A stretch of 42,855 nt of DNA from a virus. A program made the translations under genes and the position numbers. Where the stretch lies: positions 1 to 42,855 of the IMG/VR virus record IMGVR_UViG_3300033153_003852, one strand, 5' to 3'. Below are positions 1-42,855 of this stretch, one piece after another. Below the pieces are notes generated by a model. The model saw only the letters and a program-made list of their open reading frames with translations. It was not told the origin of the DNA and ran no database searches. Position 1 is the stretch's first letter; each line of letters opens with the position of its first letter.

Positions 1-13
1 TGTCCTGGCTCAT
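1..13 (-). CDS. Start of a gene running off the left edge
   Basis: Only the first codons (M-S-Q-D) are present. The ATG lies at 13-11 and is preceded on the minus strand by a strong GAGGTGGT ribosome site (about 24-17) that overlaps the stop of the preceding gene. This is the same coupling seen throughout the operon. Nothing can be said about function. Confidence 0.45.
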
Positions 14-22
14 TTGACCACC

Positions 23-223
23 TCATAAGCTCCCATGATATGCGTCTGGTTTCGGATAGCCAGCTTCTCTGAGTTCTTCGTGAGTGAACCATTTGAGTAG
101 TTCCTTCTCATCCATTACTAAGTGCATCTTGCAGCCCTTGTAAGCAGGATAATCTATGCCACGCCTGTATAGTTTGTCGTTCTCCGCCTTAGCTCCGTTT
201 CCTGATTTCTTTGTGTGTTTCAA
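23..223 (-). CDS. Hypothetical protein, 66 aa
   Basis: A small charged soluble protein with no family recognised. The N-terminus is rich in Lys and Gly, followed by a mixed helical stretch (DEKELLKWFTHEELREAGYP, about residues 38-57). The start is TTG at 223 with GGTGAT three bases upstream. A perfect TATA-like box lies 31-39 bases upstream at 254-262, so this gene probably opens its own short transcript. It is followed immediately by another ribosome site and gene at the left edge. Confidence 0.55.
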   Translation of the reverse strand: MKHTKKSGNGAKAENDKLYRRGIDYPAYKGCKMHLVMDEKELLKWFTHEELREAGYPKPDAYHGSL

Positions 224-253
224 CTTATCACCATAGGTACATGGGCTTAGGGG

Positions 254-262
254 TATATAAAT
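254..262 (-). promoter_or_regulatory. Archaeal TATA box
   Basis: Minus-strand ATTTATATA matches the archaeal box A consensus. It is placed so that transcription would begin around 232, roughly ten bases before the TTG start at 223. This agrees with the short leaders seen at the plus-strand promoters. Confidence 0.5.
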
Positions 263-266
263 CTTT

Positions 267-422
267 CTATTCGATTTTCATCAATTGTTCGATTATATCC
301 TTCGCAGTTGACGTTTTAATATTTATTTTCCTCTCACGTTCACCGTCATCATGCACTAATTCCACGTCCCACCGCTCGCATACGGGGGTACTGTTGTACC
401 ACATTGTTATTTTCCTTATCAT
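267..422 (-). CDS. Hypothetical protein, 51 aa
   Basis: A small basic/acidic protein starting M-I-R-K-I-T-M-W-Y, with one Cys and a helical C-terminus (STAKDIIEQLMKIE). The start at 422 was chosen because a perfect GGAGGT lies six bases upstream, overlapping the TAA stop of the HNH gene. An ATG at 467 in the same frame lacks a ribosome site. Function unknown. Confidence 0.6.
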   Translation of the reverse strand: MIRKITMWYNSTPVCERWDVELVHDDGERERKINIKTSTAKDIIEQLMKIE

Positions 423-426
423 ATTC

Positions 427-987
427 TTACCTCCTGTCATATACATATATTTCTTTATCTTTATCAAACGATATTATGCCATCCATAATCAAAGGTTTGT
501 GAATACGGTAGATTGAGCCATGTATTTTTCGATGTGTTTTATCACAATCACACAGGTGTAAGTTGTTGATATTATTATTGTGACCGTCTCCATCAATATG
601 ATGCACCTTTTCTTCTGGTTTTAGTTTTCGTCCAAGGTGTTCTTCCATGATTATTCTGTGCATTGCTTTGTACTTTCCATTGACTTTTAGAAATAAATAA
701 TGTTCCCTCTTAACCGGATAGCAAATTCCTAACTGTTTGTGATTATATTTAATTCCTAACGCTTGTCTTTTTTGTTCCACGCCACCTCTTTCTCTATTGG
801 GTAACCGTTTTTGTAATTCACACACCGATTCTGATCCACCATATTTTATTAGGGTTTCTACCTCTTTATAAGACCAAGGAGTGCGTCGTATATCTCCCTT
901 CGTTCCAATTATCCTCCTCTCTTTATCCCAGTATAGTGAGTGGCATTTAGGGCAAACCGTTGGCTTTTTTGGCGTCCATTCATACAC
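427..987 (-). CDS. HNH endonuclease with N-terminal zinc ribbon
   Basis: A homing-type HNH nuclease. The HNH core (HHIDGDGHNNNINNLHLCDC, in the C-terminal half) carries the His-His, Asp and Asn residues of the HNH_3 type, which cut DNA with a single metal. Before it lie a helical region (about 35-75) and a conserved LKVNGKYKAMHRIIMEEHLG segment. The only standard start is GTG at 987, but it falls inside a zinc ribbon: in the same frame upstream sits F-K-C-K-R-C, completing the CxxC...CPKC pair with residues VCPKC. The open frame continues to about 1029, just after a TATA box at 1053-1059, so the true start may be non-standard or upstream. Probably a selfish or recombination nuclease. The family call is sure; the start is not. 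Confidence 0.85.
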   Translation of the reverse strand: MYEWTPKKPTVCPKCHSLYWDKERRIIGTKGDIRRTPWSYKEVETLIKYGGSESVCELQKRLPNRERGGVEQKRQALGIKYNHKQLGICYPVKREHYLFLKVNGKYKAMHRIIMEEHLGRKLKPEEKVHHIDGDGHNNNINNLHLCDCDKTHRKIHGSIYRIHKPLIMDGIISFDKDKEIYVYDRR

Positions 988-1052
988 ACATCGTTTACAT
1001 TTAAATGTTGGCGATTCTATTTTATCAACTCATGGGCATATGTGGTTATGGG

Positions 1053-1059
1053 TATATAT
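1053..1059 (-). promoter_or_regulatory. Probable TATA box for the HNH gene
   Basis: Minus-strand AATATATACC. With the usual spacing of about 26 bases, transcription would begin near 1030, right where the zinc-ribbon frame of the HNH gene opens. No other gene start fits this box. Confidence 0.4.
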
Positions 1060-1122
1060 TCTTTGTTGTGTATCGATGTGTTATCAAAGTGGGATGATAA
1101 TATGTTAATCTTCATTGTCAGA

Positions 1123-1476
1123 TTAGCCCCAGTTCGGGTTTCTCCATTCCAGATGACCCCTATACAAAACGACTTGAGATTCGCACATATCTGTAAGATT
1201 ATCACAATCGTCTCCTTGTTTTCTCGTTCTTTCCGGTTTCTTATGACAGTCTGGGCATCTGTTCATGTCCCGAACTTCTTTCTTGTGCAATTGCTTTCTC
1301 TTATATTCCGATAGTCCTTCATAGTTGTATTTTTCCATAATTTCACCCTCTGGGTATTCTCTAATCCAATGCTCAATCATTTCGTTAATTATGATATAAT
1401 GTATCCAGTCGTATTCGAGCCAGTGCCAGCGACATTTAATCATTCTCGGTGATATTGCCTGCCAATTAATCTTCAT
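1123..1476 (-). CDS. Hypothetical protein with CxxC motif, 117 aa
   Basis: No family recognised. The N-terminal half is rich in Trp, Tyr and Ile (WHWLEYDWIHYIIINEMIEH) and looks helical. The C-terminal half carries C-P-D-C and two further Cys, a possible single zinc site. The start at 1476 lies within the end of the methyltransferase gene (11-base overlap) with GGAGG about nine bases upstream, so it is translationally coupled to that gene. Confidence 0.6.
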   Translation of the reverse strand: MKINWQAISPRMIKCRWHWLEYDWIHYIIINEMIEHWIREYPEGEIMEKYNYEGLSEYKRKQLHKKEVRDMNRCPDCHKKPERTRKQGDDCDNLTDMCESQVVLYRGHLEWRNPNWG

Positions 1477-2008
1477 CCATGTAATCCTCCAATGATTCGG
1501 CCTTACGCCAAACGGTCAACGCTCTCATGTTTGAAAAGCCAGCAATCGTATAGACCCCAACGACCCCGACAATCTTAAGCCGTTTAAATTCATCTGAAAG
1601 AGCCGGATGAATGGCAGGAATAAGCCGATGTAAAAACAAGACATGACCGCCTGGCTTGCATACCCTGGCCATCTCATTAAGTGTTTTGACCATGTTGAAA
1701 TATGGCAAATCATAGAGTTCTTTCGCTTCGAGCTCGGAATAAGGCGGGTCTGCCATGATAAAATCAAATGATTCTGATTTCAGGAATGATAAATCACTAC
1801 AATCTGCTACATGAGAGGGATTGACAGCTGGGTTTATATCCACTGTTATTCCGCCTTCGTCTCTATGACTGCCAGAGAATAGCCAAAGCCTATCTTTCCC
1901 CCACCATTTCTTCCTAATCATATTGATAAGTCCTCGTGGGAACGCGCCAGGATAGCCGTTTGAACTTGGACCCAAAGCCCATACATCACGGTAATAGGGT
2001 TTCTGCAT
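1466..2008 (-). CDS. SAM-dependent DNA methyltransferase, DPPY type
   Basis: A class I methyltransferase of 180 aa, likely modifying an exocyclic amino group in DNA. A glycine-containing cofactor loop (LFSGSHRDEGGITVDINP, about residues 43-60) is followed by an acidic residue and then motif IV A-D-P-P-Y (86-90). Later C-K-P-G-G-H-V-L-F is a typical strand 5 segment. The order cofactor loop then DPPY fits an alpha/gamma-like arrangement. There is no clear target-recognition domain, so specificity is unknown. GGAGGA precedes the ATG at 2008. It sits between a PD-(D/E)XK nuclease and a CxxC protein. Either a self-protection enzyme or a partner of the nuclease; the sequence does not decide. Confidence 0.75.
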   Translation of the reverse strand: MQKPYYRDVWALGPSSNGYPGAFPRGLINMIRKKWWGKDRLWLFSGSHRDEGGITVDINPAVNPSHVADCSDLSFLKSESFDFIMADPPYSELEAKELYDLPYFNMVKTLNEMARVCKPGGHVLFLHRLIPAIHPALSDEFKRLKIVGVVGVYTIAGFSNMRALTVWRKAESLEDYMDED

Positions 2009-2044
2009 TAATAGTCCTCCAAACTCTTGATTTTCTCCATGCTC

Positions 2045-2530
2045 CTATATGTCCTGTAAGAACCGTTCTAATGTTAATTCAGATATGTATGGGGATTTAC
2101 GTTTTCGTCTATCCCTATCTCCATGTTCCCCCCCATATTTTAGTCCTGGAACTCTAAAAATTAAGGTTTTATTTATGCTTTCTGTGAACGAATGATAATA
2201 TACCTTTTTGGTGTCTAAAGTAACCAATGCAAAACCCTCAAATTCTCCAACATTGTATAAACGCTTACCGCCCTTTCCAGCACGCCTTACGTGGAACAGA
2301 TAAGATTTTGTTTTATAGGTTGTATTGACATACATAGGTTGAAGTGTTGTCTTTACTTGTAGTCTTATTAATCTATTGTTGTGTTCAAGCACGATGTCAT
2401 AATTTATTCCTTGCTCTGTCATAAACGCTTTATGCCCTTTTGATAATAAATCAAACATAACCAAATATTCTCCACACCTTCCAATACTGAGTTCATTGCC
2501 CTTTTCATGTTTCATATAATCACTATTCAT
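2045..2530 (-). CDS. PD-(D/E)XK family endonuclease
   Basis: A 161 aa single-domain nuclease. The motif set is G-R-C-G-E21 on the first helix, N-Y-D45 on the second strand and Q58-V-K60 on the third, the E...D...QxK pattern of PD-(D/E)XK enzymes of the PDDEXK_5 kind, known from group I intron and viral nucleases. The C-terminus is basic (about residues 140-150). The ATG at 2530 overlaps the end of the methyltransferase stub. It could be a Holliday-junction, homing or restriction-like nuclease; the motifs do not separate these. Confidence 0.75.
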   Translation of the reverse strand: MNSDYMKHEKGNELSIGRCGEYLVMFDLLSKGHKAFMTEQGINYDIVLEHNNRLIRLQVKTTLQPMYVNTTYKTKSYLFHVRRAGKGGKRLYNVGEFEGFALVTLDTKKVYYHSFTESINKTLIFRVPGLKYGGEHGDRDRRKRKSPYISELTLERFLQDI

Positions 2531-2672
2531 AGTAATGACAACCCCCGTTAATATAAGTTTCGGTCAAAATCAAATCCACCGAATCATCTGGCATATCCTT
2601 CATAACAGTCATGCAATCGTCAATGATATAATTCTTATCTGACGGCCACCAGGATGGAAGCTTACTGGTCAT
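2523..2672 (-). pseudogene. N-terminal stub of a DNA methyltransferase
   Basis: This 49-codon frame begins like a beta-class N4/N6 DNA methyltransferase: Y-I-I-D-D-C-M-T-V-M-K-D-M-P then D-S-V-D-L-I-L-T. In intact enzymes the next residues are D-P-P-Y. Here the frame reads E-T-Y-I-N-G-G and stops, so the catalytic motif is lost and the SAM-binding half is absent. It keeps a GGGGTG ribosome site, and its TAG stop overlaps the nuclease start at 2530, so it may persist as a leader for that gene. It is not a missing part of the methyltransferase at 1466-2008, which is complete. Confidence 0.6.
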
Positions 2673-2673
2673 A

Positions 2674-2895
2674 TCAAACACCCCTATCCCGATAACGCTT
2701 ACAGTTCGTACAGCTCACAATCCTCCAATCTGTCGTAAGCTTCGGCTCGATTGTCAACGCCCCACAGCACGGCTTAAGAACCCCGAAATGAATCTTCTTT
2801 GGTGGATTGGTATCCTTCGTAGTCATCGGGCGATTGCAGGCGCATACGCCGTTGCTGATGAGTTTGTGGCACCTCTTGCAGATTGGTAAGGTCAA
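2674..2895 (-). CDS. Small protein with two CxxC zinc motifs, 73 aa
   Basis: Zinc-ribbon-like protein: C-K-R-C near residue 6, then C-A-C, K-P-C-C-G around the middle and C-T-N-C near the end. TTG at 2895 was chosen because GGAGGGG lies five bases upstream and the codon overlaps the TGA of the preceding gene (TTGA). A GTG at 2925 in the same frame has no ribosome site. Function unknown; such miniproteins are common in this genome. Confidence 0.6.
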   Translation of the reverse strand: MTLPICKRCHKLISNGVCACNRPMTTKDTNPPKKIHFGVLKPCCGALTIEPKLTTDWRIVSCTNCKRYRDRGV

Positions 2896-3065
2896 TAAAT
2901 CCCCTCCCAGCTGAACAACTGCCACTCAAGCCCATCGCAGTATCCGCAATCACAATCATATTTGACCCATTCATCGAAGCCCCATTCCGTTCCGTCCGAC
3001 CAGATACATATAGCTGTCTCAAAGATCTCGATGTCCACGAAGCCGCCTGGAAAGAACCTTATCAA
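2892..3065 (-). CDS. Small Cys/Trp-rich protein, 57 aa
   Basis: Not recognised. It contains D-C-D-C-G-Y-C near residues 38-43 plus several Trp and acidic residues, suggesting a small metal-binding protein. TTG at 3065 overlaps the TGA of the upstream gene (TTGA) and follows GGAGTGAT. The next gene starts with the same overlap. Two consecutive TTGA junctions plus the Cys cluster make it a real gene although it is under 60 codons. Confidence 0.6.
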   Translation of the reverse strand: MIRFFPGGFVDIEIFETAICIWSDGTEWGFDEWVKYDCDCGYCDGLEWQLFSWEGIY

Positions 3066-3526
3066 TCAATCACTCCATATCCATTGGTATTCTTATCGTT
3101 ATATTCGACTATTCTACGCCTTTTTAATTCTGTCAAATAATCAGATAACTCTTTTGTATCCAAGAGATGAAATTTATATGTCGTTGTATTGCTACCATAA
3201 AGTGGATGCGTCTCTTTAAAATCCGGAGGGGGCTGCCCCTGATATAATGATATGATTAATAAGCATCCATTACCTTCGGTTTTATAGGCCTCCCAGTGGT
3301 CTATTGACATCATACCATATAGTGCATGCAGGTGTTGCCTTATCTCATCTGTTCTTTTTCTGGAGTCTATACCTTTTATTTTATAATAGAGTGGTAATTT
3401 GTTTCGATTGACAAATATCTCATCTGGCATCCCGGCTTTATTTATTTCATAATTGAAGTTGCCCCAATATGTACCTGTGTACAATTTCGCATATTTCGTT
3501 TGTCCTGCTACGGTTCCGTTTGTCAT
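3062..3526 (-). CDS. Hypothetical protein, 154 aa
   Basis: Soluble protein of unknown family with central Tyr-rich strands (LYTGTYWGNFNYEI) and a C-terminal helix ending K-R-R-R-I-V-E-Y. No catalytic motif is obvious. The start at 3526 was preferred because GGAAGTGAT lies just upstream. An ATG at 3541 would overlap the CoiA-like gene by 11 bases. It sits between the CoiA-like nuclease and small Cys-rich proteins in one operon. Confidence 0.55.
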   Translation of the reverse strand: MTNGTVAGQTKYAKLYTGTYWGNFNYEINKAGMPDEIFVNRNKLPLYYKIKGIDSRKRTDEIRQHLHALYGMMSIDHWEAYKTEGNGCLLIISLYQGQPPPDFKETHPLYGSNTTTYKFHLLDTKELSDYLTELKRRRIVEYNDKNTNGYGVID

Positions 3527-3530
3527 TATA

Positions 3531-4418
3531 TCACTTCCCATACCATTGGATTATATCACCCAATTGGGCAATTGTACCATCCCTCTTCAGTTCTCCAATA
3601 CGTGCCCCTACCTGTTCGTCTGTCATCCGCCCCCCTATCCATTTTCTATTCAACTGTAATTTTTTACATCGGGAATAGACAGACTCAAATTTCTTATTCG
3701 ATGGTACGAGAATATAACCAGTAAATGTAATATTTGAAAAAAAGAATTTATAATGATATTTTGGTATCATATCTGCCAAATCAACAACACCATTTATCTT
3801 TAATTTCACATATCTTTTTGATGTATAGTAGTACCCTCCACCCCAATCAGTGGCCTCTTTCCATAAGTTATACGGTTTGAATGTCACGGACACTATTTCC
3901 CCTTCTTTAAGCATATAATATATTTGACCATGATACAATTGATGTAACAAACGTTCCCAGATTTTAGGAGAATATCTTTCGTTATTCCGCATATCATAAT
4001 TTGGCACGACCCAAAACCCATATATCTTATTTTTTGAATAACCCTTTATCTTAGATAGTAACTTCTTCACATCCATATTACTGACTTGAATTTCAAAGGC
4101 AACTTTCACACCATTGCATTCAGCATATACATCCGCTATGAAATCCCCAATTATCTTTTCTACTTCAACATTCTCGAATTTATTCAAATTGTTGATCTGA
4201 TTATATATTGATAATTTACATGACATGTGCAGTTCGGATTCGGGAGAACCAGAATTACAATTTTTACAAGCTTTGTGGGCGAAATGGTGTATTTTAATCA
4301 ATCCTTTTTTGATTATAACGGGAGATTTACATCCAGGACATAGAAATGGAGCATTTTCTTTTTTAGTATATGATGCTATTACCTTTTCACCCGTTGATGT
4401 TTGGATGGCAGAAATCAC
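3531..4418 (-). CDS. CoiA-like nuclease with winged-helix tail
   Basis: A 295 aa protein matching the competence protein CoiA family layout. A zinc-finger start (C27-P-G-C30) is followed by H-H-F-A-H (44-48), C51/C54 and E-x-E-L-H (60-64). The nuclease core of PD-(D/E)XK type has D96 in I-A-D-V-Y-A-E and E109-I-Q-V-S. The family acts on DNA during uptake or recombination; in viruses its role is not established. The last 34 residues (M-T-D-E-Q-V...I-I-Q-W-Y-G-K) closely resemble the last 34 of the adjacent D5-like helicase and look like a winged helix. The gene follows the helicase after four bases, so the two are probably made together and may act on the same DNA. Confidence 0.75.
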   Translation of the reverse strand: MISAIQTSTGEKVIASYTKKENAPFLCPGCKSPVIIKKGLIKIHHFAHKACKNCNSGSPESELHMSCKLSIYNQINNLNKFENVEVEKIIGDFIADVYAECNGVKVAFEIQVSNMDVKKLLSKIKGYSKNKIYGFWVVPNYDMRNNERYSPKIWERLLHQLYHGQIYYMLKEGEIVSVTFKPYNLWKEATDWGGGYYYTSKRYVKLKINGVVDLADMIPKYHYKFFFSNITFTGYILVPSNKKFESVYSRCKKLQLNRKWIGGRMTDEQVGARIGELKRDGTIAQLGDIIQWYGK

Positions 4419-4422
4419 ATAA

Positions 4423-6027
4423 TCACCTATTCCATTGGATTATTCCGCCAAGCCGTGATATTGACCCCTCATCTACTAAACGATTGATTATGAACTTCAT
4501 CTGATCTTTTGTCATCCGGCCATCAATAAATGCCCATAGTTCTTTTTCTATCAGGCCGTTGGGATTATCAACCAAAATATCTCGGATAATATTGTTTCTA
4601 TCATGTTGGGATGTCGATTCTTCATTATCATCCTCATAATTATCAAGACCGGAACGGTTATCGGATTTTTCAACCTCGATATACATACCATCATCTTTGA
4701 ATCTTATACCCCTCCATATCGTTTTACGGCCTTTACTGGTCGTTGGTCTATCATCTGGCACTACATTGATATTGACGATCCGTGGCAAGGTCTTACCTAC
4801 CATTGTCATACTCACACTCGGCAAGTTTTCACGACCACAATAGCCCAGATACGCATTATAAAAATCTTCTTTTATAATATATTCATTTTTATCTTCTTCT
4901 ATGCAATTCACAACGAATGCTCTTAATGAATCGGACATGAGATTGTACCGTTCTCGTGTTTTGTCTGTGGTTTCAGAGTATGATAAACCTCCGTTTGCTA
5001 TGATTTTAGAAAGTTCGCTCATTGCCCTATTCAATAACCCTGACATTTCATCCTGGGTCGTTATCTTATCAATGATGTGGGGATCATCATTCTTTCCTTC
5101 AAATTTGTTTGGGAAATTGATAATAATCCATCTTCTAAAATAAGCATCTGAATCATCTTGTGTTGCTGGTAGTTTATTACAGGAAAATATAAGTTTTGCA
5201 TAATTTACGAAATTAAACCTATTCTCAAATTTCCTTTGCGCGGCAATAGTATCCCCACCAGTAAGTGCCTTGAACACCCCCGTACTTTTCATAGCGGTGT
5301 CTGATAACTCTGAAAATGAATTGACCATTTTCCCATATAAATCAGCCGAAGCGAATCTATCATATTCCAAAGCCTGGAGTGGAATGTTAGACGTGTTTGA
5401 TTTCCCAATGAAAGCCTTAAGAAGATTTATCAATACTGATTTGCCATTCGATCCATCGGCCACAAACACAAATGCTTTTTGGAATGGATAGCCGCGATAT
5501 AAACAATAGCCTATCAACTCATAAACTATCTGCCTATCGTTTTCATCCAATATTTCAGATATAAACTTATCTGTCTTCGGGCATTTCGATATAGGATTGT
5601 AAACCACAGGAATTTTACTGGTAGCATATATATCAGGATCATAATCGCCAAACTCACCAGTATCTATATCATAAATGCCATTAAGTGTGTGGATTAGATG
5701 TGGGTGATTGTTTATTTCATCACGGTTTTTATAAGTTCTGGCTTGAATTTGGGATATGATTTCCCGCAAATGATGGGTTTTTAAATACTGACCTAACTTT
5801 TTTGTTAGGATTTCTTTAACTTTTTTTATTCCACCGTGATGATATATCCCATCTTCATAATATAAGATTTCCTCATTATCTATAATTGTAATCAATCGCA
5901 TTGAATTTATCACGTCTCTGGCTATAATGTCAACCCGAATTTTCCCACTACTAACTTTCCCATCGATAAAATATCTGTTGATAATGATTTCTTCATCGGT
6001 CAAGTCGGTTAAGAAGTCGAAGGTCAT
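4423..6027 (-). CDS. D5-like SF3 replicative helicase
   Basis: A 534 aa virus/plasmid primase-helicase of the poxvirus D5 family. Walker A G-S-N-G-K-S (192-197) lies in V-A-D-G-S-N-G-K-S-V-L-I, a strand plus acidic turn (N-S-F-S-E-L-S-D) serves as Walker B, and the SF3 sensor is F-S-C-N-K-L-P followed by the arginine pair in Y-F-R-R-W. A D5_N-like domain precedes the ATPase. No archaeo-eukaryotic primase active site is visible in the short N-terminus, so it may be helicase only. Residues from about 470 on form a variable acidic linker and then a winged helix. It is the only clear replication initiator in the window and overlaps the upstream small gene by ATGA. Confidence 0.85.
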   Translation of the reverse strand: MTFDFLTDLTDEEIIINRYFIDGKVSSGKIRVDIIARDVINSMRLITIIDNEEILYYEDGIYHHGGIKKVKEILTKKLGQYLKTHHLREIISQIQARTYKNRDEINNHPHLIHTLNGIYDIDTGEFGDYDPDIYATSKIPVVYNPISKCPKTDKFISEILDENDRQIVYELIGYCLYRGYPFQKAFVFVADGSNGKSVLINLLKAFIGKSNTSNIPLQALEYDRFASADLYGKMVNSFSELSDTAMKSTGVFKALTGGDTIAAQRKFENRFNFVNYAKLIFSCNKLPATQDDSDAYFRRWIIINFPNKFEGKNDDPHIIDKITTQDEMSGLLNRAMSELSKIIANGGLSYSETTDKTRERYNLMSDSLRAFVVNCIEEDKNEYIIKEDFYNAYLGYCGRENLPSVSMTMVGKTLPRIVNINVVPDDRPTTSKGRKTIWRGIRFKDDGMYIEVEKSDNRSGLDNYEDDNEESTSQHDRNNIIRDILVDNPNGLIEKELWAFIDGRMTKDQMKFIINRLVDEGSISRLGGIIQWNR

Positions 6028-6218
6028 TGTACATCCCTCAGAATCTTAACACCCTTAATATTATCCTCATTCCAAGTGGATGGATTGCCCCATTGATCCA
6101 CTATTTCAAATCTATTATCACCAAATATATCGGTCACTTTACCCTTTGCGGTCTGGGTTTCCCCACGATCTTCAGAGATAATAACTACTACTATCTTACC
6201 TAAGTATTCTTTCTTCAT
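6024..6218 (-). CDS. Small beta-rich protein, 64 aa
   Basis: First gene of the left operon. The pattern K-K-E-Y-L-G-K-I-V-V-V followed by G-K-V-T-D-I-F-G-D-N-R-F-E-I-V-D suggests a small beta barrel of SH3/KOW type that would bind nucleic acid or a partner. It overlaps the helicase start by ATGA, so it is coupled to it. GAGGC lies about eight bases before the ATG. No clear TATA box lies close upstream; one candidate (AAATATTAAATAG) is about 90 bases away. Confidence 0.55.
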   Translation of the reverse strand: MKKEYLGKIVVVIISEDRGETQTAKGKVTDIFGDNRFEIVDQWGNPSTWNEDNIKGVKILRDVQ

Positions 6219-6590
6219 TGTGTTGCCTCGTGGTGCAAAAAAGAGTTGTTAGAGTGCATCCCACACAACATCTTTTAGCTATCACATGACAATACAAGAT
6301 GACTATTTAATATTTATCCTAATTTTGCCACACTTACCATAGTTTTTTTTCACTATTTAACGGGTACATACATGACGTATTAACAGTAATACATACTATT
6401 ACATTACCAATCGCACCCGTATTAGATAGGTTATAGTAGGGTAGTTATAACGTCGTATGTGTATACGATAATAATAGAAAAAAAGCATGTCATCTATGGC
6501 AATTTTTTAATTAACAACCCCAAGTTGTATACTCCGGCTTAAACATCGTTAATCTTATCACCGTTAAAGATTACGCTATCTTATCTATTG

Positions 6591-6600
6591 TTAACGTTAA
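6591..6600. repeat. TTAACGTTAA palindrome
   Basis: A perfect 10-base palindrome inside an AT-rich stretch, flanked by CGTTAAT and CCGTTAAAG half-matches at about 6547 and 6571. It could be a protein binding site in an origin. Confidence 0.35.
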
Positions 6601-6708
6601 TAACTTTCAACTCATTATTATTAATTTCAAGGACGCAAAACTCATTCTGCCTGGGAAAACGTCTTGTATATCTTATGTATTCAGATTGTATGCGTTTGGT
6701 ATGCGAAT

Positions 6709-6728
6709 AGTATATTCAAGCATATACT
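6709..6728. repeat. Inverted repeat AGTATAT/ATATACT
   Basis: Seven-base perfect arms with a six-base spacer (TCAAGC). It lies seven bases from the next inverted repeat, just downstream of the recombinase gene. Confidence 0.5.
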
Positions 6729-6734
6729 ATGATG

Positions 6735-6752
6735 TTGTAGCGATTGCTACAA
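6735..6752. repeat. Inverted repeat TTGTAGC/GCTACAA
   Basis: TTGTAGCGATTGCTACAA, seven-base arms around a four-base centre. The same TTGTAG/CTACAA words recur as wider-spaced arms at 6774-6780 and 6807-6813. Such paired sites beside a recombinase gene resemble recombinase core or arm sites. Repressor operators are the alternative. Confidence 0.5.
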
Positions 6753-6773
6753 ATAAGTTGTATGTCCAACAGT

Positions 6774-6813
6774 ATTGTAGCGTACCCTATCATATTATAG
6801 TGTTTACTACAAT
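6774..6813. repeat. Spaced inverted repeat ATTGTAG/CTACAAT
   Basis: Seven-base perfect arms 26 bases apart, sharing their core with the TTGTAGC repeat 22 bases upstream. They may form a set of binding sites together. Confidence 0.4.
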
Positions 6814-6863
6814 GATATAGTAATCATCATAGGGGGTGGGGTCGAAATTTACCCTGGAGATTT

Positions 6864-7427
6864 CTACCAGCCAGCTTCTATCAATTTCTTATCTACTTCC
6901 TTCTTACTGACTTTGGCATAGTGCTTATGTAATGTCAGGATTGAGCAGCCCAATATATTAGCGACGTTTTCATAAGACAGTTTCACATCCTCTATTAGAT
7001 AGACGGCCAGCGAGTGTCTTAGTGTGTTTGGTGATACGTCTGGCAGCCCTGACTTAGCTCCAATTTCTTTCATTATCCTGTAGAAGTACATATTCCCTTT
7101 TTTGCGTTTTCTTTTCACGATATGATTATAGAATGCTTCGACATCAAAATCTATCTTATTATGTTTGACAATCCCAGGTAATATTTCCCATAGATTTTTC
7201 ACACCTTTTATTTTCCCCTTCATTGGTCGATACCATCTGATGTATGTGTGTCCGTGTATATTCATTTCCCTGATCCGTGATTCTTTCCGATATAGACAGC
7301 AAACGTGCATCCCAGTATACCTGAGCAGTAGGAATGTCCTGTAATGGTCACTATCCTTTGGATATGAACATGCGATTGCCTCTAATTTATCCAGCTCCTC
7401 TGTAGTCATTGGTAGTTTTTGTACCAT
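6864..7427 (-). CDS. Tyrosine recombinase, catalytic residues altered
   Basis: A 187 aa protein corresponding to the catalytic domain of phage-type tyrosine recombinases, without the N-terminal core-binding domain. The family's first Arg box appears as L-R-Y-T-G-M-H41, where the usual Arg is His. The HxxR box is N134-T-L-R137-H138, lacking the first His. The third box L-G-C161-S has Cys for His/Trp. The nucleophile Tyr170 in H-K-H-Y-A-K-V is kept, as is a Lys-rich beta hairpin (M-K-G-K-I-K-G). So it folds like an integrase but may be weak, inactive or a DNA-binding accessory factor. GAGGTGA gives a firm start. Inverted repeats lie on both sides. Confidence 0.8.
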   Translation of the reverse strand: MVQKLPMTTEELDKLEAIACSYPKDSDHYRTFLLLRYTGMHVCCLYRKESRIREMNIHGHTYIRWYRPMKGKIKGVKNLWEILPGIVKHNKIDFDVEAFYNHIVKRKRKKGNMYFYRIMKEIGAKSGLPDVSPNTLRHSLAVYLIEDVKLSYENVANILGCSILTLHKHYAKVSKKEVDKKLIEAGW

Positions 7428-7474
7428 TCATCTCACCTCTATGTTATATGTTATGCGATTGCATTACGCCAGAC

Positions 7475-7499
7475 AAGGATTCTAAACTATTTAATCCTT
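7475..7499. repeat. Inverted repeat AAGGATT/AATCCTT
   Basis: Seven-base perfect arms with an 11-base spacer containing ACTATTTAA, a word also found at 6302 and 6352. On the minus strand the spacer reads TTAAATA and could serve as a TATA box for the recombinase about 50-60 bases downstream. On the plus strand the repeat is followed by T's like a terminator, but no plus gene precedes it. Confidence 0.4.
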
Positions 7500-7912
7500 T
7501 TTATCGCCAATTCTCAACAGTGTCCGACAACCGTCAGCCAGCAGCGGGCCAAAGGCGGTCGAGAGGAAATTACAAGGATATTCTAAGGTGCATGGAAAAA
7601 CTATATTGTTGTTTTCGATAATCGGTTTTGTTACTGGCAGTGTAAAAGGTGAACGGAAAGTAAACTGTGCTTCTACACGAATTTGAAGTCCGATTCTGAT
7701 TTGTACATGAACCCGCCAGATAGTCCCGTCCACAGCGTTTGGCAGATCACAGTATCGAGTGCAATCTTTCTGAGTGCCAGAGTATTGATAGCGAGTGCGA
7801 CCTCGAAATCGTCTGGTATAATCATTGTGATTGTGTTTGGCATTAGTAGCGGCATGGCCTTCATAGTGAGATATATATACATTTGTGATATTAAAATTAA
7901 ACCCTACAAAAG

Positions 7913-7921
7913 TTATAAATA
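7913..7921 (+). promoter_or_regulatory. TATA box for the small membrane protein gene
   Basis: TTATAAATA centred about 36 bases before the ATG at 7953. With standard spacing the transcript would start near 7943, giving a leader of about ten bases that includes GGTGT. Confidence 0.55.
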
Positions 7922-7952
7922 ATCATTAAAACAATGATGTTTCGGTGTCGAA

Positions 7953-8159
7953 ATGGATAACAAACCTGTTATAGAACCGAAGCCAGCGATTATTTTAGAT
8001 GTGAATCCAGTGGCTGAAAGCGTTGATGTTGGGGTGGACATTGACGGCGATGGTAAGCCGGACATTCATACAAAGATAACCATCACGGACAAGCGTGTCT
8101 GGGCGATAATCAGTCTAATAGTCATAATTATAGGGACAAAGACCGCTGGCCTTTGGTGA
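7953..8159 (+). CDS. Small membrane protein with calcium-loop-like motif, 68 aa
   Basis: The N-terminal two thirds are acidic and hydrophilic and contain D-V-G-V-D-I-D-G-D-G-K-P-D (about residues 26-38), resembling an EF-hand or dockerin calcium loop. Residues about 48-66 (V-W-A-I-I-S-L-I-V-I-I-I-G) form one membrane helix at the C-terminus. It stands alone: its own TATA box upstream and a hairpin terminator at 8184-8208 downstream. A holin-like, envelope-anchoring or exclusion role is possible; none is shown by the sequence. Confidence 0.7.
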   Translation: MDNKPVIEPKPAIILDVNPVAESVDVGVDIDGDGKPDIHTKITITDKRVWAIISLIVIIIGTKTAGLW

Positions 8160-8183
8160 ATCATAAATCAAGTTTCCCTCCCC

Positions 8184-8208
8184 GAGGGTTGAAACACCCT
8201 CACCTTTT
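8184..8208 (+). terminator. Hairpin with T-run
   Basis: GAGGGT, a six-base loop and ACCCTC, followed after two bases by TTTTT. It lies 25 bases after the membrane protein stop and just before the TATA box of the terminase unit, so it separates the two transcripts. Confidence 0.65.
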
Positions 8209-8219
8209 TCTTAACCAAA

Positions 8220-8230
8220 AATATATATAT
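8220..8230 (+). promoter_or_regulatory. TATA box for the terminase unit
   Basis: AATATATATAT preceded by a purine-rich stretch. Predicted transcription start near 8251, ten bases before the ATG at 8261, matching the other short-leader promoters. Confidence 0.55.
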
Positions 8231-8260
8231 CCCTGAATCTATTAATATACGGTGCTTGAA

Positions 8261-8725
8261 ATGACAGAATGCCCGATATGCGAGAGTGAATTTGAAAAGA
8301 CTGGTGATACATCCTTATGTGAACTATGTAATTCCAAGCGTTTCTTCAATGATGACCGGCGCGAAATCCAATATCGGTTAGATACCGTTATCAGGATTGA
8401 AAAACTTAGAGAAGTGTTCGGAGATGACTATGATGACATCCTTCATAATGACATGGTAGAACAGATAGTCCGGTGCGAGATTAATATGAAGCACTATGAG
8501 AAGATAATCGCCAATGATACCGAAACCCCTCAAATCATGGAGCTTTTGCGGTCTGAAAGAAATCACTGGCGCAACCTTGCTGATAAATTGAATCTGACAA
8601 TCAAATCAATTCGGAGGGATACTAAATTTATGAAACACGAATTTGTGGGTGAGTTCAAGGATTACATGGCAATGATTCTGGCAGGCATGGAAAAGGAAAA
8701 GACTGGAAAGAAGAAAGGAAAATAG
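8261..8725 (+). CDS. Putative small terminase subunit
   Basis: A 154 aa protein immediately before the large terminase, the usual place for the small subunit that recognises viral DNA. It opens with a zinc ribbon (C-P-I-C near residue 4 and C-E-L-C near 22). The rest is almost wholly helical, with a basic end (K-E-K-T-G-K-K-K-G-K). No family match is claimed; the call rests on position, size and helical content. The ATG at 8261 was chosen because GGTG lies six bases upstream. GTG at 8252 is the alternative and would be almost leaderless. Confidence 0.5.
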   Translation: MTECPICESEFEKTGDTSLCELCNSKRFFNDDRREIQYRLDTVIRIEKLREVFGDDYDDILHNDMVEQIVRCEINMKHYEKIIANDTETPQIMELLRSERNHWRNLADKLNLTIKSIRRDTKFMKHEFVGEFKDYMAMILAGMEKEKTGKKKGK

Positions 8726-8734
8726 AGGTAAATA

Positions 8735-10144
8735 ATGGAGTCTGGTGAGTTCATCGACAGGTGCGAGAAGGACGTTGCGTTCTTTGCCCATCACATCCTA
8801 TACAAGCAAAAGCGGGTATTATCACCCAAACAAATAGAGTTAATCAATGCCTTCAAGACACATTATCATGCCGCTGGAATATCAACGAGACAGGGAGGCA
8901 AGTCCACGACATTGGGCGTTTATGATACCCACGAGTTATGTTTTGGAAAGGCGAAGGATGGCGAACCAGATCACACTTTCATTTATGCGCCGATATTAGA
9001 CCAGACTGAGATTGTTATGGGTGTAATCCATCAATTCTTTAATACCGTCCCATTATTGAAAGGATATGTAGACGAGCAATTGAAATATTCTATCAGGATG
9101 AAAAACGGCAATACCTTAACTGCCATGAGCGCATCTGAATTATCTCATGTCCGAGGACACAGCCCCACCAAAATCCAGATTGACGAAAGCCAGGACATAT
9201 CAGACCGAAAGTATTTTGATGATATTTTACCAAGCGGGGCGGCCACTGGTGCGAAAATCCAAGAGACTGGCACACCGAAAGGTAGGAATCATTTCTATCA
9301 ACTGACACGTATAAAAGAAGAAGGGTTGAAGATTGTATATCAGCACTGGGAGGAGTGCCCGTTCATCGACAAGGCTTATGTTTTGCGTAGAAAAGCCAGA
9401 ATGCCGAGGGCTAAATTCGAGGCTGAATTTTGTTGTAAATTCCTAACTGAAACAAATGTCGCTTTTGCCACTCAAATGCTGGACACTATAATATCACTCG
9501 ACCCAGACGAGCCAGTTAAGATTCCAGAAATGAGACAGTTCTTTTTGGGCGGCGACATTGGAAAGCAGGATGAATCTGTATTTGTGATTCTCGGATGGGA
9601 TGGGAAGAAATTATATCAGGTCGATATGAGACGCTTATCATCTTTCGCATCGTATAAATCCGTACATGAGGAAATCGTGAGCCTGTATGATGAATACAAT
9701 ATCGCCAACGGCCTCATTGACGCAACCCGTGAGGAATCCTTAGTTGATATGCTACCAGATAATCTAAATGTCGAAGGGATATTCTTGTCATCTGAGGAAA
9801 AACAAGGAATAGTTGAGGAGTTTCTTAAACTGGGTGAGGGCAATGTTGAAGTTGGCTATGACCCGCAAGTATTTCTCTGGAAGGATTATGATTTACGCCA
9901 GCAATTCTATGAATGGGAGGCTAAAAAGTTGAAAAGCGGTAAGACCAGATACCATCACCCGAAAGGCTCAAATGATGATATTGTGATTGCTACGTTGCTG
10001 GCGTGTAAGGCGTACATTGACGAGAATGATGTTGTCGATTATGGGACAAGTGCGATAACTCAAAATGTCAGGCAGGGGTTATCTGTATTAGCCGATAATA
10101 ATCCATTGAGCGTTTTAAGGCACGACAATCCTTTCAGTCGTTAA
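8735..10144 (+). CDS. terL: Terminase large subunit
   Basis: The DNA-packaging motor and nuclease, 469 aa. The ATPase half has a variant Walker A S-T-R-Q-G-G-K-S-T (50-58) and Walker B I-Q-I-D150-E151-S. The RNase H-like nuclease half has G-G-D274-I-G, L-I-D329-A-T and G-S-N-D414-D415, the expected three acidic sites. Length is normal. It follows the zinc-ribbon gene after nine bases with GAGGT upstream. The stop overlaps the stop of a convergent minus-strand ATPase gene, so the late operon is interrupted here by a reversed cassette. Confidence 0.95.
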   Translation: MESGEFIDRCEKDVAFFAHHILYKQKRVLSPKQIELINAFKTHYHAAGISTRQGGKSTTLGVYDTHELCFGKAKDGEPDHTFIYAPILDQTEIVMGVIHQFFNTVPLLKGYVDEQLKYSIRMKNGNTLTAMSASELSHVRGHSPTKIQIDESQDISDRKYFDDILPSGAATGAKIQETGTPKGRNHFYQLTRIKEEGLKIVYQHWEECPFIDKAYVLRRKARMPRAKFEAEFCCKFLTETNVAFATQMLDTIISLDPDEPVKIPEMRQFFLGGDIGKQDESVFVILGWDGKKLYQVDMRRLSSFASYKSVHEEIVSLYDEYNIANGLIDATREESLVDMLPDNLNVEGIFLSSEEKQGIVEEFLKLGEGNVEVGYDPQVFLWKDYDLRQQFYEWEAKKLKSGKTRYHHPKGSNDDIVIATLLACKAYIDENDVVDYGTSAITQNVRQGLSVLADNNPLSVLRHDNPFSR

Positions 10145-10497
10145 TTCACCAAATCAAACATCTTCCTATCGCTTCCAGTGATTATCAATTCTTTGGTTTT
10201 GCTACAAAGTGATAGAACCACTATCTTGAACACATCGACATTCAAAAATTCAGCATTATCTATGACTATTAATTCTGGCGTTAACTCTTTGGCCATGCCA
10301 TTCTCCAAATCATTGAAAGACATGACTGTTGTATTCATCGGGAAACGGTATGTTTGTTTTAGTCTCTTTATTTCTGGTCGATTGTGTGTTAAGAATAGTT
10401 TGTCAATGTGTTTCTTTTTATGGTCGTGTATTTTGTCAATCAATTCAGTTGTCTTTCCTTCTCTTCTGTCCCAATATAATATTGTAGTTTTCATCAT
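10141..10497 (-). CDS. Small P-loop NTPase
   Basis: A 118 aa minimal P-loop protein. Walker A is in Y-W-D-R-R-E-G-K-T-T (about residues 8-17) and Walker B in L-I-V-I-D-N-A-E (77-84). The C-terminal T-G-S-D-R-K is placed like a helicase sensor. It resembles a single ATP-binding domain of SF1-like enzymes or a stripped terminase-like ATPase. It is last in a reversed five-gene cassette and ends over the large terminase stop. Its task is unknown; packaging, transcription or host control are all possible. Confidence 0.65.
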   Translation of the reverse strand: MMKTTILYWDRREGKTTELIDKIHDHKKKHIDKLFLTHNRPEIKRLKQTYRFPMNTTVMSFNDLENGMAKELTPELIVIDNAEFLNVDVFKIVVLSLCSKTKELIITGSDRKMFDLVN

Positions 10498-10685
10498 TTC
10501 ACTTCCATTTTCTCATCGGAATCGGGGTAAACCATTGTGATTGTTCCGAGTACAATAAGACTTAGTGCTAAAATAACATGTATTAATATTCGCTCTTGCC
10601 ATATTTCTAATGCAATTAAACACATTATCAGTAATAATATACCACCAGTTATGATTGTTGTACCTGTCTTATCTTTCAATGTCAT
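10494..10685 (-). CDS. Two-helix membrane protein, 63 aa
   Basis: Two hydrophobic helices (about residues 10-27 and 33-52) joined by a short polar turn, with a charged C-terminus. The start follows GGGGGTGATTGA and abuts the preceding stop. Size and topology resemble a holin, but the gene lies outside a lysis context and no lysin is seen. It could equally be a membrane-associated moron. Confidence 0.6.
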   Translation of the reverse strand: MTLKDKTGTTIITGGILLLIMCLIALEIWQERILIHVILALSLIVLGTITMVYPDSDEKMEVK

Positions 10686-10859
10686 TCAATCACCCCCATA
10701 TTTGTCTTTGACAGCTTGCTGGAGCGGGGTTAATGTTGCACATTCATAGTTGTGATAATACGCAATGAGTCCACCAACTCTGTTTGACATCCATGACTTT
10801 TCCACTCTTTTCTGCCACGGCCATATTATTTTATTACAGTTTGAGCATTTTTTCATCAT
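10686..10859 (-). CDS. Zinc-ribbon miniprotein, 57 aa
   Basis: C-S-N-C at residues 5-8 and a further Cys at 40, with Trp-rich segments (IIWPWQKRVEKSW). The ATG at 10859 follows GGAAGTGA. A longer frame starting at 10961 lacks a ribosome site and would cover the gene before it. Function unknown; member of the reversed cassette. Confidence 0.6.
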   Translation of the reverse strand: MMKKCSNCNKIIWPWQKRVEKSWMSNRVGGLIAYYHNYECATLTPLQQAVKDKYGGD

Positions 10860-10860
10860 T

Positions 10861-11007
10861 TCACTTCCTTCTTTTGTTTTTCCGTGGTCTGTCCCAGTAT
10901 GGTGAATAACACTTCGGACAAACCCTTGGTTTCTTATCTTGCGGTGTCCATTGATGACCACACCTATAACATTCGACCCCGTCCTTTGTGATTTTTATTC
11001 GTTTCAT
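10861..11007 (-). CDS. Zinc-ribbon protein, 48 aa
   Basis: A complete two-CxxC ribbon: C-Y-R-C (13-16), W-T-P, C-P-K-C (30-33), then Y-W-D-R-P and a basic tail. This is a recurrent archaeal/viral ribbon that probably binds nucleic acid. It matches the frame upstream of the HNH gene start, which has the same C..C, W-T-P, C-P-K-C, Y-W-D spacing. GGCGGTGA precedes the ATG at 11007. Confidence 0.7.
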   Translation of the reverse strand: MKRIKITKDGVECYRCGHQWTPQDKKPRVCPKCYSPYWDRPRKNKRRK

Positions 11008-11011
11008 TTAT

Positions 11012-11170
11012 TCACCGCCTTTTTTTGTTTGACCTTCCGTATTGTACCGCTGGCCGCCTGGCTTTCATCATCTTTTTATAATACTTTTTTTGACATTCAA
11101 GACAAAAACTATACCCATCATAGACAAATATAGCATCATCACCACATCCTACGCATATCATAGTGACCAT
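11012..11170 (-). CDS. Zinc-ribbon protein with basic tail, 52 aa
   Basis: C-V-G-C (6-9) and C-L-E-C (23-26) form one ribbon. Residues 28-52 are strongly basic (K-K-Y-Y-K-K... R-S-N-K-K-R-R), so nucleic-acid binding is likely. First gene of the reversed cassette, with a TATA box at 11184-11193. The ATG at 11161 is an alternative leaderless start. It ends four bases before the next start. Confidence 0.6.
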   Translation of the reverse strand: MVTMICVGCGDDAIFVYDGYSFCLECQKKYYKKMMKARRPAVQYGRSNKKRR

Positions 11171-11183
11171 TATATCAATCCGT

Positions 11184-11193
11184 ATTATATAAT
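11184..11193 (-). promoter_or_regulatory. TATA box for the reversed cassette
   Basis: ATTATATAAT, palindromic. On the minus strand it directs a start near 11163 for the zinc-ribbon gene. It lies 28 bases from the TATA box of the divergent portal unit, so both promoters could be controlled by one bound protein. Confidence 0.45.
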
Positions 11194-11220
11194 TTTTTGG
11201 ATTATAATTTCATCATGTCA

Positions 11221-11233
11221 TAAATAATATATA
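11221..11233 (+). promoter_or_regulatory. TATA box for the portal-capsid unit
   Basis: TAAATAATATATA. Expected transcription start about 11255, so the portal mRNA is leaderless or nearly so. This restarts late transcription after the reversed cassette. Confidence 0.5.
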
Positions 11234-11266
11234 CACTATCTTATATTAATAACCTTGTTAGATTAT

Positions 11267-13486
11267 ATGTCCTCAGCCGTTGATAATGAAGTCGAAATAG
11301 ACTATGGAAATAAAGAGCGTGGCTATGTCCAGCCTTTTGACGATTACGTAAGCGAGATGATAGATTATATCGATTCTTATGGAGTTGATGAGCCGAGCAT
11401 TACGGCCAGGCGTAGTATGATGAAGGATGCTCAGGTCAAGGCCGCTGTCGGATTGTTAAAAGAAGGAGTATTATCATCTGGCTGGGAAATTCATTATGAC
11501 TGGGATGAGCAAAAAGAACTCGGAACAGAAATGACCAACTATCTTTATGAATCACTTAATCGAATCAATGAACAGCCTTATAGTGCTGGCGGAATCGAGG
11601 ACTTAATCGAGAAATGGATGGGCGCACTCTGGTATAAAAAGATGGTATGTGAGTTGGTCTATGCCCATGATAAGCAGAATGAATACATCTATGTCAAAAA
11701 GGCCAAAGTCTTACCGCCCGAAAGTATCAAATTGCCATGCGACCCATACGGCAATCTCAAAGCCATCCAACAATTCCCTTATAATATCGAGACTGAAAAC
11801 CTATACAGCACTGGTGATTATGTCGATACCAAGCCAGTTGAACTTGATATGAATCAATGTCTTTTATGGGTCAATGGGGACGATTATAGCCAGTTCAACG
11901 GTGAATCTGAGCTTGATTGTGTTTATAAATACTGGTTCTTAAAGGATTTCATTCTTAAGTTTTGGTCTATGTTCGTAGAACGGTTTGGCGCGCCGCTGTT
12001 AATCTCATTCGTCAGAGCCAAAAACATGGATAAAGCCAGGGAAAGAATGAAAAACGTAATTATTGAAACCTCACTGGCGATGGAAAAAGACGATAAAATC
12101 GAAATGATGGAACCCAAAAAAGAAGGTAAAGTTTTCAACATGATGATTTCGTATTGTGATAATAATATTTCCAAAGGTCTTTTACGTTCATTATTGCTCG
12201 GATCTAAAACTGAAGAGTCACGGTCAGATTCCGATGTCGATTTTAGATTATTTGAATTTAGGATTGAGTTTATCCAGCGCAAATTACAAAATCTTACACG
12301 GGCATTGATCAAAAAGGAAATTGATTTGAATTTCAATGATGTTAAGCACTATCCCGTTTTCACATTCAGTCCATTCAGTGATAGAAAGAAGCGGGAAATG
12401 GCTCAGACCTTCGACCTGTTGGTTAAGAACTCATTAATTCACCCGCTTGAGCCGTGGGTGCGAAGGGAATTACAATTGCCAGAAATGGAAGATAGATTCG
12501 AGGACGACTTAGACCAGGCTTGGAAAGCGAAGATGTCCGCTGGTAGCGGGGCGATTATTGCAACCCAATCACCAACGGCGGAGATAACGAGGACGGAAGC
12601 CCAGACCAATCAGCGTCAGAGAAAGGGCGTTGGTGAGACGGCACAATTGGCAGATGACCCAGTATCAAGGGTCGAAGCCCAGTTAGACGAAGCCGATAAG
12701 AAGTTTGGGGATTTCTTAGTTCCGACATTGCAGGATTCTATTAAGGGATTGATTAAGGACATTGAAAAGAAGCTGAAGGATGATAAGTCAGTTGAGTTTG
12801 CCGAAGTTCCTACATGGCTTAAGAATCTGCAATACACGATTGTGGGGCTGGAAGCGGGGTTCGCTGAATTGTTCGATGAGATAATGGTCGATGTGGTACT
12901 GTCTGATAATTCATATTTGTCTGGAATGGGTATGAAGCCGTCTTTCGATGTTCGTACAAGGACTGGTGCTTTCAAGTGGATTGATAAGAGGATAGGGGAT
13001 GTTAGGAGCGGCCTATTGGATTATGGCAGTGCCAATGCCAAAGCCCTTGAATTGAGAATCCTTGAGGACACCAAGGCGATAGTCCAGTCTGGAATAGATG
13101 AAGGGCTACGTGGTAGGGATGTCGTTAAGAATCTGGAAGATGGATTATTGGGCAATCGGTACTCGAAAGCCCAATTAAAAACCGTTGTCCAGACGAATAC
13201 CACAGCCATAGTCAATCAGGGCAAAAAGGCGTTTGCCCGTGCCAATGTCCCGTTTGTGAAGGGCATGGTATTCTATGCAGTCGTTGATAAGAATACAACT
13301 GATATTTGCCGTGAGAGGGATGGGAAGGTCTTTGCAATCGATGACCCAGCACTCGATAAAAATACTCCTCCACTTCATTTTTCTTGCAGATCGAGTTTGT
13401 CATATATCATTAGCGGACAACCAAAATACAGTCCAGAGGGGATAACCGCAGACATTCCAACCGGATTTGGAGGGGATATTGGATGA
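11267..13486 (+). CDS. Portal protein fused to MuF head-morphogenesis domain
   Basis: Residues up to about 440 form a Mu gp29/DUF935-like portal, the ring through which DNA enters the capsid. The C-terminal part (about 560-739) is a MuF/SPP1 gp7-like domain ending in the family signature V-D-K-N-T-T-D-I-C, D-G-K-V-F, P-P-L-H-F-S-C-R-S. These are usually separate neighbouring genes; here they form one chain joined by a polar linker. The ATG at 11267 is used. TTG at 11255 sits almost exactly at the predicted transcription start, and neither has a ribosome site. The stop overlaps the next start (ATGA). Confidence 0.9.
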   Translation: MSSAVDNEVEIDYGNKERGYVQPFDDYVSEMIDYIDSYGVDEPSITARRSMMKDAQVKAAVGLLKEGVLSSGWEIHYDWDEQKELGTEMTNYLYESLNRINEQPYSAGGIEDLIEKWMGALWYKKMVCELVYAHDKQNEYIYVKKAKVLPPESIKLPCDPYGNLKAIQQFPYNIETENLYSTGDYVDTKPVELDMNQCLLWVNGDDYSQFNGESELDCVYKYWFLKDFILKFWSMFVERFGAPLLISFVRAKNMDKARERMKNVIIETSLAMEKDDKIEMMEPKKEGKVFNMMISYCDNNISKGLLRSLLLGSKTEESRSDSDVDFRLFEFRIEFIQRKLQNLTRALIKKEIDLNFNDVKHYPVFTFSPFSDRKKREMAQTFDLLVKNSLIHPLEPWVRRELQLPEMEDRFEDDLDQAWKAKMSAGSGAIIATQSPTAEITRTEAQTNQRQRKGVGETAQLADDPVSRVEAQLDEADKKFGDFLVPTLQDSIKGLIKDIEKKLKDDKSVEFAEVPTWLKNLQYTIVGLEAGFAELFDEIMVDVVLSDNSYLSGMGMKPSFDVRTRTGAFKWIDKRIGDVRSGLLDYGSANAKALELRILEDTKAIVQSGIDEGLRGRDVVKNLEDGLLGNRYSKAQLKTVVQTNTTAIVNQGKKAFARANVPFVKGMVFYAVVDKNTTDICRERDGKVFAIDDPALDKNTPPLHFSCRSSLSYIISGQPKYSPEGITADIPTGFGGDIG

Positions 13487-15936
13487 ATGCAGAATCCTAT
13501 GAATGTGAGTGCCTTGAATGTGGGCATAAGATGACCAGTGAGAATCATTGTAATGAGATTGTTTGTAGTGAGTGCGGGGGCGAGATGCGAAGGGCGGAAC
13601 GGCCTGGCGTTGGGTATGTGGATTTTAGTGATGAAATGGAGTTCATGGCTAAACCGTTTGGACACCCAGCAGGACAGACGTTACAGGGCAAACGTATAAT
13701 ATCTCTCATACCAAAACATAACAAATTCGTTGAACCATTCTGTGGTTCTGCAACGATATTCTTTATGAAAGACCCAACAGACGGGAAAGAAATACTTAAC
13801 GATTTGTCAGCGAACTACACCAAAGCACTCAGACTCTTGAAAAATATTAATGATGACCAGATTAAGAAAATCATAAAAAAGAATTGGACTGGTTCAGCAT
13901 CGTATTTTAGTAAAATAAAAAATATGACACCGCCCCAGGATGATATAGATTGGTTGCATTGGTTTCTGTATAAGACAACCTTATCGTTCGGCTCAATGGG
14001 TGGGTCTTTCGACTCGTCAGACGAGGGGCACACTCGTACTCTCAATCAAGCCCGAAGATACGAGAAGATTCGAGACAGAATGAAGAATGCTACCATCACA
14101 AAAAAGGATTGGGTGGAGTGTGTTCGGGAACATGACACGAAAGACACGTTTTTCTATATAGACCCGCCGTATTATTCAGCGAAAGATAAAAGGGCTTCTT
14201 CTTTCAAGATAGGGGAAGTAGACCTCAAGGATTTCGTTAAAGTTCTCAAATCCATCAAAGGAAAGTTCATATGTTCAATTGGGGATGAATCGAACTGGAT
14301 AAAAGAAATGAAGGACGCTGGATTTCGGGTTAAGAAAATCACATCGCAACGCTCAATACCAACACTTGAAACAGGAAACAAAAAATCAACAGCCGACTGG
14401 CCACTGGTTACCAATTTCGACATCAAACCACTTAACATATATTCAATGGCAGAGTTTAGCATAGAAGATGCGGAATTAACCGCCGTAGCTCCACATGACA
14501 CCCTGAAGGCTGACATTGAAACACCCTGGGACGCAACCGAAGCCGAACTCAACATAAGAAAATGGGCTTCCAGCGATGGCTCAGGAGACAAAGATAAGAT
14601 AGACTGGGCTAAATACCGTCAGGGCTTCGCATGGTACAACAATGATGACCTTGAGAATATCGGAAGCTACAAGCTACCACATCACGACATCATAGATAAT
14701 TCATTAAAGGTCGTTTGGAAGGGCGTGGCCGCTGGCATGGGTGCATTGATGGGAGCAAGGACACCGATAAAAATCCCAGATGAAGATAAGAAGCCAGTCT
14801 ATACTCATTTATCAGGTCATTATGAGCAGTTTGAAAAGGACGTTCCTGAACTATCCAGATGCGATGACTTCTTTTCTGCAATCACCCCGAAGTTTGAAAA
14901 GCTATCGTTGGCAGATTCTGAAAGAACAGGCCAGACAGAAATCTTAATGATAGACGGCACGGCAATCGCTGAAGGATATTGGAAAAACACAATGTTCACA
15001 GCCGATATTGTCAAGGACGCTTTGGAAAGGGCTGGCGGTCTAAGAATTGATGTTGAACATGAGGATGAAAGCTGGGAGGACGTTAAAGGATTCAATTACA
15101 AGCCTCGCTGGAATGATGTTGTAAACGGCATTGATGTAAGCGGGGCAATCTTCGATGAGAAGGTCATAGACTGGTACAAGCGAAACCCTGACACCAAAAT
15201 CGGCCTGAGTGTCAAATTAAACGACAAAGCAACATTCGAACAAATTGACGGTAAAAAGACTTGCACATTTTTAGATTTCAAAGGGATAACACTGACTCTA
15301 AATCCCGCCTGTAAGGTATGCTGGCTAAAATCAGCGGAGTTAGTGGAATTAAGCTCATCAGATAAAACTGATGGAGGTACTGAAATGGCAGAAAAACAAA
15401 AAACGCCTGAAGAACTGGCAGCCGAAAAGAAGCTTGCAGACGATAAGAAACTCGCTGACGAAAAGAAAATCGCAGATGAGAAACTGGAAGCCGACAAGAA
15501 GCTGGCAGATGAGAAGGCTGAAACGGATGAGGAACAGAAAAAGCAGGAGGAAGCCGCTACTGCCAAGGCTGAGGCGGCCAAACCTACTGCGCTCAATGCT
15601 GAAATCGAAAAGAGATTCAGTGAAATGCAGACAGAAATCGACACTCTGAAAACTGCAAACACAACCCTCAGTAATGAGAGGTCATTGAGTGAGACGAATG
15701 CAATGGTAAACGGCTTGATAGAATCAGGCCAAATCTCTGAGGCCAAGAGAGAGGGAACTACAAAGGTCTTGATGGCTCTTTCGAGCGACGAGGACAGGGC
15801 GGCGTTCCTGAATACCGTTGGAGGCCAGAAAGCATGGGAAGCTGGAGAAAAGGGCTTGGTTCTTTCCGAGGACAAAGACAAGGATAAGGACAAAGAGCTT
15901 GAGTTCAGCGAGCCAGAAAGGAGGTCATTCACATGA
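13483..15936 (+). CDS. Zinc ribbon-adenine methyltransferase-prohead protease-scaffold polyprotein
   Basis: One chain of 817 aa with four parts. (1) Zinc ribbon, C10-x2-C13 and C28-x2-C31. (2) D12-class N6-adenine methyltransferase, about 55-320: K-P-F-G start, motif I F-V-E-P-F-C-G-S (82-89), motif IV D-P-P-Y (227-230). (3) Prohead maturation protease, about 355-615: a Y-K-L-P-H-H-D region, then D-V-E-H526-E-D and I-G-L-S576-V as the likely His/Ser pair. (4) Lys/Ala/Glu-rich coiled coil from 635, a scaffold. The protease cleaves scaffold and capsid during maturation. The methyltransferase insert is foreign to this family as usually seen, and the enzyme may be released by self-cleavage. The gene overlaps both neighbours by ATGA. 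Confidence 0.9.
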   Translation: MNAESYECECLECGHKMTSENHCNEIVCSECGGEMRRAERPGVGYVDFSDEMEFMAKPFGHPAGQTLQGKRIISLIPKHNKFVEPFCGSATIFFMKDPTDGKEILNDLSANYTKALRLLKNINDDQIKKIIKKNWTGSASYFSKIKNMTPPQDDIDWLHWFLYKTTLSFGSMGGSFDSSDEGHTRTLNQARRYEKIRDRMKNATITKKDWVECVREHDTKDTFFYIDPPYYSAKDKRASSFKIGEVDLKDFVKVLKSIKGKFICSIGDESNWIKEMKDAGFRVKKITSQRSIPTLETGNKKSTADWPLVTNFDIKPLNIYSMAEFSIEDAELTAVAPHDTLKADIETPWDATEAELNIRKWASSDGSGDKDKIDWAKYRQGFAWYNNDDLENIGSYKLPHHDIIDNSLKVVWKGVAAGMGALMGARTPIKIPDEDKKPVYTHLSGHYEQFEKDVPELSRCDDFFSAITPKFEKLSLADSERTGQTEILMIDGTAIAEGYWKNTMFTADIVKDALERAGGLRIDVEHEDESWEDVKGFNYKPRWNDVVNGIDVSGAIFDEKVIDWYKRNPDTKIGLSVKLNDKATFEQIDGKKTCTFLDFKGITLTLNPACKVCWLKSAELVELSSSDKTDGGTEMAEKQKTPEELAAEKKLADDKKLADEKKIADEKLEADKKLADEKAETDEEQKKQEEAATAKAEAAKPTALNAEIEKRFSEMQTEIDTLKTANTTLSNERSLSETNAMVNGLIESGQISEAKREGTTKVLMALSSDEDRAAFLNTVGGQKAWEAGEKGLVLSEDKDKDKDKELEFSEPERRSFT
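15385..15936 (+). CDS. Nested scaffolding protein from an internal start
   Basis: An in-frame ATG (codon 635 of the polyprotein) is preceded by a perfect GGAGGT at 15373-15378, six bases away, deep inside coding sequence. The 183 aa product is exactly the scaffold part: repeated K-L-A-D-E-K-like coiled coil (to about residue 60), a second helix region and an acidic D-K-D-K tail. It lacks the protease and methyltransferase. This mirrors the lambda C/Nu3 nested arrangement. Translation from this site is inferred from the ribosome site and domain boundary. Confidence 0.75.
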   Translation: MAEKQKTPEELAAEKKLADDKKLADEKKIADEKLEADKKLADEKAETDEEQKKQEEAATAKAEAAKPTALNAEIEKRFSEMQTEIDTLKTANTTLSNERSLSETNAMVNGLIESGQISEAKREGTTKVLMALSSDEDRAAFLNTVGGQKAWEAGEKGLVLSEDKDKDKDKELEFSEPERRSFT

Positions 15937-16355
15937 GCGACACGACAACTGGAATACAAGAAAACGATGTCAACGGTAGCGCAATCATAGATACCACTGA
16001 GAGTGCAACTGTAGTTGATGGCATGGCTATGGAAATGATGGACAATGGCAACGTCAAGATTTGGAATGCTGGAAAGTATTGCGGGCTTGCTCGCATAATC
16101 AAGGGTACTGATGTTGGCGTGTCCAGTGCTGTCAAGGGTGATAGGATTGCCCTACTCCGAAAGGGAATACATGAGGGAATTGACAGCGAGGATGATGTCC
16201 TTACACTCAATCAGCCAGTGAAATGTGTTGGTACAGTCGGAGCACTCAGGCTATGGGTTGGTGGAACTGATTATGTCGATGACCTTGTAGGGTATGTTGA
16301 CAGGCTGAAGGATGCCAACAAGAAAATTCTTGTCAGGCTAACTGGAGGTGCATAA
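15933..16355 (+). CDS. Putative capsid decoration protein
   Basis: 140 aa, between scaffold and major capsid genes, the usual site for decoration or stabilising proteins. Gly- and Val-rich strands from about residue 25 (V-D-G-M-A-M-E-M...V-R-L-T-G-G-A) fit a small beta-barrel cap such as lambda gpD, after a disordered Ser/Thr-rich N-terminus. Start overlaps the polyprotein stop (ATGA). No family match was seen beyond this layout. Confidence 0.6.
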   Translation: MSDTTTGIQENDVNGSAIIDTTESATVVDGMAMEMMDNGNVKIWNAGKYCGLARIIKGTDVGVSSAVKGDRIALLRKGIHEGIDSEDDVLTLNQPVKCVGTVGALRLWVGGTDYVDDLVGYVDRLKDANKKILVRLTGGA

Positions 16356-16356
16356 T

Positions 16357-17256
16357 ATGCCTTTGGAACCAAACCAAGCATATGAGGGTCTTTTCAAGAA
16401 TCCAGACGCTATCGATGCACGTCAGAAACAATATCTGGCAAAACTGGTCGGATCAGTCTTGAAACAGTCGTTTGAAATGTCAATCACGCCACATTTATTC
16501 GTGTCGAACGCACTGGACAGAAAGGCAGGCACATCTGGAAAGTTCTATGATGACGGGCAACTTATTGCACGCCTGAAACCAGATGGCATTCCAACGGGGC
16601 TCAGCAAGATAAAGCGCACAAGCATTGGATATGAACTTGATGAGTACGAAACCAAAATAGCAATCACTGACAGGGCAAAACTCAACATGGATACCAACGC
16701 TCAGGGAATTTTGAGTGCTGGCGACCATGCGAGGGCTTTTTCGAGGGCTGTCGATGCCCAGGCGTTCACTCATGTCAAGGCAGATATGGAAACAACCAGC
16801 GGTACTGATTGGTCAGCAGCAACTGATACTGACGTGCTTAACCAACTTGATGGGATTCTCGGTGAGGTCGATGACGATGGTTTCAATGCCGACGCAGTTG
16901 TTTGGACAAGATTGCAGAGATCAAGGATTTCCAAGATTGGGTTATCATATTCCAATCCACTGACAGCCGAGGACTTAATAAAGAAGGAATATCCGCAGAT
17001 CAAGAACACATACATCTGGAAAAAAATAAGAGCAAAGAAGCCAGATGGAAGCGGTTATGAAACATTCTTTGACCCGACTGGATACTTGTTTGCAATCGAC
17101 ACGAAAGCGTGTGGTGTTTTCACAGAACGACCAATGACCCTTGAGAATTTCAGGGACGTGGACGCTGGCGTTGACTTTGCTTATGCAAGGAAATACTTCC
17201 AGACTGCATTAGTACAGCTTGATGCCGCACACCAACTGGACAGTTTGGTAATCTAA
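16357..17256 (+). CDS. Major capsid protein
   Basis: 299 aa with the size, position and composition of an HK97-fold capsid protein. It follows protease/scaffold and decoration genes, and the C-terminal half has the strand-rich pattern seen in this fold (Y-I-W-K-K-I-R-A-K, F-A-I-D-T-K-A-C-G-V). GGAGGTG lies six bases before the ATG at 16357. A GTG at 16348 is part of that ribosome site and is not used. A hairpin and T-rich stretch follow the stop. Confidence 0.8.
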   Translation: MPLEPNQAYEGLFKNPDAIDARQKQYLAKLVGSVLKQSFEMSITPHLFVSNALDRKAGTSGKFYDDGQLIARLKPDGIPTGLSKIKRTSIGYELDEYETKIAITDRAKLNMDTNAQGILSAGDHARAFSRAVDAQAFTHVKADMETTSGTDWSAATDTDVLNQLDGILGEVDDDGFNADAVVWTRLQRSRISKIGLSYSNPLTAEDLIKKEYPQIKNTYIWKKIRAKKPDGSGYETFFDPTGYLFAIDTKACGVFTERPMTLENFRDVDAGVDFAYARKYFQTALVQLDAAHQLDSLVI

Positions 17257-17265
17257 GCAGGAATA

Positions 17266-17296
17266 GGCTGGTCTTAATGGCCAGCCCCCTTTACTT
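17266..17296 (+). terminator. Hairpin after the major capsid gene
   Basis: GGCTGG, nine-base loop, CCAGCC, then CCCCTTTACTTT. It may partly end transcription or protect the 3' end of the capsid message. Moderate only, since the T-run is interrupted. Confidence 0.4.
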
Positions 17297-17322
17297 TATT
17301 GAAAAACCACGAGGTGAAATAA

Positions 17323-17742
17323 ATGGAAATCACGAGAAATCAAATTGATAATGAGGAGAACTACAGAACCCTCCAAGAAATTGGCAGAGCATATAAAGCC
17401 GAAGGTCATAAACTGGTACTGAATGCGAAAGAGCCAGAACTGAAAAAGAGGCTGTTGTACATCTTTGACAATCACTATGCCGAAGTGCCAGAACCAGAAC
17501 CAGAACCAGTTGACATCACCGAGGCCGTTGAAGATGAAATCGAGGAAGCTGTGTCTGAGCCAGAGCCAGATGTCGAAAAACCAACTGGCGATTTGTATAT
17601 CGCTCCACGAGCTTACAAAGATTGGGCATCCAAATGGTCATTCACGCCAGGCATGGATAAGCCGAAACCATTGCCAGATACACTCACACCCGGACTTGAG
17701 AACGCAATCAAGACAAAGAAAATCATACCGTATGAGGGGTGA
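17323..17742 (+). CDS. Hypothetical virion-region protein, 139 aa
   Basis: Residues 1-50 look like a small helical domain. Residues 54-90 are a Pro/Glu-rich linker (E-P-E-P-E-P-E-P, V-S-E-P-E-P-D). The end (S-F-T-P-G-M-D-K-P-K-P-L-P) is again Pro-rich. A modular connector or anchor is suggested, perhaps joining capsid and the fibre-like proteins that follow. GAGGTGAAATAA precedes the ATG. No family recognised. Confidence 0.65.
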   Translation: MEITRNQIDNEENYRTLQEIGRAYKAEGHKLVLNAKEPELKKRLLYIFDNHYAEVPEPEPEPVDITEAVEDEIEEAVSEPEPDVEKPTGDLYIAPRAYKDWASKWSFTPGMDKPKPLPDTLTPGLENAIKTKKIIPYEG

Positions 17743-17747
17743 GATGA

Positions 17748-18179
17748 ATGGACATTGACCCGACAAAAACCGTAGAAAAGCAAACTGGAAAGTTTGTCAT
17801 TATAGCCGCTATCAATCCCGCTGACAATAAGCCATATTCGCTTGTCGTTGACCCCACCACTGGCGAACTTCGGGTCAATGCAGAGTTCACAGGCGATGTT
17901 GTAGTCGATATTGACCTTCCAGATGTGTTAAGTGGAAAGACACTCACATTAACTGGCGGTATTGACCAATTGCCAGCAGTGGCTTGTAAGGCGGGGGCTA
18001 ACATCCAGGCTGATGGTGGGAATGTAGCATCTGAGGTCTGGCTCGGTGGAAATGATGTTGCTATCAATAATGGCTATCCATTACCATCAGGTGAGGACAT
18101 TCCGATTTCAACCCAGAATCTAAACCTTGTCTATGTCATAGGCACACTGGGCGATAAGATTCACTATTTCGTGGGGTGA
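17748..18179 (+). CDS. Beta-rich protein of the capsid-fibre cluster, 143 aa
   Basis: A strand-rich protein with V-V-D-P-T-T-G-E-L-R-V, a turn motif frequent in phage structural proteins, and a C-terminal V-W-L-G-G-N-D-V-A-I then Y-V-I-G-T-L-G-D-K. Probably displayed on the particle. Five bases after the previous stop, with a ribosome site GGGGTGAGATGA. Exact role unknown. Confidence 0.6.
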   Translation: MDIDPTKTVEKQTGKFVIIAAINPADNKPYSLVVDPTTGELRVNAEFTGDVVVDIDLPDVLSGKTLTLTGGIDQLPAVACKAGANIQADGGNVASEVWLGGNDVAINNGYPLPSGEDIPISTQNLNLVYVIGTLGDKIHYFVG

Positions 18180-18184
18180 GATGA

Positions 18185-20194
18185 ATGTTAGGCTTCGGTA
18201 GGAAAGGACATCCCCGCAAGCATGATATAGCAGATGCATTAAGTCATAAAGGGGACATCTATGATGCTCTCATTGGGGCTATCAATGCTTTGACGGCGGC
18301 CAATGTCGCAGTCGATAAAAAGACACTTGACGACGCTATTGCCGCCGCTATTGTGGGGATGCAGTGGCAACCCCCGATAATCAGGTTCGAGGCGATGGTA
18401 ACTAATGAGCCAGCATTGCCCTCGGATGGTGATAGATACATTTCAACCGAAGCCGGAGACATCCCATCCACAACTCAGGCCGTTCTCGTAGATGACGTTT
18501 GCGAGTGGGATTCAGGAACTTCATTGTGGATAGTTACCACGCCAGAGGATGGCTGGGCTGTAATCGAACAGGGCGTTGACCCAAACATTGTATGGTGGTA
18601 TTCTGGCACGGCTTGGAGGAAACTCGGAACGATAGTTGACCATTCCAATCTGTTTAATCTTAATTGGAGCGTTGCGGGTCACGTGATGGACACCGTTTTG
18701 GACATGAACTCGAACCAGATTAACGAACTGGCAGATGCTACTCTTTCCACGGATGCAATCAATCGAGGTCAAATATCATACCCGAGCGGAGCGAAATTCA
18801 CATACTGCTCACAATCAAGGGGAAACGATACAACTGGCGATGGCTCACATGCTTTCCCCTATGCCACAATCCAGAAAGCGATAGACCAGATAGGAGAGAA
18901 TGAGCACAGAATTATCATAGTTGATGAAGACGAAAACAGTACAACGCAGAATGTTACTCTCCCTGATGCGGTATCTTACAGGTCTGCTACCATTGTATCA
19001 TACTCTGGTGTGATGTCGTGGTATGGTGGAATCAACACGCTGACATTGGGCAACAACTGGACTATTATGTGCAATTCCATTCAAGTGGGCGGTATTGTTG
19101 AAACTGCTGGTTGTACATGGGCTGAAGTATACATGGAGGAAGGCCATCTCTCAACTGTTCCGAATGTACCGGATACTCATCTATATTTCTTTGGAACCAT
19201 AATGCCTGAGTCTGTCTGGGATGGCATTATCGCAAACGCAAAGAATGGTTGGGCGGTTACAAACAGCTCACCTTCAAAACTGTTGGTATCGGCGGGCGCG
19301 AAGTTCGATGGCAAACTGGAAGGTCTTGAACCATATCAAGCCATCGGATATTGTGTGTCTAATGTTAGGGGCACAACAGAAGCACTCGGAGCAGATGGTT
19401 CGGACAAGAACCCATACAGCACTCCCGATGAAGCGATAGCAAAAGGTGTGTTGAATGGAGATTCCATTATTACTCTGATGTTAGATGGTAGAAACTCACC
19501 AACATATACGGTAAATGTCCCAGACGGTGAGATAGTCTCTGTATCGACATTAGACCCACTTGCGTCATTGGCTACAATCAATGTGAGCGTGGGCGAAGGC
19601 TCTACTTTTCTGGCCGACAATATCACCGTTAGTGTTTTGAAAGAAGCCAGCAGTGTTACGATAGGTTGTGATGTGGCTATTGAAGAAAGTGTCGTCAACA
19701 AAATCACAGACTTCGCGGAGACTGGATACGCCACACTAATGACTGGGTTGTTTTCTAATATTTTATCAACATCCACTACCCTACTTACCGAAATCAATAA
19801 CATGGCTGGAGCTACTGGAACAATAATATTCACGAAGTATGGTGTTGAATCATTTATCTGTCTCAATGGCATACGAGGAAACGGAAAAGAAGCGACAAAC
19901 TGGGCTGACCCGACAGCGGCACAGAGTCTGGCCACAAAGAACTACGTAGATGGCATAGCCACCAAATCTGGAAAAGTTCTGGCCGCAACATTTGCTGGCA
20001 ATCCAAAGGTGGCAACCGTAACATTTGCCACAGCGTTCCCAGATGCGAATTACAGCGTGTCGATAATCGGAGTTGATGGTAGAAGCTGGAAGGTCGCAAG
20101 TCAGCTGGCCGCCAGCTTCATAATAGATAGCGGGTCGAACGTAGCTCTTACGGGAGATGTAAGCTGGACTGCGACTCCGCACTATGATCCGTGA
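18185..20194 (+). CDS. Fibre-like receptor-binding protein, 669 aa
   Basis: The largest of the fibre-like genes. Residues about 70-155 resemble the D-G-D-R-Y-I...W-Y-S-G-T-A-W-R phage structural repeat. M-N-S-N-Q-I-N-E-L-A-D-A (about 179-190) and P-T-A-A-Q-S-L-A-T-K-N-Y-V-D-G are fibre hinge motifs. The middle starts with G-N-D-T-T-G-D-G-S-H-A-F-P-Y-A-T-I-Q, a DUF1565-like entry to a right-handed beta helix. The last 70 residues look like an H-type lectin-like tip (F-A-T-A-F-P-D-A-N-Y-S-V). It would bind host surface sugars or proteins. Placed beside the capsid genes, it may be a head fibre. Confidence 0.75.
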   Translation: MLGFGRKGHPRKHDIADALSHKGDIYDALIGAINALTAANVAVDKKTLDDAIAAAIVGMQWQPPIIRFEAMVTNEPALPSDGDRYISTEAGDIPSTTQAVLVDDVCEWDSGTSLWIVTTPEDGWAVIEQGVDPNIVWWYSGTAWRKLGTIVDHSNLFNLNWSVAGHVMDTVLDMNSNQINELADATLSTDAINRGQISYPSGAKFTYCSQSRGNDTTGDGSHAFPYATIQKAIDQIGENEHRIIIVDEDENSTTQNVTLPDAVSYRSATIVSYSGVMSWYGGINTLTLGNNWTIMCNSIQVGGIVETAGCTWAEVYMEEGHLSTVPNVPDTHLYFFGTIMPESVWDGIIANAKNGWAVTNSSPSKLLVSAGAKFDGKLEGLEPYQAIGYCVSNVRGTTEALGADGSDKNPYSTPDEAIAKGVLNGDSIITLMLDGRNSPTYTVNVPDGEIVSVSTLDPLASLATINVSVGEGSTFLADNITVSVLKEASSVTIGCDVAIEESVVNKITDFAETGYATLMTGLFSNILSTSTTLLTEINNMAGATGTIIFTKYGVESFICLNGIRGNGKEATNWADPTAAQSLATKNYVDGIATKSGKVLAATFAGNPKVATVTFATAFPDANYSVSIIGVDGRSWKVASQLAASFIIDSGSNVALTGDVSWTATPHYDP

Positions 20195-20205
20195 GGTGAT
20201 GAAAA

Positions 20206-20520
20206 ATGCAAGTAAATGAATTGAAAATTGATGATGGCGGGTGTTTGGAATTGCCATCAGGTACAAGCTTTCCAAGTTCGCCCCATGAAAGCGACATATT
20301 CTACAGGACAGATGAAAAGAAATTATATGTCTATAACGGCACGGGCTGGATTGAACAAATACACCATCAAGCAGATGTGACATTGGCTGGTACAGAGCCT
20401 GTGGATGCGGATGTTTCAGGATGGGCGGCTGGCGATAGAGGCCACGGCATAGGAACGACGGCCAGGGAGTTCTACATGGTCAAGCGTGGAACGGCAGTCA
20501 AATGGACGGAGATGAGTTAG
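20206..20520 (+). CDS. Short fibre protein, 104 aa
   Basis: N-terminal L-P-S-G-T-S-F-P and Y-V-Y-N-G-T-G-W-I are common fibre motifs. Residues about 53-104 resemble the end of the next gene: G-W-A-A-G-D-R-G-H-G-I-G here, A-W-A-V-G-D-A-G-F-G-I-G there. This suggests a duplicated C-terminal tip domain. Ribosome site GAGGTGATGA. Probably a structural fibre or its cap. Confidence 0.65.
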   Translation: MQVNELKIDDGGCLELPSGTSFPSSPHESDIFYRTDEKKLYVYNGTGWIEQIHHQADVTLAGTEPVDADVSGWAAGDRGHGIGTTAREFYMVKRGTAVKWTEMS

Positions 20521-20551
20521 GATTAGAAATATAATAATGGAGATGAAATAA

Positions 20552-21661
20552 ATGGGACACACAGACAAACACCAGGCAAAGCATGGTGTAGGACAAGAGG
20601 ATGATGTTCATCCGACATTAGACCATGGAAACGTCCAGGGTCTGAGCGATGATGACCACTCGCAGTATCTATTAGAGAATGGTACAAGAGCGTTATCTGG
20701 GGAAATGGCACTGGGAAGCAATAAGCTCACAGGTGGAGCAGACGGGGCAACTGGCACTCAGGACATATCGACCGTCAAACAGATGGAAGATTATGTTTCA
20801 GCCACTGTACAAGCGATGGTGTCTAAGGATAATGTCATAGCTGGAACAACTGAGGCACTGCCAGCAAACACAAGAACGGCAGATGTTCTTACAGCAGATG
20901 CGAATGGCGAGTTCCCAACAATCGATGCAGTCGCACCAGTACTGAGCCAGGAATATCTAGTCAAGGATGAAGGCGGTGGGGCATCACATATCAATGATGG
21001 TATCTACACATTGACCACTCTGGGAGATGTGGGAACGCCCTGGGCACTGACACGAAGGGCAGACCTCGATAATGGGGACTCAGCGGCTGGAGCTTTCCTT
21101 GCAGTTGAACAAGGTACAGTTAATGGTGATGGCACTTTTAGATGCATCAATAACACTGGCACTGACATTGTGAACACTGACGCACTTGAGTTCAAATACT
21201 GGGGCGCAACGATTGACCACGGCAATCTATTAGGTCTCAATGATGACGACCACAGTCAATATCACAATAACACTCGTGGAGATGCGAGATACTACACTGA
21301 GACCGAACTGGATAACGGTCAACTAGATAACCAATATTTCCAGGAAAGTGAACATATAGATTCATCCGCTGGCGCTGGCGATGCTGGCAAACCCATCAAG
21401 CTTGATGCCGCTGGTCATGTAGATTCCACGATGATAAACGATGCTGACGTAAGCCACGATAATGTGGCAGACCAGAGGTACACTGGTGCGTTCGCGTTGC
21501 ATTTGAGAGCTGATATCACGTCCGAACACAACGTGCCAGAACAGGATGAGTTCAGTGCATGGGCTGTTGGTGACGCTGGCTTTGGAATCGGGCTTGATTC
21601 AACTATCTGGCTTGTGAGAAAGACTGGAGCCGCAACTATCGTGATGGTTCAGTTAACATAG
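20552..21661 (+). CDS. Fibre protein with repeated DHGN...DDDHSQY motif
   Basis: 369 aa. The fibre motif DHGNVQGLSDDDHSQY (24-39) recurs as DHGNLLGLNDDDHSQY (222-237), each followed by helical/strand shaft. Such His/Asp motifs coordinate metal in phage fibres of known structure. Residues 90-210 form a separate strand-rich domain. The C-terminus repeats the tip of the preceding gene. Likely a trimeric fibre on capsid or tail. Confidence 0.75.
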   Translation: MGHTDKHQAKHGVGQEDDVHPTLDHGNVQGLSDDDHSQYLLENGTRALSGEMALGSNKLTGGADGATGTQDISTVKQMEDYVSATVQAMVSKDNVIAGTTEALPANTRTADVLTADANGEFPTIDAVAPVLSQEYLVKDEGGGASHINDGIYTLTTLGDVGTPWALTRRADLDNGDSAAGAFLAVEQGTVNGDGTFRCINNTGTDIVNTDALEFKYWGATIDHGNLLGLNDDDHSQYHNNTRGDARYYTETELDNGQLDNQYFQESEHIDSSAGAGDAGKPIKLDAAGHVDSTMINDADVSHDNVADQRYTGAFALHLRADITSEHNVPEQDEFSAWAVGDAGFGIGLDSTIWLVRKTGAATIVMVQLT

Positions 21662-21673
21662 ACTGGTGATTGA

Positions 21674-21853
21674 ATGCTACACTTACAGAAACTAATGGAA
21701 AAGAAACACAAACCGATCACTGTAAGTCTCGATGGAATGAAACGGGCTGAGCTTGACGCTATCGCTGAAAAGCTCGGTCTCAACCCCAAAAAGTACACGA
21801 CCATAGCCAAGATGAAAGACGCCATCCAAAAGAAATGGGATAAGAAAAGATAA
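21674..21853 (+). CDS. Small SAP/HeH-like protein, 59 aa
   Basis: The segment M-K-R-A-E-L-D-A-I-A-E-K-L-G-L then T-T-I-A-K-M-K-D-A-I resembles the helix-extended-loop-helix fold found in phage connector regions and Rho N-terminal domains. N- and C-termini are basic. GGTGATTGA precedes the ATG. Probably a small structural or nucleic-acid-binding accessory inside the fibre cluster. Confidence 0.65.
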   Translation: MLHLQKLMEKKHKPITVSLDGMKRAELDAIAEKLGLNPKKYTTIAKMKDAIQKKWDKKR

Positions 21854-21860
21854 AGGTGAG

Positions 21861-22553
21861 ATGATGGTACACCAAGAATATCATGCAGCCGAACACGTAA
21901 ACGGTGAGGACGACATACAGGACGCTACGGCCAGTCTGAAGGGATTGGCAACTGCCGCTCAGATTACCAAACTGGACGATATAGAAGCAAATGCTGACGT
22001 TACAGACGATGTCAATGTCGCCAGCACGATCAACGGGGCGACAGGCAAGACCACGCCCGTTGACGCCGATGAGATAGGACTGATAGACAGTGCCGCCGCC
22101 AACGTTCTCAAGAAACTGTCGTGGTCAAATCTGAAAGCCGCGCTCAAAACGTACTTCGATTCACTATACATTGGAGCTTACAGGCAATACATATCATGGT
22201 CAAGTGATAAAGATGTTGACCTAACAGTGGTCGCCGGCACTCACAGAATCCCGATACTGTTCGCTGGCACTCCAACAAGCATCACGATCAAGAGTATCCG
22301 TGCCATGGTCGGAACGGTTCCGACTGGGGCGGCTATCATAGTTGACATTCACAAGAACGGTACGACAATATTCACCACACAGGACAATAGGCCAACGATT
22401 GCTATCAGTGCCAATGATAGCGGTGAAGTTACCAACATGAACGTAACCACGGTTGCAAAAGGCGACTACTTCACAATGGATGTTGACCAGATCGGCTCGA
22501 CGATTGCAGGGAAAGACCTGGTGGCCGTGATGGAGATTGAGGTGACGCCATAA
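21861..22553 (+). CDS. Fibre-like structural protein, 230 aa
   Basis: The N-terminal half carries phage fibre shaft motifs (G-E-D-D-I-Q-D-A-T, L-D-D-I-E-A-N-A-D-V-T-D, L-S-W-S-N-L-K-A-A-L-K-T-Y-F-D). The C-terminal half (about 115-230) is a beta sandwich with the alternation typical of receptor-binding tips. Two ATG codons stand at 21861 and 21864 just after GGTGAG; the second has better spacing. Overlaps the next gene by TAATG. Confidence 0.7.
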   Translation: MMVHQEYHAAEHVNGEDDIQDATASLKGLATAAQITKLDDIEANADVTDDVNVASTINGATGKTTPVDADEIGLIDSAAANVLKKLSWSNLKAALKTYFDSLYIGAYRQYISWSSDKDVDLTVVAGTHRIPILFAGTPTSITIKSIRAMVGTVPTGAAIIVDIHKNGTTIFTTQDNRPTIAISANDSGEVTNMNVTTVAKGDYFTMDVDQIGSTIAGKDLVAVMEIEVTP

Positions 22554-22756
22554 TGAGCGAGAAAGTCTGGAAATATAAATACAAAGACGAAGCTGTTCAT
22601 GAAACCATAGATGGAGAGATGTTCATAAAGAACTTGCATGATACACCACGCACCGCTCAAGTTAGATACAACAAGACCGAAGATTGTTTTTACGTCTATT
22701 CAGACGACGTGCTTCCAGACCTTGAACTTGTAGGAGAGAATGAAACATGGCCATAG
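22553..22756 (+). CDS. Hypothetical protein, 67 aa
   Basis: Small acidic protein with alternating charged strands (K-V-W-K-Y-K-Y-K-D, F-Y-V-Y-S-D-D-V-L-P). Translationally coupled on both sides (TAATG upstream, 10-base overlap downstream). Probably a small virion or assembly protein; family unknown. Confidence 0.6.
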   Translation: MSEKVWKYKYKDEAVHETIDGEMFIKNLHDTPRTAQVRYNKTEDCFYVYSDDVLPDLELVGENETWP

Positions 22757-23379
22757 AATACTCCGAGGACTTCGACGGCGTTACGGCTCCAGACCTCCCA
22801 ACAGGATACACAGCACAAGGATCTCCGACCACGTTTGCTACGGCAACAGACCAATATCGTTCGTCACCGAACTCTTTGAAAATCAATTCTGGCAATTCTG
22901 GATCATGGCGTGGCGGATACAAAGACATAACAGGCACTACTGAAACCGTGTATATGCATACTTATGTCGCTTCTACCAATGTTAGACGAAGGATAGCAAC
23001 ACAGAATGGCACAGGGGCGTGGGACAGAGGCAGTCACTGTCTCGCTGGGATATATTTTAATTCAGACGGTTACATCTATTACTTCGATGGCGCGGTCAAC
23101 ACGAAATCTATCGCATACAATTCTGGAGCATGGAAAGAACTAAAGATCGTGCACGACTTCGATGCAGACACTTACGATGCCTGGTATGATGGAGATTTGA
23201 TTTGCACTGGTGCGGCTTTCGATGCTTCCGATGCTGGCAATTCTTGCGTCAATTTGCAGTTCCAGACCGCTGATGTCGCCTCGGACATCTGGATTGACGA
23301 CATCCAGATCGGAGATGCGCCCGAGGGATGGCCCGGAGCTTCACCGACTGGTGCAGGCGTGTCTTGCGGGGTGGGATAA
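22747..23379 (+). CDS. Concanavalin/LamG-like lectin domain protein
   Basis: 210 aa forming one jelly-roll domain. The pattern E-Y-S-E-D-F-D-G, S-S-P-N-S-L-K-I-N, then W-K-E-L-K-I-V-H-D-F-D-A-D-T-Y-D-A-W-Y-D-G and I-W-I-D-D-I-Q-I is that of LamG/concanavalin-like carbohydrate-binding folds. The end is Pro/Gly-rich. A related fold begins the connector protein at 23719. Ribosome site GGAGA before the ATG; overlaps the preceding gene. Confidence 0.7.
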   Translation: MAIEYSEDFDGVTAPDLPTGYTAQGSPTTFATATDQYRSSPNSLKINSGNSGSWRGGYKDITGTTETVYMHTYVASTNVRRRIATQNGTGAWDRGSHCLAGIYFNSDGYIYYFDGAVNTKSIAYNSGAWKELKIVHDFDADTYDAWYDGDLICTGAAFDASDAGNSCVNLQFQTADVASDIWIDDIQIGDAPEGWPGASPTGAGVSCGVG

Positions 23380-23718
23380 ATGACAGGAGAACCAACCGTA
23401 CTCGGAATGATCAACAAAAACCTTGACACGATATCAGGTGATATCAAAGAAATCAAGGATGATATGAAAAATGGTGCTGTCAAAATGGAGAATCATTCTG
23501 TCCGTTTGGAAAACATCGAGACCGATGTAAAAGACCTCAAGAACGGACAAAAAAAAATCAAGGAAAAGGTGTTCGATCATGCAACTGATAAGAAAGTGCA
23601 TTACAATCAAGGGTACAAAGAAACATTCTCACAAAGAACATGGAGGCGGAAAGACTTGATCGCCCTCATGACTGCAATCGCAACTACAATCGGATTCATA
23701 CTAAAATACGGAGGCTAA
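23380..23718 (+). CDS. Coiled-coil protein with C-terminal membrane helix
   Basis: 112 aa. Residues about 10-70 form a long amphipathic coil (I-S-G-D-I-K-E-I-K-D-D-M-K then V-R-L-E-N-I-E-T-D-V). Residues about 90-108 (L-I-A-L-M-T-A-I-A-T-T-I-G-F-I-L) form a single membrane helix. This resembles XhlA-type hemolysin/holin helpers of phages and is one of the few candidates for membrane attack or egress. A structural role within the fibre cluster cannot be excluded. Confidence 0.65.
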   Translation: MTGEPTVLGMINKNLDTISGDIKEIKDDMKNGAVKMENHSVRLENIETDVKDLKNGQKKIKEKVFDHATDKKVHYNQGYKETFSQRTWRRKDLIALMTAIATTIGFILKYGG

Positions 23719-24837
23719 ATGGTAGAATATCAGATTGAGGACACATTCACATCTGACCCTGTGGACATGGGATGGAGCAAGTTCGCTGGCCTTTCATTGG
23801 ATTGGGATACTGCCGAAAAGATTGGCGGGACTATCGGCTCTGACATCAATGCGAGGTATAGTAAATTTCTCGGGAAGGCACAATTACCAACTGACAACAT
23901 CATATCCCGATTTGTAGTGATGGCTGAAAATGTAGGGGTAGATAGTGCGCCAGCATTGATAGGATTGTTCAATTCAAAGACCGCTATCGGTAAGGATGAA
24001 TGTTTCGCTATCAAATTACTCACAGATGCACTGGACATAAGACCCCAGGTTTATATCGCCTATAATGATGGGATTACAAAGATAGAATCCACCTCTACGT
24101 TTTCATTAACGGCCAGTACAAAGTATGTCATTACATTAAGATACGTGCCCGAAGATGGGAAAGCCTATGTTGGTATTTATGACTTTTTGACCGAAACACT
24201 ACTATCAGAGATAAGTGTCAATATCGATTCTACAAAATCATTCTCATTAAATCAGGTAGGAATGTCCGAGATGTCATCCACTTATGCAAACCCCGCCGAT
24301 GTCTGGGCTTATGAGGTCGATGCTTTGGGAGAGCCAGACCCTGTGGTTTATGCTGATTTGTATTGCACGCCAGCCGATGCCAGACAAATGACCAATCTTG
24401 ATGCTGTAAATGATATGTCAGATTATACCATAGCCCAGATTGAAACGATATTTGCCATGCCCCAGGTAGATTCACGGTTTAGAAGTGAGGGGTATGCCGC
24501 CCCGTTCTTATTTGGTGATGACACCCCGCCACTTATCAGGACTATCACGGCATTACTCACTTCGGCTTATGCCGCCAGAAAATCCTACGTAGGCCATGAC
24601 CCAAACGATAGCCCAGTCTATAAGGACATTCTTAAGGAAGTGAATAAGATTTGGGAGGATTTGTTAGATGGCCAGTTAGAATTATTGGATAAAGATGGTA
24701 ACTGGATTGAAAGAAGCCAATCAACTTCAAGTGATATGCGGTCTACAACCGAAGGCCAGACTGCATTATTCAGCCTTGACGATTTGCCAGATATAACGAA
24801 TGTGATTTCAGGAGGGCTTTACATTGGTGACTCCTAA
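23719..24837 (+). CDS. LamG-like domain fused to head-tail adaptor
   Basis: 372 aa in two parts. Residues 1-205 have a concanavalin-like pattern (E-D-T-F-T-S-D-P, Y-V-I-T-L-R-Y-V-P-E-D-G-K-A-Y-V-G-I-Y). Residues about 212-345 look like a DUF1320/Mu gp36-like connector: Y-C-T-P-A-D-A-R, P-P-L-I-R-T-I-T-A-L-L-T-S-A-Y-A-A-R, I-W-E-D-L-L-D-G-Q-L-E-L-L. The adaptor part would dock on the portal. The added domain would stand at the neck and may bind sugar. The gene is where an adaptor is expected, before the tail completion genes. Confidence 0.7.
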   Translation: MVEYQIEDTFTSDPVDMGWSKFAGLSLDWDTAEKIGGTIGSDINARYSKFLGKAQLPTDNIISRFVVMAENVGVDSAPALIGLFNSKTAIGKDECFAIKLLTDALDIRPQVYIAYNDGITKIESTSTFSLTASTKYVITLRYVPEDGKAYVGIYDFLTETLLSEISVNIDSTKSFSLNQVGMSEMSSTYANPADVWAYEVDALGEPDPVVYADLYCTPADARQMTNLDAVNDMSDYTIAQIETIFAMPQVDSRFRSEGYAAPFLFGDDTPPLIRTITALLTSAYAARKSYVGHDPNDSPVYKDILKEVNKIWEDLLDGQLELLDKDGNWIERSQSTSSDMRSTTEGQTALFSLDDLPDITNVISGGLYIGDS

Positions 24838-25276
24838 ACTCAATGTTAGAATGGTTGTTAGGGGCGGTGAAAAAGCAGTCCGGCAACTCACGATGGCTAA
24901 AAAAGAAGTCCAGAAAACTAAACCATTGTGGGATAAAGCTGTGATAATCCTTGAGATGTCTCACACTAAAACTTTCAGAGACCAGGGGCGGCCAAAATGG
25001 GATGATACCGAAAGGGGCGGTAAGATTCTACAAGAGTTCAATACGTTGATGCAAACTGTTACCGCGAGACATCAAGATTCTATCAGAGAATACGGAAAAA
25101 CAACATTGAAGTTTGGTACGAAATTACCGTATGGCCCCACTCACCAGTTCGGATTTCTTCCACGGAACATCAAAAAGAGACGATTTTTGGGGGTTTACGA
25201 TGAGGATATTAAGAAAATGGAAGAGGTCTTTGAAAAAGACATAGAACACAGATTGGAGGTTGTGACCAGTGGCTAA
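24824..25276 (+). CDS. Tail completion / virion morphogenesis protein
   Basis: 150 aa resembling the Mu gpG/P2 gpS group that finishes the tail-head junction: F-R-D-Q-G-R-P-K-W near residue 48, an internal helix, then F-G-T-K-L-P-Y-G-P-T-H-Q-F-G-F (about 104-118) and a basic R-R-F-L-G-V segment. TTG at 24824 follows GGAGGG by seven bases. GTG at 24827 is the alternative. Overlaps both neighbours. Confidence 0.75.
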   Translation: MVTPKLNVRMVVRGGEKAVRQLTMAKKEVQKTKPLWDKAVIILEMSHTKTFRDQGRPKWDDTERGGKILQEFNTLMQTVTARHQDSIREYGKTTLKFGTKLPYGPTHQFGFLPRNIKKRRFLGVYDEDIKKMEEVFEKDIEHRLEVVTSG

Positions 25277-25775
25277 TCAGCGTAAAACCAGAGAAATAAA
25301 ACTACAATCATATCAGTCTAAGGTTTGCGAAAGATTAGTCAGGATGTTAATGGATTATCAAGATAACGAAGGTGTTAAGATATTCGAGCAGTTCAAAGGC
25401 CAGATATTCTACAATTACAAAAAATCAACCCCAACATATCCAGCAATGTCTATCAATGTTAGTAGTGGAAACCGTGACCCGCTGGCAATCAAAAGACAGG
25501 ACTGGTGGAATATCACTATAACGGTATTCTTTGTCACGAAAGACCCGTCAGAAAATAGCATGGATGACCACTACAAATGGATTGAAGGTCTGGATAGGGT
25601 GTGTCGTGTTAATCCTCGCTGGCACATTGACGGGGAACCGGATTTGGCAATTCACAAAGGGGATTTAGAATCATGGAGTTTGGAATTTGGCTCAGGTAAG
25701 AGCTATGTAATGTCGGAAACCGAAGCAACTGTGAATGTAAAAACAAAGCTATGCCTGGCAAAACAGATAAGTTAG
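25269..25775 (+). CDS. Putative tail terminator protein
   Basis: 168 aa at the position of the tail terminator, after the completion protein and before the tube. It shows a mixed alpha/beta pattern with W-W-N-I-T-I-T-V-F-F and a C-terminal strand region (Y-V-M-S-E-T-E-A-T-V-N-V-K-T), compatible with the gpU/gp17 fold. GTG start at 25269 with GGAGGT eight bases upstream. The call depends on position. Confidence 0.6.
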   Translation: MANQRKTREIKLQSYQSKVCERLVRMLMDYQDNEGVKIFEQFKGQIFYNYKKSTPTYPAMSINVSSGNRDPLAIKRQDWWNITITVFFVTKDPSENSMDDHYKWIEGLDRVCRVNPRWHIDGEPDLAIHKGDLESWSLEFGSGKSYVMSETEATVNVKTKLCLAKQIS

Positions 25776-25786
25776 AGGTGTGATAA

Positions 25787-26035
25787 ATGAATGAAACCGA
25801 AAGAATGTTGAAAATAGAGAAAAGGAAATATGGTAATCTAATCGAATCCGCTCAAAAGGAACTGGATAGTGCAAAATCACACAAAGCACCGAAAAGCACT
25901 ATTTCACATCTTGAACAGCGGGTTAAGTCCTTGACTGGACACCTAAAAAAGATTGATGTCATACTTTCCAAGGATAAGGTGAACGCCGCAACTCCCAGCG
26001 GTAAAAAGGGCGATAAGAAAACAGAGGTGAAATAA
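25787..26035 (+). CDS. Small coiled-coil protein, 82 aa
   Basis: Predicted almost wholly helical (L-K-I-E-K-R-K-Y-G-N-L, L-E-Q-R-V-K-S-L) with a basic Lys-rich end. Sits between terminator and tube genes and overlaps the tube start by TAATG. Perhaps an assembly helper. No family recognised. Confidence 0.65.
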   Translation: MNETERMLKIEKRKYGNLIESAQKELDSAKSHKAPKSTISHLEQRVKSLTGHLKKIDVILSKDKVNAATPSGKKGDKKTEVK

Positions 26036-27015
26036 TGGCATACTGTAATCAAACATTCGGAGGATTCGAGGGTGTTGTCGGAAATGGCACTGAAACCGTT
26101 TGCGGTGTGCCAGATGATAGCATCGCACTACCAACGTTGGCAAACTATGGAGTCATGACTGATTTCAGCCCAGATGGATTCTGGCCGAATAGGACTAAGA
26201 AAAGAGGGATAGGTAATCAGAATATTACCCAGAATAGACGAACGAATGTAATCGGGGGCTTTTCAGTCGAATACGCCGCCGTGGATAGCTTACTGCAGGC
26301 CAGGCTGAAATATGCCTTCGGAGCGGCTGGAGCATTGGCAGACCACATCGAGACATTCTTTGTCGAGGGTGCGATGAAAAGAACATCCGCAACCGCCAAA
26401 GAACTCAGATTCTTATACAATATGGCAAAGATTGTTGATTTCGAAATATCCATTTCAGTCGATGAGCCAATCATGGTAACTGAGAATTGCATCGCTCAAT
26501 ACGTCAGAAAATCAACATCAAAAGTCTATCCCGCCGTACCAGATGAAACGCTGGCTGATATATTCGCAACTGTCACAATCGGAGCAGACCCCGCTGACAT
26601 TTCAGAGGATATGCTGATGTACTACGAAGGCGACCCGATACTTGTTGAAGATCCGCTTGGTGTGCCGTCTGATTTGCAGTTGTCTGGTGTCAGTGATATG
26701 ACATTTGCTTTGGCCAGAGGCACGGAACAAAGACGGGGAATCAAAAGAGGCTTGCCTGGCCGGATGGGCTACGAGATGGCCGAAAAGGTCAGGGACTTGA
26801 CACTCACATTAACAAAAGACTTCCATGATGTCGAGGAGTATGACCGCATGGTAGCCAATGAAGGATTTGATTTCAAGTTCGATGTTGGCACTACACGAAT
26901 AACTCTTATCGGAGGATATTGGGAAGGCACTCCGCCAGCAATGGCCGAGGAGGACTTGATAGCGGAAAGCCTGACTGCATCCTTTGAGGACGCAACATAC
27001 GCATCAATCCCGTAG
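26035..27015 (+). CDS. Major tail (tube) protein
   Basis: 326 aa, in the expected place before the chaperones and tape measure. It has strand-rich halves with a repeated theme (I-E-T-F-F-V-E-G; L-T-L-T-K-D-F-H-D-V-E-E-Y-D-R-M; I-T-L-I-G-G-Y-W-E-G), like tube proteins that stack as hexameric rings. No sheath gene follows, so the tail is probably long and non-contractile (siphovirus-like). Coupled to the upstream gene. Confidence 0.7.
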   Translation: MAYCNQTFGGFEGVVGNGTETVCGVPDDSIALPTLANYGVMTDFSPDGFWPNRTKKRGIGNQNITQNRRTNVIGGFSVEYAAVDSLLQARLKYAFGAAGALADHIETFFVEGAMKRTSATAKELRFLYNMAKIVDFEISISVDEPIMVTENCIAQYVRKSTSKVYPAVPDETLADIFATVTIGADPADISEDMLMYYEGDPILVEDPLGVPSDLQLSGVSDMTFALARGTEQRRGIKRGLPGRMGYEMAEKVRDLTLTLTKDFHDVEEYDRMVANEGFDFKFDVGTTRITLIGGYWEGTPPAMAEEDLIAESLTASFEDATYASIP

Positions 27016-27059
27016 GCGAGGGGCTAAACTCACCTGAATAAATCCACGAGGTAATATAT

Positions 27060-27563
27060 ATGAAAGACAATGAAGAAGAAAAGCAGAAAAGCGAATACGG
27101 GTTGAAAGACCCACCGCCACGAGAATACACGACCGCCAGAGGTAGACTGTTCGAGTTTGGAAAGCCAGCTTTAAGACATCGTAAAGTCGTTTCAAAAGTC
27201 ATGAAGTTCATGGCCGCTCCAAAGGCTGATTATGATGGTATGCTAAAATGTGCAAAGAAGCGCAAAATAACCATCGACGAGTTCATAAAACTTGATGAAA
27301 CCCAACTGACCGAAGATGAATTAAGAATGGTAATGAAAGATTCCGACCCAGGCCAGCAAGCCGAACTTACAGAATACATGCTGGACATACTTGTAGATGT
27401 CCTGTTTTCGACAATCAAAAAAGCACCATTCCAGTTTTCAACAATCGATGAACTCGAAGCTGAGATGGATGACCTGGGTGAATCTATTGAACTGTTCCCG
27501 ATAGCAGTCAAATGGGTCGCTATGGCCATCGCCGACATTGGAAAACTAAACCGAAAAAACTGA
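27060..27563 (+). CDS. Tail assembly chaperone, short form (gpG-like)
   Basis: 167 aa acidic helical protein between tube and tape-measure genes, the constant place of tail chaperones that coat the tape measure. GAGGT precedes the ATG. The final codons read C-G-A A-A-A A-A-C then TGA, so a slippery site sits directly before the stop. A minus-one shift there would extend it by about 82 residues into the next frame. Confidence 0.8.
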   Translation: MKDNEEEKQKSEYGLKDPPPREYTTARGRLFEFGKPALRHRKVVSKVMKFMAAPKADYDGMLKCAKKRKITIDEFIKLDETQLTEDELRMVMKDSDPGQQAELTEYMLDILVDVLFSTIKKAPFQFSTIDELEAEMDDLGESIELFPIAVKWVAMAIADIGKLNRKN

Positions 27564-27808
27564 TACGAGCCATCAAGTCTGGAAAGGGTGTTGCCAAACA
27601 TGACATCCTTGTTCTCGATTTCTTAATGGTGACTTACGGCGGGTATCCTGACAGATGGCTCGAACAAGACTGGGGCGTTTGTGTCCAACTCCTAAACGTC
27701 AATAGCATCAAGCAATCAGTCCAAGAACGAGAGCGTAAAAAGAAGTCGTGGAAGGATAGGATGAAAGGCGGAGGAAAGAAGGCAAAGAAGCCCCGAAAGA
27801 AACGATGA
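27512..27808 (+). CDS. Tail assembly chaperone, frameshift extension (gpGT-like)
   Basis: This frame is minus one to the preceding gene and overlaps it. Its ATG at 27512 has no ribosome site, so entry by frameshifting at 27554-27560 is more likely, giving a fused protein of about 249 aa. The part after the slip starts L-I-R-A-I-K-S-G-K-G and carries L-V-L-D-F-L-M-V-T-Y-G-G-Y-P and a very basic tail. The basic tail probably binds the tape measure protein, as the T domain does in lambda. Confidence 0.75.
   Translation: MGRYGHRRHWKTKPKKLIRAIKSGKGVAKHDILVLDFLMVTYGGYPDRWLEQDWGVCVQLLNVNSIKQSVQERERKKKSWKDRMKGGGKKAKKPRKKR
27554..27560 (+). promoter_or_regulatory. Minus-one ribosomal slippery site A_AAA_AAC
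   Basis: The heptamer is in the zero frame in the required phase (CGA AAA AAC) and is followed at once by TGA. After slipping, reading continues CTG ATA CGA. A stop codon just after the site and its place in the chaperone pair are both typical. No strong hairpin was seen downstream. Confidence 0.8.
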
Positions 27809-27819
27809 GGTAAACTAAG

Positions 27820-30282
27820 ATGGCAGGCGAAGTCAAACTGGCGATAATACTCACAGCGAGTATGCAGGGTAGCCAGGCTTTTAATCAGGCTGGCGGTGGA
27901 ATTAAAGGTATTGGAGCGGCTGCAAAGTCCGCTATACCAATGCTGGCAATGTTCGCCGCTTATGCCGCTTTTGAATTTCTTAAGGATTCTATCAAGATAG
28001 CGATGGAGTTCGAGCAAGTCATGGCCGAAGCTGGCTCGATTGTCGGAAAGACCGCCGATGAAATGAAAGGATTGGGGGATGAAATCCGTGAGATGTCCAA
28101 AGAAATCCCGAAATCACCCAGAGATTTAGGCACGGCTCTTTATGATATATTTTCAGCTGGCATAACAGATTCAGCCGAAGCTATGCAAGCCCTTGAGTTG
28201 TCGGCCAAAACTGCATCCGCTGGCCTAACTGAAACCGCAACTGCCGCCAAAGCGGGAATATCTACCATGAACGCCTTTGGCATGGAAGCTTCGGAATTAG
28301 AACATATCTTCGATGTCCAGTTTTTGACAATCAAATACGGTATTTTACGTTATGAGGAGCTGGCTTCAGTCGTTGGTCAATTATCACCGTCTGCAAAATC
28401 CGCTGGTCAATCAATGGAATCTATGTTTGCTATGTTGGCTGGCTTGACAAAGAAAGGTCTAAGTGCCGCCGAAGCTTCAACTGCATTGGCACGGGCGATG
28501 GAAGGACTGACACGACCAGCCGCTATCCGTGCTGCCGCTGAATTAGGAATTAGTTTCATAGAAATGACCACAGAATCCACAAAAGCACGGGATGAATTTC
28601 TTAAGCAAAAACGGGCATTGGACGACCTATCGAATAGCTATAATAAGATAGAATCGGAAGTCAAGTCGTTGGGCGAAGAAATGTCCAAGGTTTCACTATC
28701 GGAGGCAAAGAACCGCTTAGAAATTGCCAAAATCAGACGTGCCGCTGACAAAGCTGGCCGAGATATGACCCAGGCCGAACTTGACCAAATAGCCAAACTC
28801 GAAGATGCCAATGATGATTTGTCGATTAAATACAGTGAATTGTCAGTTGCGCAACAAGAAGCCCAGATAGAATCCACCGAACTTAATAAGACAATGGAAG
28901 CCCAGAAAATAGCCACCGAGGGTGCGCAAAAAGCATTCGATGAACAGATAGCGGCGACTGGCAATTTTAGACCACTGGTTGAAATCGTTAAGGAAATCGG
29001 GGATAAGTATGGGCATTTAGGTGAGGCGGCAAAGGCTGACATAATCGGCCAGATGTTCCCGCAGATCAGGGCTAAACGTGCTATATTGGGTATCATGGGT
29101 AGTGAAGAAGAACTCATGGCAATGACTGATGAAATGATTGAACAGTCTGGTGCGATGGGTGAGGCATACGCTATCAATACCGATACTGCTGTCGCTGGTC
29201 ACCAACTCATGCAAAACGCTGTCGAAGATTTGAAGATAGAAATCGGCGGGGCATTGATGCCAGTCATGGAGATGTTTTATGAAATATTGGCCTCAGACCT
29301 TGCACCAATGATAGAAAGCACATTCATCCCAATACTCGAATCCATGATGCCAGTTATACGTCAGATTGTTAAAGTTGTCGGATTTTTAGGCGGCTTATTC
29401 CGTGATTATCCTGAATTACTTTGGTTAATGATTGGCGCGATTGTGGCATGGAAAACAGTAACTCTGGCCGCAACGGTTATACAGGGATTGCAGACAGCCG
29501 CAACTACATTATCGACAGCCGCAACCTGGGCGTTCAATAGTGCTCTTTTGGCAAACCCGCTTGTTTGGATTGTGGTATTAATTGTTGGGTTGATTGCGGC
29601 ATTATATCTATTGTGGAAGCACTGGGATGACGTAACAGCCGCATTATCTGGGGTGTGGGATGCTCTGAAAGGCGTTGGTGATTATATCATGGGAGGTTTC
29701 AAGGCCGCAATGGATTTTGTAATTGCCGGAGTGTCGCTTTGGATTGATTATCTTAAATGGCTGTGGGAGGCAATGATTACAGTCGGCGAAATATTCTATG
29801 AAGTGTGGTCAATGTCAATCAAGATTCCTTTGGATTTGATGGTGTCTGGAATAGGTCTTGTAATCGACGCTTTACAATGGATGTGGGATATGATAGTCAA
29901 GGTTGGCGAAGCCTTTGATCAGTATTTCGGTGCAATTGCAGATACTATTGGGGGCGTTGGCGGATTCCTTGGCGATATTGGCGGCGGCATTGGCGGATTT
30001 TTAGGGTTTGCTGAGGGTGGGATAGTAACTGAGCCAACATTAGGATTATTGGGTGAGGCTGGTGCTGAGGCTGTCATTCCGCTTAAGAACGGTGCTGTTC
30101 CTGTTGATATTATTGGCGGTGCTGTTAGTGCTGGTGCTGGTACGAATGTCGAAAGCCATGACACCTACAATATCACATTACAAACTGGTGTATTGCCTGA
30201 AACTGAAACACCTGAGAGCATAGCTGATAAATTGAGTAAGGCACTGACTGACGCTAAAATGAGAGGCGCGACTGGAGGTTAA
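27820..30282 (+). CDS. Tape measure protein
   Basis: 820 aa. Residues about 65-240 match the TP901-like tape-measure core (F-E-Q-V-M-A-E-A-G-S-I-V-G-K-T, L-S-A-A-E-A-S-T-A-L-A-R-A-M). Residues about 245-370 form a coiled coil. About 515-600 are hydrophobic (L-W-L-M-I-G-A-I-V-A-W; V-W-I-V-V-L-I-V-G-L-I-A). A Gly-rich segment and A-E-G-G-I-V-T-E-P-T-L-G-L-L-G-E-A-G-A-E-A, a common ending of tape measures, close the protein. It sets tail length; at roughly 1.5 Å per residue this implies a tail of about 120 nm. Confidence 0.9.
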   Translation: MAGEVKLAIILTASMQGSQAFNQAGGGIKGIGAAAKSAIPMLAMFAAYAAFEFLKDSIKIAMEFEQVMAEAGSIVGKTADEMKGLGDEIREMSKEIPKSPRDLGTALYDIFSAGITDSAEAMQALELSAKTASAGLTETATAAKAGISTMNAFGMEASELEHIFDVQFLTIKYGILRYEELASVVGQLSPSAKSAGQSMESMFAMLAGLTKKGLSAAEASTALARAMEGLTRPAAIRAAAELGISFIEMTTESTKARDEFLKQKRALDDLSNSYNKIESEVKSLGEEMSKVSLSEAKNRLEIAKIRRAADKAGRDMTQAELDQIAKLEDANDDLSIKYSELSVAQQEAQIESTELNKTMEAQKIATEGAQKAFDEQIAATGNFRPLVEIVKEIGDKYGHLGEAAKADIIGQMFPQIRAKRAILGIMGSEEELMAMTDEMIEQSGAMGEAYAINTDTAVAGHQLMQNAVEDLKIEIGGALMPVMEMFYEILASDLAPMIESTFIPILESMMPVIRQIVKVVGFLGGLFRDYPELLWLMIGAIVAWKTVTLAATVIQGLQTAATTLSTAATWAFNSALLANPLVWIVVLIVGLIAALYLLWKHWDDVTAALSGVWDALKGVGDYIMGGFKAAMDFVIAGVSLWIDYLKWLWEAMITVGEIFYEVWSMSIKIPLDLMVSGIGLVIDALQWMWDMIVKVGEAFDQYFGAIADTIGGVGGFLGDIGGGIGGFLGFAEGGIVTEPTLGLLGEAGAEAVIPLKNGAVPVDIIGGAVSAGAGTNVESHDTYNITLQTGVLPETETPESIADKLSKALTDAKMRGATGG

Positions 30283-30286
30283 GATT

Positions 30287-30496
30287 ATGGTAACTGGCAA
30301 GGGATTCTATCTGGACATTGACGGGAAATACAAGGACATTGAGGATAATGAAACGATTGATATTCTGGAATTAAATCATTCAGTTTATGGGACAATCAAG
30401 TATGTGGTCTATGATGCCGTCAATCATGCCGTGAACTGGACACCAACTGAGGAATATCCACAACTGCCAGACGATTGGGTGGAGGAGATAGAATGA
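30287..30496 (+). CDS. Hypothetical tail-region protein, 69 aa
   Basis: Small acidic strand-rich protein (Y-L-D-I-D-G-K-Y-K-D, I-K-Y-V-V-Y-D-A-V-N-H). Follows the tape measure with GGAGGT and overlaps the next gene by ATGA. Possibly a tail tip accessory; no family recognised. Confidence 0.6.
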   Translation: MVTGKGFYLDIDGKYKDIEDNETIDILELNHSVYGTIKYVVYDAVNHAVNWTPTEEYPQLPDDWVEEIE

Positions 30497-33400
30497 GCTT
30501 GGAAACAATGGAATTTGACACTGTCAAAGACACGTTTGTTAGAGAGGATTTTCCAACATCTTCTTACGCGGCGGCAACCCATCTCGAATGGGGAGTATTA
30601 GCTACCAAAATTAGAAACACTTTTATAAGATTTACTTTACCAAAGTTTAGTGGTGAAATAAAATCTATTAAATTAAAAATAGATATTTCTACAATACCTG
30701 CTTCACCAACTCTTATGACAACATCTGTTCATTTAATGAAATCCCCTTATGACGTTTTGTGGACTGGATTAACAGTTGGTGCTATTCCCACAAATGAATA
30801 TTGTACTTGGAATGAATATGATACTTATTTTAATTGGCCTACTGCAGGTGGTGATTATGTAACCGACCCAATTACTACTTTCACAATAAAATCTACTGAT
30901 TTAGTTGGTTGGTATGAATTTGAAATACCAGTAGGACTTCTTTCATTACAATCTGAACAAACCATTTGTTTATTTTTAAGGAGTCCAGACACATCAATAA
31001 ATTACGAATTGAAAGCAAGTTCACTGCAGAATGGTGTATATGGCCCAAAACTGTTACTCGAAGTTGAAATAGATGGTTTTGAAGCCCTGACACTAACAGC
31101 CGAACCAATCAGTTCAACTCAATTAGACATATCATGGCCTAAATCACAATTATCAGATGACAATTTCACCCATTATCTTTTAGAGCAATCCGATACTGGC
31201 GTTGGTGGATGGACAACTTTGGCTACAATCACCGATAAAGACACGACATCTTATGAACATACTGGTCTGGTAGTTCAAGGAGATGTTGATGACTATGATG
31301 AAGATTCAGATACTTATCCAAATGGTCGAAAGAAGTATTATCGTATGTCAGTGGTTTCCAGTGTATTCGGTGCGACTGGATATGGCACGGCTGACGCAAC
31401 CACAATCCCCGCTATTAGACCAGTATCCCTAACATTCAATCCTAAATCAAAATACTGGGACATGGATTTCATAGATGATAACCGTGCCTATAAGCCGTAT
31501 GGTGTCGAGGTGATTCCATCATGGTATGATAGCCTTGATATTACTGAGGAAAATTACATTGATAAACTGACAGTCGAAGCCTATTTCAGAATCGTTTCGG
31601 CATGGGTATTAACTGAAACCAATAATTTTAGCCCAGTCGATTTCGATACTGGTGGGATAATAGTTGGAGATGAAGGTTACAAACCGTATGAGGTCAAGGG
31701 CAAAATATATGATACTGGCGGTTTGTATAGGATAGCAACTACAGATAAGACAACTGAACAGTTCGAAATTGTGTGGCCCGCGCCGTGTCCGATAGCCATT
31801 CCCAGTGCCCCAAACTTATTAAATCCCCCAAGATTATTGGCGGGTACTCCTCCTTTCGCTGGGGGAACAATCACACCAATTGATTTGTCTTTTGCTTGTC
31901 AACAAACTGGCAATTCTGTTTTCAATGAGGATTTTGTTGGCACTTTGACCGATAAGTGGTTCACCTCCATATCAGGGTTGGCGACAATACAATATGTTGG
32001 TTCTGACCATATAGAAATCAGTCGTACAGGTGCAGTCTCTACGTTGGCTGGAATATTTAAGAAGTTCAAAAAGGAAATTGATAATTCATATAACAAATAC
32101 TTCGATAAATACACTGGCGGATATAAAATTAAGTTGGTTGGACAGGTAAATATAAACGATGATGTAAATACTCATTATCTTCGTATAGGCACATCTGGTT
32201 GGGATGAACAAGTTGATAACATTAGTAGTGGAGTAAATGTAGAATTTCGTTCAAATATTAGTTCTGTGAATGTATATGCCGCTGCGAATATAGGCACACC
32301 ATCCTCAAGACTATTATTCACATCAACAATCGCAGATGCGAATAATATTATGAAGGCTGTGAACGATGGCAAGTATTTCTATATGGAAATCATAGCATCT
32401 CCTGTATTTTCAGACGTATCAGGTGGTATGATATATTTCATCATGTGGAATATTGGAAACACAATAAACGATGCAAAAAACATAGACCTTTTAACACTGA
32501 GTTCTGAAAGATTTATGTATATGTATGATGTTTCAATGCCATCGGATGAACAAAAACATTATACTGGCAGGTCATCTGTTCAATATTATACCACTTCGGG
32601 TTCAAGTCCATTAGGAAATATAAACATATATGAATATGAATTAGAAGGGAGAATTGTTAGTCAAGAATATGGTGTAAAAAATCTGAATCTGGACATAGTC
32701 TTACCATCTGTTAGTAGCCCAATTCCACAAGCAATACTATCATGTAGCCCAGAATTATCGTCAGAACTTGTTTTGGTGGAGGGAAGGATAAAAAACAACT
32801 TTGGTTCGCAAAGTAGAACCGGTGAAACGGATAACTATCAAGGTGAAACCTATGACAACGCAGACCCAATAGGCTTCTTATCAGTTCCGAAAGTGGGATA
32901 CGTTGGTGAGGATGCCCTTATCGATGCCAGCCAATCAATAGACCCAGAAGGCGGGGCACTGATTTACAAATACGATTTCGGGGACACTGAAACCCTCGAA
33001 ACATCTCAATCGTCAGTATCTCACCAGTACGCTTCGGCTGGCACTTACACTGTAAAACTCATTGTGGAAGATGAGACAGGGAATAACAGCGTAGAAGTCC
33101 AATCAATTATCAAGATATACGATGCAATAGAGCAATTTGAAGAAGTGTCACTAATGTCCCCCTGGGAATCCATTAACGAAGGCTCACCGTCTGGCACAAG
33201 CATAACATCCCATCCTGAGTTGGATTATGACACAATCCAGACAATGGACGGCGGGAATCGTGTATTCAGTCTCACAGGCCAGCATCATGACCCAAACTGT
33301 AATACCCCTTTGGCAGATAGAATCACCAACGCCGAAAACGAAAAGGATTACTTCAGGATGCTAAACAATCAGGCTAAATTAATAACTCTTGATTTGGTGA

Positions 33401-33522
33401 ATTTCGGCAAAGTCAGGGGCGTTATCACAGACCATAAACCCTCCATGGCAGTGGATGACCAACAAGCCTTCCAGTTCTCAATGACATTCCAAGAGATAGA
33501 TATAAGGCAGTTCGGAGATTGA
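30493..33522 (+). CDS. Multi-domain tail adhesin: DNRLRE, Fn3, PKD
   Basis: 1009 aa. Residues about 5-195 are a DNRLRE-like module (D-T-F-V-R-E-D, Y-C-T-W-N-E-Y-D-T-Y-F-N-W-P). About 197-300 is fibronectin type III-like (P-I-S-S-T-Q-L-D-I-S-W-P). About 475-650 is a jelly-roll region. About 790-870 is a PKD domain (D-A-S-Q-S-I-D-P-E-G, Y-D-F-G-D, H-Q-Y-A-S-A-G-T-Y-T-V-K-L). The last 140 residues resemble a tail protein that docks to the hub. Likely the distal adhesin. Coding bases about 30600-31060 and 31900-32700 are distinctly more AT-rich, suggesting swapped modules. The ATG at 30493 overlaps the previous stop. Confidence 0.75.
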   Translation: MSLETMEFDTVKDTFVREDFPTSSYAAATHLEWGVLATKIRNTFIRFTLPKFSGEIKSIKLKIDISTIPASPTLMTTSVHLMKSPYDVLWTGLTVGAIPTNEYCTWNEYDTYFNWPTAGGDYVTDPITTFTIKSTDLVGWYEFEIPVGLLSLQSEQTICLFLRSPDTSINYELKASSLQNGVYGPKLLLEVEIDGFEALTLTAEPISSTQLDISWPKSQLSDDNFTHYLLEQSDTGVGGWTTLATITDKDTTSYEHTGLVVQGDVDDYDEDSDTYPNGRKKYYRMSVVSSVFGATGYGTADATTIPAIRPVSLTFNPKSKYWDMDFIDDNRAYKPYGVEVIPSWYDSLDITEENYIDKLTVEAYFRIVSAWVLTETNNFSPVDFDTGGIIVGDEGYKPYEVKGKIYDTGGLYRIATTDKTTEQFEIVWPAPCPIAIPSAPNLLNPPRLLAGTPPFAGGTITPIDLSFACQQTGNSVFNEDFVGTLTDKWFTSISGLATIQYVGSDHIEISRTGAVSTLAGIFKKFKKEIDNSYNKYFDKYTGGYKIKLVGQVNINDDVNTHYLRIGTSGWDEQVDNISSGVNVEFRSNISSVNVYAAANIGTPSSRLLFTSTIADANNIMKAVNDGKYFYMEIIASPVFSDVSGGMIYFIMWNIGNTINDAKNIDLLTLSSERFMYMYDVSMPSDEQKHYTGRSSVQYYTTSGSSPLGNINIYEYELEGRIVSQEYGVKNLNLDIVLPSVSSPIPQAILSCSPELSSELVLVEGRIKNNFGSQSRTGETDNYQGETYDNADPIGFLSVPKVGYVGEDALIDASQSIDPEGGALIYKYDFGDTETLETSQSSVSHQYASAGTYTVKLIVEDETGNNSVEVQSIIKIYDAIEQFEEVSLMSPWESINEGSPSGTSITSHPELDYDTIQTMDGGNRVFSLTGQHHDPNCNTPLADRITNAENEKDYFRMLNNQAKLITLDLVNFGKVRGVITDHKPSMAVDDQQAFQFSMTFQEIDIRQFGD

Positions 33523-33523
33523 T

Positions 33524-34621
33524 ATGCCAATTAAAGCAAGTATAAGGGCGGAACTGAATAATTCAAGGTTCAAACATTGGGATAGTATTACTATAACCCA
33601 GACGCTAAATGCACTGGCTGGAATAACTATCAGTATGCCCAATCCAGCCGGATTATATACCAATCTATCAATCGAGGACATGCCGATTAAGGTCTGGCTC
33701 GGATGGGACACTGCCGAACCCCCTCTTAGATTTGACGGCTATCATGATGACCCTGATTGGAAAATCGCAAAAGGCAATATCGGAATGGGATTATCAGGCC
33801 GTGATTTTGGCAGGATACTATTCGATGAACTCACAGTTGATAATGAATTTCTGACTTATGGCAATCCAATCACCAAGGGATACATACTCGATTATATCAG
33901 ATATATCAACCAAAATTTAACTATCCCATTATCTGAATTATTCCAGCGAAACACAACTGACGATAATTCATCTGATTTCCAATTCACTTTCGCTTATGAG
34001 AAGGCACTGGATGAAATTAAAAAGCTGGCCGGATACGGCGGATATGAATGGCTAATGACCTATGACCAGGATAACAATCGGAGATTCATTGTAAGACCCC
34101 CCAAAGACCTGATAGCCAGCAACGTAACCCATGCCTTCATTGTAGGCGATAAAACCAATTATCCAGACATTCCAAGCCAGGCCAATATTCATCATGTAAA
34201 CAGTCTCACAGTCAAAAAACAATACGGTTTCAAAAAGAATTATGTTAAAGTTCAAGGAAACGGGGTGGAAGCTGTCTGGCCGTTAAGCCCGCTGTCAGCT
34301 CCGAAACACCTATACCATGAGGATGAGGGACTTTCCTCCCAAACCGATGCTCAAATGGTCGCAAGACAGCTATGGAATAATCGGTCATCTCCTAAAACCC
34401 TCGTGGATTTCAGTGGTATAGGCGTTGAGCAATTGAGGGTCGGCGATGTAATCTATGTCAATGATTACCGATACGGCGCGTCACAGCTTCCATCCCACAT
34501 TTTCAGGCTGATAGGAATAACAGATACTATCACAAAGGGTTCTGGGTGGACTGCCTCTTTCAAGGTCGCTGACTTCGTGCCTACGTTATTTCAATTCATA
34601 GACGGTACTACAGGATTGTGA
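33524..34621 (+). CDS. Tail tip / baseplate hub-like protein
   Basis: 365 aa. The pattern of an N-terminal barrel (I-T-I-T-Q-T-L-N-A-L-A-G-I-T), W-L-G-W-D-T, S-G-R-D-F-G-R-I-L, then a second region with a helix A-Y-E-K-A-L-D-E-I-K-K-L-A and strand R-F-I-V-R-P-P resembles the gpD/gp27 hub family and siphovirus Tal N-termini. It would form the tail end ring to which the adhesin attaches. One base from the previous stop. Confidence 0.75.
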   Translation: MPIKASIRAELNNSRFKHWDSITITQTLNALAGITISMPNPAGLYTNLSIEDMPIKVWLGWDTAEPPLRFDGYHDDPDWKIAKGNIGMGLSGRDFGRILFDELTVDNEFLTYGNPITKGYILDYIRYINQNLTIPLSELFQRNTTDDNSSDFQFTFAYEKALDEIKKLAGYGGYEWLMTYDQDNNRRFIVRPPKDLIASNVTHAFIVGDKTNYPDIPSQANIHHVNSLTVKKQYGFKKNYVKVQGNGVEAVWPLSPLSAPKHLYHEDEGLSSQTDAQMVARQLWNNRSSPKTLVDFSGIGVEQLRVGDVIYVNDYRYGASQLPSHIFRLIGITDTITKGSGWTASFKVADFVPTLFQFIDGTTGL

Positions 34622-34625
34622 TAAC

Positions 34626-34745
34626 GTGAATTGCCCAAAATGTAAGACTAAGTGGGGGACACCCGTTACATTATTGGCTACACTGGAAACTGGAATATAT
34701 CATTGTGCCGTGTGTGGCGGGGATTACAACGAAAGGGAATTGTGA
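34626..34745 (+). CDS. Zinc-ribbon miniprotein, 39 aa
   Basis: A bare ribbon: C-P-K-C at residues 3-6 and C-A-V-C at 27-30. GTG start just after GTGATAAC, four bases from the hub stop. Its end overlaps the GTGAT ribosome site of the next gene. Function unknown. Confidence 0.6.
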   Translation: MNCPKCKTKWGTPVTLLATLETGIYHCAVCGGDYNEREL

Positions 34746-34750
34746 TAGTC

Positions 34751-34855
34751 ATGAACAATGACGAGGCACTCGATAGACGGTTGCGACAAATCAAGGACTT
34801 CTTAAAGATATTAGCATTGTTAGTGTTTATTATATGTCTTATATTAGCAATATGA
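34751..34855 (+). CDS. Single-span membrane miniprotein, 34 aa
   Basis: An N-terminal charged helix (D-R-R-L-R-Q-I-K-D-F) followed by a C-terminal hydrophobic helix (L-A-L-L-V-F-I-I-C-L-I-L-A-I). GTGAT lies before the ATG. As the last late gene it is a holin-like candidate by position, but no lysin was found beside it. Confidence 0.55.
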   Translation: MNNDEALDRRLRQIKDFLKILALLVFIICLILAI

Positions 34856-34940
34856 TAGGTAGAGCATAGCAAAGCTTGGTTTTAACGGGTTTGGGCGTGT
34901 CCTTCTATGCCGTGCGATATAAACGGCTTTTATGACCCCT

Positions 34941-35126
34941 TTACGCCCTTTTATGATTTGCATACCTGTAAATCAATCCCGCCCTAATATCATCTGCTTC
35001 TTTTTGCGTACATTGTGGGCACTGGCCGTAAAATATCCCGTGCTGGCATTGGTTAAGAAAATCATAAATTCCCATCATATTCAGAAAAGTAGCTGGATTC
35101 ATTCCTATAAAACCGTCTGGAATCAT
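34941..35126 (-). CDS. Hypothetical protein with CxxC, 61 aa
   Basis: Last gene of the right-hand minus operon. C-Q-H-G near residue 27 and C-P-Q-C near 36 suggest a zinc site. The start overlaps the upstream stop (ATGA). The 85 bases to the convergent late operon hold no clear terminator. Confidence 0.55.
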   Translation of the reverse strand: MIPDGFIGMNPATFLNMMGIYDFLNQCQHGIFYGQCPQCTQKEADDIRAGLIYRYANHKRA

Positions 35127-36475
35127 TCTATCAACTCCTTTTCATGCCAGCCTGGTAGCTTAACCAGCGACACAAATACATTATGTCCTTTTTTAGAAAC
35201 CTTAAACCAGCCATTTTCCACGAAACTATCCATCATTGCCCTGACTTCTGGAATACCAACGCCAAACCGTTTAGCCAGCCTATCTTCCAGTTCGTTTTGA
35301 TATATCTCAGTGCCAGACTTAACCCCATCCCGCTCACAGATTTTATCGTACATCTCAATGACATCTGCCAGCCTGCCTTCGTTTACGGATGATAAGCCTT
35401 CGTCAAATAGTCCCACGAGTTTAATCCATATTGGCATCATGTAATCCCGGGCGTACTGGACATCCTCACCAGTCAGGGTATCATCCAATCTTAATATCAT
35501 GTGATGCCAGGCAATCTTCCAGGCATGTTCAATCCATCTCTGGGTGAAGTCCTCCAATGATTTTCGGGGTTTTGTACCTACTCGTTTCAGGATTTGAAAT
35601 GTTTCATCAACCAGATTTTCTAAACAATCCCTGGCTTCTTTATCGATAGTGATAACGACTTTATCTTTCCCTTTCCAGTGCTTATTCACTTCGGCCAGCC
35701 GTTTTATCAAGTCATCATATTCTGATTTTTTGGTAACTGGATTTTCCAACATGCCAGTTAGTTCTTTCGACACTTCCAGCCTGTCATCTATCGACATCAA
35801 ATTATACAATACTATCATTCTCTGCAAGAATCCCCGCTTTACAATGGTGTCATAGAAATTATCCGGCGGATATGATATGAATAACAATGAACATTCAGGA
35901 TTGAACTCAAGCCACTGGCCGTTAGGCAATGTCGTGCCAATCTTATTATCAGTCGTACCCATCGGATTGAGGGCGATCTGATAGCATAGCATGGATTCTT
36001 TTGTGTCCTTGAGGGTTTTGGAATCGAATAGGGCATCCGCCTCATTCATAATTAGGACATCGATAATCCGCCTATCATCTTCAGGCGTGGGGTCAAGTGC
36101 GCCCTTTGTGATTTTTACAACCTTGAACTCACCCTTCTTTTTTGGGTCGTATTCCTTGACCATTTCAGATGTTCCGGTCAATGATTCGGGTTTGATGTCA
36201 GTAACTATCTGGGCGTTGATATTCAGGGATTCCATGACCTGAAATAAGAACTCCATGCCACGACCCCCGCCGCTTCCAGATGGTTTGAATAGACAGCCTG
36301 ATATTCTTAAGTCCAGTTCGTTATCCCCAAAATGTATTCTCATCTTTTTGATTGATGGAAGCTGGCCGATTATGATATGGAGTGTGAGTTTCCCGAAGTT
36401 CGGCTGGCGTTTGACTTTCCTGTGGAATAATGTAATGTAAGAATCGATGAGATTCTGGCCGTATTTGTCATTCAT
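35123..36475 (-). CDS. ATPase-like protein with degenerate Walker motifs
   Basis: 450 aa with the outline of virus/plasmid helicase-like ATPases (DUF3987/DUF927-like). The P-loop position reads K-P-S-G-S-G-G-G-R-G, where GK[ST] is expected. The Walker B position reads V-L-I-M-N-E-A-D-A-L-F, with Asn for the first Asp. A long helical middle and a C-terminal winged helix (V-G-I-P-E-V-R-A-M-M-D-S-F) follow. It may therefore be a DNA-binding regulator or helicase partner rather than an active ATPase. Coupled to small genes on both sides. Confidence 0.6.
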   Translation of the reverse strand: MNDKYGQNLIDSYITLFHRKVKRQPNFGKLTLHIIIGQLPSIKKMRIHFGDNELDLRISGCLFKPSGSGGGRGMEFLFQVMESLNINAQIVTDIKPESLTGTSEMVKEYDPKKKGEFKVVKITKGALDPTPEDDRRIIDVLIMNEADALFDSKTLKDTKESMLCYQIALNPMGTTDNKIGTTLPNGQWLEFNPECSLLFISYPPDNFYDTIVKRGFLQRMIVLYNLMSIDDRLEVSKELTGMLENPVTKKSEYDDLIKRLAEVNKHWKGKDKVVITIDKEARDCLENLVDETFQILKRVGTKPRKSLEDFTQRWIEHAWKIAWHHMILRLDDTLTGEDVQYARDYMMPIWIKLVGLFDEGLSSVNEGRLADVIEMYDKICERDGVKSGTEIYQNELEDRLAKRFGVGIPEVRAMMDSFVENGWFKVSKKGHNVFVSLVKLPGWHEKELIE

Positions 36476-36710
36476 TCTCTTTCATTCTCCTGAAAATAGT
36501 TTCAATCCATCTTAATTGGTTGGTCGTAAATCCATAATCCCTGACGTTTTCATACCCTATGGTATCTTGATTGTTTGGACTGTCTAACCAAACCCGTGCA
36601 TTGTAATCCCACAGGTCATTAAGAATCCATTTCATATCGTCAATCGGGGCTTTCCCGATAATCTTATCTGCATTTTTACGACTAATATCTCTCAGTTTTA
36701 TATTATACAT
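36468..36710 (-). CDS. Hypothetical protein, 80 aa
   Basis: Helical basic/acidic protein with several Trp and a C-terminal F-R-R-M-K-E-N-E. The start follows GGAGGGTGATTGA, and the gene overlaps the ATPase-like gene by eight bases. Not recognised. Confidence 0.6.
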   Translation of the reverse strand: MYNIKLRDISRKNADKIIGKAPIDDMKWILNDLWDYNARVWLDSPNNQDTIGYENVRDYGFTTNQLRWIETIFRRMKENE

Positions 36711-37328
36711 TCAATCACCCTCCGGTTTCACCAGCACTTTCACAATCAAATAATCCTTATAGACTTCAACATTGGCAATCTTAACAAAGTCAACATCTAT
36801 CACATCTTCGTATGAAAGCTTAAGCTGAAGGCTGGCCATCCACAGTGTCTTATCAAACTTGTCTGGCTTGACAATGAAGGCTGGCAATATCATGGGCACA
36901 TCGCCGTCTATCTCACGGTTCCTATACCTATGCAGAATAGAATTGGCAATCACTGAATTAAGACCGATATGCTTGACATCTTTTGATGACCCCCCACCTA
37001 ATTCCCTGGCGTAATCAGCAACTTTTCTGGCTTTATCCAACTCAATACTGAAGTCCATGTCATGCTCAAACCTGAACTCTCGCACTTCCAAACCGGAAAT
37101 ATACGGCATCTTATTAAGGACACATCTAAAAACCGTATCCAGTGAATACTCGATGTTGTTATGTTTGCAGTATCCATGAGTGGCCGGATGTGGCTGGCAT
37201 AGGTATAGGTTCATTTGCCAGCTATGTTTCCGACATTTGCATTTTTTATGTGGACGTGTCAGTGCTTCATTAGTATCGCCAGCATGGTGTAGTCGTGGGC
37301 AATAATCGAGGTGGATTATGTCCTTCAT
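36711..37328 (-). CDS. Cys/His-rich hypothetical protein, 205 aa
   Basis: The first 60 residues hold C10, H-H, C-K-C, H, C-Q-P-H and C-K-H, a possible two-zinc domain. The rest is alpha/beta with a strand-rich end (V-E-V-Y-K-D-Y-L-I-V-K-V-L-V-K-P). Similar Cys/His starts occur in nucleases, but no catalytic motif is seen. It ends directly before the next gene. Confidence 0.55.
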   Translation of the reverse strand: MKDIIHLDYCPRLHHAGDTNEALTRPHKKCKCRKHSWQMNLYLCQPHPATHGYCKHNNIEYSLDTVFRCVLNKMPYISGLEVREFRFEHDMDFSIELDKARKVADYARELGGGSSKDVKHIGLNSVIANSILHRYRNREIDGDVPMILPAFIVKPDKFDKTLWMASLQLKLSYEDVIDVDFVKIANVEVYKDYLIVKVLVKPEGD

Positions 37329-37532
37329 TCAATCACCCCTCCATTCAGTACCATAATCATATCTCTCCGTGGCATCCGATACCAATCTTAAAGTGTGCCA
37401 TTCATGTAAAAGCAAAAACTCATGAATTAAACCCAGTGATTCGTCTGTTATTCTTTCAGGATTTGATTTGAATTTTCCAATATGGAGATGAACTTTGCAA
37501 TCTTCGCAGCATAATAAAGCACATACGCCCAC
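37329..37532 (-). CDS. Small Cys-rich protein, 67 aa
   Basis: Starts M-G-V-C-A-L-L-C-C-E-D-C, a cluster that could bind zinc. The remainder is helical. GTG start with GCGGTGA five bases upstream. Stop abuts the next ATG. Confidence 0.55.
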   Translation of the reverse strand: MGVCALLCCEDCKVHLHIGKFKSNPERITDESLGLIHEFLLLHEWHTLRLVSDATERYDYGTEWRGD

Positions 37533-37536
37533 TATT

Positions 37537-38028
37537 TCACCGCCCCAGTTTCTTTATCAGTTCCTTCCTCAATTTCTTATTGGGTTCGGTCAAGACTTCT
37601 TTGATACGGGATATATCACCAAGTTGGATTTCCAATATTTCCTCCACAGCGTTTATTGTTGATTTGTTAATTACATCAATGCATTTGACAATATCATTCT
37701 GCTTTGCCACGACCTTATCAAGATTTATCTCAATCAGGCCAGAGGCATCCATTTCAAGCTCCAAAGATTTGTTAAGCCTTTCGACCTCATTCTTAAGCGA
37801 AAAGAGACCCCTTTCGGCATTGATTAGCCTCTCCCATGCACACTGACCGCACATACAATCCGGCTCATGGGCTTTGGGCTGTAATCCCTCGTCAGTCTTT
37901 ATCGCCGGCGTGTATGATTTACAATCGCACTTTCGGCACGATTTCATACCTCTATCACGATGTTTGACTCTTTCATGACCACAAACGCACAATCCCGTAT
38001 CTTTGATATTAGATTTCATCTTATTCAT
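37537..38028 (-). CDS. Zinc finger and coiled-coil protein, 163 aa
   Basis: Residues 14-40 carry C-V-C-G-H, a His, then C-R-K-C-D-C, a zinc-binding pattern known in archaeal viruses and plasmids. C-M-C-G-Q-C follows at about 58-63. Residues 68-160 are helical with heptad-like spacing. It may be a DNA-binding dimer. Overlaps the upstream gene by ATGA. Confidence 0.65.
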   Translation of the reverse strand: MNKMKSNIKDTGLCVCGHERVKHRDRGMKSCRKCDCKSYTPAIKTDEGLQPKAHEPDCMCGQCAWERLINAERGLFSLKNEVERLNKSLELEMDASGLIEINLDKVVAKQNDIVKCIDVINKSTINAVEEILEIQLGDISRIKEVLTEPNKKLRKELIKKLGR

Positions 38029-38201
38029 CTCCCAACAGGGACATAGAATCGTTCCCCTCTGAAATCTATCATACCAGAATATCCATGCTTAATCATCCAC
38101 GCTTTTCGGTCAGTCCAGTATAAATCGGTGTCCCCACTGTCGACGGCCTCGAAAATTAGGTTTAGCCTGCCATGACCGAAGTGTCTTTGATATTTTGTCA
38201 T
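38025..38201 (-). CDS. Hypothetical protein, 58 aa
   Basis: Small alpha/beta protein (L-N-L-I-F-E-A-V-D-S-G-D-T-D-L-Y-W then F-R-G-E-R-F-Y-V-P-V). Supported by ATGA overlaps at both ends. Not recognised. Confidence 0.6.
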   Translation of the reverse strand: MTKYQRHFGHGRLNLIFEAVDSGDTDLYWTDRKAWMIKHGYSGMIDFRGERFYVPVGR

Positions 38202-38890
38202 TCTCTCACCTTCAACGCCTCTGGTAATTCCATTAGTGGTTCTACGACCGTGAGATTTGGCTTAACGAAAACGGGAATATTCAGCCCTTCGGCTATGGTT
38301 ATGATGTTCCTTACCCATTCTTTTTTAGGCTGGATAGTAGGATTTGTTTGTGCGCCGATTGCAACAAAATCTATTCCATGAAGATTCGGTATGATGGACG
38401 AATACACTGGCTCGAATGACACCCAGCGGTTCTTACATCGTATACGCTTCAATTCTTGGATTCTCCAAGTATCATCTTGACAGTTCACAGTTACCCCGAC
38501 CCATGCATTATCTGGCCAGTCAAGTTCTTTATCGGCCAGTAACTCAGGTCGCTTTGTGAGGAAGTAGAAGATATGTTGGGGGCATTCCTCAATGACATCT
38601 ATGATTAGTTGGAGCCATTCGGTTTCGGCATAACAAATATCTCCCATAAAGCAGGTGTCCCATCTTGTAGGCTTCTTTCTTTGACATGGTATATCCAGTT
38701 TATACACATCAAACGTTGGTTCGAATGGATATGGCATAGTATATCCTTTGACTTTTGGGTTTGCCCCTAACATCAATGACCGCTTGTATGCCCAGCAGTT
38801 ATGTCCGACCGCGCACGTACCATTTTCTATTCCCTCACAGCCGTGATATGGATTCCACGATTTGTCAGCGTATTCTATCCCCGGTTTCAT
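38198..38890 (-). CDS. DUF5131 / phage Gp37-Gp68 family protein
   Basis: 230 aa. The family signature is present in order: S-W-N-P-Y-H-G-C then N-C-W-A-Y near the start, W-D-T-C-F-M-G-D-I-C, Y-F-L-T-K-R-P-E, N-A-W-V-G-V-T-V-N, S-F-E-P-V and F-V-A-I-G-A-Q-T. Members are common in phages and are predicted to adopt a TIM-barrel/radical-SAM-like fold with Cys ligands; their reaction is not established. The start at 38890 was chosen for its ATGA overlap with the preceding gene. Confidence 0.8.
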   Translation of the reverse strand: MKPGIEYADKSWNPYHGCEGIENGTCAVGHNCWAYKRSLMLGANPKVKGYTMPYPFEPTFDVYKLDIPCQRKKPTRWDTCFMGDICYAETEWLQLIIDVIEECPQHIFYFLTKRPELLADKELDWPDNAWVGVTVNCQDDTWRIQELKRIRCKNRWVSFEPVYSSIIPNLHGIDFVAIGAQTNPTIQPKKEWVRNIITIAEGLNIPVFVKPNLTVVEPLMELPEALKVRE

Positions 38891-39123
38891 TTTTCCACAT
38901 CCATTATTTTGCATCCGTCCTTTTTCACTATTCTAATATCATCTATCAAGTAGCCCATTCGCCTACAAAAGACACCTCGAATTATCGTGTTGAATATATC
39001 TTTGTATTGGGGGTTGGGGTCGGAAGTATCCCACATATATTTTCCCCTACGTATATCTTCTACTTCTTTGTATGCAGTACATTCATTAGTACATTCTCTA
39101 TCCTTATCATAAGCGCATTTCAT
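38887..39123 (-). CDS. Small Cys-containing protein, 78 aa
   Basis: C-A-Y-D-K-D-R-E-C-T-N-E-C near the start gives a possible metal site. The rest is alpha/beta, ending C-K-I-M-D-V-E-K. The ATG at 39123 overlaps the preceding stop (ATGA). A start at 39207 would intrude into the upstream gene. Confidence 0.55.
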   Translation of the reverse strand: MKCAYDKDRECTNECTAYKEVEDIRRGKYMWDTSDPNPQYKDIFNTIIRGVFCRRMGYLIDDIRIVKKDGCKIMDVEK

Positions 39124-39353
39124 TTTCCCACCATCTCCTTTGTTATGCCTGTTGCGTTTTCCCCTACACATGCCGCTTCGTTTTCCTTTCTTACCACGAT
39201 AGGCCACGGCTTTGACGGTGTCATATCCAATCCATGCTCAAGTTGCTTCATTGTAATTTCCAAATCTCGAATATCGATAGTCCCGACCATTACTTTTCTT
39301 ATCTCGATGTAGTGTTTTAGAGCTTCCCATTTCTTTTTCCATGTCCATATCAT
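39120..39353 (-). CDS. Hypothetical protein, 77 aa
   Basis: N-terminal helix with Trp and Lys (I-W-T-W-K-K-K-W-E-A-L-K-H-Y-I), then a mixed region. GGAGG precedes the ATG, which overlaps the upstream stop (TAATG). Not recognised. Confidence 0.55.
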   Translation of the reverse strand: MIWTWKKKWEALKHYIEIRKVMVGTIDIRDLEITMKQLEHGLDMTPSKPWPIVVRKENEAACVGENATGITKEMVGK

Positions 39354-39478
39354 TATTCAGCCTCCATGATTATCCTAATATCTTCATGTTCCATGATCGG
39401 GTCATCCTCGATAATCTCTACAATCCGTAGTATTGATTTCCTATTGTCCGCTATCACTGTTAGTTTATATTGATTCAT
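39353..39478 (-). CDS. Hypothetical protein, 41 aa
   Basis: A short alpha/beta protein (Y-K-L-T-V-I-A-D, I-L-R-I-V-E-I-I-E-D-D). Strong GGAGGAAG ribosome site and TAATG coupling to the next gene support it. Function unknown. Confidence 0.55.
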   Translation of the reverse strand: MNQYKLTVIADNRKSILRIVEIIEDDPIMEHEDIRIIMEAE

Positions 39479-39492
39479 TCTACTTCCTCCAT

Positions 39493-39633
39493 TTAGAACG
39501 CCATCCCACAAGCAAAGACAGCACCGCAGTTATAACATTGTACTGAATCTGCTGGTATAATATAATAGCACGATGGGCATGATGTATATGATAGTGTGTT
39601 CCCAGTTATTATAATTCTATTTTTATCCATCAT
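39493..39633 (-). CDS. Zinc-ribbon miniprotein, 46 aa
   Basis: C-P-S-C (19-22) and C-Y-N-C (33-36) form a ribbon, with a later Cys in F-A-C-G. GGAGGCGACTG precedes two adjacent ATG codons. Probably nucleic-acid or protein binding. Confidence 0.6.
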   Translation of the reverse strand: MMDKNRIIITGNTLSYTSCPSCYYIIPADSVQCYNCGAVFACGMAF

Positions 39634-39661
39634 TCAGTCGCCTCCAATGTTTCGATTATCT

Positions 39662-39997
39662 TTAACACATCCAATTTATTCCCACCCTCGACATTTCATC
39701 TACTATCTTATCACATTCGTCTTTGCCCAGTTCCTTTGCCCATTCGTCAATTGACTTATTTCTATCTTCCCTGAGCACATTCCTTGCTACCTCATCTGAA
39801 ATTTCATAGAGCCAGTGGTCAAAAAGTAAACGATGATATGGGCAACTTGTATCCATTCCCATTCCAGGCGTTCCGTCCCTCAATTCATTACACCCTGGCC
39901 ATGTGCATTCGGGTATTGGCGTTTCGCCTTCGCTTATTCGTTTGATATTAACTACATTTATCGCATTATTTCTTTCTTTGATAATTTCAAGTACCAT
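39662..39997 (-). CDS. Cys/His protein, 111 aa
   Basis: C-T-W-P-G-C at residues 31-36 and C-P-Y-H at about 52-55 suggest a C2CH zinc finger. The second half is helical and acidic. The start overlaps the ERCC4-nuclease gene by 11 bases. Family not recognised. Confidence 0.6.
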   Translation of the reverse strand: MVLEIIKERNNAINVVNIKRISEGETPIPECTWPGCNELRDGTPGMGMDTSCPYHRLLFDHWLYEISDEVARNVLREDRNKSIDEWAKELGKDECDKIVDEMSRVGINWMC

Positions 39998-40649
39998 TTT
40001 CTAAACCCCATACTATTTTGACTTGTTCTTGTATTTTTTTCCCAATTCCCTCAATGTCCTCATGCCAATCATCCAGATGAACCATAGCATTTTCGGGTGT
40101 CTGATATACTTTGAGTATTCTTTCCGCCAGCGTTTCCTTAATGTTAGGCAAATTGCAGATAAAATTCATCCGAGGGCTTAACCCTGGCTGGATGATAACT
40201 GGCCGCCTGATGTTCTGCAATCGCCCACTTTCCAAATCCCTCACTATCTCTGATATGATGTCGCAGGATTCCTGGCAGTTCCTTGTTTCGTAAGTAGTTA
40301 TCTTCCTATTTAATGTCCTGATAGTTTTCTCATGCTTGCGTACCGTTTCATAGACATCTTCACGTCCTGTCTGTCGTGGTTTCCACCCTTCGACAATAAG
40401 AATTGGAAAATTAGACATGAGGGTACATCTTGAAATCTGGCTATGAAGTCTGCCATCATGTAATGAGCTATCAAAATCAGTACGCTTCATCTCGATCATC
40501 ACAATACAATCTTTGTAGATTAGCTTAACATCGGATTCCTCCATATGAATCATCTTGACCAGTCCCAATTCCCTGTCTATGATTTCTTCCATGATTTCGG
40601 ACGAATCCTCATGCACGTCAATGAATATCAGAACGGGTTCATCGGTCAT
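39987..40649 (-). CDS. ERCC4/XPF-type structure-specific nuclease
   Basis: 220 aa. The ERCC4 nuclease fold shows F-I-D11-V-H-E14, then I-E53-M-K55-R-T-D58-F, a variant of the ERKxxxD box that is one residue short, followed by S-L-H-D-G-R-L-H-S-Q-I and P-I-L-I-V-E-G. The C-terminal 65 residues form a helix-hairpin-helix pair (N-L-P-N-I-K-E-T-L-A-E-R-I; I-E-G-I-G-K-K-I). Such proteins cut branched or flap DNA in archaeal and eukaryotic repair; here it probably processes replication or recombination intermediates. It is the strongest archaeal-type gene in the window. Coupled to the upstream gene by ATGA. Confidence 0.85.
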   Translation of the reverse strand: MTDEPVLIFIDVHEDSSEIMEEIIDRELGLVKMIHMEESDVKLIYKDCIVMIEMKRTDFDSSLHDGRLHSQISRCTLMSNFPILIVEGWKPRQTGREDVYETVRKHEKTIRTLNRKITTYETRNCQESCDIISEIVRDLESGRLQNIRRPVIIQPGLSPRMNFICNLPNIKETLAERILKVYQTPENAMVHLDDWHEDIEGIGKKIQEQVKIVWGLENGT

Positions 40650-40813
40650 CCAATCACCATCTGACTTCCTCTTTCCGGCTTCTTCAATGGTGGCGGTTGT
40701 TTGGTCATTTCATTTTCACCAACACAATGCCTTTGCCTCGCCCAGAACTGGCAGTGATGGCACTCTTTCAGATGTTCTTTCCATTCTTCGTGAGTCGGGT
40801 TTAGTTCGGTCAT
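40646..40813 (-). CDS. Small CxxC protein, 55 aa
   Basis: C-H-H-C at 18-21 and another Cys at 30, with a Pro/Lys-rich tail. ATGA overlaps on both sides show it is translated as part of the operon. It precedes the ERCC4 nuclease. Function unknown. Confidence 0.6.
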   Translation of the reverse strand: MTELNPTHEEWKEHLKECHHCQFWARQRHCVGENEMTKQPPPLKKPERGSQMVIG

Positions 40814-41379
40814 CCTATCGCCCTCGCAAGTGCCTTAACGCACCTTACAATCTCCTTATCGGTTGTATATTTGGTTTTCATCCCGGGAAAGACTTCTATG
40901 ATTTTGAAGGGAACTACTGTTAGTGTCTGGTTTGAATTTATCCAATCCCATAATTTACTATACAGCGTTGACATTGTTTTGAAATCGGTTGACCTATCGC
41001 AACCATCATCGAGATATGCAAACCCTTCGGCATGATATAAGTCATGGTGCTTTGCCAGAGTATTGTTCAGTCCGATATTTTCTTTATATGGGTCTTTCGT
41101 TATCTCACCGACACCCAACGCCTCACCGCCGTAGTTGGACGTTACCGCCAGGAATTTCGTACCCTTCGTGAATCTCTTAACCGTGGATGGCATCCAGTTT
41201 CTACGAGTTACGGATTTGTTTCGGGTTACAAATGCCGAAGCAACAGAGTTCATAGAGATTATGGGCATCTTGACTGGCCTGAATGATTCACAATACATCT
41301 TATCAGACTGGACGGATGCGGTAATCCATTTTGGCTGATGACATTTTCCCTGCTCTATACAGTAATCGCACATCGTCAT
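40810..41379 (-). CDS. ASCH/PUA-like domain protein with zinc-binding start
   Basis: 189 aa. Residues 4-30 contain C-D-Y-C, C and C, a likely zinc site. Residues about 50-165 resemble an ASCH/PUA-like barrel: S-V-T-R-R-N-W, F-L-A-V-T-S, A-L-G-V-G-E-I-T, H-A-E-G-F-A, L-W-D-W-I, V-V-P-F-K-I-I. Such domains bind RNA or modified nucleotides. The ribosome site GGAGAGTGA lies before ATG 41379, which directly follows the upstream stop. Confidence 0.65.
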   Translation of the reverse strand: MTMCDYCIEQGKCHQPKWITASVQSDKMYCESFRPVKMPIISMNSVASAFVTRNKSVTRRNWMPSTVKRFTKGTKFLAVTSNYGGEALGVGEITKDPYKENIGLNNTLAKHHDLYHAEGFAYLDDGCDRSTDFKTMSTLYSKLWDWINSNQTLTVVPFKIIEVFPGMKTKYTTDKEIVRCVKALARAIG

Positions 41380-41556
41380 CTACTCACTCTCCTTGTCATC
41401 CTTCGGTTCTGGCTGGGCATCGACTGGCAATTCTAATAAGTTCCCCCAATCAGGCATATTGTCGGTCAATAAAATGTTGAAATCCCAATCCTCCAACGCC
41501 ATTTTGAGTGCATCGAAACCCGCTTTATTCAGCGGCAACAATCGTATCTCATCCAT
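41380..41556 (-). CDS. Hypothetical acidic protein, 58 aa
   Basis: Acidic, with Trp-containing helix (F-D-A-L-K-M-A-L-E-D-W-D-F) and a disordered charged tail. A perfect AGGAGGT precedes the ATG at 41556. That site contains the TAA where the upstream zinc-ribbon frame would end if it lacked the 31-base duplication. Function unknown. Confidence 0.65.
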   Translation of the reverse strand: MDEIRLLPLNKAGFDALKMALEDWDFNILLTDNMPDWGNLLELPVDAQPEPKDDKESE

Positions 41557-41585
41557 TGGAATTACCTCCTATCATAAGCCCCAGC

Positions 41586-41692
41586 CTTGGCTCGGTGCTG
41601 ACCTTCATCCCCGCCCTGCGTTCCCTCGACCTTCGCCCCTTCCACTTCGGGCGGGGCATCACTTCGCCCCTTCCACTTCGGGCGGGGCATCA
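41586..41692 (-). repeat. GC-rich structured element, copy A, with 31-base tandem duplication
   Basis: Bases 41586-41661 are identical to 42742-42817 (76 bases). A 31-base unit is repeated head to tail here (41631-41661 and 41662-41692). The element can fold with an eight-base outer stem (CCCCGCCC at 41609-41616 with GGGCGGGG at 41649-41656, or with 41680-41687). It is far more GC-rich than its surroundings and encodes D-A-P-P-E-V-E-G-A-K at the end of the next gene. Confidence 0.85.
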
Positions 41693-41883
41693 CTGGTTGG
41701 ATTGTGATTTAAGGCGAATCTTGGATTTTGCAATATGAAATCCATCCATCTGTAGACATCTGTTTTGCTGTGTCCGCAATCCTCACAAAACTCATATTGG
41801 TCGCATATCTTTTTACAACATTCGTGTGGTGTCATAAACTTATCTTCTTTGCACATCGGACACCATGTTTCAATCGTTTTCAT
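41659..41883 (-). CDS. Zinc-ribbon protein truncated inside element A, 74 aa
   Basis: Three Cys pairs or clusters: C-P-M-C (8-11), C-C...C around 22-27, C-E-D-C (33-36). The last ten residues come from element A. The frame stops at TGA exactly at the junction of the two 31-base units. Without the extra unit it would continue through the element to TAA at 41562-41564, inside the next gene's ribosome site, as at other junctions here. So a recent duplication seems to have shortened the protein. Confidence 0.7.
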   Translation of the reverse strand: MKTIETWCPMCKEDKFMTPHECCKKICDQYEFCEDCGHSKTDVYRWMDFILQNPRFALNHNPTSDAPPEVEGAK

Positions 41884-42015
41884 TCAATCCCCATCCTTCA
41901 TAATCTTGGTTATTTCAGCATTACCATATTGATTTCTGAAATGCTCAATGGCTTCTTCTTCTGTATCGGCTTCATAATTTGTCCAGTCCTCAAATTCAAT
42001 TATCCAATTACCCAT
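41884..42015 (-). CDS. Hypothetical protein, 43 aa
   Basis: Reads M-G-N-W-I-I-E-F-E-D-W-T-N-Y-E-A then an acidic helix (T-E-E-E-A-I-E-H-F-R) and a basic end. The pattern resembles small one-strand/one-helix viral proteins. GGAGGGG lies five bases before the ATG, and the stop abuts the next gene. Function unknown. Confidence 0.6.
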   Translation of the reverse strand: MGNWIIEFEDWTNYEADTEEEAIEHFRNQYGNAEITKIMKDGD

Positions 42016-42040
42016 TCAATCCCCTCCATCATAAGTCAAT

Positions 42041-42134
42041 CGCCCGTTCCGACCTCCAACCCCGACCTTACGGCTTCGGCTCTCGGACATTCTCCCCTCA
42101 AGCCTCGCACTCTGCGAGACTGTCGGGGCATGGA
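42041..42134 (-). repeat. GC-rich structured element, copy C (diverged)
   Basis: Related to copies A and B in its first part on the plus strand (C-GACCT-CA-CCCCG spacing) and in its outer stem: CCCCGAC (42060-42066) with GTCGGGG (42122-42128). The A/B stem is CCCCGCCC/GGGCGGGG, so the pairing is kept although bases differ. An inner hairpin CTCGCA-CTC-TGCGAG (42104-42118) is perfect. The element is open in the frame of the gene before it. Confidence 0.7.
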
Positions 42135-42144
42135 TGGGCAACAT

Positions 42145-42390
42145 CTATGCCACCTCGTGACCTTTGACCTCGCAGGGGTAGGGGCATTGACAGTCTGGGT
42201 TGTTAACGTCGGGTGTAACAACTGCAGGTTTACAAGGGGTTATACCATAGTTGGTAAGGGCACAGTCCAAACTACATAAATGCCCCTCGTTCACACACCT
42301 CATATCTTCTATGTCCGCCTCACCCATGTCCACCTCACAATTTAGACACTCGTTCAATTCTTCGCCACAATAATTACACATTGCTTTCAT
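42145..42390 (-). CDS. Cys-rich zinc protein, 81 aa, with in-frame extension after TAG
   Basis: Four Cys pairs: C-N-Y-C, C-L-N-C, C-S-L-D-C and C-Q-C-P-Y-P-C, probably two zinc sites. The ATG at 42390 follows GGGAGGAATAGAT. The frame meets TAG at 42147-42145, then stays open for 42 more codons through element C, ending at TGA (42018-42016) directly before the next ATG. That ending is typical of operon junctions here, so the TAG may be a recent nonsense change or read through at some level. Confidence 0.65.
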   Translation of the reverse strand: MKAMCNYCGEELNECLNCEVDMGEADIEDMRCVNEGHLCSLDCALTNYGITPCKPAVVTPDVNNPDCQCPYPCEVKGHEVA

Positions 42391-42392
42391 AT

Positions 42393-42557
42393 CTATTCCT
42401 CCCTGTTCTTTTTCCATTCCTCTAATTCATCAGGCTTGCATTTCGGACATGGGTGGGGCTCATCTGCAAGAAATTTGTGACCGCAATACGCACACTGATA
42501 TTGACCGATGCTCATCTTTACCGAAATACTATCCTTTGTTTTGTTTGTTATTTCCAT
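42393..42557 (-). CDS. Zinc-ribbon protein, 54 aa
   Basis: C-A-Y-C (22-25) and C-P-K-C (37-40) with G-H-K-F between form a classic ribbon. The C-terminus is a charged helix. GAGGTGAAATAAT precedes the ATG; it includes the stop of the upstream gene. Confidence 0.65.
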   Translation of the reverse strand: MEITNKTKDSISVKMSIGQYQCAYCGHKFLADEPHPCPKCKPDELEEWKKNREE

Positions 42558-42558
42558 A

Positions 42559-42855
42559 TTATTTCACCTCCATGTTGCTCTTATTCAAAGTGACAAGTCC
42601 AGCACCTTTGCCAAGTACCCACCAATTCAAGAATACTTCCCTGTCAGCATCCGTTTTGAAATGTACTGTCGCTGTGAATTTGTCCTCGGCTATCGGGAAG
42701 TGGTTTTCATAATAATTTGAATTGAATATATCCCTGCCAGACTTGGCTCGGTGCTGACCTTCATCCCCGCCCTGCGTTCCCTCGACCTTCGCCCCTTCCA
42801 CTTCGGGCGGGGCATCATTGTCAGGGGTTCTCTTTTGATGGCAATTTGCACAATA
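42559..42855 (-). CDS. Partial gene carrying element B in its coding frame
   Basis: Open from the right edge to the stop at 42559, 98 codons present. It begins in the window with Y-C-A-N-C-H-Q-K-R, a zinc motif. The next 27 or so residues are encoded mainly by element B (D-A-P-P-E-V-E-G-A-K-V-E-G-T-Q-G...). The native domain then resumes (D-I-F-N-S-N-Y-Y-E-N-H-F) and ends in an alpha/beta region. GTG at 42801 lies inside the element and lacks a ribosome site, so the true start is outside the window. Confidence 0.65.
   Translation of the reverse strand, partial: YCANCHQKRTPDNDAPPEVEGAKVEGTQGGDEGQHRAKSGRDIFNSNYYENHFPIAEDKFTATVHFKTDADREVFLNWWVLGKGAGLVTLNKSNMEVK
42742..42817 (-). repeat. GC-rich structured element, copy B
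   Basis: 76 bases identical to the first 76 of copy A, without the tandem duplication. Outer stem CCCCGCCC (42765-42772) with GGGCGGGG (42805-42812). It is in the same reading phase as copy A and keeps the host frame open. Confidence 0.85.

Follow-up and report, generated by a model that had tools for sequence, protein, structure and literature searches.

How a D12 adenine methyltransferase comes to lie inside a prohead protease-scaffold polyprotein, and what it might do there, is the question raised by one open frame in a viral metagenomic contig of 42,855 nucleotides (IMG/VR record IMGVR_UViG_3300033153_003852; the whole stretch is hereafter called the window). We examined the frame domain by domain, compared it with its relatives, and searched for other viruses in which such an enzyme shares an ORF with a prohead protease.

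The polyprotein gene and its neighbours

The frame runs from an ATG to a stop over 817 codons with zero internal stops (Table 1), exactly where the initial annotation had placed an uninterrupted frame. A frame so long, and one that holds several recognisable domains, is not credible as a product of chance. The ATG follows a Shine-Dalgarno-like sequence and shares four bases (ATGA) with the stop of the preceding gene; an internal start at residue 321 was also considered, and was rejected as it has no Shine-Dalgarno-like sequence upstream. The genes are ordered portal-MuF, polyprotein, small protein and capsid-like protein, the last with a weak Pfam score, and the small protein had no match among Pfam or PHROG families. 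This order, together with the relatives described below, supports the assignment of the polyprotein to the head module.

Table 1. Positions of the polyprotein, its domains and other genes in the window
Feature	Position	Strand	Residues	Basis or remark
CoiA-like nuclease gene	3531-4418	-		
Portal protein fused to MuF-like minor head protein	11255..13486	+		PF06074 2.7e-38, PF04233 3.3e-15
Shine-Dalgarno-like GGAGGGG	13469..13475	+		Read directly; 7 nt 5' of polyprotein ATG
Polyprotein ORF	13483..15936	+	817 aa	Open frame; zinc ribbon, D12 methyltransferase, accessory domain, prohead protease, probable scaffold
Zinc ribbon	13498..13632	+	6-50 (4-48 in the comparison with L195)	Cys 8, 10, 13, 23, 28, 31
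D12 (Dam-type) adenine-N6 methyltransferase	13645..14439	+	55-319	PF02086
Accessory domain, 'RKWASSDGSGDKDKIDW...YKLPHHD' / 'RKWASSDGSGDKDKIDW...SYKLPHHD' / 'WASSDGSGDKDKIDW'	14446..14880	+	about 322-466	
Prohead protease	14893..15357	+	about 471-625	Iterative profile, alignment, model pLDDT 87, fold matches
Charged helical region, probable scaffold	15370..15933	+	630-817	42% charged
Possible decoration protein	15933..16355	+	140 aa	Position only; no family match
Major capsid protein-like	16348..17256	+	302 aa	PF25209 Phage_capsid_4 E 0.0023, below Pfam cut-off; position
DUF5131 gene	38198-38914	-		
ERCC4-domain (ERCC4-type nuclease) gene	39987-40649	-		

Domains of the polyprotein

Profile, motif and fold evidence bore out the four domains named in the initial annotation (zinc ribbon, D12 methyltransferase, prohead protease and scaffold), which had missed the separate accessory domain between methyltransferase and protease. 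The zinc ribbon is matched weakly by NF033497 and shows 67% identity (45 aa) with the one encoded by the homologous gene of another virus, L195. In the profile searches, PF02086 (MethyltransfD12) matched residues 71-291 well above its cut-off (E 6.6e-14, 52.7 bits versus 22), while TIGR00571 matched below its own. Motif I (FVEPFCGS, residue 82) and motif IV (DPPY, residue 227) are both intact, and the closest solved structures are T4 Dam, DpnM and EcoDam. The enzyme of L128 is 69% identical; since pN is 0.23 and pS 0.94 for this pair, the methyltransferase is under purifying selection. Motif X reads PFGHPAGQ in both, as compared to PFTKWTGGK in DpnM and PFGSPGGK-like sequences in many embedded relatives.

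The protease part gave no direct protease match in Pfam or PHROG, and specifically no match to PF14550 (XkdF) in the Pfam search. Starting from the window and a Woesearchaeota protein as seeds, an iterative profile reached classical HK97/S78-type proteases as well as XkdF domains in L137 and L145; the link to these XkdF domains is a remote one, and a direct profile comparison of the window protease with XkdF domains is weak. In an alignment of 21 sequences His526 (VEHED) is invariant, and Ser576 is the probable nucleophile, placed by its motif (IGLSV), with the MAFFT column lying two residues off the serine of remote relatives. The structure prediction suggested in the initial annotation, run on this alignment with AlphaFold, gave a protease model with a pLDDT of 87.4 and an assemblin-like fold, matching herpesvirus assemblins in the PDB (best E 9e-4, TMq 0.5-0.6) and phage capsid maturation proteases in BFVD (E about 1e-8). 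Judged by profile and predicted fold, this region is an assemblin/HK97-type prohead protease.

The C-terminal ~190 aa are predicted to form one long helix and short helices, in a model of low to moderate confidence. The region is conserved in the related viruses L004, L195 and L196, and is probably a scaffold. This AlphaFold model, of the C-terminal 496 aa from a two-sequence alignment, reached a pLDDT of 41 and was left out of the fold search.

A mosaic protein with an exchangeable N-terminus

Searching for relatives with and without the methyltransferase, as had been advised, retrieved both kinds. L004, represented by three contigs of nearly the same virus, shows about 73% DNA identity to the window over the portal and again from position 14482 on, with a different N-terminal module inside the homologous ORF. 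The L195 polyprotein (73% protease identity) consists of a ChaB-like stretch, the zinc ribbon as in the window, a second ChaB-like stretch, protease and scaffold, and lacks both the methyltransferase and the accessory domain; in that of L196, ChaB-like stretches and another module come before accessory domain, protease and scaffold. These ChaB-like assignments were made by eye, and the Pfam search gave no match for them. The enzyme of L128, linkers included, lies inside a polyprotein of more than 762 aa, which starts with an L004-like N-terminus and stands behind a terminase gene and a 441-aa gene (portal by position only, with no family match). Further searches for members of the window/L128 subclade returned L128 alone and one chance match, L234.

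At the sequence level the window protein is thus a mosaic, its ribbon shared with L195, its enzyme with L128 and its protease-scaffold with L004. The relatives retain the protease-scaffold (protease identity 69-82%) and exchange the modules in front of it, so that the N-terminus appears to behave as a cargo slot.

The sharing of parts with three other viruses also bears on whether the join could be an assembly chimera or a sequencing error, as might be asked of a single metagenomic contig. This we regard as extremely improbable: on either side, the portal, protease and downstream genes run co-linear with those of L004 (DNA identity about 73%), L195 has ribbon and protease in one gene, and L128 holds the same enzyme and linkers within a polyprotein. 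The initial annotation had reasoned that an artefactual join would be betrayed by relatives encoding the methyltransferase as a separate gene. We found no D12 gene at any other place in the records of L004 and L195, nor any in the short L196 contig, and in L128 the enzyme is internal to the polyprotein.

The accessory domain

In about 100 loci the 'WASSDGSGDKDKIDW' domain adjoins a prohead protease of one type or another. Its partners include S49/ClpP-like proteases (sequences read by eye), and the domain occurs beside prohead proteases of unrelated folds; in the Moorella phage MTATph1 it stands alone. In L020 (1154-3913) and L021, from bacterial MAGs, two Nudix-like domains, recognised by reading the sequence, precede the accessory domain, the protease and a helical tail in one ORF. 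The domain is also present in archaeal genomes, with Bathyarchaeota and Woesearchaeota as the nearest cellular relatives; it occurs in 13 of 398 genomes from the phylum to which the Bathyarchaeota MAG belongs, and is shared by the window with a methanogen virus.

A wider class of methyltransferase-protease polyproteins

A scan with three embedded enzymes yielded 62 viral loci, of which we read L128-L152, L155, L156 and L160; in about half of these the enzyme is part of an ORF some 500-1800 aa long. By Pfam, a D12 enzyme and an XkdF protease share an ORF in L129, L130, L131, L135, L137, L139, L140, L141, L149 and L154; local profiles built in part from the same sequences bring in L133, L134, L136, L138, L145 and L151. 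Leaving near-copies aside, at least 11 distinct viral contigs besides the window encode one or more D12 methyltransferases and an XkdF-type protease in one ORF. The fused ORFs are flanked by portal and capsid genes of different PHROG families (L139, L149, L129, L141, L142, L146). Some also carry an ATP-dependent DNA ligase domain, detected by Pfam in L135 and L137 and by local profile in L136 and L145; in L005, L132, L142, L143, L147 and L150 enzyme and ligase occur with no recognised protease in that ORF. Among the annotated phages searched by tblastn no fusion was seen, the matches listed covering the methyltransferase part only, and none of 398 genomes of one archaeal phylum had a methyltransferase in a long ORF.

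Several loci show further peculiarities. In L132 (5521-9535) the methyltransferase-ligase ORF overlaps a 766-aa ORF with an XkdF-like end, and the two may be a frameshifted form of the methyltransferase-ligase-XkdF polyprotein of L136 (1869-7133), which itself appears, as read from the sequence, to contain an intein-like insert mid-way. In L154 (3032-4001), QueD- and QueE-like genes, likewise recognised by reading, lie between a MuF-like gene and a two-methyltransferase-XkdF polyprotein, and may point to deazaguanine DNA modification. AJP62006 of the archaeal virus ANMV-1 (KP703175), annotated as an ATP-dependent DNA ligase, resembles part of the L006 methyltransferase polyprotein.

In a maximum-likelihood tree of 44 domains all fused enzymes, including that of the window, form one group apart from the stand-alone phage enzymes sampled (100/99 support); the sole separate gene in this group is one in L154, just before the two-methyltransferase-XkdF ORF. 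As sampling began from fused seeds, with one pattern reflecting their motif X, the tree demonstrates the clade and says nothing of the frequency of stand-alone members. The window arrangement is one variant of a broader, poorly described class and not a unique oddity.

Most embedded members, like the window, have motifs I and IV intact, but no DPPY is recognisable in the first copy of L141 or in L152. These two cases and the variant motif X would fit a domain that now serves the scaffold by binding DNA or as a structural element, and whose catalysis no longer matters; given the motifs kept elsewhere and the purifying selection, we consider such a role improbable.

Restriction-site usage and the host

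The imprint of restriction on this virus group is visible in its avoidance of sites. The 57-kb L195 virus (L217-L219) has a single GATC where 301 are expected, and no CTAG (38 expected), CCGG (55) or CGCG (103). The same four sites are depleted in the window, less strongly; GATC occurs 37 times versus 230 expected, despite the enzyme. L004, which has no methyltransferase, tolerates GATC better than the window does, and these counts do not support protection of GATC by the methyltransferase. Because CCGG and CGCG have no adenine, their relaxation in the window is not due to this enzyme, and since a different host would explain the contrast with L195 equally well, site usage neither proves nor names the target of the methyltransferase.

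The host of the window virus is likely an archaeon, judging by the archaeal relatives of the accessory domain, its presence in a methanogen virus, and the ERCC4-type nuclease and PKD repeats encoded in the window.

A proposed role in the virion

Our best explanation, to which we give somewhat better than even chances, is that fusion to the scaffold loads the enzyme into the prohead, that the protease frees it, and that it travels with the genome as a countermeasure against restriction. Enclosure and release, both proposed in the initial annotation, are plausible: the fusion offers the enzyme a direct way into the prohead, and the protease a way to be set free. The ORF would be a head-assembly polyprotein whose C-terminal scaffold brings the whole chain into the growing prohead, where the assemblin-type serine protease would process the scaffold and, probably, the linkers flanking the methyltransferase. 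The freed enzyme, if catalytically active, would remain in the capsid, enter the next cell with the DNA and methylate viral DNA there at its putative target sites, blunting restriction; in addition, it may methylate DNA while particles are being assembled. A methyltransferase carried in virions is usually explained as shielding the incoming DNA.

The single ORF between portal-MuF and capsid-like genes supports a head polyprotein, and module swapping among relatives, together with the Nudix-like pair of L020 and L021, supports a cargo slot. The explanation is further supported by the recurrence of embedded D12 and XkdF domains beside different portal and capsid families, by the separate clade, by the kept catalytic motifs, the purifying selection and the restriction imprint on the group, and by the precedent of P1 DarB (PMC5512222); the variant motif X and the GATC counts in the window and L004 speak against it.

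Stand-alone D12 enzymes occur in many phages, and scaffold fragments commonly leave the prohead. The enzyme might accordingly act in the infected cell on replicating DNA, as phage Dam does, with the fusion setting only the level and timing of its expression and the domain being degraded or lost at maturation. We find this rather unlikely, as a late scaffold gene is an odd site for an early-acting enzyme, and as the embedded enzymes form a separate clade within head polyproteins, which suggests that location matters.

If packaging is the correct reading, recurrence and fusion suggest that such viruses load DNA-modifying enzymes into their heads and pass them on together with the genome. This hints at a general route by which tailed viruses load enzymes into the head by appending them to the protease-scaffold chain, in a slot whose apparent occupants vary between viruses (methyltransferases, DNA ligase, Nudix-like or ChaB-like modules); cargo so delivered would act at DNA entry, when restriction matters most. 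More tentatively, a distinct adenine methyltransferase lineage may have settled for good, often alongside DNA ligase, in the prohead protease polyproteins of uncultured tailed viruses, some of them archaeal; their virions would then bring into the cell a set of DNA-modifying and repair enzymes released by the protease. The class has been overlooked because databases name its members "DNA methyltransferase" or "unknown", and it supplies candidates for direct proteomics and methylation mapping.

Comparison with known systems

The initial annotation knew of no such arrangement; this holds for the exact domain order and not for the principle, since methyltransferase-prohead protease ORFs recur in many different viruses and in PHROG 13242. 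This family, which has no assigned function, is the best match of the window protein: its positions 29-293 fit the window methyltransferase (E 4e-38) and 318-424 match the XkdF-like protease region of L142, so that a methyltransferase-protease fusion already exists in a public family. Positions 239-347 of phrog_1530 match the L142 protease region too, the methyltransferase in this family being taken from its name only (DNA methyltransferase). The window protease does not match the protease part of PHROG 13242, and the window adds accessory domain, zinc ribbon and scaffold. Our search of open-access journal papers found no published description of methyltransferase-prohead protease polyproteins.

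With the methyltransferase-XkdF (PF14550) polyproteins (L129-L131, L135-L137, L139-L141, L145, L149, L154), which lie in the head module where flanks are readable, the window shares the layout of a single ORF in which a D12 enzyme, of one clade with theirs, precedes a prohead protease; it differs in having no PF14550 score, no DNA ligase domain and a single methyltransferase. Stand-alone phage Dam-type methyltransferases have the same Pfam family and motifs, but are separate genes and, among those sampled, a separate group.

MuF-fused effectors resemble the window in joining an enzyme to a head morphogenesis protein, likely for delivery with the DNA (PMC5512222), their partner being MuF or portal instead of a protease-scaffold. 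The nearest described principle is that of polyvalent proteins and P1 DarB, a virion methyltransferase that acts in cis to protect DNA (Iyer et al. 2017, PMC5512222). These authors list DNA adenine methylase among the partners in virion-linked multidomain proteins and note a paucity of polyvalent proteins in archaea; the word "scaffold" is absent from their paper. In the window, too, an adenine methyltransferase is one of several domains of a large protein with a putative tie to the virion. DarB, unlike the window, pairs a different methyltransferase with a SWI2/SNF2 helicase, a domain that the Pfam and PHROG searches did not detect in the window ORF, and has no prohead protease-scaffold fusion.
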